64,000 bases of DNA from Buttiauxella noackiae ATCC 51607 (GTDB lineage: Bacteria > Pseudomonadota > Gammaproteobacteria > Enterobacterales > Enterobacteriaceae). The notes under the pieces are model-generated. The model did not search any database. It saw only the letters and a list, made by a program, of their open reading frames with translations, and was not told the DNA's origin. Location: assembly GCF_001654865.1 (NCBI RefSeq), contig NZ_LXEO01000017.1, forward strand, positions 186,001 to 250,000. The letters are read 5' to 3'. Both the position numbers and the translations under genes were made by a program. Below, in pieces: positions 1 to 64,000 of this stretch (positions are counted from its first letter, which is position 1; each line of letters opens with the position of its first letter).

Positions 1-611
1 TCGCCTGGGACACCGCAAAAAGTGCCAGCGCCATGGCGTATGCGACGGCGCGCGCCCTCGGTTTACGTGCTTACATCGACCAGACGGTCGGCTGGCACAA
101 AACCCTGTCTAACGTCGGCGTGCAGGGTGTCACTGGCATCAGTGCGTCGGTGTTCTGGGATTTACAGGCACCCGGCACCGATGCTGACCTGCTCAACGAA
201 GCGGGTGTCACGACGCTTATCCGCAAGGATGGTTTCCGCTTCTGGGGCAACCGCACCTGCTCGGATGATCCGTTATTCCTGTTTGAAAACTACAGCCGCA
301 CCGCGCAGGTGATTGCCGACACCATGGCGGAGGGGCATATGTGGGCGGTGGATAAACCGATCACCCCGGTGCTCATCCGCGACATTGTTGACGGTATCAA
401 AGCCAAATTCCGCGAGCTGAAAAGCGGCGGCTATATCGTGGATGCGGATTGCTGGTTTGATGAAACGGCCAACGATAAAGAGTCGCTGAAAGCCGGGAAA
501 CTCTATCTCGATTATGACTACACGCCGGTGCCGCCACTGGAAAACCTCACCCTGCGAAGCCGCATCACCGATAAATACCTGGTGAACCTGATTGCCTCGG
601 TTAACGGATAA
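1..611 (+). CDS. FI: P2-like major tail sheath protein FI (3' part)
   Basis: This is the C-terminal ~203 residues of a contractile tail sheath subunit; the reading frame is already open at position 3 and the 5' end lies outside the window. The sheath polymerises around the tail tube and contracts to drive DNA delivery. The visible part matches the C-terminal domain of phage P2 gpFI, with conserved stretches such as [17 protein letters not shown] and a [11 protein letters not shown]-like segment (here [11 protein letters not shown]). The stop is 11 nt before the tail tube gene, as in the P2 FI-FII pair. The first ATG inside the window (33) is internal and should not be taken as the start. Identity is from recognition of the family and from the downstream gene order FII-E-T-U-D. 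Confidence 0.93.
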
Positions 612-622
612 GGAGTGCTCAA

Positions 623-1144
623 ATGGCCATGCCCCGCAAACTTAAATCGCTCAACCTGTTTAACGACGGCCTCAGCTACATGGGGGTGGCGTCCTCCGTC
701 ACGCTCCCCAAACTCACCCGCAAACTGGAAGCCTGGCGCGGTGCCGGGATGAACGGTGCCGCGCATGTGGATTTTGGTCTTGACGATGAGGCGCTCACCC
801 TGGAGTGGACGCTCGGTGGCTTCCCGGATGAAGCACTCTGGGCGCAGTACGCGCTGCCGGGTGCCTCCAGTGTGCCGCTGCGTTTTGCTGGCTCCTATCA
901 GCGCGACGACACCGAAGAAGAAACCGCCGTCGAGGTGGTGGTGCGTGGCCGTCACAAGGAATTTGACGGCGGCGACAGCAAACAGGGTGAGGACACCGAG
1001 ACCAAAATCACCACCCTGTGTACTTACTACAAGCTGACGATGAACGGCAAAGAGCTGATTGAAATCGACACCATCAACATGATTGAGAAGGTCAACGGCA
1101 TCGACCGTCTGGAGCAGCGCCGCCGCAATATCGGCCTGTCTTAA
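623..1144 (+). CDS. FII: P2-like major tail tube protein FII
   Basis: This encodes a 173-residue tail tube subunit, the expected length for P2 gpFII (about 172). Tube hexamers stack inside the sheath to form the DNA channel. Recognisable features are the MAMPRKLKSLNLFNDG N-terminus and the C-terminal MIEKVNGIDRLEQRRRNIGL segment typical of the family. The start is preceded by AAGGAG seven nucleotides upstream. It lies between FI and E in the same order as in P2 and would be transcribed with them from the Ogr-dependent late F promoter, which must lie upstream of the window. Confidence 0.94.
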   Translation: MAMPRKLKSLNLFNDGLSYMGVASSVTLPKLTRKLEAWRGAGMNGAAHVDFGLDDEALTLEWTLGGFPDEALWAQYALPGASSVPLRFAGSYQRDDTEEETAVEVVVRGRHKEFDGGDSKQGEDTETKITTLCTYYKLTMNGKELIEIDTINMIEKVNGIDRLEQRRRNIGLS

Positions 1145-1152
1145 TGCACCTG

Positions 1153-1173
1153 CCGGTCAGGATTGCTGGCCGG
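1153..1173 (+). other. Intercistronic hairpin between FII and E
   Basis: Arms CCGGTCAG and CTGGCCGG with a 5-nt loop form a stable stem (one G-T pair) in the 62-nt gap between the tail tube and E genes. No run of T follows, so it is not an intrinsic terminator. It may act in mRNA processing or to set the ratio of the very abundant tube protein to the downstream gene products. That role is inference. Confidence 0.45.
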
Positions 1174-1206
1174 TTAACCCTGTTTTAATTCCCGGAGAAA
1201 AACCTC

Positions 1207-1512
1207 ATGAGCAACGCAAAAAAATACAAGAACACGTCTGATAACCCGAACATTGTGACCCTGGTGAAACCGATTAAACGCGGTGACATCGTGATTGAAA
1301 CCCTCACCCTGATTAAGCCGACGGCGGGCACCCTGCGCGGGGTGAGTCTCGCCGATGTGGCCAGCTCAGATGTGAATGCGCTGATTAAAGTGCTGCCGCG
1401 CATGACCTACCCGAGCCTCACCGAGTCGGATGTCATCGCCATGGAATTACCGGACATGATGACCCTTGCCGCGAAGGTGATCGGTTTTTTGGCTCCGGCT
1501 TCGGCGGTTTAA
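1207..1512 (+). CDS. E: P2-like tail protein E (zero-frame product)
   Basis: This is the 101-residue zero-frame product of the E/E' pair that precedes the tape measure gene. In P2 and many tailed phages the short and frameshifted forms are tail assembly chaperones that coat the tape measure. The SD GGAG lies 9 nt before the ATG. The protein has the usual helical, acidic C-terminal half (LADVASSDVNALIKVL, DVIAMELPDMM). Its last codons contain the slippery heptamer at 1485-1491, after which zero-frame translation ends at TAA 1510-1512. Confidence 0.9.
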   Translation: MSNAKKYKNTSDNPNIVTLVKPIKRGDIVIETLTLIKPTAGTLRGVSLADVASSDVNALIKVLPRMTYPSLTESDVIAMELPDMMTLAAKVIGFLAPASAV

Positions 1513-1664
1513 CCTTCCCGCCGGGCTTATCGGTCGACGACCTGATGGCGGATATCGCGGTGATTTTCCACTGGCCGCCGTCAGAGCTGTATGCCCTGAG
1601 CCTGACCGACCTCATCACCTGGCGCGAGATGGCGCTGAAACGGAGCGGAAATTCTCATGAGTAA
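1207..1664 (+). CDS. E': E-E' frameshift fusion (programmed -1 frameshift)
   Basis: Ribosomes slipping by -1 at T TTT TTG (1485-1491, in the correct phase: codons TTT 1486-1488 and TTG 1489-1491) read on for 57 codons to TAA at 1662-1664. The fusion is 152 residues: 95 from E, then an extension starting GSGFGGLTFPPG and containing FHWPPSELYALSLTDLITWREMA. That tryptophan/proline-rich extension is the hallmark of gpE'. The fusion ends 8 nt inside the tape measure gene. The slippery site and the arrangement are those described for P2 E+E'. What is seen directly is the heptamer, its phase and an open extension of typical composition. Confidence 0.88.
1485..1491 (+). promoter_or_regulatory. -1 ribosomal frameshift slippery site TTTTTTG
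   Basis: The heptamer T TTT TTG follows the X XXY YYZ rule and is in phase with gene E. Slippage moves the ribosome into the E' frame that begins with GGC at 1491. A downstream stimulatory structure was not evident by eye. Confidence 0.85.
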
Positions 1665-4101
1665 TAACGTCAGAATCGAAGTGCTGCTAAAAGCCGTTGA
1701 CCAGGCGACGCGCCCGTTTAAGCACATCCAGACGGCAAGTAAGACGCTGGCGGGTGATATTCGTGACACGCACAAAACCCTCAAAGACCTCAACGGTCAG
1801 GCGTCACGTATCGAGGGTTTTCGTAAAACCAGCGCGCAGCTCGCCGTCACCGGGCAGTCACTGACAAAAGCAAAGACCGAAGCCGAAGCACTGGCAACGC
1901 AGTTTAAAAATACTGAACGCCCGACGCGCGAGCAGGCCAAAGCGCTGGCAACGGCAAAAGCGGCGGCGGAAGGATTGCAGGCCAAATATAACAGTCTCAC
2001 CGAGTCGGTGAAGCGTCAGCAGCGCGAACTCGGGCAGGCCGGGATTAACACCCGCAACCTCACGGCTGATGAGCTGCGTTTAAAGGGCCGCATCAGCGAA
2101 ACCACGAACCAGCTTAACCGGCAGAAGCTGGCACTCGAACAGGTCAGTGCGAAACAGGCAAAACTCAATGCGATAAAAAACCGCTATCAGGCCGGTAAAG
2201 AGCTGGCCGGGACAGCGGGCGCGGTCGGTGCCGCTGGTGTCGGCATGGCAACGGCCGGTGTGGCCGCCGGTGTCGGTATTCTCAAACCGGGCTACGACTT
2301 TGCGCAGAAAAATTCCGAGTTGCAGGCTGTGCTCGGGGTGGAAAAAACCTCACCGGAAATGGAAGCCTTACGCAAACAGGCGCGCCAGCTCGGGGACAAC
2401 ACCGCCGCCTCAGCCGATGACGCCGCCGGTGCGCAGATTATTATCGCCAAGGCTGGGGGAGACAGCGCCGCCATTCAGGCCGCAACACCCGTCACGCTGA
2501 ATATGGCGCTCGCCAACCAGCGCACCATGGAAGAAAACGCCGCCCTGCTGATGGGGATGCGCTCGGCTTTCCAGCTTTCAAATGACCAGGTCGCGCACAT
2601 CGGCGATGTGCTTTCGACCACCATGAACAAAACCGCCGCCGACTTTAACGGGCTGAGTGATGCGCTGACCTATGTGGCACCGGTGGCGAAAAATGCCGGT
2701 ATCAGTATCGAAGAAACCGCCGCGATGGCGGGGGCGCTGCATGATGCGAAAATCACCGGCTCGATGGCAGGCACCGGCAGTCGCGCGGTTATCAGCCGGT
2801 TGCAGGCACCGGTCGGCCAGGCCAAAACGGCACTCGGTGAGCTGGGGGTAAAAAATACGGATGCGAAAGGCAATATGCGCCCGCTGTTTACCCTGCTGAA
2901 AGAAATGCAGGCCAGCTTTACCCGCAACAAACTCGGCACCGCGCAGCAGGCCGAGTACATGAAGGTCATTTTTGGTGAGGAAGCCAGCTCCGCAGCCGCC
3001 GTGCTGATGACCGATGCCATGACCGGCAAACTCGACCGACTCACCGCCACTTTCAAAGCCTCGGACGGCAAAACCGCCGAGCTGGTCAAGGTGATGCAGG
3101 ACAATCTTGGCGGCGACTTTAAAGAGTTTCAGTCGGCCTATGAAGCGGTCGGGACTGACCTGTTTGACCAGCAGGAATCCTCGCTCCGCAAACTCACGCA
3201 GACCACCACCAAATATGTGCTCAAACTCGACCACTGGATAGTGCAGAACAAAGGACTCGCGCAGACGCTGCTCAAGGTCGGCGGTGTGGCACTGGCGCTG
3301 ATTGGCATGGTCGGTGCAATTGGTCTGGTGGCGTGGCCGGTGATTGCGGGTATCAATGCCATCATTGCCGCTGCCGGTCTGCTCGGCACCGCCTTTACTG
3401 TCGCCGGAGGGGCGATGATGACGGTACTCGGGGCGCTCACCTGGCCGATAGTGGCAGTCGGTGCTGCCATCGTCGCCGGTGTGTTGCTCATCCGCCAATA
3501 CTGGGAGCCGCTGGGGGCGTTTTTCTCCGGTGTGGTCGCAGGGCTGACCGCCGCCTTTGCCCCGGTCGGGGACATGTTCGCCCCGTTCGTCCCGATGTTT
3601 GATGCCATAGGTCAGAAACTCCGGGCGGTGTGGCAGTGGTTCACTGAACTGATTGCCCCGGTGAAAGCCAGCAAAGACACGCTCGATAGCTGGAAAGACT
3701 CCGGTGTTGCCGTGGGGCAGGCGCTGGCGGGGGCATTTAAACTCGCGCTGGCACCGGTCACCGCCCTGCGCAGCGGGATTGATTATGTGCTCGAAAAGCT
3801 CGGCCTGATTAATCAGGAATCCGGCCAGCTCGATGCGAAAGCCGAACAGGTGAATGCTTACGCCAGCGGCGGCGGATATTCCCCCTCCGGTGGAGTGCTG
3901 ACCGGGAATTATGGCAGTTATCAGCCGGTGACGGCCAGCGCCGGTAAAAGCTATACCGACCAGAGCCGGAATGAGTATCACATCGCCATTGGCGGTGGCG
4001 TGCAGAACGGCGGCGAACTTGACCGCCAGCTCCGCGACAGCCTGGAAAAATACGAGCGTGAGAAACGCGCCAGACAGCGCGGCAGCATGATGTACGACTA
4101 A
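1657..4101 (+). CDS. T: P2-like tail tape measure protein T
   Basis: This 814-residue protein has the size (P2 gpT about 815) and composition of a tape measure protein, which sets tail length and is ejected during infection. Residues 1-180 are a long lysine/alanine/glutamine-rich coiled coil. A TP901-type core follows around residues 200-500 (GYDFAQKNSELQAVLGV, GSRAVISRLQAPVG, FGEEASSAAAVLM). Residues about 530-620 hold three or four hydrophobic segments, and the C-terminus is charged (EKYEREKRARQRGSMMYD). Its ATG overlaps the end of the E' frame by 8 nt, so E' and T are likely translationally coupled. Confidence 0.95.
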   Translation: MSNNVRIEVLLKAVDQATRPFKHIQTASKTLAGDIRDTHKTLKDLNGQASRIEGFRKTSAQLAVTGQSLTKAKTEAEALATQFKNTERPTREQAKALATAKAAAEGLQAKYNSLTESVKRQQRELGQAGINTRNLTADELRLKGRISETTNQLNRQKLALEQVSAKQAKLNAIKNRYQAGKELAGTAGAVGAAGVGMATAGVAAGVGILKPGYDFAQKNSELQAVLGVEKTSPEMEALRKQARQLGDNTAASADDAAGAQIIIAKAGGDSAAIQAATPVTLNMALANQRTMEENAALLMGMRSAFQLSNDQVAHIGDVLSTTMNKTAADFNGLSDALTYVAPVAKNAGISIEETAAMAGALHDAKITGSMAGTGSRAVISRLQAPVGQAKTALGELGVKNTDAKGNMRPLFTLLKEMQASFTRNKLGTAQQAEYMKVIFGEEASSAAAVLMTDAMTGKLDRLTATFKASDGKTAELVKVMQDNLGGDFKEFQSAYEAVGTDLFDQQESSLRKLTQTTTKYVLKLDHWIVQNKGLAQTLLKVGGVALALIGMVGAIGLVAWPVIAGINAIIAAAGLLGTAFTVAGGAMMTVLGALTWPIVAVGAAIVAGVLLIRQYWEPLGAFFSGVVAGLTAAFAPVGDMFAPFVPMFDAIGQKLRAVWQWFTELIAPVKASKDTLDSWKDSGVAVGQALAGAFKLALAPVTALRSGIDYVLEKLGLINQESGQLDAKAEQVNAYASGGGYSPSGGVLTGNYGSYQPVTASAGKSYTDQSRNEYHIAIGGGVQNGGELDRQLRDSLEKYEREKRARQRGSMMYD

Positions 4102-4112
4102 GGAGACCGACC

Positions 4113-4574
4113 ATGATGCTTGTTCTCGGCATGTTTGTTTTTCAGTTACAGACGCTGCCTTACCAGAGCCTGCAACGCGATGTGGATTACCGCTGGCCGT
4201 CAAACAGCCGCGTCGGTCAGCGACCGGCGATGCAGTTCCTCGGCGTTAACGAGGAAAAGATTGTTTTAAGTGGAAGCCTGCTGCCGGAAATCACTGGGGG
4301 CAAAATGTCACTGCTGGCACTCAACCTGATGGCGGATGAGGGGCGTGCGTGGCCGCTGCTCGATGGCAGTGGCACGATTTATGGCATGTTTGTGATTAAT
4401 GCGGTGAGTGAGACTTACACGGAGTTTTTTGCCGATGGCTCGGCATGCAAGATTGATTTTACCGTCAACCTCACCCGCGTGGATGAGTCGCTCGCGGCCA
4501 TGTTCGGCGATATCCAGCAGCAGGCCGAAAGCCTGGTCGGAAACGTGCAGAGCAAACTTGGAGGGATATTCTGA
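4113..4574 (+). CDS. U: P2-like tail protein U
   Basis: This encodes a 153-residue tail terminator/assembly protein of the phage P2 gpU family. Typical features are the N-terminal FQLQTLPYQSLQRDVDYRWPSN-like block, GKMSLLALNLMADEGRAWPLLDGSG, and the amphipathic C-terminus. The SD AAGGAG lies upstream of the start; two adjacent ATG codons occur (4113, 4116). The stop TGA overlaps the ATG of gene D (TGATG), implying coupled translation. Confidence 0.93.
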   Translation: MMLVLGMFVFQLQTLPYQSLQRDVDYRWPSNSRVGQRPAMQFLGVNEEKIVLSGSLLPEITGGKMSLLALNLMADEGRAWPLLDGSGTIYGMFVINAVSETYTEFFADGSACKIDFTVNLTRVDESLAAMFGDIQQQAESLVGNVQSKLGGIF

Positions 4575-5728
4575 TGCTGACCGGAATGACACTTGATGCC
4601 GGGGCGAGTATGGCACCGGCGTTTATGCTGACACTCAATAATCAGGATATCAGCCGCAATATCAGCGAGCGGCTGATTAGTCTCAGTCTGTCGGATAACC
4701 GGGGTTTTGAGGCTGACCAGCTCGATATCGAACTCGATGACAGCGACGGCCTGATTGAGTTACCGACGCGTGGTGCGGTGCTGTCACTGTTTCTCGGCTG
4801 GCAGGGTTCGGCACTGCTGGGCAAAGGACAATTCACGGTCGATGAAATTGAGCACCGGGGCGCACCGGATACGCTGACCATCCGGGCACGTAGTGCAGAT
4901 TTTCGCGGCACGCTTAACTCACGCCGTGAAGCGTCGTATCACGACACCACACTTGGGGAGGTGCTGAACACTATCGCCAGCCGCAACAAGCTTACCGCCA
5001 GCGTTGCGCCGTCGTTTGCCTCGATTGCCATCCCGCATATCGACCAGTCGCAGGAGTCGGACGCGAAATTTCTCACCCGTCTGGCAGAACGCAACGGAGC
5101 CGAGGTGTCAGTCAAGGCCGGGAAATTGTTGTTCCTGAAAGCGGGTGCCGGAGTCTCAGCCAGCGGCAGACCGATTCCGCAGGTGACCATTGAGCGTAAA
5201 GATGGCGACCGTCATCAGTTTGCGATTGCTGACCGGGGCGCTTATACCGGCGTGACGGTGAAATGGCTGCATACCAGAGAACCGAAAGAGCAAAAGCAGC
5301 AGGTCAAACTCAAACGCAAGGCCAAGCCGCAGCACCTGCGCGCACTCCAGCACCCGAAAGCAAAGCCGGTTATAGCGAAGAAAGCACCGAAGGAAAAGGA
5401 AGCACGCGAGGGCGAATACATGGTTGGTGAGGAAGATAATGTCTTTGCCCTCACCACCATCTACGCCAGCAAGGCGCAGGCGATGCGGGCGGCTCAGGCG
5501 AAATGGGACAAACTGCAACGCGGCGTGGCGGAGTTTTCGATTAGTCTCGCCATGGGACGCGCAGATCTCTACCCGGAAACACCGGTCGCAGTCTCAGGCT
5601 TCAAGCGCGCCATAGACGAGCAGGCATGGACAATCACAAAGGTGATGCACTCACTCAGTAACAGTGGCTATACGACCTCGCTTGAGCTGGAGGTGAGATT
5701 AAACGATGTGAGTTACGAGTCTGAATAA
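4574..5728 (+). CDS. D: P2-like late control/tail protein D
   Basis: This encodes 384 residues, close to P2 gpD (387), a baseplate hub-type protein at the tail tip. The N-terminal half carries the gp27-like hub signature (DSDGLIELPTRGAVLSLFLGW, DTTLGEVLNTIASRNKL, RLAERNGAEVSVK). Around residues 230-280 there is a lysine-rich linker of low complexity (KEQKQQVKLKRKAKPQ). The C-terminal LysM-like region ends in SLELEVRLNDVSYESE. It is the last structural gene of the F operon, and the base composition falls sharply to AT-rich just after its stop. Confidence 0.93.
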   Translation: MLTGMTLDAGASMAPAFMLTLNNQDISRNISERLISLSLSDNRGFEADQLDIELDDSDGLIELPTRGAVLSLFLGWQGSALLGKGQFTVDEIEHRGAPDTLTIRARSADFRGTLNSRREASYHDTTLGEVLNTIASRNKLTASVAPSFASIAIPHIDQSQESDAKFLTRLAERNGAEVSVKAGKLLFLKAGAGVSASGRPIPQVTIERKDGDRHQFAIADRGAYTGVTVKWLHTREPKEQKQQVKLKRKAKPQHLRALQHPKAKPVIAKKAPKEKEAREGEYMVGEEDNVFALTTIYASKAQAMRAAQAKWDKLQRGVAEFSISLAMGRADLYPETPVAVSGFKRAIDEQAWTITKVMHSLSNSGYTTSLELEVRLNDVSYESE

Positions 5729-5733
5729 GTGAA

Positions 5734-5757
5734 ATTTGCAAACAATAACTTGCAAAT
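5734..5757. promoter_or_regulatory. Inverted repeat upstream of ogr
   Basis: Two perfect 8-bp arms, ATTTGCAA and TTGCAAAT, separated by 8 bp lie in the 82-nt gap between D and ogr. The symmetry and spacing look like a dimeric regulator site that could control the ogr promoter. It does not match the TGT-N12-ACA type of Ogr site. Confidence 0.5.
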
Positions 5758-5810
5758 GCGATCTGTGAGTTTATCATTCCCTCAATGAAGAGCGAGAGGG
5801 GAAATAAATC

Positions 5811-6029
5811 ATGATGCATTGCCCGTTATGCCAGGACGCAGCCCACGCGCGATCCAGCAGATATTTGAGCATAGAAACTAAAGAACGTTATCACCAGTGC
5901 CAGAATATCAACTGTGGATGCACTTTTGTCACCCATGAATCACTTGCTCGATATATCGTAAAACCTGGCGAAGTTGAACCAGCACCGCCCCACCCTAATC
6001 GTTATAAACAACAACAGCTCTGGATGTAG
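5811..6029 (+). CDS. ogr: Ogr/Delta-type late transcription activator
   Basis: This 72-residue protein is the same length as P2 Ogr and has the same zinc-binding pattern: CPLC near the N-terminus (MMHCPLCQDAAHARSSRY) and the second cysteine pair in CQNINCGCTF, followed by RYIVKPGEV. Ogr proteins bind upstream of phage late promoters and contact the RNA polymerase alpha subunit to switch on capsid, lysis and tail operons. The start at 5811 aligns with the P2 N-terminus and has an AGAGGGG SD. A strong terminator follows directly. Confidence 0.95.
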   Translation: MMHCPLCQDAAHARSSRYLSIETKERYHQCQNINCGCTFVTHESLARYIVKPGEVEPAPPHPNRYKQQQLWM

Positions 6030-6056
6030 AAAAAGCCTGCGAAAGCAGGTTTTTTT
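6030..6056 (+). terminator. Intrinsic terminator after ogr
   Basis: Hairpin CCTGC-GAAA-GCAGG is followed by a run of seven T. It closes the D-ogr transcript and isolates the integrase gene transcriptionally. Confidence 0.88.
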
Positions 6057-6134
6057 ATGCCTGCACTCCGTCTGAGATAACAAAGATACTCTTTTAAGTA
6101 AGCATTTGAATGTATGAGTTTGCAAAATCAAACA

Positions 6135-6163
6135 TTGAATACTGTTTAAATATACAGTATTTT
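6135..6163 (+). promoter_or_regulatory. Putative int promoter overlapped by a LexA (SOS) box
   Basis: CTGTTTAAATATACAG at 6142-6157 matches the LexA consensus CTGT-N8-ACAG, and the symmetry continues outward to ATACTGT/ACAGTAT (6140-6160). It sits in the spacer of a candidate promoter, TTGAAT (6135-6140) and TATTTT (6158-6163) 17 bp apart, so LexA bound here would block transcription of int. The wider region (about 6121-6182) is an imperfect palindrome. Promoter elements are inferred by eye. Confidence 0.7.
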
Positions 6164-6192
6164 TCAATCATTTGATTTAGCAGGATTTACAC

Positions 6193-7230
6193 ATGACCGT
6201 ACGAAAGCAAGCTGATGGACAATGGCTTTGCGATGTTTATATCGATGGGCGCGGCAGTAAGCGTGTACGCAAGAAATTCTCCACTAAAGGTGAAGCGCTT
6301 GCCTATGAAAGTTATCAGTTGGAACAAGCGAAGCAAAAACCCTGGATGGCAGAGAAGGATGACCGTCGACATCTAAGTGAACTAATTGAGCTATGGTACA
6401 AGTTACATGGTTGCTCTCTTAGTGATAAGAAAGGTCGCTTGGGTAAGCTGCATATAATATGTAATGGGTTAGGCGATCCCGTCGCCTCTCAAATCACAGC
6501 TAAAGATTGGGCGCATTATCGGGATAGACGACTCACCGGCCAGATTGCTAACGGATATAAAACCAGTGAGAAGTCACTTAAGGTTTCCATCGGAACGGTG
6601 AACTGTGAACATGCTTTTCTGCGGGCAGTGTTTAATGAATTAACCCGACTTGGGGAGGTTAACTACCCTAACCCACTCAAAAATATTCGTGAGTTTGATG
6701 AGCCTGAAAAAGAAATGTCCTGGCTTACTGACGATGAAGTGAAAAGATTGATGGGTGCGTGTCGCGGGCATGGAAATCCTGAATTAACCCTGATTGTAAA
6801 AATCTGCCTTTCCACCGGAGCACGTTGGAGTGAAGCGGCAAATCTTAAGAAATCTCAACTCTCACCTAATAAGATTACTTTCGTAAACACGAAGGGTAAA
6901 AAGAACCGAACAGTTCCAATATCTGACGAATTATATAAGCAACTTATTGAGCGTGACGGTAAGCCTTTTGAGCAATGTTATCGCCAGTTTTACCGAGTAA
7001 TAAAAATTGCAGGACTTCAATTACCAGAAGGCCAAATGAGTCATGTACTTAGGCATACATTTGCCAGTCATTTTATGATGGGAGGCGGGAATATTATTGT
7101 CCTGCAAAGAATTTTGGGGCATTCTGATATTCGAGTTACGATGCGTTATGCCCATTTTGCACCTGACCATCTTGAGGATGCGCTTATTTTAAACCCGCTC
7201 AGTAAACTCGGCGGGGCGTCCACAAAGTGA
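6193..7230 (+). CDS. int: Prophage tyrosine recombinase (integrase)
   Basis: This encodes a 345-residue site-specific recombinase. An N-terminal AP2-like arm-binding part (residues 1-50, with VYIDGRGSKRVRKKF) and a SAM-like core-binding domain (about 60-170) precede the catalytic domain (about 175-335). The active-site set is complete: R211 in GARWSE, K234/K236 in TKGKKNR, H284 and R287 in SHVLRH, H310 in LGHSD, and nucleophile Y319 in MRYAHF. It is adjacent to the phage-host junction in sdsR, so it is the likely integrase of this prophage. Its AT-rich composition contrasts with the GC-rich tail genes. Unlike P2, where int faces ogr across attP, here int lies in tandem downstream of ogr. Confidence 0.95.
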   Translation: MTVRKQADGQWLCDVYIDGRGSKRVRKKFSTKGEALAYESYQLEQAKQKPWMAEKDDRRHLSELIELWYKLHGCSLSDKKGRLGKLHIICNGLGDPVASQITAKDWAHYRDRRLTGQIANGYKTSEKSLKVSIGTVNCEHAFLRAVFNELTRLGEVNYPNPLKNIREFDEPEKEMSWLTDDEVKRLMGACRGHGNPELTLIVKICLSTGARWSEAANLKKSQLSPNKITFVNTKGKKNRTVPISDELYKQLIERDGKPFEQCYRQFYRVIKIAGLQLPEGQMSHVLRHTFASHFMMGGGNIIVLQRILGHSDIRVTMRYAHFAPDHLEDALILNPLSKLGGASTK

Positions 7231-7300
7231 CTACAGAGCATCATATTGGGTGTAATGGAGTACAACAGGATGTGCGGTAAGTAACTGAATTTATTATAAG

Positions 7301-7320
7301 TCGCTGATTTTAATCAGCGA
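7301..7320. repeat. 20-bp palindrome next to attR
   Basis: TCGCTGATT and AATCAGCGA flank a 2-bp centre, 2 bp from the sdsR 3' end. No T run follows on the plus strand. It could end the int message inefficiently, or be an integrase/excision arm site; the sequence does not decide. Confidence 0.5.
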
Positions 7321-7322
7321 AT

Positions 7323-7345
7323 AAAAAAAGACCGAATACGATTCC
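7323..7345. other. Probable prophage attachment core (attR) in the sdsR 3' end
   Basis: The last ~23 nt of sdsR (terminator stem plus T run) are where prophages such as SopEphi enter the ryeA/ryeB locus in Salmonella. Here phage DNA directly abuts this segment while sdsR is intact, as expected if the core is duplicated at both prophage ends. The left copy is outside the window, so the exact limits are inferred. Confidence 0.65.
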
Positions 7346-7426
7346 TATATTCGGTCCAGGGAAATGGCTCTTGGGAGAGAGCCGTGCGCTAAAAGTTGGC
7401 ATTAATGCAGGCAGACATCGCCTTGC
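7323..7426 (-). ncRNA. sdsR: SdsR (RyeB) small RNA
   Basis: The minus strand carries a ~104-nt RNA almost identical to E. coli/Salmonella SdsR: 5' end GCAAGGCGATG, central GCGCACGGCTCTCTCCCAAG, and a terminator stem formed by GACCGAATA/TATTCGGTC with a run of T. A sigmaS-type -10 (CTATTCT, 7433-7439) lies seven bases upstream of the predicted +1 at 7426. SdsR is a sigmaS-dependent, Hfq-binding stationary-phase RNA that represses targets such as outer-membrane protein and mismatch-repair mRNAs. The neighbour yebY is the same as in E. coli. Confidence 0.93.
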
Positions 7427-7553
7427 CTTCTAAGAATAGATTACCGGCGCAGGTTTTCCAGTCTGGCGCGAAAGTGTTCAGAAAAATACTGCGGCACAGG
7501 TAATGTTTTAGAAAAAAACCGCAGTATCCGGTCTACGGTTATTGCGGTTTTTT
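7330..7553 (+). ncRNA. ryeA: Possible RyeA (SraC) antisense RNA
   Basis: In E. coli a longer RNA, RyeA/SraC, is made from the strand opposite SdsR and acts as its antisense. Here the plus strand has a terminator-like hairpin with AAACCGCA and TGCGGTTT arms followed by T6 (about 7515-7553) at the right place. The 5' end cannot be read from sequence, and prophage insertion has replaced the DNA upstream of it, so the start given is only a guess. Confidence 0.45.
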
Positions 7554-7579
7554 ATTGTTAATTAGTAAGTTATTGCGTT

Positions 7580-7921
7580 TTAGCTACACAACTTCTCTGC
7601 GCGCTTAATAAATGGAGCAAGACTCTTTTTTTGTCCCGGTGTCTTAGGATCATCAATTTGAATCACGGAGATTGGCTGACCAGTGGTTTTGCCGCTACTC
7701 ACTTGTTGTTGCGCTACGTCGTTTAAAGGGTATTGCATCAAGGTACTTGGGTTGATTGCAAAGAGCGCATGTCCAGGGCGGCAACTTAGCATTACCTCTT
7801 CACGATTAAATGCCCAGTTATCTTTGCCCATTTCAAAACGACTTACGGTGATAATTTGCGGTGCGGCTAATGCACTACCTGCGCAAGCCAGCAATAACAG
7901 CGTCAAAATACTTTTTTTCAT
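7580..7921 (-). CDS. yebY: YebY family periplasmic protein
   Basis: This encodes a 113-residue protein with a Sec signal peptide ([19 protein letters not shown], cleavage before APQ). It has two cysteines in the mature part (LSCRPGH and the C-terminal KLCS) that could form a disulfide. It matches E. coli YebY (DUF2511), whose gene follows yebZ and yobA. The start is 14 nt after the yebZ stop, so the three form one operon for periplasmic copper handling. The precise role of YebY is not established. Confidence 0.92.
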
Positions 7922-7935
7922 GAATATCTCTTGAG

Positions 7936-8820
7936 CTAATAACGTCTTCGGTACGGTTCCCAGGTAGCGAAAATGCTAACAGCAAGGAGCACCACCACCG
8001 ACAAAATGACTTCCAGCCACGTTAACTGTATGAACTGTTTTGTGGCTGTTGGCATGCGATTGAATCTCGGCACCAAAAAATAGCGGTTATACATGGCGAT
8101 GATAACCATCACGGCAACAAAGGCAACCTTCACCAACAAGAAGCGCATATAGTTACTTTGCAGTGGTAGTGACCAGCCTAAAATCATCAGGCTGTTGATT
8201 AATCCACTGAGTATTACGGCAGCAACCGCCAGATGCCCGTAACGCGAAAAACGCATCATCGCGGTAATAGCACAGCCGCGCCAGCGTGGTTTTTGAGCCA
8301 TGCGCATGCACATCAAAAGCGGAAGTAACCCGCCAGCCCACCAGCCAGCACTAAGAAGATGCACAGCATGATTTATGCGTTGTAAGCCACCGGCAATCCC
8401 TTCACGCATCGCGGCATGCCCGACACCTGCCAACAAAATTAATTGCGCTGCCGCAAGGATCAATAACATGGATTGCAACGGGCGCGGTTTAAGCAGCAGC
8501 ACAAAAAGTGTCACTACACTCAGTAATATTTGCCATAACCAGATGGACCCAAAGCTCGTGCCAAGAACCGCCAGCCAAATCTGGGGATTGATAACATCTC
8601 GCCAACCACTGCCCATCATGCCAGCCTGAGCACACAACAATAATATTGCGCTAAGGGCTGTCATCCAGACTGCGGACTGCCATTGCCATTTTAGTCGGCG
8701 AATGAGAACCGGTTTAAACGCTTGAGGAGCAAGCAATGAACAGGAGATGGTGCTGCCAAGCAGCACCATTAATGCAGTAAAATGAATAAATCGCAGCGCG
8801 ATATAGAAACCTGGTAACAT
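7936..8820 (-). CDS. yebZ: CopD family inner-membrane copper protein YebZ
   Basis: This encodes a 294-residue integral membrane protein with about eight hydrophobic helices. It belongs to the CopD family, which works with CopC proteins in copper uptake or resistance. Conserved histidines occur in the helices (FIHFTALM near the N-terminus, [28 protein letters not shown]). The gene starts 5 nt after yobA (CopC), an arrangement like copC-copD operons. The function in copper transport is inferred from the family. Confidence 0.92.
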
Positions 8821-8825
8821 ACGGC

Positions 8826-9200
8826 TTACTTCACCGAGAAGTGATACTTCCCTTTCGTCTTATGTCCGTCAACGGATACCACGTGCCAGTCAACCTGGTA
8901 ATCTCCCGGTTTCATAGCTTCTTCGACTGGAACAATAAGCTGCTTATCATCTTTTTCGTTGCGCTTAGCCGTACCCGTCTTCACGACCGTTTGCTGTGGC
9001 CCGGTGAGCGTAAGTCCGCTAAAATTCGCTTCAACTCCTTCAGAGAAATTAAGAGTAATTGCCTGCGGTGCAGCCGTTACCGCAGCATCTGCCGCTGGAT
9101 ATTGATGCTTTAAATGCGCATGAGCGAAAGCTGAACTGGAAACGGCAAGTGCGGTAAAGAGGGTGGCGATGGTAATGAAACGAGTTCGGGTGAAAGCCAT
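8826..9200 (-). CDS. yobA: CopC family periplasmic copper-binding protein YobA
   Basis: This encodes a 124-residue secreted protein. The signal peptide (MAFTRTRFITIATLFTALAVSSSAFA) is followed by a mature N-terminus beginning HAHLKHQYP, the typical N-terminal Cu(II) ligand of CopC. The C-terminal DWHVVSVDGHKTKGKYHFSV supplies the conserved Asp/His ligands. The CopC fold is a small beta-barrel that binds copper in the periplasm. It is first in the yobA-yebZ-yebY operon; the divergent neighbour is holE. Confidence 0.94.
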   Translation of the reverse strand: MAFTRTRFITIATLFTALAVSSSAFAHAHLKHQYPAADAAVTAAPQAITLNFSEGVEANFSGLTLTGPQQTVVKTGTAKRNEKDDKQLIVPVEEAMKPGDYQVDWHVVSVDGHKTKGKYHFSVK

Positions 9201-9348
9201 ATCAACTATTCCTTTTTCTTATTCGAGACGGCAAAAGGATAACCTTGAGTCCCTGTTAAGTCGAGATGAGAACAGCTATCAATGAATGTAAAGACTTGTC
9301 ATCACTGATATCAACAAGTACCTTTGCGGCAACAAACATGAGGTCAAT

Positions 9349-9579
9349 ATGAATCACAATCTTGCTGAATTACCCCAGGACGAAATGGATAAGATCAATG
9401 TCGATCTTGCGGCTGCTGGCGTGGCATTTAAGGAACGCTACAACATGCCGGTGATCGCAGAAGTGGTAGAACGCGAGCAACCGGTACATTTGCGCGAATG
9501 GTTCAGAGAAAGACTGATTGCTCATCGACTTGCTTCAGTCAATTTGTCCAGACTGCCGTACGAACCTAAAGTGAAATAA
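9349..9579 (+). CDS. holE: DNA polymerase III theta subunit
   Basis: This encodes 76 residues, the exact length of E. coli HolE. It has the conserved opening [32 protein letters not shown] and a basic helical C-terminal half. Theta binds the epsilon proofreading subunit in the Pol III core and stabilises it. The gene sits between yobA and yobB as in E. coli. An AT-rich promoter region lies in the 148-nt gap before it. Confidence 0.96.
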
Positions 9580-9662
9580 ATATTAACCGCACTAAACTTC
9601 CTGACAAAAATGGTGTTAAGATTTTTCCTAGTTTATATATCTGAACACAGGAATTACCTGTT

Positions 9663-9685
9663 GCGGCCATAGGATGATGGCCGTT
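9663..9685 (+). other. Hairpin in the yobB leader
   Basis: CGGCCAT and ATGGCCG arms enclose a 6-nt loop, ending about 25 nt before the chosen yobB start. It lacks a T run, so it is more likely a leader structure than a terminator. Confidence 0.4.
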
Positions 9686-9710
9686 GGGTAGATTGATTAA
9701 GGAAGAACGT

Positions 9711-10442
9711 ATGCCTGTCTGGAATGTTGCCGCGGCGCAGTATGGCGCCACACCCAATGACCTCGAGGTGAATATCAAACATCATTTAGATTTTGTTCGC
9801 TGCGCTGTTGCTGAACGAATAGATCTACTGGTATTCCCCGAACTTTCCCTCAGCGGTTTTAACATTGAAAACCACCACGTTTGTGCCCTTCCCTTCACCG
9901 ATGAACGCCTGAATCCTTTGCAAGATGCTGCCGTAAAACACCATATGACTATTGTCGTGGGTCTTCCATTGCGCAGTGAACAAGGAGTATCGCCAGGGTC
10001 GGTAGGTTTTTTGCCTGATGGCTCCCGAGTAGCCTGCTGCAAACCACAAACCTGCGATCTTGATCTCCCCGATCAACACACGCCATTGGTAGGTTTGCAC
10101 AATCGTAGCGTGGCGATGGGGTTTAGCACCGACAGTGATGAAGAAACCTGGCCACGCAGTGCAGCTGAAATGGGTGCAAGTCTCTATGCCACAGGGAAAT
10201 TCATTAATGAAATCAGCTACCAGAAAGATGAAATGTACCTGCAACGCTGGGCCCATAAATACAACTTGCCCGTTTTATTAGCTAACCATGCGTTTTCTAC
10301 CGGCAAATATCGATCTGCGGGGCGCAGCGCTTGCTGGGACGATCGTGGTGAATTAGTGGTTCGCGCCGATCATGGCGAGCTTCTGGCAGTTGGAAGACGT
10401 GATGCAAAAGGTTGGCACGGGGAAATCATTCCATTACGCTAG
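9711..10442 (+). CDS. yobB: Nitrilase-superfamily protein YobB, canonical Cys apparently absent
   Basis: This 243-residue protein has the nitrilase (carbon-nitrogen hydrolase) fold signature: VFPELSLSGF with the base E44, and K111 in the right region. At the position of the usual nucleophile (ICYD motif) the sequence reads FSTD (S139), so the canonical cysteine appears to be replaced by serine. The start at 9711 is chosen because AAGGA lies 8 nt upstream; an in-frame ATG at 9684 lacks an SD and lies in a hairpin. The neighbours holE and exoX are as in E. coli. The substrate is unknown, and catalytic activity is doubtful if the alignment of S139 is right. Confidence 0.85.
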   Translation: MPVWNVAAAQYGATPNDLEVNIKHHLDFVRCAVAERIDLLVFPELSLSGFNIENHHVCALPFTDERLNPLQDAAVKHHMTIVVGLPLRSEQGVSPGSVGFLPDGSRVACCKPQTCDLDLPDQHTPLVGLHNRSVAMGFSTDSDEETWPRSAAEMGASLYATGKFINEISYQKDEMYLQRWAHKYNLPVLLANHAFSTGKYRSAGRSACWDDRGELVVRADHGELLAVGRRDAKGWHGEIIPLR

Positions 10443-10480
10443 CGCATTAATAAAACACGCTAAGGCTTGATGGAGTAAAT

Positions 10481-11143
10481 ATGCTGCGCATTATTGATAC
10501 TGAAACCTGTGGTCTACAGGGTGGCGTGGTAGAAGTTGCCTCTGTCGATATCGTCAATGGCAAGATTGTTAATCCGATGAGTGACCTGGTACGCCCGGAT
10601 CGTCCCATTAGCTACCAGGCGATGGCCATTCACAAAATTACCGAAGAGATGGTCGCGGATAAACCGTGGATTGAAGATGTTATTCCGCGCTATCACGGCA
10701 GCCCATACTACGTGGCCCATAACGCCAGTTTTGACCAACGTATGCTGCCTGAAATGCCCGATAGCGAGTGGATTTGCACGGTAAAACTGGCACGCCGTTT
10801 ATGGCCTGGCATCAAATACAGCAATATGGGTTTATATAAATCTCTTAAGCTGGAAGTTGTGACACCTGCCGGCCTGCACCATCACCGCGCGCTATTTGAT
10901 TGCTATATCACCGCTGCTTTACTGATTCGCATAATGGATGAGTCAGGTTGGACACCAGACGAAATGGTGACGATTACAGGTCGTCCAGTGCTTGTGAAAA
11001 CCATGGCGTTTGGTAAATATCGCGGCGAGCCGATTGCGGAAATTGCAGATAAAGATCCGGGCTATTTACGATGGATGTTAAATAACATCAAAGAATTAGC
11101 CCCAGATCTTAGAATGACATTAAAGCATTATCTCGAGGATTAG
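10481..11143 (+). CDS. exoX: Exodeoxyribonuclease X
   Basis: This encodes a 220-residue DnaQ-like 3'-5' exonuclease, the same length as E. coli ExoX. The DEDDh residues are visible: D6 and E8 in IIDTETCGL, the ExoII aspartate in HNASFDQR, and His/Asp in HHRALFDCY. ExoX degrades single- and double-stranded DNA ends and takes part in methyl-directed mismatch repair and UV repair. The C-terminal ~60 residues (AFGKYRGEPIAEIADKDPGYL) are the family's extra domain. The stop faces ptrB, only 7 nt away (convergent). Confidence 0.96.
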   Translation: MLRIIDTETCGLQGGVVEVASVDIVNGKIVNPMSDLVRPDRPISYQAMAIHKITEEMVADKPWIEDVIPRYHGSPYYVAHNASFDQRMLPEMPDSEWICTVKLARRLWPGIKYSNMGLYKSLKLEVVTPAGLHHHRALFDCYITAALLIRIMDESGWTPDEMVTITGRPVLVKTMAFGKYRGEPIAEIADKDPGYLRWMLNNIKELAPDLRMTLKHYLED

Positions 11144-11150
11144 TAACAGC

Positions 11151-13208
11151 CTATCCCGCTCGCCCTGGTAAAGTTCCTTGTGCCAGGGCTATCAAGAAAG
11201 CGAACTCCAGAGCGACACCTTCGTAAGATTTAAATCTCCCCGATTTCCCGCCGTGCCCTGAGTCCATATCAGTACATAAAAGCAGCAAATTATCGTCACT
11301 ACGTAGTTCACGCAGTTTTGCGACCCACTTAGCTGGCTCCCAATATTGCACCTGAGAATCATGCAGTCCGGTGGTTACCAGCATGTGCGGGTAGGCTTGT
11401 TCGGTGATTTGATCGTACGGGCTGTACTGTTTGATGTAATGGTAATACTCAGGGTCTTGAGGATTCCCCCACTCTTCAAACTCCCCGGTCGTGAGTGGAA
11501 TGGACTCATCGAGCATCGTCGTTAACACATCAACAAATGGCACCTGTGCAACAACACCGTGGAATAGTTCTGGACGCATATTAATTGCGGCCCCTACCAG
11601 TAAGCCCCCTGCACTCCCTCCCATCGAATAGAGCAGCTTTTCGTTACCGTACCCCTGTTTAAGCAAGCTATCACAGACATCCAGATAATCATTGAAGGTG
11701 TTCATTTTCTTCAGATATTTACCATCCTCATACCATTGCTGGCCGAGTTCACCACCTCCGCGTACATGCGCGATGGCATAGACAAAGCCACGGTCCAACA
11801 GGCTTAGACGGCTGCTGCTGAAATCCGCATCCATGCTGCTCCCATAAGAGCCATAGCCATATACCAGCAAAGGGTTTTTCCCGCGCTGGAAATGTTCACG
11901 ATGGTAGACCAAAGAAACCGGCACCTGAACGCCATCACGTACTGTGACCCATACATGTTCACTGCGATAATGGCTGGCATCGAAACCTGCAACTTCGGTT
12001 TGCTTAATCACGCGTCGCTCACCGGTATCCATATCCAGTTCAAATAATGTATCTGGCGTAGTCATTGATGAGTAACCGTAACGCAGACGCGAAGACTCCG
12101 GTTCCGGATTATGTCCAAGCCAGGTTACATAAGCGGGGTCGTCAAAAGCAATTCCCGTCACTTCGCGAGTTTTGCGATTAATTTGGCGTAAACTGGTCAG
12201 CCCTTGTTGTCTTTCCTCAACAACCAACCAATCGGTAAATAACGTAAAGCCTTCCAGCATGACGTTTTCGCGCGGAGGAATCAGCTCTTCCCATTGGCTT
12301 TCATCACGCACTTTTGTGCGGTACAAACCAAAGTTTTTACCTTCCCGATTCGAGCGCATATAGAAATTATGCTGGAAGTGATCGAGGGTGTATTCGTGAT
12401 CTTTGCGGCGTGGCAAAAAGCTTTGCGGTTGCGCGTCTACCAGTTCGGCATCAAGCAACAGCACTTCGCTGGTGGTAGCACTGCTGAGATAAATTAGAAC
12501 GAAGTGTTTCGAAGTGGTTTTATGCACGCTGACATAGAACATTTCATCTTTTTCTTCGTAGACTAATTCATCTTCGGAGGATGGATGCCCCACTGTGTGG
12601 CGCCAGACCTGATACGGCAGTAACGTTTTGGGATGCTTGCGGACGTAATAAAGCGTGGCGGAATCATTCGCCCAGACAAAACTGCTATCGACATTATCCA
12701 ACACTTCCGGATACCAGTTCCCGCTTTCCAGATTGCGGAAGCGCAGTCCATACTGACGGCGTGAGAGGAAATCTTCTGCCAGCGCCAGGACTGTGTTATC
12801 TGGCGTAATGCTCATGCCACCCATGGTATAAAACTCGCTGTGGGCAGCACGGTGATTGCCATCTACCAGCGTGCTCCACTCTTCCCATTCCTCCGACACC
12901 ACAGACTGGCGCTGATAAATAGCGTATTCGTTACCGGTTTCGAAAATCTGGCGATAGCGATAACCATTTTGCGTATAAGGTGCGGAAATATCACGCTGAG
13001 GGATACGGTCGATCATCTCTTTAAGCAGGCGTTCTTGCAATGCCTGCTGCGAACTCATGATTTGGTGACCGTAATCATTCTCCTGATGAAGATAATCAAG
13101 TACCTGCGCATCAGATCGCTCATCATCACGCAGCCAGTAATAATTATCGATGCGGGTATCACCATGCATGGTCATGGTGTGGGGAATTTTTTTTGCTTTT
13201 GGTGGCAT
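11151..13208 (-). CDS. ptrB: Oligopeptidase B (protease II)
   Basis: This encodes a 685-residue S9A family serine peptidase (E. coli PtrB 686). An N-terminal seven-bladed propeller (about 75-400) is followed by an alpha/beta hydrolase domain. The nucleophile is in GGSAGGLL, the histidine in [12 protein letters not shown], and an acidic residue in [14 protein letters not shown]. It cleaves small peptides after Arg/Lys in the cytoplasm. The gene is monocistronic, convergent with exoX. Confidence 0.96.
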
Positions 13209-13292
13209 GTCATTTTTCTTTTTGAGTTAACACCCTGTAAGGGTGGCAAATTCAGACAGCCTTGCAAGCGTAACGTGGGATTTTAAGGAAAA

Positions 13293-13309
13293 TGCCGGGA
13301 TTAACCCGG
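13293..13309 (-). terminator. Weak terminator at the yebE 3' end
   Basis: GCCGGG-TTAAT-CCCGGC spans the yebE stop and is followed on the minus strand by ATTTTCC, so it is a weak intrinsic terminator. Confidence 0.5.
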
Positions 13310-13999
13310 CAGATTGAGTTTCTGTTGCTGAATATCTTGTTCAATGCCTTCGCGTACATCCTGCGGGATTTTTAGCGCATCCCCCAACGCATTGAGATAA
13401 CTGCGCTCCATAAAATGATCAATGTCGATTGCAGCACAGCTTAAGAAATAAAGTTCCAGCGCTTCCTCTTCGTTATTAACACCTTGAACCAGGCGTTGCG
13501 GATCAAGAGGCTGATCGATTGCTTGCTGAATTAAATTACGCCCAGGCCCTTCGATACCCGCGTCACGTAATTGCTGCTCGATAATCTGACGTTCTTTATC
13601 ATCAATGTGACCATCACTTTTGGCAGCGAACACCAGAGCGGTAATCAGGCGCTCCGTACGCACATCGACAGGTGACTGCTGCTGCCCAAACTGCGGCTCA
13701 CCCTGATGGGCTTCACGCACTCGGTCTTTATATTTGTTCCACAGTACGCTTCCCGCAACCGCACCACCGCCGACCAATAACGCACTGGTGCCGTACTTGG
13801 TCAGGAGTTTCCGCGACGATTTGCTCGCCAGCAGCAAACCCGCTAAGCCACCGAGTGCGCCAGGCACCAGTAACTTACTCAGCCCCTGAGAATTGTTTCC
13901 CTGAGGAGTTTGTGAGGATCGATTCTGACCAGTGTGATTCTGGATGGATTGCGTCGCTTGCCCCAGCATAGACTGAAGCTGCTGTAACCAATTGCTCAT
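13301..13999 (-). CDS. yebE: YebE family inner-membrane protein (DUF533)
   Basis: This encodes a 232-residue protein with a polar glutamine-rich N-terminus, two glycine-rich hydrophobic segments around residues 45-90 ([15 protein letters not shown] and [15 protein letters not shown]), and a C-terminal TerB-like helical domain ([19 protein letters not shown]). The start at 13999 (MSNWLQQLQ) aligns with E. coli YebE and has a GGGTG SD; an upstream in-frame ATG would add 18 unrelated residues. In E. coli the gene responds to the Cpx envelope stress system. Its molecular function is unknown. Confidence 0.88.
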
Positions 14000-14116
14000 T
14001 AGAGACACCCTTTGTGAGAACTTAACATCTGAGGTTAAGCCAAAGGCTGTCAAGAAGTGTCTGATAAGGCTAAAGATGAGAAAAGAACCGCGCCGGGAAC
14101 GCGACGCGATAAAAAC

Positions 14117-14467
14117 TTATGCAGCTTTCGTGCGCTTACGCGGGTGTTCAGCTACTTTGTCATCAGAAATGGGGTCTTCAACAACCACTTCATCGACTGC
14201 AATCTCATCGCTTACTGTGGCACTTTCCAGATCCGGCAATTTGCCGCTTTTCAGCACGGAGGAAAGCACGTCTTTGTTTTCTGCCATCCACATGGCCAGC
14301 ACATCATTTTGCCCTTCTTCGAGAGCAACGGGGCTGTGTACGAGCCACTCGCTCAATACTTCTGCCAGGTCGAGCATTTTGTCGTAGGCGTCTGCATCTT
14401 TTTTACTGGCAAAAGACATTTTTTCTTGCCCCTCTCGTACAACAACGTATTTGATTTCAACCGCCAT
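14117..14467 (-). CDS. yebG: SOS-induced protein YebG
   Basis: This encodes 116 residues with the strongly conserved YebG N-terminus MAVEIKYVVVREGQEKMSFASKK-type block, an acidic C-terminal part and a basic tail (RKRTKAA). The start at 14467 is fixed by homology and by its position just after a LexA box. YebG is a DNA-damage-inducible protein of unknown mechanism. E. coli has yebF between yebE and yebG; here the gap is only 117 nt and contains no yebF. Confidence 0.94.
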   Translation of the reverse strand: MAVEIKYVVVREGQEKMSFASKKDADAYDKMLDLAEVLSEWLVHSPVALEEGQNDVLAMWMAENKDVLSSVLKSGKLPDLESATVSDEIAVDEVVVEDPISDDKVAEHPRKRTKAA

Positions 14468-14485
14468 TTTGCAGCTCCGGTTTAA

Positions 14486-14501
14486 CTGTTTATTTAAACA
14501 G
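14486..14501 (-). promoter_or_regulatory. LexA box of yebG
   Basis: CTGTTTATTTAAACAG is a perfect match to CTGT-N8-ACAG and lies 19 nt before the yebG start, so it would repress yebG until SOS induction. Confidence 0.9.
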
Positions 14502-14546
14502 TGTAATGATATTACCCCTGTATCGCAAGTGGGAAAATCGCTGCGC

Positions 14547-14569
14547 ACGCAAACGTTTTCGTTTATAAT
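14547..14569 (+). promoter_or_regulatory. PurR operator and -10 box of purT
   Basis: ACGCAAACGTTTTCGT (14547-14562) is a near-consensus PurR box. It directly precedes TATAAT (14564-14569), placing PurR across the core promoter of purT, as expected for a gene repressed when purines are plentiful. Confidence 0.9.
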
Positions 14570-14605
14570 CCGCCGGTCTATTTTCTCCGTTCGGGTATAC
14601 AGATT

Positions 14606-15784
14606 ATGTCAATTTTGGGAACAGCACTTCGTCCGTCAGCTACACGAGTCATGTTGTTAGGGTCAGGCGAATTAGGAAAAGAAGTGGCGATAGAATGCCA
14701 GCGTCTTGGTCTGGAAGTTATCGCCGTAGATCGCTACGCCGATGCCCCCGCGATGCATGTTGCTCACCGCAGCCACGTCATTAATATGCTCGACGGCGCC
14801 GAACTTAAAAAGTTGGTCTCCGTAGAGATGCCCGATTTCATCGTTCCCGAAATTGAAGCCATTGCCACAGACATGTTGGTTGAACTCGAACACCAGGGTC
14901 AGTGTGTAGTGCCTTGCGCGCGCGCAACACAACTGACCATGAACCGCGAAGGTATTCGTCGCCTGGCAGCAGAAGAACTCTCCCTCCCAACCTCCAGCTT
15001 CCGTTTTGCCGATAACGAAGAGGCATTTTTACAGGCCGTTAAAGAAATCGGTTTACCTTGCATCGTTAAACCGGTGATGAGCTCTTCCGGCAAAGGACAA
15101 AGTTTTATCCGCACAGCAGATCAGTTAGCCAAAGCATGGGAGTACGCGCAAGAAGGCGGCCGCGCGGGGAAAGGCAAAGTGATTGTCGAAGGCGTGGTAA
15201 ATTTCGATTTCGAAATCACCCTACTGACCATTAGTGCTGTCGACGGCGTGCATTTCTGCGCTCCAATCGGGCATCGTCAGGAAGATGGCGACTACCGCGA
15301 ATCCTGGCAACCTCAGAAAATGAGCCATATCGCTCTGGGTCGCGCGCAAGCAATCGCTGAAAAAGTGGTGAAGGCGTTGGGTGGTTATGGTTTGTTTGGC
15401 GTCGAACTGTTCGTATGCGGTGACGATGTTATTTTTAGTGAAGTCTCCCCTCGTCCACACGACACTGGCATGGTGACGCTAATTTCTCAGGACGTTTCAG
15501 AGTTTGCGCTGCACGTCCGCGCTTTCCTTGGCTTGCCAATTGGCGATATTCGCCAGTATGGCCCTGCGGCTTCCGCGGTGATCCTTCCAGAATTGAACAG
15601 CGATAACGTGCAGTACGGCAATGTGGGTGCCGCACTAGGCGCGGGCTTGCAAGTGCGTCTGTTTGGTAAACCAGAGATTAACGGTAAGCGTCGGATGGGT
15701 GTGGCACTGGCAACGGGCTCCAGTGTAGAAGATGCCATTGCGCGGGCCATTGCCGCAACAAAAGCAGTAAGTGTAACGGGTTAA
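14606..15784 (+). CDS. purT: Formate-dependent GAR transformylase (PurT)
   Basis: This encodes a 392-residue ATP-grasp enzyme, the same length as E. coli PurT. It makes formyl-GAR from formate, ATP and glycinamide ribonucleotide in purine synthesis. The N-terminal GAR-binding Rossmann-like domain has [14 protein letters not shown]. The ATP-grasp core carries [11 protein letters not shown] and [15 protein letters not shown], and the metal-binding [15 protein letters not shown] follows. The start ATG is 37 nt after the -10. A PurR box controls it. The gene is convergent with eda. Confidence 0.97.
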
Positions 15785-15812
15785 AAAAATCCCCGCTCTT
15801 TCGAGCGAGGAT
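15783..15812 (-). terminator. Terminator for the eda transcript
   Basis: Read on the minus strand, a stem of CGCTC/GAGCG with outer ATCC/GGAT arms is followed by seven T, overlapping the purT stop codon. It would stop transcription coming from edd-eda through the ERIC element. Confidence 0.7.
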
Positions 15813-15825
15813 TCAATTACACGAA

Positions 15826-15935
15826 TAATTCGAGTTGCATCAAGGCGGCGACGCAGCAAATCCCCAGGAGCTTACATTAGTGAGTGACTGGGGTGAGCGA
15901 GGAAGCCAACGCATCTACGACTCGAAGGATGACGT
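15826..15935. repeat. ERIC element between purT and eda
   Basis: The centre contains the hallmark ERIC inverted repeat: ATCCCCAGGAGCTTACAT followed by GTGACTGGGGTGAGCG. The ends are the typical CGAGTTGCA and ACTCGAAGGATGACG. The element (about 110 bp, slightly shorter than the usual ~127) fills the gap between the convergent purT and eda stops, where its transcript would fold into a hairpin in the eda 3' UTR. Confidence 0.93.
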
Positions 15936-15936
15936 G

Positions 15937-16575
15937 TTATTTCGCGCCTTCAACTGCTTCACGGGCAAGTGTTGTAATGCGATCATAATCGCCTGCTTCC
16001 AGCGCGTCAGCCGGAACCAACCATGAACCACCGATGCACAGAACGCTTTTCAGCGCCAGGTAGTCGCGATAGTTAGCAGGGGTAATGCCGCCGGTTGGGC
16101 AGAAACGAACCTGAGAGAATGGACCTGCGATAGCTTGCAGCGCTTTGGTGCCGCCATTAGCTTCAGCCGGGAAGAATTTGAATTCTTTCAAGCCGTAGTC
16201 CAGACCCAGCATCAGTTCAGAAACAGTGCTGATACCTGGGATCAATGGAATTGAGCCTTCGGTTGCTGCTTTCAGCAGTGGCTCAGTCAGGCCAGGGCTG
16301 ATAGCAAACTGAGCACCAGCTTCAGTCACTTCTGCCAGTTGCTCTGGGTTCAGAACCGTACCCGCACCAATAATCGCTTCTGGTACTTCATTAGCGATAG
16401 CGCGGATAGCATCCATTGCACATGGAGTACGCAGAGTCACTTCCAGAACACGTACGCCGCCTGCAACTAAAGCTTTAGCCATTGGTACTGCGTGTTCCAG
16501 TTTGTTAATTACGATTACCGGGACAACCGGTCCTGTTTTCAGGATCTGTTCCGCAGTAGTTTTCCAGTTTTTCAT
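15937..16575 (-). CDS. eda: KHG/KDPG aldolase
   Basis: This encodes a 212-residue class I aldolase of the Entner-Doudoroff pathway that splits 2-keto-3-deoxy-6-phosphogluconate into pyruvate and glyceraldehyde-3-phosphate. The TIM-barrel motifs are intact: LEVTLRTP with E45 and R49, [11 protein letters not shown], and [13 protein letters not shown] with the Schiff-base lysine. The start at 16575 (MKNWKT) aligns with E. coli Eda; longer in-frame starts would run into edd. The gene is 64 nt downstream of edd in one operon. Confidence 0.97.
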
Positions 16576-16639
16576 CTCAAGAGCCTCTTCAACCAACTTT
16601 ATAATTCGTTTCCAGTGCAGCAAGTGCTGCGTCCGGTCC

Positions 16640-18451
16640 TTAAAATTTAATGCAGGTCGCGCCTTGTTCCGCGCCAGATAACTGTTCGCGTAACGCGCTA
16701 AATAGTTCACGGCCGGTTCCAACGCGTTCCGCGCTAAGATCCGGGTGGTATGCAGTGCGTTTTGCAAGCTCGGCGCCATCGACCAGCAATGTCAGTTCAC
16801 CCGTTTGCCCGTTGACACGAATCATGTCGCCGTCCCGGACTTTTGCCAGTAGCCCACCATCATAAGCTTCTGGAGTAACATGGATTGCAGAGGGCACCTT
16901 TCCTGATGCGCCCGACAGTCGTCCATCAGTGACTAACGCTATTTTGAAACAGCGGTCCAATAATACCCCAAGTGGCGGCATAAGTTTATGTAATTCTGGC
17001 ATGCCGTTCGCTTTTGGCCCCTGATGGCGAACAACAACGACGCAATCACGGTCCAGAAGGCCTGCTTCGAAAGCAGGTAAGACGTCATGCTGGCTTTCGA
17101 AAATGACTGCTGGTGCTTCGATAACCTGGTTTTCCACCGGCACCGCAGACGTTTTCATAACCGCACGCCCCAGGTTGCCGCTAAGTACTTTCGTACCGCC
17201 ATGTTTTGAGAATGGTTTTTCGAAGGTCGCGATAACATCAGTATCGAGCGCGGTAGTTGCGCCTTCACGCCATGCCAGTTGGCCGTTATCCAACCATGGC
17301 TCCATGGTGTAATGATGCAAACCAAAGCCCGCTACAGTGTTCACATCTTCATGCAGCAAACCACCTTTGAGCAGTTCACGCATCAGTACTGGCACACCAC
17401 CTGCGGCCTGGAAATGGTTAATATCCGCCGGGCCGTTCGGATACAGACGTGCTAACAGTGGCACCACATCGGAAAGATCGGAGAAATCGTCCCAGTTAAT
17501 GATAATGCCCGCCGCACGAGCCATCGCTACCAGGTGCATGGTGTGGTTAGTTGAACCACCAGTGGCCAGCAAGGCAACTATGCCGTTTACAACAACTTTT
17601 TCATCAATCATTTTACCGAGTGGCATCCACTCATTGCCATTGCCGGTCAGACGCGTGACCTGCCGTGCTGCCGCAGCAGTCAATTCGTGGCGTAGAGGGG
17701 CATCCGGATGAACAAATGAAGAACCTGGCAACTGCATACCCATGAACTCAACCACCATCTGGTTGGTGTTGGCAGTGCCATAGAATGTACAAGTACCCGG
17801 TGCGTGGTAAGAAGCAGCTTCAGATTCCAGAAGCGCGATGCGATCCACTTTACCTTCAGCATAAAGTTGGCGAATACGTACTTTTTCTTTATTCGGTAAA
17901 CCGCTGGCCATTGGGCCTGATGGCACAAATACCGCAGGGAGATGGCCAAATGACAATGCAGCCATGGTTAAACCAGGAACGATTTTATCGCACACGCCGA
18001 GATACAACGCGCCATCGAACATGTTATGAGAAAGGCCGATTGCCGTAGACATTGCGATAATCTCACGGCTTAGCAATGACAGTTCCATACCATCCTGCCC
18101 TTGCGTCACGCCATCACACATCGCAGGAACGCCACCGGCAACTTGCCCAACCGCCCCCACTGAATGCAATGCTTTTCGGATCTGGTCAGGGTAATACTCA
18201 TACGGCTGGTGAGCGGAGAGCATGTCGTTATAGGACGTGATGATCGCAATGTTGTTACGCAGCATGCTTTTCAGCGCGGCTTTATCTTCTGGCTGACAAG
18301 CGGCAAAGCCGTGTGCCAGATTGCCACATGCTAATTCAGAGCGATGTACGGTGTTCGACTTCGCTTTTTCAATCCGTGCCAGGTAGGCTTCACGGGTTTG
18401 GCGGGAGCGTTCAACAATACGTTGTGTTACGCGTAACAAATTAGGATTCAT
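16640..18451 (-). CDS. edd: 6-Phosphogluconate dehydratase
   Basis: This encodes a 603-residue IlvD/Edd family [4Fe-4S] dehydratase, the exact E. coli length. It converts 6-phosphogluconate to KDPG. Cluster and active-site cysteines sit in motifs such as [31 protein letters not shown] and [13 protein letters not shown]. The SD AGGA lies 7 nt before the ATG. It is co-transcribed with eda and probably induced by gluconate through GntR and by HexR. Confidence 0.97.
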
Positions 18452-18574
18452 AACAAGTCCTCATAAAGTGGCTGCCGTCGCTTTAGGCAGGTGGTCGACG
18501 TTACCGGCTCTTTTCTCATCTTGTGAGGCGGCATTCCGTACCATCAGGGCAAAATCGCTTCAGCTAGTGTAAAT

Positions 18575-18610
18575 AAAAAAGCCCTGCTGGTGAATCCAGT
18601 CAGGGCTTTT
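18575..18610 (-). terminator. Terminator after zwf
   Basis: The stem GCCCTG/CAGGGC, with an inner CTGG/CCAG stem, has A6 on one side and T4 on the other, so it can end transcripts on either strand. In context it ends zwf before edd starts. Confidence 0.85.
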
Positions 18611-18646
18611 AAATTAAAAAATTTCCACAGTACGAGTGCTAGATCA

Positions 18647-18662
18647 TGTTACCGGTAAAATA
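18647..18662. promoter_or_regulatory. GntR-like operator upstream of edd
   Basis: ATGTTACCGGTAAAAT resembles the gluconate repressor (GntR) operator with core TTACCGGTAA. GntR is known to control edd-eda in E. coli. Here the site is about 200 nt from the edd start and beyond a terminator, which is an odd position for direct repression. Confidence 0.5.
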
Positions 18663-18715
18663 TAAATCATTTGTTACGCGATATTTGCACAATTACACCA
18701 ATTCTATCCGCTGAA

Positions 18716-18756
18716 TCATTCGAGTGCCGCCAACAACTTTGCCACTCGAAGGATGA
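18716..18756. repeat. Internally deleted ERIC-like palindrome
   Basis: Ends TCATTCGAGTG and CACTCGAAGGATGA are the typical ERIC tips, and the interior GGCGGC/CCGCC part is kept, but the central core is missing. It lies 7 nt after the zwf stop. Confidence 0.6.
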
Positions 18757-18762
18757 CTCAGA

Positions 18763-20238
18763 TTATTCGAACTCGTTCCATGACCGCCCATCACGGGTGA
18801 TCATTGCAACTGATGCCACAGGACCCCAGGTTCCAGCCTGATAAGGTTTAGGTGCGTCGTTATCCGCTGCCCACGCCTCTGTGATGGAGTCAACCCACTT
18901 CCATGCTTCTTCTACTTCATCACGACGCACGAACAGTGCCTGGATACCACGCATGGTTTCCAGTAACAGGCGCTCGTAAGCATCTGCCAGATGTGATTCA
19001 TTGAAGGTTTCGGAGTAGCTCAGATCAAGCTTAGTGGTTTGCAGGTTGTGCTTGTGTTCAAGTCCTGGCACTTTGTTGAGCACCTGAATATCCACACCTT
19101 CGTCCGGTTGCAGACGGATGGTGAGCTTGTTTTGTGGCAAATCTTGCCAGGAGTCTTTGAACAAGTTCAACGGTGGGCTTTTGAAATAGACTACAACTTC
19201 GGAACATTTGGTCGGCAGACGTTTGCCTGTGCGCAAATAGAACGGTACACCTGCCCAGCGCCAGTTATCAATATCCACACGGATTGCTACAAAGGTCTCC
19301 GTGCTACTGCTTTTGTTCGCACCTTCTTCCTCAAGATAACCAGGAACTTTTTTACCCTGCGCAAAGCCCGCGGTGTACTGACCACGAACCGTTTTTTCAC
19401 GCACATTACTGCGGTCAATACGACGCAGGGATTGCAGCACTTTAACTTTCTCGTCGCGAATATGGTCTGCGGTGAGATCGGACGGCGGAGACATCGCAAT
19501 CATGCACAGAATTTGCAGTAAGTGGTTTTGAATCATGTCGCGCATCTGCCCGGCCTGGTCAAAGTAACCCCAGCGCCCTTCGATACCCACTTCTTCTGCT
19601 ACCGTAATTTCCACGTGATCGATAGTTTTGTTATCCCAGTTGTTGGCAAACAGGGAGTTCGCAAAACGTAATGCCAGCAGGTTTAGTACGGTTTCTTTAC
19701 CTAAATAGTGGTCAATACGATAGACCTGACACTCTTCAAAATACTCGCCAACCTGGTCGTTGATTTCCTGGGAAGTCGCAAGCGAGGTGCCAAGTGGTTT
19801 TTCCATGACAACACGGGCAGGTTTAGCGTTTAGTTTCGCCTTGCCCAGACCTTTACAGATTGCGCCAAAAGTATTCGGCGGCATAGCAAAGTAGTTGATG
19901 GTGACGCGATTTTGCTGATCGAGCATCTTACCGAGTTTGGTAAAGGCTGCAGTATCGTTAACATCCAGGTTGCAAAAATCGAGACGGCCGCTCAATTTAT
20001 CCCACAGGCTTTCGTCGATCTTTTCCTTCATAAAGGTTTCGATCGCTTCGCGCACTACTTTGGTATAAGCCTCTTTATCCCAATCAGCGCGGCCCACGCC
20101 CAGAATGCGCGTCTCCGGGTGGATCTGCCCTGCCTTCTCCAGTTGATACAGGGATGGCAGAAGTTTCCGACGCGCAAGGTCGCCCTTTGCGCCGAAAATC
20201 ACCAGGTCACATGCCTGAGCTGTCTGTGTTACCGCCAT
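18763..20238 (-). CDS. zwf: Glucose-6-phosphate 1-dehydrogenase
   Basis: This encodes 491 residues, as in E. coli Zwf. It oxidises glucose-6-phosphate to 6-phosphogluconolactone with NADP+, feeding the pentose phosphate and Entner-Doudoroff routes. The N-terminal dinucleotide motif is [16 protein letters not shown], the active-site motif RIDHYLGKE, and the catalytic-domain [10 protein letters not shown] is present. The SD GAGGAG lies 8 nt before the ATG. A HexR operator sits about 55 nt upstream. Confidence 0.98.
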
Positions 20239-20601
20239 GTCTATTCTCCTCGTTTCGGATGTCCGGAAGTATGATATGTACCGGCCCGTTTGTAATTTTA
20301 TTACAGAACAATGTACTGCTTTTGCTGAGTTCAGGTAAGTCTTCAGCCATTATTTGATCGCATTCATGAACAAGACTTGGCCACTAATACCATTTCACGG
20401 CAATAAATCGAATTTTTCGAAGTTTCGTTGTTGATGTATACCATGTCGAAAGTTAGACACTGATCATGTTATGAAAAAAAACAACATCATCACATCGATT
20501 AACTTGTCCAATCACTAATGGGCAAGCGTATATTCTTGCTAAATCGCGTCACGATTTCTCCATTTGTTGAAATCGACAAAATCCATGAATGCCGGACACC
20601 T
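20239..20601. other. zwf-hexR divergent intergenic region
   Basis: This 363-nt AT-rich region separates the divergent zwf and hexR. It contains the HexR operator near zwf and must hold both promoters. I see no gene or RNA in it; an in-frame ATG at 20518 would give HexR a 28-residue extension not found in the family. Confidence 0.7.
20291..20305. promoter_or_regulatory. HexR operator upstream of zwf
   Basis: TGTAATTTTATTACA is a palindrome matching the HexR consensus TGTAAT-N3-ATTACA. HexR releases this site on binding KDPG, so zwf would be induced by the pathway intermediate. Confidence 0.88.
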
Positions 20602-21471
20602 ATGAATATGCTGGACAAAATCCAGTCTCAACTGGAACACCTTAGCAAATCAGAACGTAAAGTCGCAGAAGTGATTCTTACCGCGCCTCAAGATGCCATT
20701 CACTCAAGCATTGCAACCCTTGCCCGCAGTGCCGATGTCAGCGAACCGACAGTCAACCGCTTTTGCCGTCGCCTTGAAACTAAAGGCTTTCCAGATTTTA
20801 AATTACATCTAGCGCAAAGTCTGGCGAATGGTACTCCTTATGTAAACCGGAATGTTGACGAAGACGACAGCGTTGAGGCTTATACCGGCAAAATCTTCGA
20901 ATCCGCTATGGCAAGCCTTGATCAGGTACGGCAATCATTGGATATGGCAGCAGTCAATCGCGCTGTAGATTTACTTACCCAGGCCAAGAAAATCGCTTTC
21001 TTCGGTCTAGGTTCTTCAGCCGCTGTAGCGCATGACGCAATGAATAAATTCTTTCGTTTTAATGTGCCCGTTATCTATTCTGACGATGTCGTTTTGCAAC
21101 GTATGAGCTGCATGAATTGTAGTGAAGAAGATGTCGTTGTACTCATCTCGCATACCGGGCGAACTAAAAATCTGGTCGAACTCGCACAACTGGCGCGTGA
21201 AAACGATGCCATTGTGCTGGCGATAACCTCAGAAGGTTCACCACTCGCTCGCGAAGCGACACTTTCTTTACTACTTGATGTGCCTGAAGACACCGATATC
21301 TATATGCCAATGGTGTCGAGACTGGCGCAATTAACAGTAATAGATGTACTTGCCACCGGTTTTACTTTACGCCGTGGGGCAAAATTCAGAGATAACTTGA
21401 AGCGAGTCAAAGAAGCGCTCAAGGAATCGCGTTTTGATAAGGGGCTGTTTGTTTCTGGTGAAAACACTTAA
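20602..21471 (+). CDS. hexR: HexR transcriptional regulator of hexose catabolism
   Basis: This encodes 289 residues. The N-terminal RpiR-type helix-turn-helix (IATLARSADVSEPTVNRFCR, about 35-60) is followed by a SIS sugar-phosphate domain (about 125-260; GLGSSAAVAHDAMNKF, VVLISHTGRTKNLVELAQLA). HexR senses KDPG and represses zwf, edd-eda and related genes. The start at 20602 (MNMLDKIQ) aligns with E. coli. The gene is divergent from zwf and followed by pykA. Confidence 0.96.
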   Translation: MNMLDKIQSQLEHLSKSERKVAEVILTAPQDAIHSSIATLARSADVSEPTVNRFCRRLETKGFPDFKLHLAQSLANGTPYVNRNVDEDDSVEAYTGKIFESAMASLDQVRQSLDMAAVNRAVDLLTQAKKIAFFGLGSSAAVAHDAMNKFFRFNVPVIYSDDVVLQRMSCMNCSEEDVVVLISHTGRTKNLVELAQLARENDAIVLAITSEGSPLAREATLSLLLDVPEDTDIYMPMVSRLAQLTVIDVLATGFTLRRGAKFRDNLKRVKEALKESRFDKGLFVSGENT

Positions 21472-21601
21472 GTTTCCATAACAAAACTGTAACTTTTTAG
21501 GCTATTCGGTTAAGTTGTTGCTTTGCGTTTTTAACGCATTCTGATTTTCCGAATCTTTTGTTAACGCAACACCAAAGTTGTTTCAGTCAACGGAGTAATA
21601 C

Positions 21602-23044
21602 ATGTCCAGACGGCTACGTAGAACCAAAATCGTTACCACTTTAGGCCCAGCCACCGATCGCGACAATAATCTGGAAAAGATTATCGCTGCTGGCGCTAAC
21701 GTGGTGCGTATGAACTTTTCCCACGGCACCGCAGAAGATCACCAGATCCGTGCTGATAAAGTTCGTGAAATTGCCGCGAAACTGGGTCGTCATGTCGCTA
21801 TCCTGGGCGATTTGCAGGGACCAAAGATTCGTGTATCTACCTTTAAAGAAGGTAAAGTATTCCTTAATATCGGCGACAAATTCCTGCTTGATGCCAACCT
21901 GGGCAAGGGCGAAGGCGACAAAGAAAAAGTCGGTATCGACTACAAAGGTCTGCCTGCTGACGTTGTAACCGGTGACATCCTGCTGCTTGATGACGGTCGC
22001 GTACAGTTAAAAGTCCTGGAAGTTCAGGGTATGAAAGTGTTCACAGAAGTCACCGTGGGTGGCCCGCTGTCTAACAACAAAGGCATCAACAAGCTGGGCG
22101 GTGGTTTGTCTGCTGAAGCTCTGACCGAAAAAGACAAAGCAGATATTCTGACCGCTGCCAAAATCGGTGTTGATTACCTGGCTGTTTCCTTCCCACGTTG
22201 TGGTGAAGACCTGAACTATGCTCGCCGTCTGGCGCGCGAAGCTGGTTGTGATGCGAAGATTGTCGCTAAAGTTGAACGTGCCGAAGCGGTATGCGACGAA
22301 GCGGCCATGGACGACGTTATCCTTGCTTCTGACGTTGTGATGGTTGCTCGTGGTGACCTGGGTGTTGAAATCGGTGACCCAGAGTTGGTCGGTATTCAGA
22401 AAACCCTGATTCGTCGTGCGCGTAAACTTAACCGCGCGGTTATCACAGCGACCCAGATGATGGAGTCGATGATTACCAACCCAATGCCAACTCGTGCCGA
22501 AGTTATGGACGTGGCGAACGCCGTACTGGACGGTACCGATGCGGTAATGCTTTCTGCAGAAACTGCGGCAGGCCAATATCCTGCTGAAACCGTCGCGGCA
22601 ATGGCGCGTGTTTGCCTGGGTGCTGAGAAAATCCCAAGCATTAACGTTTCCAAACACCGTCTGGACGTACAATTCGACAACACAGAAGAAGCGATTGCAA
22701 TGTCTGCGATGTACGCGGCAAACCACCTGAAAGGTGTTACTGCAATCATCACTATGACTGAATCTGGCCGCACCGCACTGATGACTTCACGTATCAGCTC
22801 CGGTTTGCCAATCTTCGCGATGTCTCGCCACGAGCGCACGCTGAACCTCACCTCTTTGTACCGTGGCGTAACGCCTGTGTTCTTTGATAGCCCAAGCGAC
22901 GGTGTTGCCGCTGCAAACGATGCAGTGAATCTACTGCGTGACAAAGGCTACCTGGTTTCTGGCGATCTGGTTATCGTCACCCAGGGCGATGTGATGAGTA
23001 CCATTGGTACCACCAACACCACGCGTATTCTGTGTGTTGAGTAA
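21602..23044 (+). CDS. pykA: Pyruvate kinase II
   Basis: This encodes 480 residues, the length of E. coli PykA (PykF is about 470). It transfers phosphate from PEP to ADP as the last glycolytic step. The motifs are [17 protein letters not shown], the active-site block KVERAEAV followed by [12 protein letters not shown], and ATQMMESM. The C-terminal allosteric domain includes [12 protein letters not shown]; PykA is AMP-activated in E. coli. The SD is CGGAG. A strong bidirectional terminator follows. Confidence 0.97.
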
Positions 23045-23061
23045 TCCATCTGCATAAAAAC

Positions 23062-23083
23062 AAAGGGGCCAATTGGCCCCTTT
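23062..23083. terminator. Bidirectional terminator between pykA and lpxM
   Basis: AAAGGGGCCAA/TTGGCCCCTTT is a perfect palindrome placed between the convergent stops of pykA and lpxM, and can serve both. Confidence 0.9.
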
Positions 23084-23084
23084 A

Positions 23085-24059
23085 TCATTTCTTTGGATAA
23101 AGCTCTTTGCGGCGGTAAGGTTCTGTCTCCCCTTCCTTTCGCGTTTTAAGCAATTTAAGTATCCAGGTATATTGCTCGAGATTCGGCCCTACCAGAATTT
23201 CCACTTCTTCGTTCATGCGTCGGGCAATCGTATTGTCGTCTGCATCAAGCAGGTCATCCATCGGCGGGCGAATATGAATATCCAGGCGATGCGTCTTGCT
23301 GTTATAAACCGGGAACAGCGGAACAACGCGCGCGCGTGATATTTTCATCAAGCGGCCAATCGCTGGTAGTGTCGCTTTATATGTTCCGAAGAAATCGACA
23401 AATTCACTGTGCTCGGCACCATGGTCCTGGTCTGGCAGATAATATCCCCAATATCCCTGTCGCACAGAGCTGATAAACGGCTTAATCCCATCGTTACGCG
23501 CGTGCAGTCGTCCACCGAAACGGCGACGCACGGTATTCCACATGTAATCAAATAGCGGGTTGCCCTGATTGTGGAACATCGCCGCCATTTTCTGCCCCTG
23601 AGACGCCAATAGCATTGCAGGAATATCCACCGCCCAGCCATGCGGGACGAGGAAGATGACATTTTCTTCGCGTTGTTTTAGCTCGTCGATAATCTCTTTG
23701 CCATGCCAGTCAACACGCTGCATAACTTTTTGCGGATCTTTAATCGCAAGCTCCGCCATCATCACCATCGCCTGAGGGGCAGTGGCAAACATTTCGTCAA
23801 TAACAGCTTCACGGTCAGCTTCCGGCATATCGGGGAAGCAATAAAGCAGGTTTATTTGTGCACGACGGCGCGCACTTTTACCAAAGCGTCCGGCAATACG
23901 CCCCACTTTGCCCAACAAGGGGTCACGCAGTGCCGGCGGTAACATTGCAAGCCCTGCAAAAGCGCCAACGCCTAACCAGGCGCCCCAAAATTTCGGGTGC
24001 AAGAAGGCCTTTTGAAATTCAGGAATGAACTCACTGTGACTTTTTTTTGCTTTTTCCAT
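23085..24059 (-). CDS. lpxM: Lipid A biosynthesis myristoyltransferase LpxM
   Basis: This 324-residue inner-membrane acyltransferase (E. coli 323) adds the final secondary acyl chain to Kdo2-lipid A. One N-terminal membrane segment ([15 protein letters not shown]) precedes the HX4D-type motif in [13 protein letters not shown]; the conserved blocks [14 protein letters not shown] and [14 protein letters not shown] follow. Note that a diverged LpxA-like gene occurs elsewhere in this window (42492-43283). Confidence 0.96.
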
Positions 24060-24138
24060 GCATATTCTCAGTACAGCATCAAATCGTTGATGACATGAAT
24101 TTGTAAGTATCTTAGCGGGCTAATGCCCATCAGACAAA

Positions 24139-24170
24139 GAAAAAGCCGGCAACAAAGTACCGGCTTTTTT
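24139..24170. terminator. Terminator downstream of mepM
   Basis: The AAAAGCCGG/CCGGCTTTTTT stem with a 10-nt loop is followed by T on both strands. It lies 13 nt beyond the mepM stop. Confidence 0.88.
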
Positions 24171-24182
24171 CATAAGGTTGGA

Positions 24183-25505
24183 TTAATTGAAGCTAAGTTG
24201 CGGTGTGACTTCACGAACTTGCGCCAGATAATCGCTACGATCCGAGCCTGTGAGCCCTTCGGTACGAGGCAATTTCGCGGTTAATGGGTTTACCGCCTGC
24301 TGGTTAACCCACACTTCATAATGCAAATGCGGCCCCGTAGAACGCCCGGTATTACCTGAGAGTGCAATACGGTCTCCACGCTTCACTTTCTGCCCTGGCT
24401 GAACCAACAGCTTTTTCAGGTGCATATAGCGAGTGGTATATGTACGACCATGGCGGATAGCAACAAAGTAACCAGCTGCACCACTACGTTTGGCCATAAC
24501 AACTTCACCATCACCGACAGCCAGCACAGGAGTACCTTGCGGCATCGCAAAATCGACACCTTTGTGCGGGGCCACACGCCCGGTTACTGGATTCAGGCGA
24601 CGCGGGTTAAAGTTTGACGAAATACGGAATTGTTTAGCCGTTGGGAAGCGCATAAAACCTTTCGCAAGCCCGGAACCACTGCGATCGTAGAATTTGCCGT
24701 CTTCCGCACGAATGGCGTAGTAATCTTTTCCACTGCTGCGCAGGCGCACACCAACTAATTGGCTTTGTTCACGTTTCCCATCAAGCATTTCGCGCGACAT
24801 CAGCACAGAAAACTCATCGCCTTTCTTCAGTTTGCGGAAATCCATTTGCCACTGCATGGCTTTAATAACCGAGCTTATCTCAGCACTGGTCAATCCGGCA
24901 TCTTTCGCACTACTGACAAAGCTATTACCAACTGTGCCTTTCAGTACATTGTTAACCCATTCGCCTTGCTGCATTTCACTGCTGAGTTTGAAAGTACTGC
25001 CTGAACGGTCGTATGTTCGCGTTTCGCGGCGTGACATTTCCCATGTCAGGCGTTGTAGTTCACCATCGTCATTTAACGTCCAGGAGATCTGTTGGCCGAT
25101 TTTCAGGTTACGAAGATCTTTATCTACCGTCGCAAGCTGGCTGATATCGCCCATGTCGATACCATATTGATTCAGGATGCTACCGAGCGTATCCCCCGTC
25201 GACACGACATATTCATGAACTCCTGTTTCACCGGCAGTTTTGTCATCCAGTTCATCTTGCGGAATTGTGTCGTCTTCTGCGTCCGGAGACTGATCTAACG
25301 GTTCACTGGCTTCCGGGAGCAACGAACGAATTTCGCTTTTCTCAAGCTCAATGGTTTTAATGACGGGGCTGGCTTCAGGATGATAGACGTACGGTCGCCA
25401 GACTGCGACCGCAAGTGTAAGAACTGTAAGAGACCCCAGCATAACGCGGTGGGGCCGGGACAAATTGTCGAATGCCAGGGCGACAGAGCGGGCTATCTGT
25501 TGCAC
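24183..25505 (-). CDS. mepM: Murein DD-endopeptidase MepM
   Basis: This 440-residue protein cleaves D-Ala-mDAP crosslinks during cell-wall growth. It has an N-terminal anchor (VMLGSLTVLTLAVAVW), a LysM-like module (HEYVVSTGDTLGSILNQYGI, about 95-140), an OapA-like region and a C-terminal M23 metallopeptidase domain. Zinc ligands are visible in HKGVDFAMPQGT and HLHYEVWVN. The start is GTG at 25503-25505 with GAGGAAG upstream. The gene is next to, and in line with, znuA as in E. coli. Confidence 0.96.
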   Translation of the reverse strand: MQQIARSVALAFDNLSRPHRVMLGSLTVLTLAVAVWRPYVYHPEASPVIKTIELEKSEIRSLLPEASEPLDQSPDAEDDTIPQDELDDKTAGETGVHEYVVSTGDTLGSILNQYGIDMGDISQLATVDKDLRNLKIGQQISWTLNDDGELQRLTWEMSRRETRTYDRSGSTFKLSSEMQQGEWVNNVLKGTVGNSFVSSAKDAGLTSAEISSVIKAMQWQMDFRKLKKGDEFSVLMSREMLDGKREQSQLVGVRLRSSGKDYYAIRAEDGKFYDRSGSGLAKGFMRFPTAKQFRISSNFNPRRLNPVTGRVAPHKGVDFAMPQGTPVLAVGDGEVVMAKRSGAAGYFVAIRHGRTYTTRYMHLKKLLVQPGQKVKRGDRIALSGNTGRSTGPHLHYEVWVNQQAVNPLTAKLPRTEGLTGSDRSDYLAQVREVTPQLSFN

Positions 25506-25520
25506 GTATTCACTTCCTCA

Positions 25521-26465
25521 TTAATCTCCTTTCAGGCAGCTCGCATATTGGTTCGCAAGCCCGCTCAAAAACTGCATATAGCTGTCTTTGCCGAGCTTAA
25601 CCTCTATCCCCAGCGGATCTAGCGTCCCACTTCGAACGTTAGTGCCACGGGCAACGGCATTAATAACTGCTGGCCTGAATTGTGGTTCAGCAAAAACGCA
25701 CACGGCTTTTTGCGCAACCAACTGTGTTCTGATGTCATGTAAACGCTGCGCACCGGGTTGGATTTCTGGGTTAACGGTAAAATGGCCAAGTGGCGTCAGA
25801 CCGTAATGTTTTTCAAAGTAGCCATAAGCGTCGTGAAAAACGAAATACCCTTTTCCTTTGAGCGGCGCGAGCACGCTACCAATTTGCTTATCGATGTTGG
25901 CTAATCCTAACTCGAAAGTTTGCAAATTGGCGTCAAGTTTGGCTCTATTTTGGGGCATAAGTTCCACTAATTTATCGTGGATTGCAACCGCTGACAGGCG
26001 CGCTACCTCTGGCGAAAGCCAGATATGCATGTTGTATTCACCATGATGGTGATCTTCGTCACTATTTTCGGCTGAATGGTCATGTCCTTCGTGACCATGT
26101 TCGTCATCGTCATCACCTTTCATTAGCAACGGTTTCACACCTGGCAAAGCAGCAAGTTGCACTTGTTTTTGTTCAGCTAATTGCTTAACCGATTTCTGCA
26201 TGAAGGCTTCCATTTCAGGGCCAACCCACACAACTAAGTCCGCGCTTTGTAAGCGTTTTACATCAGATGGACGAAGTGCATAATCATGCTCAGAAGCACC
26301 ATCGGGTAGCAAAACCTCGGTAGGCGTCACGCCGTCAGCGATCGCTGCGGCAATGAAACCTAATGGCTTGATAGACGCAACCACAGCAGCCTCGGCCGGG
26401 ACCGTTGCCGCTCCCAAAAAAGCAGTTGTTAAAGCTGCGCAAAGAAATGAGTTTTTATGTAACAT
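25521..26465 (-). CDS. znuA: Zinc ABC transporter substrate-binding protein ZnuA
   Basis: This 314-residue periplasmic protein captures Zn2+ for ZnuBC. The signal peptide runs to about residue 27 (..VPAEA). Conserved histidine ligands are in [14 protein letters not shown], the HIWLSP block and [15 protein letters not shown] mobile His/Asp-rich loop, [14 protein letters not shown] plus EDHHHGEYN, is typical of enterobacterial ZnuA. The start at 26465 (MLHKNS) aligns with E. coli; the longer MKSRI start has no SD. It is divergent from znuC with a shared Zur site. Confidence 0.96.
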
Positions 26466-26493
26466 AATGCGACTTTTCATCGTTATGAATATG

Positions 26494-26516
26494 AGAAGTG
26501 TGATATTATAACATCC
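26494..26516. promoter_or_regulatory. Zur operator between znuA and znuCB
   Basis: The segment GTGTGATATTATAACATC is nearly identical to the E. coli znuA/znuC Zur box and sits centrally in the 79-nt divergent spacer. Zn-loaded Zur would repress both transcripts. Confidence 0.9.
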
Positions 26517-26544
26517 GCTAACTTCTGCAACCCCTGAAATTGTC

Positions 26545-27300
26545 ATGACAAATCTGGTATCACTGGAAAATATTTCTGTTTCTTTCGGACAACGCCGCGT
26601 GCTGTCTGATATTTCACTCGATCTCAAACCAGGCCGCATTTTGACGCTGCTTGGGCCAAACGGTGCAGGGAAATCAACATTAGTTCGTGTGGTTCTTGGA
26701 CTGGTAGCCCCGGATGAGGGAGTTATCAAGCGTGACCGCGACTTGCGAATTGGTTACGTACCGCAAAAATTACATCTTGATGCCACCCTCCCCTTAACCG
26801 TTAGTCGGTTTATGTGTCTGCGTCCTGGCGTGAAGAAGGCCGATATTCTCCCCGCATTAAAACGCGTTCAGGCAGCCCATTTGATTGAAGCACCGATGCA
26901 AAAACTCTCCGGTGGAGAGAACCAACGCGTGCTATTGGCTCGCGCATTGTTAAATCAGCCACAGTTGTTGGTGCTTGATGAGCCAACCCAGGGCGTTGAT
27001 GTAAACGGCCAACTGGCGCTGTACAACCTGATTGATCAACTACGGCAGGAACTGAATTGCGCAGTGATGATGGTTTCCCACGACCTGCATTTGGTGATGG
27101 CTAAAACCGATGATGTGCTGTGTCTGAACCACCATATTTGCTGTTCGGGTACGCCTGAAGTGGTGTCGATGCATCCGGAATTTATTTCGATGTTTGGCGC
27201 GCGTGGTGCGGAGCAGTTAGGGATTTATCGCCATCACCATAACCACCGTCACGATCTTACCGGACGTATTGTTCTGCGCAGAGGGAATGGCCAGTCATGA
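26545..27300 (+). CDS. znuC: Zinc ABC transporter ATPase ZnuC
   Basis: This encodes a 251-residue ABC ATPase. Walker A is [14 protein letters not shown], the signature [15 protein letters not shown], Walker [13 protein letters not shown], and the H-loop [11 protein letters not shown]. The C-terminal tail is histidine-rich ([10 protein letters not shown]), as usual in ZnuC. It powers zinc import through ZnuB. It ends 4 nt inside znuB (ATGA overlap). Confidence 0.97.
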
Positions 27301-28082
27301 TTGAATTGTTGTTGCCCGGTTGGCTTGCCGGGATTTTGCTGGCGTGTGCCGCAGGTCCGCTAGGTTCGTTTGTTGTCTGGCGTCGCATGTCCTACTTTGG
27401 CGATACGCTGGCTCACGCATCTTTGCTGGGTGTGGCATTTGGTCTGCTGCTCAATGTAAACCCGTTTTATGCGGTGATTGCGGTAACGTTAATGCTGGCG
27501 TTAGGTCTGGTCTGGCTCGAAAAACGCCCGCATCTTGCGTTAGATACTTTGCTTGGAATAATGGCTCACAGCGCATTGTCATTAGGCCTGGTCGTGGTCA
27601 GTTTAATGTCTAACGTGCGTGTCGATTTGATGGCGTATCTGTTTGGCGACCTACTTTCCGTCACGATGACCGATATTATCTCTATTGCGCTGGGTGTCGC
27701 CGTGGTCGTTGGCGTGCTGCTTTGGCAATGGCGAAACCTGTTGTCGATGACTATCAGCCCGGACCTTGCGCATGTAGACGGCGTAAATCTGCAACGCGTG
27801 AAGATGCTACTTATGCTGGTGACCGCACTGACCATTGGTGTAGCAATGAAATTTGTTGGCGCGTTGATAATAACTTCACTGCTGATTATCCCTGCAGCAA
27901 CAGCACGTCGCTTTGCGCGTACGCCTGAACAAATGGCAGGTTTTGCCGTGATTATCGGTATGCTTTCAGTGACGGGTGGACTGACGTTCTCTGCATTCTA
28001 TGACACGCCCGCTGGGCCTTCAGTCGTGCTGAGCTCGGCGGTGTTGTTTATTCTGAGTATGACAAAGAAGCAGGCTGCTTAA
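27297..28082 (+). CDS. znuB: Zinc ABC transporter permease ZnuB
   Basis: This encodes a 261-residue ABC-3 family permease with about eight to nine membrane helices. The conserved cytoplasmic coupling region is [16 protein letters not shown], and [21 protein letters not shown] contains the family aspartate and histidine. It forms the zinc channel with ZnuC and receives metal from ZnuA. It is translationally coupled to znuC. Confidence 0.97.
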
Positions 28083-28087
28083 GATAG

Positions 28088-28163
28088 TGTTGGATGGCGC
28101 TTGCGCTTATCCAACCTACAAAACGCAATACCTTAGGGCGGATAAGCGCAAGCGCCATCCGCC
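28088..28163. repeat. REP-like inverted pair between znuB and ruvB
   Basis: Two copies of a GGATGGCGCTTGCGCTTATCC-type unit in opposite orientation lie at 28088-28119 and 28136-28163, joined by an AT-rich linker. This is the organisation of a BIME. It separates the convergent znuB and ruvB and probably also works as an mRNA 3'-end stabiliser. A related pair occurs at 58641-58717. Confidence 0.85.
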
Positions 28164-28176
28164 TTTTTACTCACTG

Positions 28177-29184
28177 TTATGCGTCCGGCTGCACAATTCC
28201 AAAGTGAGTCCAGGCTCTTGGTGTCGCTATACGTCCACGTGGCGTACGTTGCAAAAAGCCCTGCTGAATCAGGAAGGGCTCCAGCACATCTTCAATCGTT
28301 TCCCGCTCCTCGCCAATTGCTGCTGCAAGGTTGTCCAACCCGACTGGGCCGCCAAGGAATTTGTCTATCACCGCCAGCAATAACTTGCGGTCCATATAGT
28401 CAAACCCTTCGGTATCGACATTGAGCATATCCAGCGCCTGCGAAGCAATTTCGGCACTGATGGTGCCATCATGGCGCACTTCGGCAAAGTCACGCACACG
28501 ACGCAGTAAACGGTTGGCAATACGTGGTGTTCCGCGCGCACGACGGGCCACTTCTAACGCGCCCTCTTCGCTCATTTCCAGCCCCAACACGCTCGCGCTG
28601 CGGCCAACAATGTGCTGCAAATCGGCAACCTGGTAAAATTCGAGGCGCTGCACAATACCAAAACGGTCACGCAGTGGTGAAGTCAGAGAACCGGCTCGCG
28701 TCGTTGCACCAATCAGGGTAAAGGGAGGTAAATCAATCTTAATTGACCGAGCGGCTGGACCTTCACCAATCATGATATCGAGTTGGTAATCTTCCATTGC
28801 CGGATAAAGCACTTCTTCGACGACCGGTGAAAGGCGATGGATTTCATCAATGAACAGCACGTCGTGCGGTTCAAGATTGGTCAGCATCGCCGCCAAATCC
28901 CCTGCTTTTTCCAGCACGGGGCCAGAAGTGGTACGCAGATTAACGCCCATTTCATTCGCCACGATATTCGCGAGCGTCGTTTTCCCCAAACCCGGAGGGC
29001 CGAAAATTAGTAGATGATCGAGCGCATCCCCACGCAGTTTCGCCGCCTGAATGAATATCTCCATTTGCGAGCGCACCTGCGGCTGGCCGACGTAATCCGC
29101 CAAAAAACGTGGGCGAATCGCGCGGTCAATTAATTCGTCTGGGGTAATGGTATCTGGTGAAACCAGACGGTCTGCTTCAATCAT
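28177..29184 (-). CDS. ruvB: Holliday junction helicase motor RuvB
   Basis: This 335-residue AAA+ ATPase (E. coli 336) drives branch migration with RuvA. Walker A is [14 protein letters not shown], Walker [12 protein letters not shown], sensor 1 in GATTRAGSL, and the arginine finger region [13 protein letters not shown] winged helix forms the C-terminal ~75 residues. It lies 21 nt downstream of ruvA in one SOS-controlled operon. Confidence 0.98.
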
Positions 29185-29205
29185 CCTTCATCTACCTCAG
29201 GGGCT

Positions 29206-29817
29206 TTAAAGTGCGGCACGAAGTGCTTCACGGATCAGAGTTTCACAATCAGCACCTGCACGCCCTACTTTGCTGATCATTCTGCTGGCTTCTTGTGGTT
29301 TATAGCCCAGCGATACTAGTGCCGCAACCGCTTCCGACTCCGCGTCGTCTGTTACACCGCTTTCAGGCGCAGTCAGCACCAAATCTGACGCCGGAGTAAA
29401 CAGGTCGCCATGCATTCCTTTGAAGCGGTCTTTCATTTCTACAATCAAACGCTCTGCGGTCTTTTTACCTACTCCTGGCAGTTTGACCAGAGAACCGATC
29501 TCTTCACGCTCGACAGCATTCACAAACTGCTGGGCAGACATACCCGAGAGAATAGCCAGCGCCAGTTTCGGGCCAACACCATTCACTTTGATAAGTTCAC
29601 GGAACAGGGTGCGTTCTTGTTTATTGTTGAAACCGTAGAGCAACTGCGCGTCTTCACGCACTACAAATTGAGTAAACACCACGGCTTCTTTACCGATTTC
29701 CGGTAACTCGTAGAAGCAGGTCATCGGCATATGGACTTCATACCCTACGCCGCCGACTTCCATAAGTACCAACGGTGGCTGTTTTTCCAGGATGATGCCT
29801 CTGAGTCGTCCAATCAC
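29206..29817 (-). CDS. ruvA: Holliday junction-binding protein RuvA
   Basis: This 203-residue protein tetramerises around Holliday junctions and loads RuvB. It has an N-terminal OB fold (residues 1-62), two helix-hairpin-helix motifs ([16 protein letters not shown] and [16 protein letters not shown]) and the C-terminal RuvB-binding domain. The start is GTG at 29815-29817 (MIGRLRG) with a GGGAG SD, as in E. coli. A LexA box lies about 55 nt upstream. yebB, found between ruvA and ruvC in E. coli, is absent. Confidence 0.97.
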
Positions 29818-29865
29818 GTTATTCTGCTCCCACGGTTGTGCTAAAAAATTTTGCCTATCATATAA

Positions 29866-29893
29866 AAAAGGCTGGATAAATATCCAGCCCTAT
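29866..29893 (-). promoter_or_regulatory. LexA box of ruvAB, also part of the ruvC terminator
   Basis: CTGGATAAATATCCAG (29872-29887) corresponds to the non-canonical SOS box of E. coli ruvA (CTGGATATCTATCCAG). On the minus strand the same palindrome, extended to GGGCTGG/CCAGCC, is followed by six T one nucleotide after the ruvC stop, so it can also act as an intrinsic terminator for ruvC. Confidence 0.8.
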
Positions 29894-30415
29894 TTATTTT
29901 AATCGTCCCCGCGCCAGATTAAGCCGCGTATCGCTCATCTGCATCGAGTTCTGCGTCACATGGCAATGCGTAATCGCGATAGCCAAAGCATCTGCCGCAT
30001 CGGCTTGTGGATTAGCAGAGAGCTTCAGCAAAGTACGTACCATATGCTGAACCTGGCTTTTTTCTGCACTCCCAATGCCAACCACTGTCTGTTTAACCTG
30101 ACGAGCCGCATACTCGAACACCGGCAGATCATGGTTTACCGCTGCAACAATCGCGGCACCGCGCGCCTGGCCGAGTTTCAGTGCAGAATCGGCATTCTTC
30201 GCCATAAACACAGATTCGATAGCAAAATATTCTGGCTGGAACTGGGTAATGATTTCGCTCACCCCCGCGTAGATAAGCTTCAAACGCGAGGGTAAGTCAG
30301 TAACCTGAGTACGAATACAGCCGCTACCTAAATAGGTAAGTTGCCGACCAGTCTGGCGTATGACGCCGTAACCGGTAACGCGCGACCCCGGATCGATACC
30401 GAGAATAATCGCCAT
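29894..30415 (-). CDS. ruvC: Holliday junction resolvase RuvC
   Basis: This 173-residue endonuclease (same as E. coli) cuts junctions held by RuvAB. The acidic active site is visible: D7 in [11 protein letters not shown]66 in [13 protein letters not shown], and the C-terminal pair in [15 protein letters not shown]. The ATG at 30413-30415 with AGGA 7 nt upstream is preferred to the GTG immediately before it. It follows nudB-yebC in the same direction. Confidence 0.97.
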
Positions 30416-30458
30416 CACGCGTTCCTCATAAACAGCAGGACGGATTCAGACAACACCA

Positions 30459-31202
30459 TTACAGGGTTGCCGCAACCTCGTCAGAGATCTCACCGTTGTG
30501 ATAAACCTCTTGCACGTCATCACAATCTTCAAGCATATCGATAAGACGCATCAGTTTCGGAGCTGTTTCTGCATCCATATCCGCTTTAGTGGATGGAATC
30601 ATAGAGACTTCAGCTTCGTCTGCTTTAAGGCCAGCAGCTTCAAGTGCATCACGTACTGCACCCATTTCTTCCCAGGCAGTAAACACGTCGATTGCGCCGT
30701 CGTCATATGCAACAACGTCTTCAGCACCCGCTTCCAGAGCAGCTTCCATCACGGTGTCTTCATCTTTGCCTGGAGCATAAGAGATAACGCCTTTTTTGGT
30801 GAACAGGTAGGCTACAGAGCCATCAGTTCCCAGGTTACCACCGCATTTGTTGAACGCGTGACGTACTTCAGCCACGGTACGGTTGCGGTTGTCACTCAGG
30901 CATTCAACCATCACGGCTGAACCGCCAGGACCGTAACCTTCATAAATGATGGTTTCCATGTTCGCGTCTTCGTCACCGCCGACACCGCGCGCAATCGCAC
31001 GGTTTAAGGTGTCACGCGTCATGTTGTTGGATAACGCTTTATCAATCGCTGCACGCAGACGCGGGTTAGAACCAGCATCGCCACCGCCCAAACGGGCAGC
31101 AGTCACCAGCTCGCGAATGATTTTGGTAAAGATTTTACCGCGTTTGGCATCCTGCGCAGCCTTGCGGTGTTTTGTGTTGGCCCACTTACTATGACCTGCC
31201 AT
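30459..31202 (-). CDS. yebC: YebC family translation/transcription regulator
   Basis: This encodes 246 residues, the E. coli length, with the three-domain YebC/TACO1 fold and the signature [25 protein letters not shown] at the N-terminus. Family members have been tied to ribosome stalling relief at proline stretches and also described as DNA-binding regulators. The start at 31202 fits the conserved N-terminus; an upstream ATG would add 12 residues not found in homologues. It lies between nudB and ruvC. Confidence 0.95.
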
Positions 31203-31221
31203 AAAAATATCTCCAAAATAG

Positions 31222-31680
31222 CTACCTGACGGCAGCATTAATTACAAACTCTTCAATCGCTTCCCGGTTGCTCCACGACTTGGTCATAGCAGCCGCAGCT
31301 TGTGCGTCTGTCCACTCCCAGGCCAAATGCTCCGAAATGGTAATCGGCCGTTCGTTTGGCAGCGTAAGACAGAACCAATATTCCGTGTTGCGCGTAATTC
31401 CCGGGGCATAGCGATGACGCAAATGTGTAAAAATCTCGAACTCCACACAGCGTTGGCAGTCAATCAAGGCCAGTTGCTCTGAGACAACATCGATATCGAC
31501 CTCTTCCTTTACTTCACGCTGTGCGGCATAGAGCGCGGTTTCACCTTCTTCTATGCTGCCGGTAACCGACTGCCAGAATTCAGGATCGTCGCGCCGCTGT
31601 AACATGAGCACCCGTCCGGTGTCTTGGGCATAAATGACCACTAGAACCGAAACGGGAGGCTTGTACACTTTATCCTTCAC
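31222..31680 (-). CDS. nudB: Dihydroneopterin triphosphate diphosphatase NudB
   Basis: This 152-residue Nudix hydrolase acts in folate synthesis, removing pyrophosphate from dihydroneopterin triphosphate. The Nudix box is [21 protein letters not shown]. The start chosen is GTG at 31678-31680 (VKDKVYK), which aligns with E. coli MKDKVYK and has AGAGG 5 nt upstream; ATG codons further up (31710, 31737) lack a clear SD. The last residues ([10 protein letters not shown]) extend slightly beyond E. coli. It lies in the aspS-nudB-yebC-ruvC direction. Confidence 0.92.
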
Positions 31681-31796
31681 GTTGCCTCTTTGTTGGCTGC
31701 CTTCATTCATCCCACTCACATAGTTATCTATGCTCATGGGAATTCACTCAGTTGCCGCCTCGACGCAACACGAATGATTGCGTGCACGGAGACCAT

Positions 31797-33569
31797 TTAT
31801 TCTTTCTCAGCCTTTTTAATGACGGCTACACCCAGTTCAGCAAGTGCTGTTGGGTTGGCAAAGCTTGGTGCTTCGGTCATCAGACACGCTGCTGCGGTTG
31901 TTTTCGGGAACGCGATAACATCACGGATGTTGTCGGTACCGGTCAACAGCATGGTCAGACGGTCCAGACCAAACGCCAGGCCTGCATGCGGTGGAGTACC
32001 GTATTTCAGCGCATCAAGCAGGAAGCCGAACTTCTCGCGTTGGTCTTCTTCGGTAATACCCAAAATGCCGAAAACAGTCTGCTGCATCTGGCCATTGTGA
32101 ATACGTACGGAACCGCCGCCCACTTCATAACCGTTGATAACCATATCGTATGCGTTCGCAACTGCGGCTTCCGGATCGGCCGCCAGTTCTTCTGGTGACA
32201 TATCTTTTGGCGCAGTGAACGGATGGTGCATCGCGGTCAGACCGCCTTCACCGTTGTCTTCAAACATAGGGAAGTCGATAACCCACAACGGTGCCCATGC
32301 GTTCTCATCGGTGATGCTCAGATCTTTACCAATTTTCAGACGCAGTGCGCCAAGCGCATCGGCAACCACTTTCTTGTTGTCTGCGCCGAAGAAGATCATG
32401 TCGCCGTCTTGTGCGCCGGTACGGGCCAGAATAGCTTCAACGATTTCTGCGTTCAGGAATTTAGCTACCGGGCTTGTGATACCTTCGATGCCTTTAGCGC
32501 GTTCGTTCACTTTGATGTAAGCCAGCCCTTTCGCGCCGTAAATCTCAATGAACTTGCCGTAATCGTCAATCTGTTTACGGCTTAACTGTGCGCCACCTGG
32601 CACACGCAGTGCAGCAACGCGGCCTTTTGCATCATTTGCCGGGCCCGAGAACACTTTAAACTCAACGTCTTTAAGCAGGTCAGCAACATCCACCAGCTCC
32701 ATTGGGTTACGCAGGTCTGGTTTGTCAGAACCGTAACGACGCTCAGCCTCAGCGAAAGTCATGATTGGGAAATCGCCCAGGTCGACGTTTTTCACGTCCA
32801 GCCATAGATCACGAACCAACTTTTCCATCACGTCACGCACTTGTGGAGCAGACATGAAGGAGGTTTCGACGTCAATCTGAGTAAATTCAGGCTGACGGTC
32901 AGCACGCAAATCTTCGTCACGGAAGCACTTAACGATTTGATAGTAACGGTCAAAGCCAGACATCATCAGAAGCTGTTTGAACAACTGTGGAGATTGCGGC
33001 AGCGCGTAGAATTTACCTTTGTGAACACGGCTTGGCACCAGGTAGTCGCGCGCGCCTTCTGGTGTAGCTTTGGTCAGCATTGGGGTTTCGATATCAAGGA
33101 AACCGTGGTCGTCCATAAAGCGGCGCACAAAGCTGGTGATTTTCGCACGAGTCTTCAGACGGTTAGCCATTTCCGGGCGACGCAAATCCAGGTAGCGGAA
33201 TTTCAGGCGCGCTTCTTCGGTGTTGACGTGGTTAGAGTCCAGCGGCAACGCTTCAGAACGGTTGATAATGGTCAGGTCGGTTGCGAAAACTTCCACAGCT
33301 CCGGTAGCCATATCTTTGTTGATGTTTTTCTCATCACGCGGACGAACAGTACCGGTAATTTGGATGCAGAACTCATTACGCAGTTCGGATGCAAGCTGGA
33401 ACGCGTCCTGACGATCAGGATCGAAAAACACCTGCACGATGCCTTCGCGATCGCGCATATCAATAAAGATAAGGCTACCGAGGTCACGACGACGATTGAC
33501 CCAACCACACAGTGTTACTTGTTGTCCCACATGGGATTGATTTAGCTGCCCGCAATATACTGTACGCAT
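31797..33569 (-). CDS. aspS: Aspartyl-tRNA synthetase
   Basis: This encodes a 590-residue class IIb synthetase, identical in length to E. coli AspRS. It contains the N-terminal anticodon-binding OB fold ([24 protein letters not shown]), class II motif 1 around [25 protein letters not shown], motif 2 with [24 protein letters not shown], a bacterial GAD insertion domain (about 290-420) and motif 3 in [12 protein letters not shown]. The SD GGGAT precedes the ATG. Confidence 0.98.
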
Positions 33570-33829
33570 GAGATATCCCTTAAATTAGCCGCTCACTGTC
33601 CACTACCTGCAACGGTGGCCACTATTTTTGTCTGTCATCTATTGATAAAAAAGGGGGTTATTATACTGGAAATAATGGCTCACGATAAGCCCGATACGAC
33701 TGACTGACGCGTTTCAAAGCGCCTTGTTTTAGCAAAACTCACAAAAATTAACAAAATTTGTAAACTGTCGGCCCCTGGTTTCATCGTAAGGTATTAGCCG
33801 ATCAACTTATTTTTCCCCGGAGTCACCCA

Positions 33830-34396
33830 ATGTTAGAACTGAATACTTCCCGAACCGCACTGGTAATCATTGATTTGCAGGAAGGGATCCTGCCGTTTGC
33901 TGGCGGCCCGCATAGTGCACAGGATGTGGTGGCTCGTTCAGCAAGGCTTGCTGATAAATTTCGTGAAAATGGCTCACCGGTCGTCATGGTCCGCGTTGGT
34001 TGGTCAAAAGACTTTGGCGATGCGCTCAAACCACCGGTTGATGCACAACCAGCGGCACACTCTTTGCCTGAAAACTGGTGGGATTATCCGCAAGCTTTGG
34101 GTAAAAAAGACAGTGACATTGAAGTGACTAAACGCCAGTGGGGCGCGTTCTACGGCACAGATCTGGAACTACAGCTGCGCCGTCGTGGTATCGATACCAT
34201 CGTGCTATGCGGCATTGCCACTAACATTGGTGTGGAATCCACCGCTCGTAACGCCTGGGAACTGGGCTTCAATCTGGTGATTGCAGAAGATGCCTGTAGT
34301 GCCGCAAACGGCGAACAGCATCAGGGCAGCATGACTCATATTTTCCCGCGCATCGCCCGTGTTCGTAGTACAGAAGAAGTCCTTTCCGCGCTGTGA
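33830..34396 (+). CDS. yecD: Isochorismatase-family hydrolase YecD
   Basis: This 188-residue cysteine-hydrolase-like protein has the fold motifs [14 protein letters not shown] (catalytic Asp), [13 protein letters not shown] (Lys region) and [18 protein letters not shown]. At the usual cysteine position of the isochorismatase family (CG-x-x-x-x-x-C) the residue is glycine/valine, as in E. coli YecD, so hydrolase activity is uncertain. The SD is CCGGAG. It overlaps yecE by 4 nt (GTGA), forming a pair. Confidence 0.92.
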
Positions 34397-35211
34397 TTTA
34401 TATTGGCCTTCCACAATGGTCGCATCCGCATTGGGTGCGCCTTGGCATAACTTCTCTTGAAGATTACGCTCGCCACTTTAATTGTGTGGAAGGCAACACC
34501 ACGCTTTATGCACTACCTAAAGCGGAGATTGTGTCACGCTGGCGCGATATGACCGATGACGATTTCCGCTTTTGCTTTAAATTCCCGGCAACCATTTCCC
34601 ATAATGCAGCACTGCGCCAGTGCGGCGATTTAACCGCTGAGTTTCTCGAAAGGATGTCGCCGCTGGCAAATCGCATTGGCCAATACTGGTTGCAGCTTCC
34701 GGCAACATTTGGGCCTTCCGATTTACCCGCGCTGTGGAATTTTCTCGATGCTTTACCAAAAGAATTCACCTATGGCGTAGAAGTCCGTCACCCTTCTTTT
34801 TTTGATAAAAGTGCCGATGAGCAAGCGTTTAATCGGGGTTTGCATCAGCGTGGCGTTAACCGGGTTATTCTCGATAGCCGCCCGGTTCATAGCGCAACCC
34901 CCAGCAATGAGGCGATTCGCGATGCACAGCGTAAAAAGCCTAAAGTGCCGGTGCATGCGCTAGTCACAGCAAATAATCCTGTGGTGCGTTTTATCGGTAG
35001 CGACGATATGCAGCAAAATCAGGTGTTTTTTGATGTCTGGTTAAAAACGCTATCAAAATGGGCGCAAAGCACTACCCCCTACCTATTTTTGCACACCCCG
35101 GATATCGGTCTGGTGCAAGACTTAGTTCATACGCTATGGCCGGGCTTGCAACAGGCTTTTCCCGCATTGGGCAACGAACCGGCAATTCCAAAGCAGAACT
35201 CCCTATTTTAG
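34393..35211 (+). CDS. yecE: DUF72 family protein YecE
   Basis: This encodes 272 residues, the E. coli length, with a TIM-barrel-like DUF72 fold: [14 protein letters not shown] at the N-terminus, [14 protein letters not shown], and [11 protein letters not shown]. The start is GTG at 34393 overlapping the yecD stop, so it is translationally coupled. The function of the family is not established. The C-terminus [11 protein letters not shown] is typical. Confidence 0.93.
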
Positions 35212-35281
35212 GGGTAGCGACAGCAGTCAGGTTGCACTGCTATCATATGCGGTGCTGGAACTATCTCTAAAGGATGTGGGT

Positions 35282-35677
35282 ATGGTAAGCGCGCTCTACG
35301 CCGTGTTGGGTGCTTTGTTGCTAATTAAGTTCTCGTTTGATGTTGTTCGTATGCGTTTGCAGTACCGCGTCTCATATGGTGACGGTGGTTTTAGCGAACT
35401 CCAGAGCGCAATTAGAATTCATGGTAATGCGGTGGAATATATCCCCGTTGCGTTACTGCTTTTATTACTGATGGAAATGAATGGTGCCGAAACCTGGATG
35501 GTGCATGTTTGCGGGCTGCTGCTAATTTCTGGGCGCCTGATGCATGCTTATGGATTTCATCATCGTTTAATCAGCTGGCGTCGCTCCGGTATGAGTGCAA
35601 CATGGAGCTCTTTAATCCTGATGGTGCTGGCTAACCTATGGTATATGCCATGGGAGTTGGTTTTCTCGCTGCATTAA
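35282..35677 (+). CDS. yecN: MAPEG family inner-membrane protein YecN
   Basis: This 131-residue protein has four predicted membrane helices and belongs to the MAPEG (glutathione/eicosanoid metabolism) family. Conserved features are FGELQ-like FSELQSAIRIHGNAVEYIP and AGRLMHAYGFH-type GRLMHAYGF. The start at 35282 is set by AAGGA 8 nt upstream and by homology; a 10-residue longer start is less likely. It follows yecE by 70 nt. The enzymatic role is unknown. Confidence 0.92.
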   Translation: MVSALYAVLGALLLIKFSFDVVRMRLQYRVSYGDGGFSELQSAIRIHGNAVEYIPVALLLLLLMEMNGAETWMVHVCGLLLISGRLMHAYGFHHRLISWRRSGMSATWSSLILMVLANLWYMPWELVFSLH

Positions 35678-37428
<1,751 letters not shown>

Positions 37429-37433
37429 CTATT

Positions 37434-37456
37434 TAAGGCCACGGAATGTGGCCTTA
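37434..37456. terminator. Bidirectional hairpin between cmoB and the FumD-like gene
   Basis: TAAGGCCAC/GTGGCCTTA with a 5-nt loop lies 5 nt after cmoB and 1 nt after the convergent FumD-family stop. T content downstream is moderate on both strands. Confidence 0.65.
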
Positions 37457-37457
37457 C

Positions 37458-37670
37458 TTATTTCGCCTCAAATCCAAGCGCCCGAATGACTTCTTGCATT
37501 GCAGCACTTGTTAGTTCAGAACGCTGAATCTTGCTATTGGCAGACATGGTTCTGACCACTCCCGCAATGACAACATGTTTTGGTTCTTGACCCAGGTCGC
37601 GCATCTCAAGCACTACCTTTCCAACAACACGACACATTTCATCGTAAAGCTCTTTATCTGTGATACTCAT
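37458..37670 (-). CDS. FumD/FumE-family small protein
   Basis: This 70-residue protein strongly resembles E. coli FumD (YdhZ, 69 aa): the core MCRVVGKVVLEMRDLGQEPKHVVIAGV is almost identical, and the C-terminal part (IQRSELTSAAMQEVI) also aligns. FumD and FumE have been reported as small fumarases; how such short proteins catalyse this is not clear. The ATG at 37670 is preferred because GGAGGA lies 4 nt upstream; a start 12 nt earlier is possible. It occupies the place of torZ-torY in E. coli. Which family member it is cannot be decided here. Confidence 0.85.
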   Translation of the reverse strand: MSITDKELYDEMCRVVGKVVLEMRDLGQEPKHVVIAGVVRTMSANSKIQRSELTSAAMQEVIRALGFEAK

Positions 37671-37720
37671 ACTGTCCTCCACTGTTTAGAGGGAGCCTAA
37701 CACGTTTAAATCATTAAAAT

Positions 37721-37747
37721 AAAAAAAGCCCCAGCAAAACGCCGGGG
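37721..37747 (-). terminator. Terminator after cutC
   Basis: On the minus strand GCCCCGGC/GC-GGGGC stems (with a small mismatch) are followed by seven T, 55 nt beyond the cutC stop. Confidence 0.85.
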
Positions 37748-37802
37748 CCTGGTACGAGCAACATCACATGGGCGACGTGATGCGCGGTTAAAACTTTTTT
37801 CG

Positions 37803-38552
37803 TCAGGCTGCAGTTTTGCCTGCAACCAACACGGCTTTCATTGCTGCCACTACATCGCCATCAACGCAGTAACGGTTAAACTCATCGGCTTCCGCATCAG
37901 CGCTCATCGACACACCCGCTTTACGGTAACGCATCGGTGATGGCACGGTCTGCCCGGCTGAACTGTGCATTTCGTCAATGCCTTGATCGACAAACTTTTT
38001 CAAGTTGCTCAATCGCACACCAGCACCTGCCATAATGATTGGAGCACGGGAATGTTGTTTTAGTTCCCTAAGTAATGAAAGTCCTAATTCTGCATTCTGC
38101 TGTTGGCCTGAAGTCAGGATGCGCGCCACGCCTAAATCTGTTAGTTGTTCCAATGCCAGATGGGGGTTATGGCACATATCAAACGCCCGGTGAAAAGTGA
38201 CCGCCATCCCCTGCGCTTGTTCCATCACTCGCTTCATGCGCGGCATATCAACATGCCCTTCGCCATCTAACATGCCGATGACCAAACCCGGATAACCTAA
38301 CTCGCGTACGAAAGCGATATCCTCAAGCATGGTCTCGAACTCGGCATCGGTGTAACAAAAATCACCACCGCGCGGGCGAATAATCGGGTGTACAGGGATC
38401 GAAACTCGTTCTTTAACTTTACGCAGTACGCCAGCCGAAGGGGTTAGCCCGCCTTCTTTGGGGGCTGAACATAATTCAAGCCTGTCCGCTCCGGCAATTT
38501 GTGCTGTCACTGCACAGTCAATTCCATAACAACATATCTCAAGCAACGGCAT
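37803..38552 (-). CDS. cutC: CutC family protein
   Basis: This encodes 249 residues (E. coli 248) with a TIM-barrel fold. The signature includes [48 protein letters not shown] and the central FHRAFDMC. It was named for copper tolerance in E. coli, though the direct role in copper homeostasis has been questioned. The SD is AAGGAG. The neighbour upstream is an ERIC element. Confidence 0.94.
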
Positions 38553-38647
38553 TGATTACTCCTTAAAAATCTTTAGCCTGGCGGTTGTTTCACCGATTCA
38601 AAATGATAATGTGAAACCACGATCACAAAAAGGTAGCGGTACTCTAA

Positions 38648-38757
38648 ATAATTCGAGTGGCAGGTAGGCGGCAAAGGAGATTATCCCGATGAGCTTACTT
38701 CAGTATGCGATTCGGGTAATTGAGTGCAGCCCCCCTGCAACTTAAAATATGATGAGT
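38648..38757. repeat. ERIC-type element upstream of the C-S lyase gene
   Basis: The tips ATTCGAGTGGCA and TGCAACTTAAAATATGATGAG, the interior TAGGCGGCAA, and the central inverted repeat ATCCCGATGAGCTTAC / GATTCGGGTAATTGAGTG match the diverged ERIC variant. It ends 6 nt before the chosen ATG at 38764 and so forms the gene's immediate 5' leader. Confidence 0.85.
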
Positions 38758-38763
38758 ACAATC

Positions 38764-39906
38764 ATGGCATTCAATTTTGATGAAGGCATCGACCGCCGTC
38801 ACAGCGACAGTTCGAAGTGGAATAAATATGGTGAAGAAGTGTTACCTATGTGGGTGGCAGATATGGATTTTCGCTCCCCAGCTTGTATTCTCGAAGCCCT
38901 TCATAAACGAGTAGAACACGGCGTTTTTGGTTACGGTAACCGGCCGCAAGAATTAGTTGATGTTGTCGTTGAAAGAATGGCCAGCCGCTACCAGTGGCAG
39001 ATTAAACCAGAGTGGGTCGTCTTTTTACCGGGCATTGTCGCGGGCTTGAATTTGAGTGTTCGTGCCTTTACGGCCCCTGATGAAACGACGATTGCACCAA
39101 CACCGATTTACCCTCCTTTCCGAAAGTCATCCGCATTTGCCAATCGCTTACAACTCAACGCACCACTGCGCCTTGAAAATGGCCGCTGGGTTATGGATTT
39201 GCAGGCGCTGGAATCTCAGCTTACCGGTAAAGAAAAATTGCTGATGTTGTGCAACCCGCAAAATCCCGGCGGCACCATCTATACGCGTGAAGAACTACAG
39301 CAGCAATTGGCGTTCGCACAACGCCACGGCATGATTGTCTGCTCTGATGAAATTCACTGCGATTTGCTGCTTGAACCGGGTGCGAAACATATTCCTTTTG
39401 CAACACTGAGCCACGACGCCGAACAGCGTTCTATCACGCTACTTTCGCCATCCAAAACTTTCAATATTGCCGGGCTTGGCGCATCACTTGCGATTATCCC
39501 TGACCCACAATTACGCAAGCAATTTAATACGGTTCGCGATGGGATTGTACCAAGTGTGGATGTGTTGGCACTGACTGCCGCCACCGCCGCGTGGCGCGAT
39601 GGCGAGCCGTGGCTACAGGAGTTACTGCCATATTTACGCCACAATCGCGACTTTTTGGTGAGTGCCGTGAATAATATGCCTGGCCTTACGATGGCATCTC
39701 CACCCGCCACTTACCTCGGATGGGTGGATGCAAGCGCTCTGCCAGTAGAAAACCCGACGCTATTCTTCCAGAAAGCGGGGCTGGGGTTCTCTCCAGGTGC
39801 TGATTTTGGTGAAGCGAAATTTGTGCGCATTAACTTTGGCTGCACCTTCACAACGCTTAACGAAGCCATTAAACGCATGGAAGCAGCCGTGAGATCAGTC
39901 AGCTAG
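38764..39906 (+). CDS. PatB/MalY-type PLP-dependent C-S lyase
   Basis: This 380-residue fold-type I PLP enzyme has the PatB/MalY signature MAFNFDEGIDRR, LPMWVADMDF, NPQNPGG, CSDEIHCDL and the PLP lysine K231 in SPSKTFNIAGL. Family members cleave C-S bonds of cystathionine or cysteine conjugates; MalY also represses the maltose regulon. The start at 38764 (MAFNFDE) fits the family; in-frame ATGs at 38749/38752 fall inside the ERIC element. The gene is absent at this place in E. coli and converges on yecM, overlapping its 3' end by 12 nt. The substrate is not determined. Confidence 0.9.
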   Translation: MAFNFDEGIDRRHSDSSKWNKYGEEVLPMWVADMDFRSPACILEALHKRVEHGVFGYGNRPQELVDVVVERMASRYQWQIKPEWVVFLPGIVAGLNLSVRAFTAPDETTIAPTPIYPPFRKSSAFANRLQLNAPLRLENGRWVMDLQALESQLTGKEKLLMLCNPQNPGGTIYTREELQQQLAFAQRHGMIVCSDEIHCDLLLEPGAKHIPFATLSHDAEQRSITLLSPSKTFNIAGLGASLAIIPDPQLRKQFNTVRDGIVPSVDVLALTAATAAWRDGEPWLQELLPYLRHNRDFLVSAVNNMPGLTMASPPATYLGWVDASALPVENPTLFFQKAGLGFSPGADFGEAKFVRINFGCTFTTLNEAIKRMEAAVRSVS

Positions 39907-40461
39907 TTCGCTGGCTACAATCTCTTCAATACTCCATGGATGGAATTTGATGGTGACTTTGCCATCGCTCACCGCAAGCGTTGGGTTTGGCAAGCGCTCA
40001 CGTTCGCCTTTTGGCGAACTGGTTTTCACTGAAATCCCTGTCTGGCGTAAACCCGCGTCAGACATTAAATCCAGCGCTCGCGCATTTAGCGTTTCAGGCT
40101 CGCCCGGCAGCACAATCTCTACATGCTCCCAACCTTCATGCGGATAGCGTTTTTCACCCGGCCACGGTAATTCGACTACGCTAAATTGCCAGTGAGCCAC
40201 GCAAACCGGTTCGTCTAATTTGAACAGGCAAATTGGGCGGTCATTAATGATATTTTCCGACAGCAATATGCCGCATTTTTCCAGGCCGGCACGCCAGCGT
40301 TCCGCCGTCGTATTCTGATGGCAGCGCAGAGAAATGTGATCCGCGTCGAGTGGCGCGATTTCAAGATCAAGCCGTGCGGCAAGTTCTGTTAACGCTTGTG
40401 TAAATCGCGGCAGATCCGCTGAAATATCATTCAGTTCTGCAATTGTCTGCCAGTTGGCCAT
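39895..40461 (-). CDS. yecM: VOC superfamily protein YecM
   Basis: This encodes 188 residues, the E. coli YecM length, with the glyoxalase/bleomycin-resistance (VOC) fold and conserved metal-binding candidates in DADHISLRCH, GWEHVEIVLPGE. Structural work on the family suggests a metal-binding enzyme of unknown substrate. The 3' end overlaps the convergent C-S lyase gene by 12 nt. It is divergent from argS. Confidence 0.93.
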   Translation of the reverse strand: MANWQTIAELNDISADLPRFTQALTELAARLDLEIAPLDADHISLRCHQNTTAERWRAGLEKCGILLSENIINDRPICLFKLDEPVCVAHWQFSVVELPWPGEKRYPHEGWEHVEIVLPGEPETLNARALDLMSDAGLRQTGISVKTSSPKGERERLPNPTLAVSDGKVTIKFHPWSIEEIVASELAD

Positions 40462-40545
40462 TACCCTATCCTCTCAAGTCACGAATGCGGCCTAATCTAC
40501 CAATTCAGGCCGATATCACCAACACCCGAAACGTGGCTATATTTC

Positions 40546-40559
40546 TGAATGGTTATTCA
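40546..40559. promoter_or_regulatory. ARG-box-like site upstream of argS
   Basis: TGAATGGTTATTCA matches the arginine repressor half-operator consensus TGAAT-N4-ATTCA with full dyad symmetry. It lies 153 nt before the argS start in the yecM-argS spacer. I found no convincing second box 3 bp away. Confidence 0.5.
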
Positions 40560-40711
40560 TTATACCGTTGATATTAGTCCAGGGCGCACTGGGCAAGGCT
40601 TTTGCTGACTAAGGCAGATAAATACAGTTATACTTACGCCCTAATTTTATCCCCAATGATACGGCTGCTGTAAATATCACGGCAGCCCTTAGCAAAAAGT
40701 AAGGTATCCCG

Positions 40712-42445
40712 GTGAATATTCAGGCTCTTCTCTCAGATAAAGTCAGTCAGGCACTGATTGCCGCAGGTGCACCTGCGGATTGCGAACCACAGGTTCGTCA
40801 GTCAGCAAAAGTTCAGTTCGGCGACTATCAGGCCAATGGCGTGATGTCAGTTGCAAAATCACTGGGCAAGCCACCACGACAAGTCGCAGAGTTGGTGATT
40901 GCCAATCTGGATTTGACCGGAATTGCCAGCAAAGTTGAAATCGCAGGCCCTGGCTTCATTAATATCTTCCTGGACCCGGCGTTCCTGGCGAAAAACGTGG
41001 ATGCAGCAGTGGCCTCCGATCGCGTTGGCGTCGATACCGTCGCGCCACAAACTATCGTTGTCGACTATTCCGCGCCAAACGTGGCGAAAGAGATGCACGT
41101 CGGCCACATCCGCTCCACCATTATTGGTGACGCAGCGGTGCGCACGCTGGAATTCCTCGGCCACAAAGTTATCCGCGCAAACCACGTCGGTGACTGGGGC
41201 ACGCAGTTCGGTATGCTGATCGCGTATCTCGAAAAGCAGCAGCAGGAAAACGCGGGTGAAATGGCGCTGGCGGACCTGGAAGAGTTCTACCGTGCCGCCA
41301 AGAAACACTACGATGAAGATGCAGAGTTTGCCGAGCGCGCGCGCGGTTACGTGGTAAAACTGCAAGGCGGTGACGAATACTGCCGCGAAATGTGGCGCAA
41401 GCTGGTCGATATCACCATGACCCAGAACCAACAGACTTATGACCGCCTGAACGTCACGCTGACCCGCGACGACGTAATGGGTGAAAGTCTGTACAACCCA
41501 ATGCTGCCGGGCATCGTGGCAGACCTGAAAGCCAAAGGTCTGGCAGTTGAAAGCGAAGGCGCAACCGTAGTGTTCCTGGACGAGTTCAAGAACAAAGACG
41601 GCGACCCGATGGGCGTGATCATCCAGAAAAAAGATGGCGGCTATCTGTACACCACCACCGATATCGCCTGCGCGAAATACCGCTACGAAACCCTGCATGC
41701 CGACCGCGTTCTGTACTTTATCGACTCCCGCCAGCACCAGCACCTGATGCAGGCATGGACCATCGTGCGTAAAGCCGGTTACGTTCCGGAATCCGTCACG
41801 CTGGAACACCAGATGTTCGGTATGATGCTGGGCAAAGACGGCAAGCCGTTCAAAACCCGTTCCGGCGGCACGGTTAAACTGACCGATCTGCTCGACGAAG
41901 CGATGGAACGCGCGCGTAATCTGGTAGCCGAGAAAAACCCGGACATGCCTGCGGATGAGCTGGAGCAACTGGCGAAATCCGTCGGCATCGGCGCGGTGAA
42001 ATACGCCGACCTGTCGAAAAGCCGCACCACCGACTACATCTTCGACTGGGACAACATGCTGGCCTTCGAAGGCAACACCGCGCCGTATATGCAATATGCC
42101 TACACCCGCGTGCTGTCTGTGTTCCGTAAAGCCGACATTGATGAAGCACAATTGCTGAAAGCACCAGTGGTGATTACTGAAGACCGCGAAGCACAGTTGG
42201 CGGCACGTCTGCTGCAATTTGAAGAAACCCTGAATGTGGTTGCGCGTGATGGTACACCACACGTGATGTGTAGTTACTTGTACGACGTAGCAGGTCTGTT
42301 CTCTGGTTTCTACGAGCACTGCCCAATTCTGAGCGCTGACTCTATTGAAGCGCGTAATAGCCGCCTGAAACTGGCTCTGTTGACCGCGAAAACGCTGAAG
42401 CTGGGTCTGGATACCCTGGGTATCGAAACTGTAGAACGTATGTAA
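40712..42445 (+). CDS. argS: Arginyl-tRNA synthetase
   Basis: This encodes a 577-residue class Ia synthetase, identical in length to E. coli ArgRS. It has the N-terminal additional domain, the class I HIGH-like motif in [20 protein letters not shown], and a DALR anticodon domain at the C-terminus ending VERM. The start is GTG at 40712 with AAGG upstream, as in E. coli. Confidence 0.98.
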
Positions 42446-42449
42446 TAGC

Positions 42450-42482
42450 AAAAAGCTCGCCGACTGGTGCGGCGAGCTTTTT
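42450..42482. terminator. Terminator between argS and the LpxA-like gene
   Basis: AAAAGCTCGCCG/CGGCGAGCTTTTT with a 7-nt loop gives a near-perfect intrinsic terminator for argS and, read on the other strand, for the convergent acyltransferase gene. Confidence 0.92.
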
Positions 42483-42491
42483 CAAATCTGG

Positions 42492-43283
42492 TTAGCGAAC
42501 AATTCCCCGCGCCGACCGAGCAAAAAACCGGTCATAAAGTCCAATCACCGGATAATCACTCTCCAGTATTTTCAAAGATCTCTTCACTTCTTCTATCGCC
42601 AGCGCCTGGTTGTAAAACCGCTCATACAATATATGAATCAAATCCTGCTGTTCTGGCTCTAACGCCTGAAATGCTTTCGAACCTATGTTGATACCCAGCG
42701 GCACGGCGCGGTTACCACCAGCCGTCACAAACGGCGGCACATCCTGAACCACTGCTGATTGGTCGAGGATCTTAACCCCACTCGCCAATATACAAAATTG
42801 ATGGATAGCACACATAAAACCTATCTGTGCATCATCATCAAGCTCAACGTGCCCGGCAAGCCCACTGTTATCACCAATCAATGTGCCATTACCGACCACA
42901 CAATCATGACCGACATGCACACAATTCAAAAAGCGATTGTCATTACCGATGAGAGTGGTGCTAAGCCCCTGAATCGTTCCACGATGAATAGTGGTATTTT
43001 TGCCAATCTGATTCCGGTCACCAATAACGACCGTCGTCGGCTCAGCGGCATATTTAAGATCCTGATTCGCTTCACCTATGGATGAGAACTGGCCGAAAGT
43101 ATTGTCACAGCCGATTGTTGTCAGGCCATTAATTACCGAGTAAGCACCAACAACAGTTCCTTCGCCTATCACGACACCTGCGGAAATAACACAAAACGGG
43201 CCAATACTTACATGCGCACCGAGCACCACACCCGGTTCCACAATACTATTACTGGCAACCCGGGCTAACGGGGAAATAGACAT
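42492..43283 (-). CDS. LpxA-like acyltransferase (diverged paralogue)
   Basis: This 263-residue left-handed beta-helix hexapeptide-repeat acyltransferase aligns end to end with E. coli LpxA (262 aa), for example GEANQDLKYAAEPT, HRGTIQG and the C-terminus FFARSARGIVR. The catalytic His (E. coli H125) and H122, H144 and H160 are all present in VHVGHDC, LAGHV and IHQFC. Residues that contact the substrates differ: the hydrocarbon-ruler glycine G173 is Asp, E200 is Gly, R204 is Phe, R205 is Gln, and H191 is Arg. It is not in the lpxD-fabZ-lpxA-lpxB cluster but beside argS. The ATG at 43283 has AGGA 7 nt upstream. It is probably an O- or N-acyltransferase with altered acyl-chain or sugar-nucleotide preference. 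Confidence 0.88.
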   Translation of the reverse strand: MSISPLARVASNSIVEPGVVLGAHVSIGPFCVISAGVVIGEGTVVGAYSVINGLTTIGCDNTFGQFSSIGEANQDLKYAAEPTTVVIGDRNQIGKNTTIHRGTIQGLSTTLIGNDNRFLNCVHVGHDCVVGNGTLIGDNSGLAGHVELDDDAQIGFMCAIHQFCILASGVKILDQSAVVQDVPPFVTAGGNRAVPLGINIGSKAFQALEPEQQDLIHILYERFYNQALAIEEVKRSLKILESDYPVIGLYDRFFARSARGIVR

Positions 43284-43579
43284 CAATTTATCCTGATGAC
43301 GGCACGAAACGGAGAACGCCTATCATCGTTTAGTTATTAATCCAGACCAGGGATCAATAAGAAAGGAGGGGTCGAAAGGGAAGCTCCGCTTCGCCATTCT
43401 CATTATCGTTAAGGAGGTAAAAACCAGTGAAGGGCTTATCGATTGCGGCAGCATAATGAATTGCGACCCACATTACGCCATTTATTTATTATTAAATTGG
43501 AGGAACTTTATGTGGTTTGCCAGCAGGTTTGATTTCGCAGTAATTTGCAGGCCCGGTTCCCCAGGCCTGTGATATGCAT
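43284..43579. other. Spacer between the LpxA-like and GH105 genes
   Basis: This 296-nt region has no conventional gene. It holds two very short plus-strand reading frames with strong SD sequences (GTG at about 43427, 9 codons; ATG at 43510, 20 codons), an AT-rich stretch, and the promoter of the LpxA-like gene near its left end. Confidence 0.6.
43510..43572 (+). CDS. Possible 20-residue small ORF
   Basis: ATG at 43510 is preceded by GGAGGA 5 nt upstream and encodes a 20-residue hydrophobic/aromatic peptide starting MWFASRFDFAV. The 3' half forms a hairpin (CAGGCC/GGCCTG). Nothing else supports translation and no homologue is known to me. Confidence 0.25.
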   Translation: MWFASRFDFAVICRPGSPGL

Positions 43580-44719
43580 TTACATATAAATCCGCAGATA
43601 CTCGCCCAGACAAAGTATCGCCATCGCCTGCCCGTACGGCATTGAGGTCAGCGGGATTTGGCGATAAAACTCCAGGTTACTGCCCATTCCTGTGCCAAAT
43701 GAAACCTGCAATAACTCCCCTTCCGGGGAGATATTTCTCACAACTCCCTTCATCGCCTTCTCAGCGACTTGCGCATACTCTTTACCAATGTAGCGTTTGC
43801 GAATTCCTTTCAGGATGCCGTAGGCAAAGCCTGCCGTTGCTGAGGCCTCCAGATACGATTGTGGATCGTCGAGCAAGGTGTGCCACAAACCACTGTCGTC
43901 CTGGCATTTCGCCAATGCCGCAACCTGATTTTCCAGTACCTGTACCAGATAGCGACGCACCGCGTTGTTCTCAGGTAAATCCACCAGCTCAAGGAAGTCT
44001 GGAATGACTATCGTCAACCAGCTATTCCCCCGCGCCCAACGGGCGTGAGCAAAGTTATGGTTGCCTTCGTAGTTCCAGCCGTGGAACCACAGCCCGGTCT
44101 CCCTATCCATCAGGTTCTGCACATGTAACAGGAATTGATAGGTCGCCTCTTCCACATACTCCGGGCGATTTAGCAATTTGCCAATTTTTGCCAGCGGTAA
44201 TACGGTCATCATCAGCGTGTCGTCCCACATCTGCTGATGGTTCTCTTCAGCAAGCGTAATGTGCTGCATGCCGCCATGTTCGGTACGTGGCATTTCATAC
44301 ATTGCCCACTCAGCCCAGCTTTCAAGCCACGGCAAATACGAAGGGTCATGCGTCTCTTCGTAGCGATAAGCCAGTGTCAGGAACGGTGCCATAGTATTGA
44401 CGTTTTTGGTGGTAGCACCTTCTGCGAAACGGTCGGCAAACCAGCTATCAATAATTTCGCACATCTTCTTATCGCCTGTCTGGCGATAATATTGATACAT
44501 GCCGTACAGACCGACGCCATGCGTCCACTCCCAACCAGCCCAACCTTTGGTATCAATGACTCTTCCGTCATCCAGTCGCAGTAAGAATTGGCCCGTTTCA
44601 TCCTTAATATTAATCAGATTATCCGTCACCTTGTGGATCAGGGTTTTTAACTCATCCCGGGCAATAAAATGCTCCGGCTGGCACAGTAAAGGGCTGTGTT
44701 TGACGGGATAAATAATCAT
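43580..44719 (-). CDS. rhiN: GH105 unsaturated rhamnogalacturonyl hydrolase (RhiN/YteR type)
   Basis: This 379-residue protein has the (alpha/alpha)6-barrel family GH105 pattern: WAGWEWTHGVGLYGMYQYY, the active-site aspartate region QMWDDTLMMTVLPLAK (D166/D167), ARWARGNSWLTIVIPDFLEL and DDSGLWHTLLDDPQSYLEASATAGFAYG. Such enzymes remove the unsaturated galacturonyl residue from rhamnogalacturonan disaccharides made by lyases. No signal peptide is seen, so it acts in the cytoplasm. It overlaps the transporter stop by one base (TAATG). The pair matches the Dickeya rhiT-rhiN operon; the symbol is by analogy. Confidence 0.85.
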   Translation of the reverse strand: MIIYPVKHSPLLCQPEHFIARDELKTLIHKVTDNLINIKDETGQFLLRLDDGRVIDTKGWAGWEWTHGVGLYGMYQYYRQTGDKKMCEIIDSWFADRFAEGATTKNVNTMAPFLTLAYRYEETHDPSYLPWLESWAEWAMYEMPRTEHGGMQHITLAEENHQQMWDDTLMMTVLPLAKIGKLLNRPEYVEEATYQFLLHVQNLMDRETGLWFHGWNYEGNHNFAHARWARGNSWLTIVIPDFLELVDLPENNAVRRYLVQVLENQVAALAKCQDDSGLWHTLLDDPQSYLEASATAGFAYGILKGIRKRYIGKEYAQVAEKAMKGVVRNISPEGELLQVSFGTGMGSNLEFYRQIPLTSMPYGQAMAILCLGEYLRIYM

Positions 44720-46311
44720 TAACTTAACCTCTGTGATGAAGTATTCGAACGCATTGCAGCAGCCTCTTTCAATGACGGAGCTGCAGGTTTATTACGGTTG
44801 AGATAGCCAATATTGTTGTTGCCCCAAAGCGTGTCGTAAGGCATACCCGCCAGCATTTCGACTGTAGCGCGAGCCTCCGGCGTAGTTGCTTCCGGAACCG
44901 GGCGGCCCGCAACACGCATCTTCGCCGTCTCTTCACGTAACACGCTGTGAGTTTGTAAATTGAGTCTAAAGCGCAGGGAAACTAAGAAACCGCATGCCAG
45001 TACCGCTACAGTACCGAAGCTTAAAATCATCAGGATTGTGTGGCTAACCGCAGGCGGCTGTGTGGTTTGCCCGGAAACAAAACCAGAAAGCTGCATCACG
45101 ATACCCACCAGCATCACGGCTCCTGCCTGAGACGCTTTACGCGTTAGCGTCATGATTCCGGCGAAGATCCCTTCACGACGCTGGCCGGTAATCACTTCAT
45201 CAACATCAGCAATATAGGTGTAGGTATTCCACGGCACATAGTTGATGCCGCCACGGCCCAGGCCGGCGATAGCAGAAACCAACATCAGCAGTGAGAAGAC
45301 ATCGCTTAATCCTGCGTAATACAACAACGCGTAAGAGATAGAACTCAGACCAAAAAGCACCACAACCATTCGGTAGGACGGAGCCGGGCCATATTTGATA
45401 CACAGAGGAATCATGCCGATAACAGCAATAAATTGCAGAATCGCCATGGTGCCAAGCAAGCTCGAAGCCATGCTTGCACTTTGCATCAGCACAAACACCA
45501 CATAGTAGGTAAACACAGCATTGAACACGTCCTGAGCAATATACCCGCCCAGATACATGCCCAAGTGTTGGCGGAAGATCTTAACGCGCAGCGTAGAAGT
45601 CAGTTCAACGTTCAGGCGTTTCATACTTTGCGCAAACGTCAGGGTTTTCTTCTCTTCTTCTGCACGCAGTGCCGCTTCAGTCCATTCTGAACGTGGACGC
45701 TCCCAGGTGAAGAACCAGACGAGTGTTAGCACGATGGCACATATAGTGGCGAATACCAGGCTTGCGTAGAAGAAGGAGACTGCGTTGTCTTTCCCGAAAT
45801 GATTTAACAAAATACCCGGCAGGAAGGCGGCAAGAATCGCGGAAAGTTGCGCCATTGAGATACGTGCGCCTGAGAATTTGGTTTTCTGTTTGAAATCATC
45901 GGTCATTTCCGGAACCAGTGTTTCATACGGCACCAGAATCATGGTGTAGACCACATCAAAAATCAGGTAGGTCACCAGGTAATACCAATAACTCATCTCG
46001 CCAACCCACATAAAGCTGTAGCTAAAGACCAGCGGGATTCCGAGCATAATAAAGAACTTACGACGACCAAAACGTCTGCCAAGCCAGGTAGAACCAAAGT
46101 TATCGGTCAGGAAGCCCATCAGCGGACTGACGACCGCATCCAGCACCCTGGCCATGGCGAAAATAAACGTTGCTTCAATCGGTGAGAGGCCACAGAAGGT
46201 AGTATAGAAGTAGAGCAACCAGGCGGCGGTGAGTGCCGTCGTCCCCGCGCCGAGAAAATCCCCGGAGCCGTAGGCAAGATAATTTGCCAATCCAATTTTA
46301 CGTATTTTCAT
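44719..46311 (-). CDS. rhiT: GPH-family oligosaccharide:cation symporter (RhiT/TogT-like)
   Basis: This encodes 530 residues with about twelve membrane helices of the glycoside-pentoside-hexuronide family. Marker segments are the N-terminal GLANYLAYGSGDFLGAG, RVLDAVVSPLMGFLTDNFGSTWLGRRFGRRKFFI, and YETLVPEMTDDFKQKTKFSGARISMAQLSA. The C-terminal ~70 residues are soluble. Coupled to a GH105 enzyme, it most likely imports rhamnogalacturonan oligosaccharides. The ATG at 46311 is preferred over TTG 9 nt earlier. The promoter lies in the 268-nt gap to flhE, with inverted repeats in the leader (46350-46404). Confidence 0.87.
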   Translation of the reverse strand: MKIRKIGLANYLAYGSGDFLGAGTTALTAAWLLYFYTTFCGLSPIEATFIFAMARVLDAVVSPLMGFLTDNFGSTWLGRRFGRRKFFIMLGIPLVFSYSFMWVGEMSYWYYLVTYLIFDVVYTMILVPYETLVPEMTDDFKQKTKFSGARISMAQLSAILAAFLPGILLNHFGKDNAVSFFYASLVFATICAIVLTLVWFFTWERPRSEWTEAALRAEEEKKTLTFAQSMKRLNVELTSTLRVKIFRQHLGMYLGGYIAQDVFNAVFTYYVVFVLMQSASMASSLLGTMAILQFIAVIGMIPLCIKYGPAPSYRMVVVLFGLSSISYALLYYAGLSDVFSLLMLVSAIAGLGRGGINYVPWNTYTYIADVDEVITGQRREGIFAGIMTLTRKASQAGAVMLVGIVMQLSGFVSGQTTQPPAVSHTILMILSFGTVAVLACGFLVSLRFRLNLQTHSVLREETAKMRVAGRPVPEATTPEARATVEMLAGMPYDTLWGNNNIGYLNRNKPAAPSLKEAAAMRSNTSSQRLS

Positions 46312-46349
46312 TGCCGTCAAACCCCGTTAATTTTTTTATGGAGATTGCA

Positions 46350-46404
46350 CGTCCCGGTACTTGTCGGGCTTGCGAGAACCTTACCTTGCTAAGGTAGAAG
46401 GACG
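46350..46404 (-). promoter_or_regulatory. Structured leader of the rhiTN-like operon
   Basis: On the minus strand the segment 40-95 nt upstream of the transporter start holds three complementary pairs: CGTCC with GGACG (outer), ACCTT with AAGGT (inner), and CCCG with CGGG. The outer pair and CCCG share two bases, so two alternative folds compete. This may be a cis-acting RNA or simply regulator half-sites. Confidence 0.35.
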
Positions 46405-46547
46405 GGGCAATTGAAACCTTTCCTTTTTTGCCATGGTTTGAGCAATGGTGGCAAAAATACAAAGTGTCTAAGCACTCGCTTCACTGATTTATAAAACAGG
46501 GGTTTGTTTTTATCAAAAGCGCAGACTGAAAATGAGAGATAGACAAG

Positions 46548-46574
46548 AAAAAGCCGCATTGTGAATGCGGCTTT
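46548..46574. terminator. Terminator after flhE
   Basis: AAAGCCGCATT/AATGCGGCTTT with a 3-nt loop and T run on the minus strand lies 6 nt after the flhE stop and ends the flhBAE transcript. Confidence 0.88.
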
Positions 46575-46579
46575 GAGGA

Positions 46580-46972
46580 TTAACGGTAATTAACAATAAC
46601 CTGATTACTACGCACTTTTAGTGCCGGGAAAAGAGCACCGCCACCGGGCACTTCCCAGACAAAACGCAGCGGCTCATTTGCCGCCACATTGGTTAGCCCT
46701 CGCGTAGTACCACTCTGCCCTTCTATCTCAACGCATCGTGTCAGCGAGCATAATCTGACATTCAGCCCCGCAGGCGTCGGCCCAATCAGTTCATAACGCC
46801 AGGCGACCATCGTCATTACCCCACTCACGGGTTGCGAAGGCGCCAGAGCACGGGATGATGCAGAAATGCCCCGGTGGCTAAGCGTGGCACCTGGGCCACT
46901 GGCCTGCCATGCTCCCTCACCTGCGGCATGGCCCATTAAAGGAAAGAGAATCAGCAATAGCAGGCGGCTCAT
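46580..46972 (-). CDS. flhE: Flagellar protein FlhE
   Basis: This 130-residue secreted protein has a signal peptide (MSRLLLLILFPLMGHAAG) and a conserved Cys pair (LCSLTRC) that may form a disulfide. FlhE is a periplasmic partner of the flagellar export apparatus, proposed to limit proton leak through FlhA. It starts within the flhA stop (TAATG). The length equals E. coli FlhE (130). Confidence 0.95.
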   Translation of the reverse strand: MSRLLLLILFPLMGHAAGEGAWQASGPGATLSHRGISASSRALAPSQPVSGVMTMVAWRYELIGPTPAGLNVRLCSLTRCVEIEGQSGTTRGLTNVAANEPLRFVWEVPGGGALFPALKVRSNQVIVNYR

Positions 46973-49053
46973 TATTTCGCTCCAATGGTCGCAGTCATAC
47001 GGATGTTACGGTTTTCAGAAAGCTCAAGGCTTGAGAGCACCATGAGTTGCGGCAGGCTGCGACGTAAGAAACGCGCCAGCAATGGTCGCAGCGCATGGTT
47101 AACCAACAACACCGGCGGCGCACCGAGCATCTCCTGGCGTTTCAGTGCCTCCGTAGCCTGCTCCAGCAAGCGGTCCGCAAGGCCGGGTTCCAGCCCACCG
47201 CCACCCTGCAATGCCTGCAATAATAAACGCTCAAGTGCGGCATCCAGGCCAATCACCTGCACTTCACCATTGCCAGGGAACCATTGCTGAGTAATCGCCC
47301 GTCCCAGTGCCACACGTACCACCGCCGTTAATTCATGCGGGTCATTTTGGATCGGCGCATGTTCTGCCAAAGTTTCCAGAATTGTGCGCATATCACGAAT
47401 CGGCACTTTCTCAGCCAGCAGGTTTTGCAGCACTTTGTGCAATGTGGTTAACGTCACCACACCCGGCACCAGGTCTTCCGTTAGCTTCGGCATTTCCTGG
47501 GTTACACGGTCAAGCAGTTGCTGTGCTTCCTGGCGGCCAAACAGTTCTGGCGCAAACTGGCCAATCAGATGGTTAAGATGCGTCGCGACCACAGTACTGG
47601 CTTCGACTACGGTAAAGCCCTGAATTTGCGCCTGCTCTTTAAGCGCACTTTCAATCCAGGTGGCTGCAAGGCCAAATGCCGGGTCAGTCGTGGTTTCGCC
47701 GGGAAGAGTGCCTGCGGCAGTTCCCGGATTGATAGCAAGCCAGCGCCCCGGATAAGCATCACCACTGCCAATCTCAACGCCTTTCATCAGGATACGATAA
47801 CGTGCAGGCGGCAAGTCCATGTTGTCGCGAATATGGACCACCGGCGGTAAGAACCCCATATCCTGCGCGAATTTTTTGCGGATGCTGCGGATTCGCCCTA
47901 ACAGCTCGCCGTCCTGCTGGAAATCCACCATCGGAATCAGGCGATAACCCACTTCCATTCCCAGCGAATCTTCCAGTTGCACGTCATTCCATGTTGCTTC
48001 AACTGCCTGCGGGTTTTCCTGCGGTTTGACCGGGGCTGATGGGGCCGCAGGCTGTTCCATCTGGCGTCCGCGCATCCACCACGCCAGCCCAAGCAATGCA
48101 GCAGTAAACAGCAGGAAGACAAAGTTAGGCATTCCCGGCACCATGCCAAGCAAACCAAGAACACCGGCACTTAGCAGCATAACGCGCGGATTGTTGAACA
48201 GTTGGGTGACCATCTGCTCGCCAACATCCTGGTCGGTTGCCACTCGGGTTACGATAACGCCGGCAGCGGTCGAGATGACCAGTGCCGGGATCTGCGCAAC
48301 CAGGCCATCACCGATGGTCAAGAGCGTATAAGTTTCTGCTGCTGCGCCAAAGGGCATGTCGTGCTGAAGCATACCGACCATCAGACCGCCCACCACGTTA
48401 ATCACCATGATCATCAGCCCGGCGACCGCATCGCCACGCACGAATTTACTGGCCCCGTCCATCGAGCCGTAAAAATCAGCTTCCTGAGTCACTTCAGAAC
48501 GGCGCTTTTTCGCCTCATCTTCGCCAATCAGCCCGGCGTTAAGATCGGCGTCAATCGCCATCTGTTTACCCGGCATGCCGTCCAGCACAAAGCGCGCGCC
48601 GACCTCAGCAATACGCCCGGCACCTTTGGTGATAACCATAAAGTTGATGATAACGAGGATGATAAACACCACGATACCGATAGCAAAGTTGCCGCCAACG
48701 AGGAAGTGACCGAAAGCCTCAACCACTTTACCCGCTGCCGCACCACCGGTATGGCCATCCATCAAAATGATACGGGTTGATGCCACGTTCAACGCCAGGC
48801 GCAGTAACGTCGTAAACAGCAGAATGGTTGGGAAAGCAGCGAACTCGAGGGTTTTCTGGGTGAACATTGCCACCAGCAGAACCATAATCGACAACGCGAT
48901 GTTAAAGGTGAACAGTAAATCCAGTATAAACGCCGGGAGCGGCAGGACCATCATCGACAAGATCATCAAGATCAGTATCGGTCCGGCAAGAATTTGCCAT
49001 TGCCCGGATTTCATACTGGCAGGCAGACGCAGTGTTGCGAGCAAATTAGCCAT
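46972..49053 (-). CDS. flhA: Flagellar export gate protein FlhA
   Basis: This 693-residue protein (E. coli 692) is the export gate of the flagellar type III secretion system. Eight membrane helices occupy about residues 20-320, including FHIPEP signature-like motifs such as GDGLVAQIPALVISTAAGVIVTR. A large cytoplasmic domain (about 360-693) binds substrate-chaperone complexes. The ATG at 49053 aligns with E. coli and overlaps the flhB end by 8 nt; a 7-residue longer start is unlikely. Confidence 0.97.
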   Translation of the reverse strand: MANLLATLRLPASMKSGQWQILAGPILILMILSMMVLPLPAFILDLLFTFNIALSIMVLLVAMFTQKTLEFAAFPTILLFTTLLRLALNVASTRIILMDGHTGGAAAGKVVEAFGHFLVGGNFAIGIVVFIILVIINFMVITKGAGRIAEVGARFVLDGMPGKQMAIDADLNAGLIGEDEAKKRRSEVTQEADFYGSMDGASKFVRGDAVAGLMIMVINVVGGLMVGMLQHDMPFGAAAETYTLLTIGDGLVAQIPALVISTAAGVIVTRVATDQDVGEQMVTQLFNNPRVMLLSAGVLGLLGMVPGMPNFVFLLFTAALLGLAWWMRGRQMEQPAAPSAPVKPQENPQAVEATWNDVQLEDSLGMEVGYRLIPMVDFQQDGELLGRIRSIRKKFAQDMGFLPPVVHIRDNMDLPPARYRILMKGVEIGSGDAYPGRWLAINPGTAAGTLPGETTTDPAFGLAATWIESALKEQAQIQGFTVVEASTVVATHLNHLIGQFAPELFGRQEAQQLLDRVTQEMPKLTEDLVPGVVTLTTLHKVLQNLLAEKVPIRDMRTILETLAEHAPIQNDPHELTAVVRVALGRAITQQWFPGNGEVQVIGLDAALERLLLQALQGGGGLEPGLADRLLEQATEALKRQEMLGAPPVLLVNHALRPLLARFLRRSLPQLMVLSSLELSENRNIRMTATIGAK

Positions 49054-50197
49054 CGGAGTCCTTCTCGTTTGCAAAGTCCAGCGCTTCAGGCACTGGAAGG
49101 TTTTCAGGTTTTTTCGGGATTAAACCGCCAGCAATACGCCAGCGTCGCAGTTGCCATACCCATGCCAGCACTTCTGCTACGGCGGAATACAACTGCCCAG
49201 GAATTTGTTGCCCTATTTCAGCATGGCGGTATAACGCACGCGCCAGCGGTGGAGCTTCGAGCATTGGAATGCGGTGCTCATTACCAATTTCACGGATACG
49301 CAACGCAACCATGCCCGCTCCTTTCGCCAGCACTTTTGGCGCACTCATTTTGTTTTCGTCGTACTGCAAGGCCACCGAGTAGTGCGTAGGGTTGGTCACA
49401 ATTACATCGGCCTTCGGCACATCCGACATCATGCGGCGGCGCGCAGCGGCACGCTGTTGTTGGCGAATACGCCCTTTAACATGCGGGTCGCCTTCTTGTT
49501 GCTTGAATTCGTCGCGAATATCCTGGCGGCTCATGCGCAGCTTTTTAATGTTGCTGAAAATCTGGAAGAACACGTCAAAGCCGACCATCGGGGTCAGCCC
49601 CAAAACAATCAGCAAACCACACACCGCCACCATATTTAGTGCATGTCCTAAAGCGGCCAATGGCGGTTCACTCATCAGGCGCATCATCTCTGGCCATTTA
49701 TGCAGCAGATACCAGGCCGTTACGCTGCCAACCAGGATGGCTTTGAGAAAGGCTTTTAATAGTTCAGCGCCAGCTTGTGCGGAGAACATCCGCCCGAGCC
49801 CAGAAATTGGATTCATTTTGCTGAATTTAAACTGTATCGACTTCCCGCTGAACAGGATGCCACCCAACAACATCGGGGCTGCAATCGCCACAATCACCAG
49901 CCCAATAATCAGCGGCAACAGTGCCCAGACGGCCTGCTTTATCAGTTGGCTGATTTGGTTAACGATAAGATTGGGGTCGTTAATAATGCTGTGGTCAAAA
50001 TGAAGTCCGGAGGACAACATTGCCGCCAGCTGTCGGGCCAACGGTTCTCCACCCATCCAGATAATGCTGATGCCCACCAATAGCATAAGCAATGAGGTCA
50101 ACTCGCGGGATCGGGGAATCTGCCCATCTTCGCGCGCTTTTTCAAGTCGGTGGGGTGTGGGGGCTTCTGTTTTGTCGTCGTCGCTTTCTTCTGACAC
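49046..50197 (-). CDS. flhB: Flagellar export switch protein FlhB
   Basis: This 383-residue protein (E. coli 382) controls the switch from rod/hook to filament export. Four membrane helices (about 30-210) are followed by a cytoplasmic domain with the autocleavage motif NPTH in VIVTNPTHYSVAL. The N-terminus is acidic (MSEESDDDKTEAPTPHRLEKAREDGQIPRS), as usual. It is first gene of flhBAE, 140 nt from cheZ. Confidence 0.97.
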   Translation of the reverse strand: MSEESDDDKTEAPTPHRLEKAREDGQIPRSRELTSLLMLLVGISIIWMGGEPLARQLAAMLSSGLHFDHSIINDPNLIVNQISQLIKQAVWALLPLIIGLVIVAIAAPMLLGGILFSGKSIQFKFSKMNPISGLGRMFSAQAGAELLKAFLKAILVGSVTAWYLLHKWPEMMRLMSEPPLAALGHALNMVAVCGLLIVLGLTPMVGFDVFFQIFSNIKKLRMSRQDIRDEFKQQEGDPHVKGRIRQQQRAAARRRMMSDVPKADVIVTNPTHYSVALQYDENKMSAPKVLAKGAGMVALRIREIGNEHRIPMLEAPPLARALYRHAEIGQQIPGQLYSAVAEVLAWVWQLRRWRIAGGLIPKKPENLPVPEALDFANEKDSDG

Positions 50198-50303
50198 TGC
50201 AACAATCTCGTGGCCACAATTACCAGCACAGCATGTCAGAAAGGGGTAACGCTAATGGGAGGAAAACGGGGGGATTTGTGGGTTTGTTTGTGGGTTAAGC
50301 GAT

Positions 50304-50331
50304 GCGCAGCGCCTATTACCAGGCACTGCGC
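50304..50331. other. Hairpin in the cheZ-flhB gap
   Basis: Nested arms GCGCAG/CTGCGC and GCCT/AGGC form a stable stem just past the cheZ stop without a T run. It may stabilise the cheZ mRNA 3' end. Confidence 0.4.
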
Positions 50332-50337
50332 GAAGCC

Positions 50338-50982
50338 TTAAAACCCTAAACTATCCAGTAAATCATCAACCTGATCCTGGCTTGCAACCACACCTGCAGC
50401 GGTCGCGTTCATTTGCGGGCCGTTGAGCAGACTGTCGGCTGGGCGTTTCGCACGCGCATCCAGTTCTGGCATGTTTTCCATCAACACCATCAACAATTGG
50501 CGTTCAATTTCCTGGATAACATCCATCATGCGCTTGATGACCTGACCAGTTAAATCCTGGAAGTCCTGCGCCATCATGATTTCCAAAAGCTGGGCATTGG
50601 TAAAGCTGGTGTGACTCGGTACGCCAGACAAGTAGCTGCGCGTATCGGTAACCAGTTCACGGGCATCACCCAGTTCGATGGGATTTTCAAACCAGGCATC
50701 CCAGCGGCCATTGAGTGCTTTGGCGTCGGATTCCAGTTTGTTCTGATGAGGCTGAGCCAGCTCCACACAGTTCAGCGCGCGTTCTGCAGCCTGCGCGGTC
50801 ATCTGCACCACATAGTCCAGACGGTCGCGAGCATCGGGAATCGCTTCTGCCGCTTCGGCAATCGCCTGATCAAGGCCCAGCTCGCGTAAGCTGTCGCGCA
50901 GCATTCGGGTCAGGCTGCCTATCCGAACGATAATATCGCCGGTTGAATGTAACTCTGACGCGGGATTGGTAGATGAGTGCAT
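50338..50982 (-). CDS. cheZ: CheY-P phosphatase CheZ
   Basis: This 214-residue protein (same as E. coli) speeds CheY-P dephosphorylation. The catalytic D143 and Q147 are in [17 protein letters not shown]. The C-terminal CheY-binding helix ends [12 protein letters not shown]. It lies 10 nt downstream of cheY. Confidence 0.97.
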
Positions 50983-50992
50983 GAGCCTCTCC

Positions 50993-51382
<390 letters not shown>

Positions 51383-51536
51383 TTATTGGGTTCCTTCTGT
51401 AGTTGCCTATTCAAAGAGGCGTAATTGTTGCAGCCAGTCTGGACACGGCCAGCGCGCAAGAACCGGAGCGTACATTGAGTACGTGAGGATTCTGAGTGCT
51501 GCCCGGGCTCAAAATGGCAAATAAAATAGCCTTATC
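51383..51536. repeat. 154-nt noncoding spacer with internal palindrome between cheB and cheY
   Basis: The spacer contains no reading frame of note. It includes GCGTACATTGAGTACGT (about 51468-51484), whose GTAC/GTAC arms form a small hairpin. Its overall character is that of a dispersed intergenic repeat, which I suspect but cannot verify. It interrupts the normally tight cheB-cheY junction. Confidence 0.5.
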
Positions 51537-52586
51537 TCAGATACGGATTGCCTGTCCGGCGCTAATCTTCGCCAACATCTGCTGGCTAATCTGGCTTAGA
51601 TCGACCACTTCGCTGACGCCACCACTATTGATGGCCTCACGCGGCATGCCGAACACCACACAACTTGCTTCGTTTTGGGCGATAGTCCATGCCCCGGCTT
51701 TATGCATTGCCAACATCCCTGCGGCGCCGTCATTCCCCATTCCCGTTAAAATGACGCCCACGGCGTTACGCCCGGCGAATTTCGCGACAGAATGGAACAG
51801 CACATCCACGGCCGGACGATGCCGGTTCACGGGTGGGCCGTCATGAATTTTGATTTGGTAGTTCGCCCCGCTACGAGCAAGCTCCATATGTTTATCACCC
51901 GGCGCGATGTAGGCGTGCCCCGGTAGCACACGTTCGCCATCCTCGGCCTCTTTCACGGCTATCTGGCATAACTTGTTAAGCCGGTCAGCAAACGAGCGCG
52001 TAAAACCTGGTGGCATATGCTGCGTGATTAATACCGCCGGGCTTGATAGCGGCAGCGGTTGCAGCACATGGCGAATCGCCTCAGTGCCACCGGTTGATGC
52101 ACCAATCGCTATCAATTTTTCAGAACTGAGTAATGGCCCCGCTTTCAACGCAGCAGGAGCTGCAACGGGTGCGCGCGCCGCCAGTTTTGCCTTCGCGGCA
52201 GTACGCACTTTCTCCGCAATAGTTTCGCTGTAAGCCAGCATCCCTTCGCGAATGCCTAACTGCGGTTTGGTGACAAAATCAATCGCGCCCAACTCCAGCG
52301 CCCGTAATGTCACCTCCGAACCTTTGCCTGTCAGTGACGAAACCATCACCACGGGCATTGGGCGTAAGCGCATCAGCTTTTCAAGGAAATCCAGACCGTC
52401 CATGCGCGGCATTTCCACATCCAGCGTCAGCACGTCAGGGTTAAATTTCTTAATCAAGTCGCGTGCCACAAGCGGGTCTGGTGCAGTTGCCACCATTTCC
52501 ATGTCATCGTGGCTATTCACAATTTCTGTCATGATCTGGCGCATCAGGGCGGAGTCATCGACGCACAGCACGGTTATTTTTGTCAT
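51537..52586 (-). CDS. cheB: Receptor methylesterase/deamidase CheB
   Basis: This 349-residue protein (as E. coli) has an N-terminal receiver with D56 in [13 protein letters not shown] and a C-terminal esterase domain with catalytic S164 (GASTGGTEA), H190 (TQHMPPGF) and D286 (GMGNDGAAG). It removes methyl groups from chemoreceptors. It overlaps cheR by 4 nt. Confidence 0.98.
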
Positions 52587-53449
52587 GATCTTTCCTTACT
52601 CAGTCCGTACACGGTCTGCCCACGCAGTAGAAACTCGCGGCTGAGGTTACTGAAGTTTTCCGAATGCCCGGCAAACAGCAGTCCGCCCGGTTTTAGCAGC
52701 GGTACAAAACGCTGCAAAATTTGCTGCTGTGTCGCTTTATCAAAATAAATCATCACATTGCGGCAAAAAATGGCGTCAAACGGCCCAGGAATTGGCGCTT
52801 GCTTGTCCAAAAGATTGATGGGCGCAAACTCCATGTGGCTGGCCAGATCGCTACGCACCCGTACCAGCCCATCGTGTGGCCCTGTGCCACGCATGAAGTA
52901 GCGCTGCATCTGGAGCGGAGCCAGTGTTTTCAGTTCATCCAGGCGATAAATAGCACTCTGGGCTTTCTCCAGCACCTGAGTGTCGATATCGCTGGCAAAG
53001 ACTTTCCAACGCCCAGGCGCCATACCCAGCACATCCGCAAGCGTAATGGCGATGGAATATGGCTCTTCACCAGTTGAGGCTGCCGCACTCCAGACTTTGT
53101 ACTCCCCGCTACGTTTACGCGCATGTTCCGCGAGAATCGGAAAGTGGTGACCTTCGCGAAAAAACGCCGTCAAGTTAGTGGTCAGGGAGTTAATGAACGC
53201 CTGCCATTCGGCATTGCTGCCGTTGGCCTCCAGCATGCTCAGGTAGTGCCCAAAATCCTCCAGTCCCAGGGTGCGTAAACGGCGCACCAGGCGGTTGTAA
53301 ACCATGTCTCGCTTGTGATCGGCCAGCACGATTCCTGCTCGCTGGTAAATCAACTGGCATATCCGGCGAAAGTGCGTGTCGGACAGCGGTAGACGCTGTG
53401 TCATCTGTAACATTAATGACGATTGTCCAGTGGACAGTGGTGATGTCAT
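52583..53449 (-). CDS. cheR: Receptor methyltransferase CheR
   Basis: This 288-residue SAM-dependent enzyme (E. coli 286) methylates receptor glutamates. The N-terminal helical domain ([27 protein letters not shown]) and the SAM-fold [16 protein letters not shown] plus [14 protein letters not shown] are clear. The beta-subdomain that binds the receptor C-terminal NWETF is present. The NWETF tail itself occurs on the Tar protein nearby. Confidence 0.97.
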
Positions 53450-53468
53450 AGCGCCTTCTCAGTCACAA

Positions 53469-55073
53469 TCAGGGGGTAACGAGCACCCCGTTGGTTACTA
53501 AATCTCTGGTGACGTCTTCGTTGCCGACAGTTTCCAGATTAAACACCGATACCACACCGCTGAGGTGTTCGGCCTGGTTTGCCAGAGCATCGGTTGCTGC
53601 TGCCGCTTCTTCGACCAGCGCGGCGTTTTGTTGTGTCACTTGATCCATCTGGCTTACTGCGAGTGCTACCTGCTCGATTCCACGGCGCTGTTCGTCGGAT
53701 GCTGAAGCAATTTCGCCCATGATGTCGTTAACCTGCGTTACCGAACGCACGATTTCCGCCATCGTCGTGGCTGCCGTATCAACCAGTTGCGAACCGTGCT
53801 GCACGCGGTCGACCGACTCTTCAATAAGGACTTTGATCTCTTTTGCCGCCTGCGCACTGCGTTGTGCCAGGTTGCGTACTTCACCAGCCACCACGGCAAA
53901 TCCACGACCCTGCTCACCGGCACGCGCAGCTTCTACTGCGGCGTTAAGTGCCAGAATATTGGTCTGGAATGCAATGCCATCAATGACGCTGGTTATATCG
54001 CCAATTTTCTTCGAGCTGCCCGCGATGTCATGCATGGTACGGGCGACGTTTGCTGCCTGCTGCCCACCTTGCTGTGCGGTATCCGCAGCGGTTCGCGAAA
54101 GTTGAGCGGCCTGGCGAGCATTGTCGGCGTTCTGGCTCACGGTTGCGGTCAACTGCTCCATGCTGGCAGCCGTTTGTGCCAGCGAAGCGGCTTGCTGTTC
54201 GGTACGTGATGAGAGGTCGTTATTGCCTGCCGCAATTTCCGCGATACCGGTGTGCATGGCACTGCTGCCCTGACGCACATCGGTCACAGTCTCTTTCAGC
54301 GCCTGCTGCATGTTTTTCAGGCTGCGGAAAATCTCCGAGATTTCATTTCGTCCATAAACACTTATCGGACGCGCTAAATCGCCCGCAGCAATGTGCTCAA
54401 AGTGGTCACGGACTATTTCCAACGGTTGCACCAGCATTTTGCGCGACCATGCAATCGAGCCAATCAGCATCAGGATGGCAATCACCGTGACGCTGACAAA
54501 AATAATCGCTGATATTTGGTAGTTCAGTTTGCTGTCTTCACTCGAGGCCACCACCGTGTCATTAATGCTTTGTTGCCATGCATTAAAGTTCGCATCAAAA
54601 ATATCTTGCGATTTCTGAATCGGTGCGCTGAGGAAATCTGAAAGCTGATTGCTTTCAAGCCAGGTTGCCTGGTGTTGTAAGTCGTCACGATACGTGGCGT
54701 AACTTTGTTTGGTTGACGCCATCATCTCTTCACCTTCTTTATTCAAAGGTGTGATATCGAGGAACTGGTTAAACAGCATGTCAGCCTGTTTCAGGCTGCC
54801 ACGGGCATTGGCCATCAGGCGTTTGATATCTTCTGGTGGATAACTTAGCGCCGTGAGCGTACCAGCACGACTTAATGCCGTACCGGCCTGCAACAACGCA
54901 GCCCGGCTTTGGGTTAAGGTGTCACGCTGCTGGTTTCCGACTTCAACCATTTGTAGATTCTGAACATCATCCCTGAATGCCCAAAAGGACAATCCATTAC
55001 TACCAATCTGCAGCACGCCGCAGATGATTAAGATTAACAACAGAGTGGTCGAAATTCGGATACGATTAAACAT
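53469..55073 (-). CDS. tap: Methyl-accepting chemotaxis protein Tap
   Basis: This encodes a 534-residue receptor. The N-terminus [27 protein letters not shown]-type block and the periplasmic [10 protein letters not shown] / [14 protein letters not shown] segments identify it as Tap, the dipeptide/pyrimidine sensor that works with the dipeptide-binding protein. It is followed by a second TM (about 190-210), HAMP, and the signalling tip [31 protein letters not shown]. It lacks the C-terminal NWETF, as in E. coli. The start at 55073 fits homology; a 7-residue longer start is possible. Confidence 0.94.
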
Positions 55074-55115
55074 CAAACAGCCCTCAGCCAGCACGTCTGC
55101 CAGTCATTAAGATTC

Positions 55116-56777
55116 TTAGAAAGTTTCCCAGTTATCGTCGCGCCCACTGGTTGTCGGCTTACTGGTTTTGATAACAGGAGCTGAAGATACGGTGGTACTC
55201 ACAGACATCGGAACAGTCGGTTCGGTCGTTAAACGGAAAGCGGCAACCAGCTGGCTTAGCATGCTGGCTTGCTCTTCAAGTGCGGCAGCCGCAGAGGCTG
55301 ACTCCTCAACCAAAGAGGCGTTCTGCTGCGTAACGCGGTCCATTTCTGACACCGCCAGCGCAACCTGGTCGATACCGCGGCTTTGCTCATCAGAGGCGGA
55401 CGCAATTTCACCCATAATGTCGGTCACTCGTGTAACGGCATTAACGATGTCGCTCATGGTTTCCCCGGCGCTTTCAACCAGCACAGAGCCGGTATCCACG
55501 CGGGAAACTGAATCTTCAATCAGTGATTTGATCTCTTTGGCCGCCTGCGCGCTGCGCTGGGCGAGGTTTCTCACCTCCCCGGCAACCACCGCGAATCCAC
55601 GCCCCTGTTCACCGGCACGCGCAGCCTCTACTGCGGCGTTCAGCGCCAGAATATTGGTCTGGAAAGCAATGCCGTCAATCACACCAGTGATATCAGCAAT
55701 CTTCTTCGAAGAACCGGCGATGTCGTGCATGGTCTTCACTACGCCATCCACAACTTTGCCGCCGCGCTGAGCGGTTTCGGAGGCGCTTAAGGCTAATTGA
55801 GATGCCTGACGGGCGTTTTCCGCATTCTGTTTCACGGTAGCGGTGAGCTGCTCCATGCTGGCGGCAGTTTCTTCAAGCGATGCAGCCTGCTGCTCGGTAC
55901 GGGAAGAGAGGTCGTTGTTTCCGGCGGCAATTTCCGTCGCACCGCTGTAGATGGCATCAGAACCATCACGCACGCTGCCGACGGTTATGATCAGTTCTTG
56001 CTGCATATGGCGCACGCTGGAAGTCAGTTCGCTAATCTCATTGCGGCCATTTGAGACGATATTTTCAGTCAGGTTGCCGTTGGCAATTTCACGGATATGA
56101 CCAATAACCACCGACAGCGGTTGCAGCAAAATCCGGCGCATGCCAACCCACACCAGCAAAATCACGGCAGCCAGTGCTAACGCAAGGCCGACAATTTGCC
56201 ATTTCGCGAAGTTGTAATCCTGAGTGCTGGCAATATAAGACTGCTCGTACATGCGGTCATTAAGCGCAATATAGTCGCTATATTCTTTTTGCAGCGCGTT
56301 TTGCAGGCTTTGCGTGGACTGCGCAAAATAGGCGTCCATATTGCCACTTTCCAGATAACCTACCAGTTCGCTTAGCGCCTGGTTGTAATTCCGGTAGTCG
56401 TCATCAATGCCGTTAACCACCGCTTCCAGCTCCGGGTTAATGGCAGGGATTTGTTTAAACAGGGTGTAATGTTTCTGAGCATCGGCGAGGGATTTTTTGG
56501 CGTTATTGAGCAAGTCGGTTTTCGCCGCACTTTGCCCATTACTGGCATCCATCATCATACGGGCAGCCGAACGACTGAGGTTAATGCGCGTTTGCAGCAT
56601 CAATTCCCAGGTGTTTGCCAGTTCCGACTGCTGAACACGTAACTCTTTGGAAACTTTAAAACTATCGTTATTTTGTTTGAGCGAGTTAAAGAACATTCCG
56701 CCAGAGATGAGTTGGAGGAGAGCGAACACCACCAGCACCATCATTAGCATGGTGACAACGCGAATACGGTTCAACAT
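55116..56777 (-). CDS. tar: Methyl-accepting chemotaxis protein Tar
   Basis: This 553-residue receptor matches E. coli Tar (553 aa). Ligand-contact arginines are in [17 protein letters not shown] (the R64/R69/R73 region for aspartate). HAMP, methylation helices, the conserved tip and the C-terminal CheR/CheB tether NWETF are present. The ATG at 56777 (MLNRIRVVT) follows a GGGTG SD; earlier in-frame starts overlap the sigma28 promoter. It heads the tar-tap-cheRBYZ operon. Confidence 0.96.
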
Positions 56778-56808
56778 ATAACACCCTTTTAATGATTTCT
56801 TATCGGTG

Positions 56809-56835
56809 TTATCGGCATGAAGAAACAGAACTTTA
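56809..56835 (-). promoter_or_regulatory. Sigma28 (FliA) promoter of tar
   Basis: On the minus strand TAAAGTTC (56828-56835), an 11-nt spacer and GCCGATAA (56809-56816) match the flagellar class 3 consensus TAAAGTTT-N11-GCCGATAA almost perfectly. Confidence 0.93.
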
Positions 56836-57179
56836 ACGGAAACCGGCCGGGATGCGGGTGATTGCATTAATGCAGTGAATTTAAGAGCCAGATGCGCAGA
56901 AGGGTTTGCAGTTGTGCTGCCAGGTTTATATTTTCGCAATGTATCAAGATGCGAATACTTTTATTGTTAAAACTTCAGATCAAATCCCTATACCTTCGAC
57001 AACCTGAACGCTGAATAGGCGAATGCATTGAAATTTAGCTCAGGAATTCAGAAGCGTTCAGAAATCGAACAAAAGACTGGCTGATTGGATAAGTTGAAAT
57101 ATTTTCCCGCTTAATCAATTTATTACTCACATCGATATTGAATAACGCTGAGATTCTGCGAAAACACTGGCAATTTTTT

Positions 57180-57195
57180 TGTGATGAAAATCACA
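57180..57195. promoter_or_regulatory. CRP-cAMP site upstream of the symporter gene
   Basis: TGTGATGAAAATCACA is a perfect TGTGA-N6-TCACA dyad, about 170 nt before the symporter start. It suggests catabolite control of the transporter; an effect on tar, 400 nt away, is less likely. Confidence 0.75.
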
Positions 57196-57365
57196 TTGTT
57201 ACATCAGCGTTTCCGAATTAACAAATATGACAAATAGTAAAAAATAGTTGAAACCTGGCGAACTTTGGTTCAATTTATGGGCCGAATATATATTGGGCAA
57301 ACATAATAATTATATATAGCTCAACAAGTTAAATAAATGTTACATACGACGGGGTTATCAAATAA

Positions 57366-58628
57366 TTGTCTAGTTCAAACAAACTTACACTATTCATTCT
57401 TCTTTTCATGTTTGCCGGGATCCTCTCCGGTGCTGCCATCCACGAGTACGCAGCCGCTGAAAACATCAAAAGCTATGCCGAAAACATCACGCTGTTTACC
57501 GACATCTTTTTACGCCTGATCAAAATGGTTATTGCTCCATTGGTGTTCAGCACCCTGACCGTGGGCATTATGAAGATGGGTGAAACATCCACCATTGGCC
57601 GCGTGGGCGGCAAAGCAATGGTGTGGTTTGTTTCATCTTCTGTGCTTTCTATTCTGGTCGGCTTGTTCATTGTTACCCTTCAACACCCAGGGGCTGGCAT
57701 GAATTTACAAGTGCCAGCGGGTGATGTGCAAACCGGTCTTGCGGTCAGCGGCATGAACCTGAAAGCGTTTATCTCACACACCATTCCAACCAGCATTGCG
57801 GGCGCAATGTCGAACAACGAAATCCTGCAAATCGTCGTGTTCTCTCTGTTCTTCGGTATTGCTGGTGCTTCTTTGGGGGAGAAATTTAACGCCCCTTTAG
57901 TCGCGGCGCTGGATGTGGTTTCCCACATTATGCTGAAAGTGACAGGCTATGTGATGTACGTGGCACCACTGGCTATCTTCGCGGCTATTTCGTCTGTCGT
58001 TGCGACGGAAGGTCTGGGGATTTTGCTTAACTACGCATCCTTCATTGGCGGTTACTATCTCGCGATTATCCTGACTTGCATGGTGCTTATCGGTGTTGGC
58101 TATATGGTTCTCAAGCGCGATGTATTCCGCCTGATCGCCATGCTGAAAGACCCGGTCCTGGTGGCGTTTACTACCAGCAGCTCCGAAGCGGCTTATCCGA
58201 AAACACTGGACCAGCTCACGCGCTTTGGTTGCTCTCGTAACATTGCATCATTTGTTCTGCCGATTGGTTATTCGTTCAACCTGGTCGGTTCAATGGTGTA
58301 TTGCTCTTTTGCTTCTATGTTTATCGCGCAGGCTTATAACATCCACCTCACTTTCTCTGAGATTGTTGTGCTGATGTTGACCTTAATGCTGGCGTCAAAA
58401 GGGATTGCAGGTGTACCGCGTTCTGCGCTGGTTGTACTGGCAGCAACCATCCCAAGCTTCAATATTCCGGTGGCAGGCATTTTACTGCTGATGGGTATCG
58501 ACCACTTCCTGGATATGGGCCGTTCTGCCATCAACGTATTGGGTAATGGCGTTGCGACGGCGATGCTGTCCAAAAATGAAGGTGAACTGGAAGAACAAAC
58601 TGAGATTGGTGAAGAGATCGAAGCTTAA
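57366..58628 (+). CDS. Acidic amino acid/dicarboxylate:cation symporter (DAACS family)
   Basis: This 420-residue transporter of the glutamate/dicarboxylate family (GltP/DctA type) has eight membrane helices and two re-entrant loops. Hairpin 1 shows the serine-rich TTSSSEAAYPKTLD; TM7 shows GYSFNLVGSMVY; hairpin 2 shows KGIAGVPRSALVVL. TM8 reads DHFLDMGRSAINVLGNGVA, with the Arg that binds a side-chain carboxylate. The start is TTG at 57366 (MSSSNKLTLF); no ATG fits before the first helix and the SD is weak. The gene is inserted between cheW and tar, opposite to all che genes. Confidence 0.88.
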   Translation: MSSSNKLTLFILLFMFAGILSGAAIHEYAAAENIKSYAENITLFTDIFLRLIKMVIAPLVFSTLTVGIMKMGETSTIGRVGGKAMVWFVSSSVLSILVGLFIVTLQHPGAGMNLQVPAGDVQTGLAVSGMNLKAFISHTIPTSIAGAMSNNEILQIVVFSLFFGIAGASLGEKFNAPLVAALDVVSHIMLKVTGYVMYVAPLAIFAAISSVVATEGLGILLNYASFIGGYYLAIILTCMVLIGVGYMVLKRDVFRLIAMLKDPVLVAFTTSSSEAAYPKTLDQLTRFGCSRNIASFVLPIGYSFNLVGSMVYCSFASMFIAQAYNIHLTFSEIVVLMLTLMLASKGIAGVPRSALVVLAATIPSFNIPVAGILLLMGIDHFLDMGRSAINVLGNGVATAMLSKNEGELEEQTEIGEEIEA

Positions 58629-58640
58629 GTCTTTTCTTTC

Positions 58641-58717
58641 GTAGGTCGGATAAGCGCAGCGCCATCCGACAAAATCGCTGGACACGGTGGATGACGCTAA
58701 TCGCTTATCCACCCTAC
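58641..58717. repeat. REP-like inverted pair between the symporter gene and cheW
   Basis: Units at 58641-58670 (GTCGGATAAGCGCAGCGCCATCCGAC core) and 58686-58717 (GGTGGATGACGCTAATCGCTTATCC) are inverted relative to each other and related to the pair at 28088-28163. They separate convergent genes. Confidence 0.85.
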
Positions 58718-58750
58718 CAAAGCTTTTCCGACCTACTTAACATTCGTTTT

Positions 58751-59251
58751 CTACGCCACGCGCGCCGCGCTATCGACCAATGCCATCTCTTCGCTGTTAA
58801 GCAGCTTCTCGATATTCACCAGAATCAACATGCGGTCGCCTAATGCACCGAGACCAGTCAGATACTCTGTGGAAAGCGTCACGGCAAACTCTGGTGCCGG
58901 GCGGATTTGCTCTGCGGTCAGAGACAACACGTCAGAGACACCATCTACCACAATACCCACCACACGCTGACCAAAGTTCAGCACAATGACCACGGTGTTA
59001 TCGTTATATTCCACGCCATCCTGGTCAAACTTAATACGCAGGTCGAGGATCGGGACAATCACACCACGCAGGTTAGTGACTCCCTTGATAAATGCCGGAG
59101 TATTGGCAATACGCGTGACTTGATCGTAACCGCGAATTTCCTGCACCTTTAAAATATCGATGCCGTACTCTTCATCACCAAGGGTAAAGACCAGGAACTC
59201 TTGCCCTACCGTTTCCCCGGTCAGTTTTGTCACATTGGTTAATCCACTCAT
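58751..59251 (-). CDS. cheW: Chemotaxis coupling protein CheW
   Basis: This 166-residue adaptor links receptors to CheA. Sequence such as [37 protein letters not shown]-type blocks is almost identical to E. coli CheW (167 aa). The start at 59251 (MSGLTNV) aligns with E. coli; a longer MRKDKK start is less likely. In E. coli tar follows directly; here a plus-strand transporter gene and a REP pair come next, so CheW is the last gene of the motA-motB-cheA-cheW transcript. Confidence 0.97.
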
Positions 59252-59280
59252 TTTCTTATCCTTTCTCAAAAACCGGAGAA

Positions 59281-61287
59281 TCAGGCGGCAGTGCCGGCCA
59301 TACGTTGTTCACGGTTCAAACCCTGCAGCGCAGATACATCAACAATCAGCGCCACACTGCCATCACCGAGGATAGTTGCTGCGGAAATTCCCGGCACTTT
59401 ACGATAGTTGCTTTCGAGGTTTTTCACGACCACCTGATGTTGACCAATCAGCTGATCCACCAGCAGCGCGTAACGCCGACCAGCGCTTTGCAAAATCACC
59501 ACAATGCCTTGCGTCGCTTCGGTTTTCGCACCGGCAACATCGAATACTTTCCACAATTCAACCAGCGGCAGGTATTCGCCACGCACTTCGAGTACACGCT
59601 CGCCGCCAGCAAGAGGATGCAGATCGTCTTCTTTCGGCTGTAGCGACTCCATCACCGCGTTGAGCGGCAGGATAAACACTTCGTCGCATACTTTTACCGA
59701 CATTCCGTCAAGAATAGCGAGCGTCAGCGGCAGCATAATGCGGATGGTGGTACCGACATTGGCCTGCGATTTAATTTCAACATGGCCACCCATTTCCTGG
59801 ATGTTACGCTTCACCACATCCATGCCTACACCGCGCCCGGAAACATCCGTAACTTGCTCAGCGGTTGAGAATCCTGGGGCGAAAATCAGCATGCCGACTT
59901 CCTCGTCCGACATGTTTTCATGCACGGCCATCCCTTGCGATAACGCTTTAGCAAGAATGCGCTCACGGTTCAGGCCCGCACCATCATCAGAAACTTCAAT
60001 ACAGATGTTCCCACCCTGGTGTTCGGCAGAAAGAATTAAGTTACCAACGGCTGATTTCCCCGCTGCAAGGCGTTTTTCCGGGGTTTCGATACCGTGATCG
60101 AGGCTATTACGCACCAGGTGAGTCAGCGGGTCGATAATGCGTTCAATCAGACTTTTATCCAGTTCGGTGGAGCTACCTTGCAGCGTCAGTTCAACCTGTT
60201 TGTCGAGCTTACTTGCCAGATCGCGCACCAGACGCGGGAAGCGACTGAAGACATACTCCATTGGCATCATGCGGATAGACATAACTGACTCTTGCAAGTC
60301 TCGGGCGTTACGTTGTAACTGACCCATACTGGTAATCAGTTCGCCGTGTTCTACCGGGTCTAATTCATTGGATCGCTGTGCCAACATCGATTGAGTAATC
60401 ACCAGCTCGCCAACCAGGTTAATTAACTGATCAACCTTCTCAACCGCAACGCGAATACTGCTTGATTCGCTAACACGCGCAGGTTTGCTTTCTCTTTCCG
60501 TCCGTGGAGCGACAGTTGCCACAGGCACTGCAACCGTCGGCTGTGGCGCATTAACGGCAAGGGCCACTGGCACTTCTTCTTGTACAACAGCAGCCGCTTG
60601 CGCACTTGCTGTTAACGGAAGAAATTCGATTTGTTCAGGCTCGATTACAAAGCAGAGCACCGCGCTGATGTCATCAGCGCTGACCGTCGTCTCAATAGTC
60701 GCAGTGACAGAGTTTTCACCCTTTTCCACTTCACTTAAAGTACCGAGGTTACCCAGCTCTTCGAGCAGTAAATCCAGCTCAGTAGATTTCAATCCGGTAA
60801 TTGCAATGCGCAAATTGCCATCGTTTGTTGGCAGCGTTTCGACTGACTCTTTTTCTACGACGGTCAATTTTGCAGGCGGTGCAGCCATTTCACCTTTGGC
60901 TTCCAGAGCCAGTTGGCGCAGCGCTTTGCAGATATAATCGAAACTCTCAGCATCGGGGACGTGTGAGTTTTTATAAGCGTCCAACTGTTCCTGCATAATA
61001 TCTTTGGTTTCCAAAAACAGGTTGATGATATCGGTGTTGAGGAGCATCTCACCGCGCCGGGCATCGTCGAGCAGGTTTTCCATTAAATGCGTGGTTTCCT
61101 GCAAAACGGTGAAACCGAAAGTCCCGGCCCCCCCTTTTATCGAGTGTGCCGCGCGGAAAATGGCATTCAGCAGTTCTGAATCCGGCGCTTCAGGAAGCAG
61201 ATTCAGCAGGTGCTGTTCCATATCGGCCAGTAGCTCGTCGGCCTCGTCAAAAAATGTCTGGTAAAAATCGCTGATATCCATACTCAC
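59281..61287 (-). CDS. cheA: Chemotaxis histidine kinase CheA
   Basis: This 668-residue kinase (E. coli 654) has the P1 domain with phospho-accepting H48 in [10 protein letters not shown], a P2 CheY/CheB-binding domain (about 160-225), a proline/alanine linker, the P3 dimerisation helices (about 280-345), the P4 ATPase with [19 protein letters not shown] and GRGVGMDVV, and the P5 CheW-like domain. The start is GTG (VSMDISD), as in E. coli. An internal ATG at codon 98 could give the short form. Confidence 0.97.
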
Positions 61288-61291
61288 GCTA

Positions 61292-62221
61292 TCACCTCGT
61301 ACCGGGTTGTGGCGGTAATGTGTTCTGCGCCGGTTCCGCGGCAGCAGGCTGTTGGAGAATGCTTATTGGCTGGTTATCGCTTTCTGCGTTTTCATGCACG
61401 ATGGCATCCTCAGCTTGTTTGTTGAGCACCAGCAAACTAATGCGACGGTTAATAGCATCGCCAGGTCCGCGATTAGTCAGGCGCATGGTTGATGACATAC
61501 CCACTACGCGCAGGACTTTGCCGTCGATTAAACCGCCTGCCATTAATTCACGGCGCGAGGCGTTAGCCCGGTCGGCGGAAAGTTCCCAGTTGCTATAACC
61601 GTGTTCGCCCATGGCATAAGGCAAGTCATCAGTGTGGCCAGATAAACTAATTTTATTAGGAAAATCATTCAGTAACGGTGCAATGCTGCGCAGAATATCG
61701 CGCATATAAGGTTCAACTTCTGCACTGCCATTTTTAAACATCGGGCGGTTCTGGCTGTCGATGATTTGTATCCGCAGCCCCTCCTGAACCAGATCAATTT
61801 GCAGATGGGGGCGCAGCGCACGCAGTTTAGGGTCAGCTTCAATCAATTGATCCAGTTTGTCGCCAAGGCGCTTAAGGCGGTTGGCTTCCATCCGCTTTCT
61901 GAGATCTTCGATATTCGGCTGTCTTTTCACTTCACCTTGTTGCTGTGTTACATCATCGCCACCGCCAGGAATTGGACTTTGGCTATCGGCGATGCGCTGC
62001 CCACCGGTAATGGCGGCAGAAAGTGGCGTACGGAAATAGTCGGCAATTTGCGCCAGTTCTTTAGGGCTGGAGATGGAAATCAGCCACATCACCAGAAAAA
62101 AAGCCATCATCGCGGTCATAAAGTCAGCGTAGGCAATTTTCCACGAACCGTGCGCGCCGCCGCCGTGGCCTTTATGCTTACGGCGTTTTACGACAATAAT
62201 CGGGCGCGCGTTGTGCTTCAT
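61292..62221 (-). CDS. motB: Flagellar stator protein MotB
   Basis: This 309-residue protein (E. coli 308) has the N-terminal helix [21 protein letters not shown] with the proton-carrying D33 (D32 in E. coli), a plug, and a C-terminal OmpA-like peptidoglycan-binding domain ([28 protein letters not shown]). It anchors the MotA4MotB2-type stator to the wall. It overlaps motA by 4 nt. Confidence 0.97.
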
Positions 62222-63111
62222 ACTTCTTCTTCCGTGGCGCGCGATTGCGCGTTCGGAGAACGAACAGCACGAACATGTTCTTCCAGCTCAACAAACGATG
62301 GACGCTCACTGGAGTAAAGAGTTTTACGGCCAAATTCGACAGCAATCGGCGGTGCGTAACCATTCAGACTTGAGAGCAAGGTGACTTTTACACACTGCAT
62401 CATTTTGGTCGTTTCAGCGCTTTTTTGGCGCAAAACGGTCGCCAGCGGTGAGATAAAACCGTAGGCCAGCAAAATCCCAAGGAAGGTTCCAACCATGGCG
62501 TGGGCAATTAACGCCCCCAATTCACCGGCGGGACGATCGGCTGAGGCCAGTGCGTGCACCACGCCCATCACGGCGGCAACAATACCGAAAGCCGGAAGTG
62601 AATCCCCCATGATGGCAAGGCTATTTGCCGGTATTTCAGCCTCGCTTTCATGAGTTTCAATTTCCTCATCCATCAGCGCTTCAATTTCAAATGAGTTCAT
62701 ATTCCCGCTGATAATCAGACGCAGGTAATCAATAATAAATTCCAGCATCAGAGTGTCGGCAAGAATACGCGGGTAACTGGCGAAGATTTCGCTTTCTTTT
62801 GGGTTTTCGATATCACGTTCCAGCGAAAACATCCCTTGTTGGCGCGATTTCGCCATCAAGCGATAAAGCAAGGCCATGAGATCCATATACATGCTTTTGG
62901 TGTATTTCGAGCGGCGAAAAAGTAATGGCAATGCTTTTACCGTTGCTTTAATAGCCTTACCGTTATTCCCAACGATAAATGCCCCCACTCCCGCCCCACC
63001 AATGATGATAAATTCAGCTGGTTGATAGAGTGCGCCAAGATGACCACCGGTCATCATATAGCCGCCGAATACTGTCGCGATAACGACCAGATAGCCTATT
63101 ACAATCAGCAC
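62218..63111 (-). CDS. motA: Flagellar stator protein MotA
   Basis: This 297-residue protein (E. coli 295) has four membrane helices and a cytoplasmic loop with the charged residues that meet FliG (R90 and E98 region in [18 protein letters not shown]). The conserved prolines lie in [15 protein letters not shown] and [10 protein letters not shown]. The start is GTG at 63111. It is the first gene of the motAB-cheAW operon, downstream of the flhDC terminator. Confidence 0.97.
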
Positions 63112-63182
63112 GAGTACATCCTTCTGCTGTTAAATGTGACGAGGAATCACAAATCAGAGGGGTTTATGGCTCAGTGCAAGGC

Positions 63183-63215
63183 AAAAAAAAGCAGCGATAA
63201 TTGCTTATCGCTGCT
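63183..63215 (-). terminator. Terminator after flhDC
   Basis: On the minus strand CAGCGATAA/TTATCGCTG with a GCAA loop is followed by eight T, 24 nt after the flhC stop. Confidence 0.93.
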
Positions 63216-63238
63216 GGAGTGTTTACCACACCGAACTG

Positions 63239-63817
63239 TTAAACGGCCTGTTTGACCTGTTCATCCAGCAGTTGTGGAATAATATCGGCAGTATTCGTAG
63301 AAAGTTTACGTCTTTTTACCGCTCTCGACGGCGGCTGGCATAAACTGCAAGCAAAGCTACCTGCAGGCTGATGTGCGTGAGTAATAAAGTTACCACCACA
63401 GCAATTACAGCGGCTCAATTCAAGCATGTTACTTTCAACAAAACGCACCAGCGTCCATGCGCGAGTCAGCGCCAGCAGCGGCCCGCCTTCTTGTGCTGGG
63501 CACTGTTCCAGGTACAAGCGGTAAGCCTTTATAACGGCATCAACACCGGTACATAATCCGGTGCGCAATAAGAACTGCCAGGCGTTACAAAACATAGAAG
63601 CATGGATATTCTGCTCCCACGTCATAAACCAGTCGGTAGAAAATGGCAGCATTCCTTTCGGTGGTGGGCTGCCACGGAGCTCTTTATATAGTTTGATCAG
63701 TCGGCCACGACTTAATTGCGTTTCACTTTCCAGCATCTGCAATCTTGCGCCGAGGGTGATTAACTCCATCGCCAGTTGTATATCACGCGCTTCCTGAACA
63801 ATACTTTTTTCGCTCAT
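63239..63817 (-). CDS. flhC: Flagellar master regulator FlhC
   Basis: This 192-residue protein, the same length as E. coli FlhC, forms the FlhD4C2 activator of class 2 flagellar genes. The zinc-binding cysteines are at [16 protein letters not shown] and FACSLCQPP. The N-terminus [19 protein letters not shown] is typical. It starts 4 nt after the flhD stop. Confidence 0.98.
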
Positions 63818-63821
63818 TTTG

Positions 63822-64000
63822 TTACGCCCTTTTTTTGCGAGGAGCCTCGTCTATTGCGGACACCTCATTTAATAAGCGGGTGGATAACAAAATGCCAGTA
63901 TGAATTTGCTGTAAATCATCCACACGAGAGTCTTGTGTCAGGCGGGTAATGGTTTGGTTATCGTTAAAGCGGAATTGGCAAATTAGCTGGTTAGTTTCCG
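63822..64000 (-). CDS. flhD: Flagellar master regulator FlhD (C-terminal part)
   Basis: This is the last ~59 codons of flhD, cut by the window edge. The reading frame ends in [12 protein letters not shown], the conserved FlhD C-terminus, and the preceding residues ([19 protein letters not shown] type) also fit. The rest of the gene and its long regulatory leader lie outside the window. Confidence 0.95.

Follow-up and report, generated by a model that had tools for sequence, protein, structure and literature searches.

The closest described relative of the protein treated here is LpxA (UDP-N-acetylglucosamine 3-O-acyltransferase; NCBI models TIGR01852 and PRK05289), which opens the synthesis of lipid A, the anchor of the bacterial outer membrane. 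The two halves of its active site, a GlcNAc side and a UDP side, are contributed by different subunits (PMC7072397); the UDP side accommodates the uridine diphosphate and also forms the lining of the acyl groove. In E. coli numbering the UDP pocket given by that source comprises the apolar positions 116, 118, 134, 152 and 170 together with Asn198, Glu200, Arg204 and Arg205 (its table prints Glu201; we took position 200, the counterpart of Pseudomonas Glu196 in that source), and the GlcNAc pocket comprises positions 73-76, 125, 143 and 144, to which we added 160 and 161 from its Pseudomonas list. The acyl channel is lined by G173 and capped by H191 (PMC6286764), and the exchange G173M switches E. 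coli LpxA to C10 (PMC6408518).

A second LpxA gene as such is already annotated in print: a table of PMC3079665 on Yersinia enterocolitica has an entry lpxA2 (YE2286), labelled as a second gene for an acyl-UDP-GlcNAc O-acyltransferase, and counts it among the functions missing from strain W22703. The lpxA2(ts) of E. coli is an allele of the ordinary lpxA (PMC9456370, PMC13333357). Among the papers that searches of PMC full text brought up, a collection outside which most subscription journals lie, no title or abstract opening describes an LpxA2 family or a phage-borne LpxA. As regards phages, two defence-rich loci have been reported in P2-like phages, and the clones that gave near-complete protection were found to carry genes for LPS or capsule, which a loss of adsorption would explain (PMC9519451), and the gpA-gpQ locus has been described as well (PMC9122126).

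The window, i.e. the whole stretch of 64,000 nucleotides of Buttiauxella noackiae ATCC 51607 that was analysed, carries the gene of an LpxA paralogue, named LpxA2 in the following (Table 1). Its last sense codon ends at 42495 and the stop codon occupies 42494-42492; the plus strand of 42492-43283 contains four stops. The preliminary description had proposed a second LpxA-like protein with likeness over the full length, and this was borne out: residues 7-263 of the query aligned with E. coli LpxA (1lxa) at E 1.5e-73, the match to NCBIfam PRK05289 reached 246.8 bits (cut-off 226), that to TIGR01852 reached 226.5 bits, just below the cut-off of 231.05, and the C-terminal domain matched Pfam Acetyltransf_11 with 32.1 bits. 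An ordinary lpxA elsewhere in the genome, whose presence had been left to be confirmed, exists on another contig (G000:C68:128128-128895) and is 48% identical to LpxA2; it lies directly downstream of a 342-aa frame with a weaker match, taken for lpxD. In the lipid A cluster lpxA stands beside lpxD; the gene of the window is a separate locus without lpxD beside it, apart from this cluster as had been stated.

Table 1. Position of LpxA2 and its neighbours in the window, and of the phage-borne copies on their own contigs
Feature	Position	Strand	Remark
argS (named by eye)	40712..42445	plus	convergent neighbour, context only
LpxA2, LpxA-derived left-handed beta-helix acyltransferase paralogue (predicted), 263 aa	43283..42492	minus	ATG start
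Upstream intergenic region of LpxA2	43284..43579	minus	conserved blocks, one sigma-70-like match
GH88 family hydrolase	43580..44719	minus	upstream neighbour on the LpxA2 strand, context only
GPH-type sugar transporter	44719..46320	minus	context only
LpxA2 cargo, IMG/VR contig L187	2181-2972		between S-like and V-like genes
LpxA2 cargo, IMG/VR contig L189	1207-1998		between S-like and V-like genes
LpxA2 cargo, IMG/VR contig L190	5001-5792		between S-like and V-like genes

In the MAFFT alignment (E. coli numbering) the four active-site histidines H122, H125, H144 and H160 are intact in the window protein, and the substitutions named earlier, G173D, H191R, E200G, R204F and R205Q, are all present, although H191R, true of this protein, is not a trait of the clade, where 38 LpxA2 rows have R in 20 cases, H in 17 and Y in one. 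Further changes that had gone unnamed are L116R, M118L, I134L, I152Q, G155F, M170K, G172L, C174Q and G201S. The AlphaFold2 model on A2 was judged wrong (mean pLDDT 77.9; TM not above 0.40 and about 13 A rmsd against the LpxA structures); its alignment was shallow, and the beta-helix is perhaps of the wrong hand.

The reading that we prefer, tentatively and with rather less than even confidence, is that LpxA2 is an active O-acyltransferase with a changed donor and/or acceptor, which would alter LPS or another surface glycan. Judged from the aligned residues, the GlcNAc pocket and the His125/Asp126 catalytic apparatus are kept, and the other half of the inter-subunit site is remodelled, polar, charged and aromatic residues having come in. 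The two pockets were compared in 46 aligned LpxA2 rows and 33 family LpxA rows against 20,000 random draws of nine positions. All nine positions of the GlcNAc pocket were kept in 46/46 rows (100%), a value reached by none of the draws, and at the nine positions of the UDP pocket the LpxA residue was kept in 12% of the cells, with three draws as low; by position, Asn198 was kept in 67% of the rows and all others in 0-17%. The 185 positions conserved in canonical LpxA were kept on average to 59% in the same 46 rows. The alteration of the substrate pocket is, accordingly, clade-wide and more extensive than had been claimed. A first run with 38 rows gave 11% for the UDP pocket, 100% for the GlcNAc pocket and 58% for the conserved positions, with 4 and 0 draws as extreme. 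In this run and in the conservation test the 38 rows left out the most diverged copies (L088, L089, L090) and included the phage copies L187, L188 and L190; the 38 rows of the residue tables are a different set. L042, where LpxA2 was found by tblastn and there was no automatic ORF call, is absent from the residue tables and the trees, and L191, with its broken frame, from all alignments. Q73, D74, K76, H99, H122, H125, D126, G143, H144, H160, Q161 and R258 were found in 38/38 LpxA2 rows. The C-terminal domain has a mean net positive charge of 0.8 in 38 LpxA2 rows versus 3.7 in 14 family LpxA rows, and this lower charge could mean a weaker binding of ACP.

The strongest competitor of this reading, in our estimate rather unlikely by itself, is that LpxA2 is an ordinary second LpxA isoenzyme, which would acylate UDP-GlcNAc with a chain of another length and change lipid A under some condition. 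In favour of it, LpxA2 has the entire catalytic half intact, and both NCBI equivalog cut-offs (PRK05289 and TIGR01852) were passed by seven of the eight non-canonical copies tested, the window copy passing one, which also weighs against the reading we prefer. Canonical LpxA is itself quite variable at the ruler position, 173 (M 27, G 21, F 8, R 6, A 2, L 2 and I 1 in 67 rows), and the chain-length effect of G173M in E. coli (PMC6408518) likewise fits an isoenzyme. So does the neighbourhood in other genera, where a phosphoethanolamine transferase gene of EptA type is transcribed divergently from LpxA2 in 12 loci (L079-L089, L245; 11 clustered, L245 read by eye); the gene of the one locus that was domain-tested (L080:10406-12034) has Pfam EptA_B_N and Sulfatase and passes the NCBI phosphoethanolamine-lipid A transferase domain model. 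The uridine side speaks against an isoenzyme. Of the nine UDP-pocket positions in the published list the window protein has lost the LpxA residue at eight, and R204, present in 67/67 canonical rows, is missing from 44/46 LpxA2 rows, F or Y standing there in 35/38; these canonical rows include distant Gammaproteobacteria, and 13 of them come from one genus with one duplicate among these (L023 = L100). Arginine was seen at neither 204 nor 205 in 43/46 LpxA2 rows, while among 68 canonical rows 52 had it at both positions and 16 had R204 alone. In line with the preferred reading, G201 (67/67 canonical rows) is A or S in 38/38 LpxA2 rows, and Asp at position 173 was counted in 27/38 LpxA2 rows and 0/67 canonical ones. 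The other frequent new residues (of 38 rows) are R116 (20), L118 (23), Q152 (27), F155 (16), K or R at 170 (23), A or L at 172 (28) and Q174 (27).

The genomic surroundings of LpxA2 differ between lineages. At the argS / GH88 / GPH transporter site it was found in 18 loci, from 18 genomes by their contigs, two of which have two extra genes between LpxA2 and argS. The pectin-sugar genes to which attention had been drawn, i.e. the GH88 hydrolase and the GPH transporter, do adjoin LpxA2; a functional link was nevertheless rejected, because they occur beside it only at this one syntenic site and the neighbours differ at the other loci examined. No lipid A or glycan-assembly gene is a neighbour at the Buttiauxella-type site, and this weighs against the preferred reading. 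In the upstream intergenic region blocks such as ATTTAATAATAAATAAATG and ATTCATTATGCT are conserved in most of ten aligned Buttiauxella-type orthologues, and a sigma-70-like match is situated at 43431..43402 (9 of 12; one match versus a shuffle mean of 2.1); LpxA2 is predicted to have a promoter of its own. At the locus of Enterobacter sp. R1(2018) (L039), upstream of LpxA2, one 942-aa frame replaces the GPH transporter and GH88 genes, by fusion or sequencing error. In most of the EptA-type loci DUF2891, DUF979, DUF969 and QueH genes stand on the other side of LpxA2. Two LpxA2 loci, one of them from Serratia, adjoin ecotin and two PAP2 phosphatase genes, the copies of Edaphovirga and Citrobacter R56 are near transposase genes, and others are solitary. 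As far as gene order can tell, LpxA2 sits in unrelated contexts in different lineages, and one branch of it is accessory cargo of P2/186-like prophages.

Within the genus Buttiauxella a second lpxA-like gene was detected in 11/12 genomes; in G011 argS and GH88 are both at contig ends exactly at the expected site, and its lack from this assembly may not be a true absence. Profile A1, built from 24 LpxA2 proteins, counted 34 LpxA2 loci in 33/392 sampled Enterobacteriaceae genomes, with the threshold set where the scores drop from 373.3 to 368.6 bits; these numbers are minima, as G058 holds a further copy below the threshold. Three of the lowest scorers (G125, G185, G050) have non-canonical residues, G125 keeping Arg at 204. 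Outside the family no LpxA2 was seen in 394 genomes of the order, where the best match had 358 bits, in the canonical range, and a very diverged copy could hide. The plasmid and isolate-phage collections gave no LpxA2 match of at least 60% identity (best-ranked 49.0% and 47.1%). The 792-bp query matched 671/5,426 E. coli genomes with one short piece each, which among the best 20 of the 671 was 16% of the query and always labelled lpxA.

A tree of 78 rows placed all 46 LpxA2 rows, among them four phage copies and four further diverged copies, on one side of a branch with support 100/97, beside 24 family LpxA and eight other Gammaproteobacteria; LpxA2 and family LpxA grouped together against these eight with 100/99. 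Family LpxA as one side of a branch received 69/73 only. An earlier tree, with 38 LpxA2 rows among its 105, contained the same LpxA2 split (100/99). The nesting of LpxA2 inside Enterobacteriaceae LpxA in that tree was not kept once 24 family LpxA rows were used; it had only 15 such rows, 13 of them from one genus, and its bootstrap had not settled. LpxA2 may be regarded as an old duplication of LpxA at the base of, or inside, the Enterobacteriaceae. Some copies deserve separate mention. Genome G189 has two LpxA2 copies in different contexts (L076, L077) besides the ordinary lpxA. A third, separately diverged LpxA copy of G058 (L242:8083-8931, minus strand; 57.6% to the canonical one; Lys173, Gln204, Gln205) is flanked by a tex-like and a greB-like gene (named by eye). 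Two copies of the LpxA2 branch from genus g40 (L243:7766-8569, L244:7389-8192) have a gap across 204-205 and nhaB/dsbB-like neighbours (by eye). A contig labelled Chryseobacterium sp. 18061 (L035) has a plainly enterobacterial argS-LpxA2-flhA synteny and is likely mislabelled or contaminated.

The arrangement of the LpxA site also allows for a division of labour between two proteins. LpxA2 might be a partner subunit in mixed trimers with LpxA, where its intact catalytic face would meet the UDP face of LpxA and its changed UDP face the catalytic face of LpxA, tuning LPS flux or chain choice; we hold this to be improbable. The origin of the GlcNAc and UDP sides of each site from different subunits (PMC7072397) is in its favour, exactly one of the two faces is conserved in LpxA2, and canonical lpxA was also present in 38/38 LpxA2 carriers checked, with 80-100% identity to that of the window genome. 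The low conservation of the UDP positions within LpxA2 (mean top-residue share 0.53 versus 0.72 for the average column) may mean that part of the rebuilt pocket is relaxed and not specialised, which weighs against the preferred reading. The exceptions among the UDP-side and groove changes, F204, D173, Q174 and Q152, are however well conserved and suggest a specific new pocket, and at an identity of 48% a mixing of LpxA2 with LpxA would be conjectural.

Of the 36 loci that profile A1 brought up in IMG/VR, five were LpxA2-like with 52-57% identity, and the next stood at 34%. In L187 and L190 an intact LpxA2 has a tail-completion gene on one side and a baseplate V-like gene on the other; the flanking genes of L190 were tested and matched phrog_26 and phrog_6142, and upstream of them there are terminase, head-tail adaptor, holin and endolysin genes. 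L189 aligned to L190 with a 161-bp gap, by which the S-like gene loses its last bases; in L191 the layout is that of L189 and L190, with the LpxA2 frame broken; L188 is without the stretch 1825-4650 of L190 (deletion or assembly join), and LpxA2 there follows the small terminase gene. The flanking S-like and V-like genes are 69 bp apart in phage 186, and the same gap holds a 328-aa protein without Pfam match in one E. coli prophage and a DUF262 and HEPN pair in the E. coli KV7 prophage (L248:2627-4241), the DUF262 protein matching PADLOC NsnA and PD-T4-2_A. Conserved flanks, the short gap of 186 and other cargo elsewhere mark an accessory site of the prophage for L187, L190 and, by DNA alignment, L189; the window gene has no phage genes directly beside it and does not lie at such a site. 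At an E cut-off of 0.001 neither the window protein nor the phage copy L190 matched a PADLOC model. The cargo has a G+C content of 42% versus 53.5% for the locus. Downstream of LpxA2 in L190 about 1.1 kb (5960-7023) precede the V-like gene with no frame above 63 codons, and this piece may be the remains of an earlier cargo.

The LpxA2 of Lelliottia WAP21 is flanked by prophage pieces, as L190 4471-5959, 7023-7207 and 7638-7928 align to its locus (L045) in order at 78-88%, and this chromosome holds a decayed remnant of an LpxA2-carrying prophage. The phage and Lelliottia copies make one group (100/100) inside the Buttiauxella-type clade (100/94), and because of this nesting the phage probably took LpxA2 from a Buttiauxella-type host. 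A domestication by many lineages was dropped, as these copies are one nested group and only that of Lelliottia shows a prophage deposit. For the same reason the phage carriage would be a late capture that need not indicate the original role; the preferred reading is weakened thereby, and mixed trimers as well as a lack of function gain in weight.

By the method of Nei and Gojobori dN/dS was 0.09-0.17 in seven host LpxA2 pairs, 0.015-0.027 in five canonical lpxA pairs of the genus, 0.26 in the Lelliottia-phage pair and 0.61 in two phage-phage pairs, the latter from very few changes. The host copies are under purifying selection. That LpxA2 is a decaying duplicate without current function is very improbable: host values several times those of the genus lpxA, the two phage pairs and the broken frame of L191 speak for it, but the host values are far below 1, the catalytic set is invariant in 38/38 LpxA2 rows, and none of the 34 family loci above 373 bits has an internal stop. 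The phage-phage ratio and the frame of L191 weigh against an active O-acyltransferase as well.

According to the reading that we prefer, LpxA2 would derive from LpxA by the old duplication, its homotrimer would transfer a shorter or more polar acyl group and/or work on a GlcNAc-type acceptor different from UDP-GlcNAc, and LPS or another surface glycan would be altered by what it makes. The receptor of P2 is the LPS core, and the benefit to the phage would be lysogenic conversion or superinfection exclusion. A change of surface glycolipids would suit both the phage carriage and the divergent phosphoethanolamine-transferase-type gene. A bolder form of this reading, which we consider doubtful, is a new enzyme class arisen from LpxA, with the GlcNAc half kept and a new donor or leaving-group half, the acylated sugar rewriting the surface glycan of the host; P2/186-like phages would have captured the gene from a Buttiauxella-like host as receptor-altering, superinfection-excluding cargo. 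LpxA2 is in any case real and family-wide, a variant of the LpxA fold and chemistry more unusual than first described, and may serve to change the cell surface, also when it is carried by phages. The link to P2/186-like prophages and the divergent phosphoethanolamine-transferase-type gene go beyond the first reading of the sequence. A diverged LpxA alongside the ordinary one would reveal how specificity gets rewritten, and could account for acylations of lipid A or glycans that are so far unassigned; if a prophage gene does act at the first sugar-lipid step, phages would have a new means of changing the receptor of their competitors. It should be emphasized that automated models label these genes plain LpxA, and so the family stays hidden.

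Compared with the known systems, LpxA2 agrees with LpxA in full-length homology, His125/Asp126, the oxyanion Gly143, the GlcNAc pocket and the C-terminal domain, and differs from it in the rebuilt UDP pocket and acyl groove, the extra locus off the canonical site, the patchy distribution and, for the window copy, a score short of TIGR01852. With the chain-length variants (P. aeruginosa Met169, E. coli G173M) it shares the change at ruler position 173 (PMC6408518), where it has Asp in contrast to their bulky apolar residue; the arginine pair is retained in P. aeruginosa LpxA as Arg200/Arg201 (PMC7072397), whereas in LpxA2 the uridine side is changed too. The Yersinia lpxA2 (YE2286) is likened to the clade by description only, on annotation and patchy presence. 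Like the accessory and defence genes of P2-like phages (fun, old, tin; loci of PMC9122126 and PMC9519451), the phage-borne LpxA2 is a small cargo between two conserved phage genes; unlike them it is a metabolic enzyme of sugar-lipid type, and the S-V gap differs from the gpA-gpQ locus (PMC9122126). It also recalls the acyltransferases and glucosyltransferases of serotype-converting phages, in that an enzyme brought by the phage could modify the LPS receptor. The latter are membrane enzymes acting on the O-antigen, whereas LpxA2 is the homologue of a soluble cytoplasmic enzyme.
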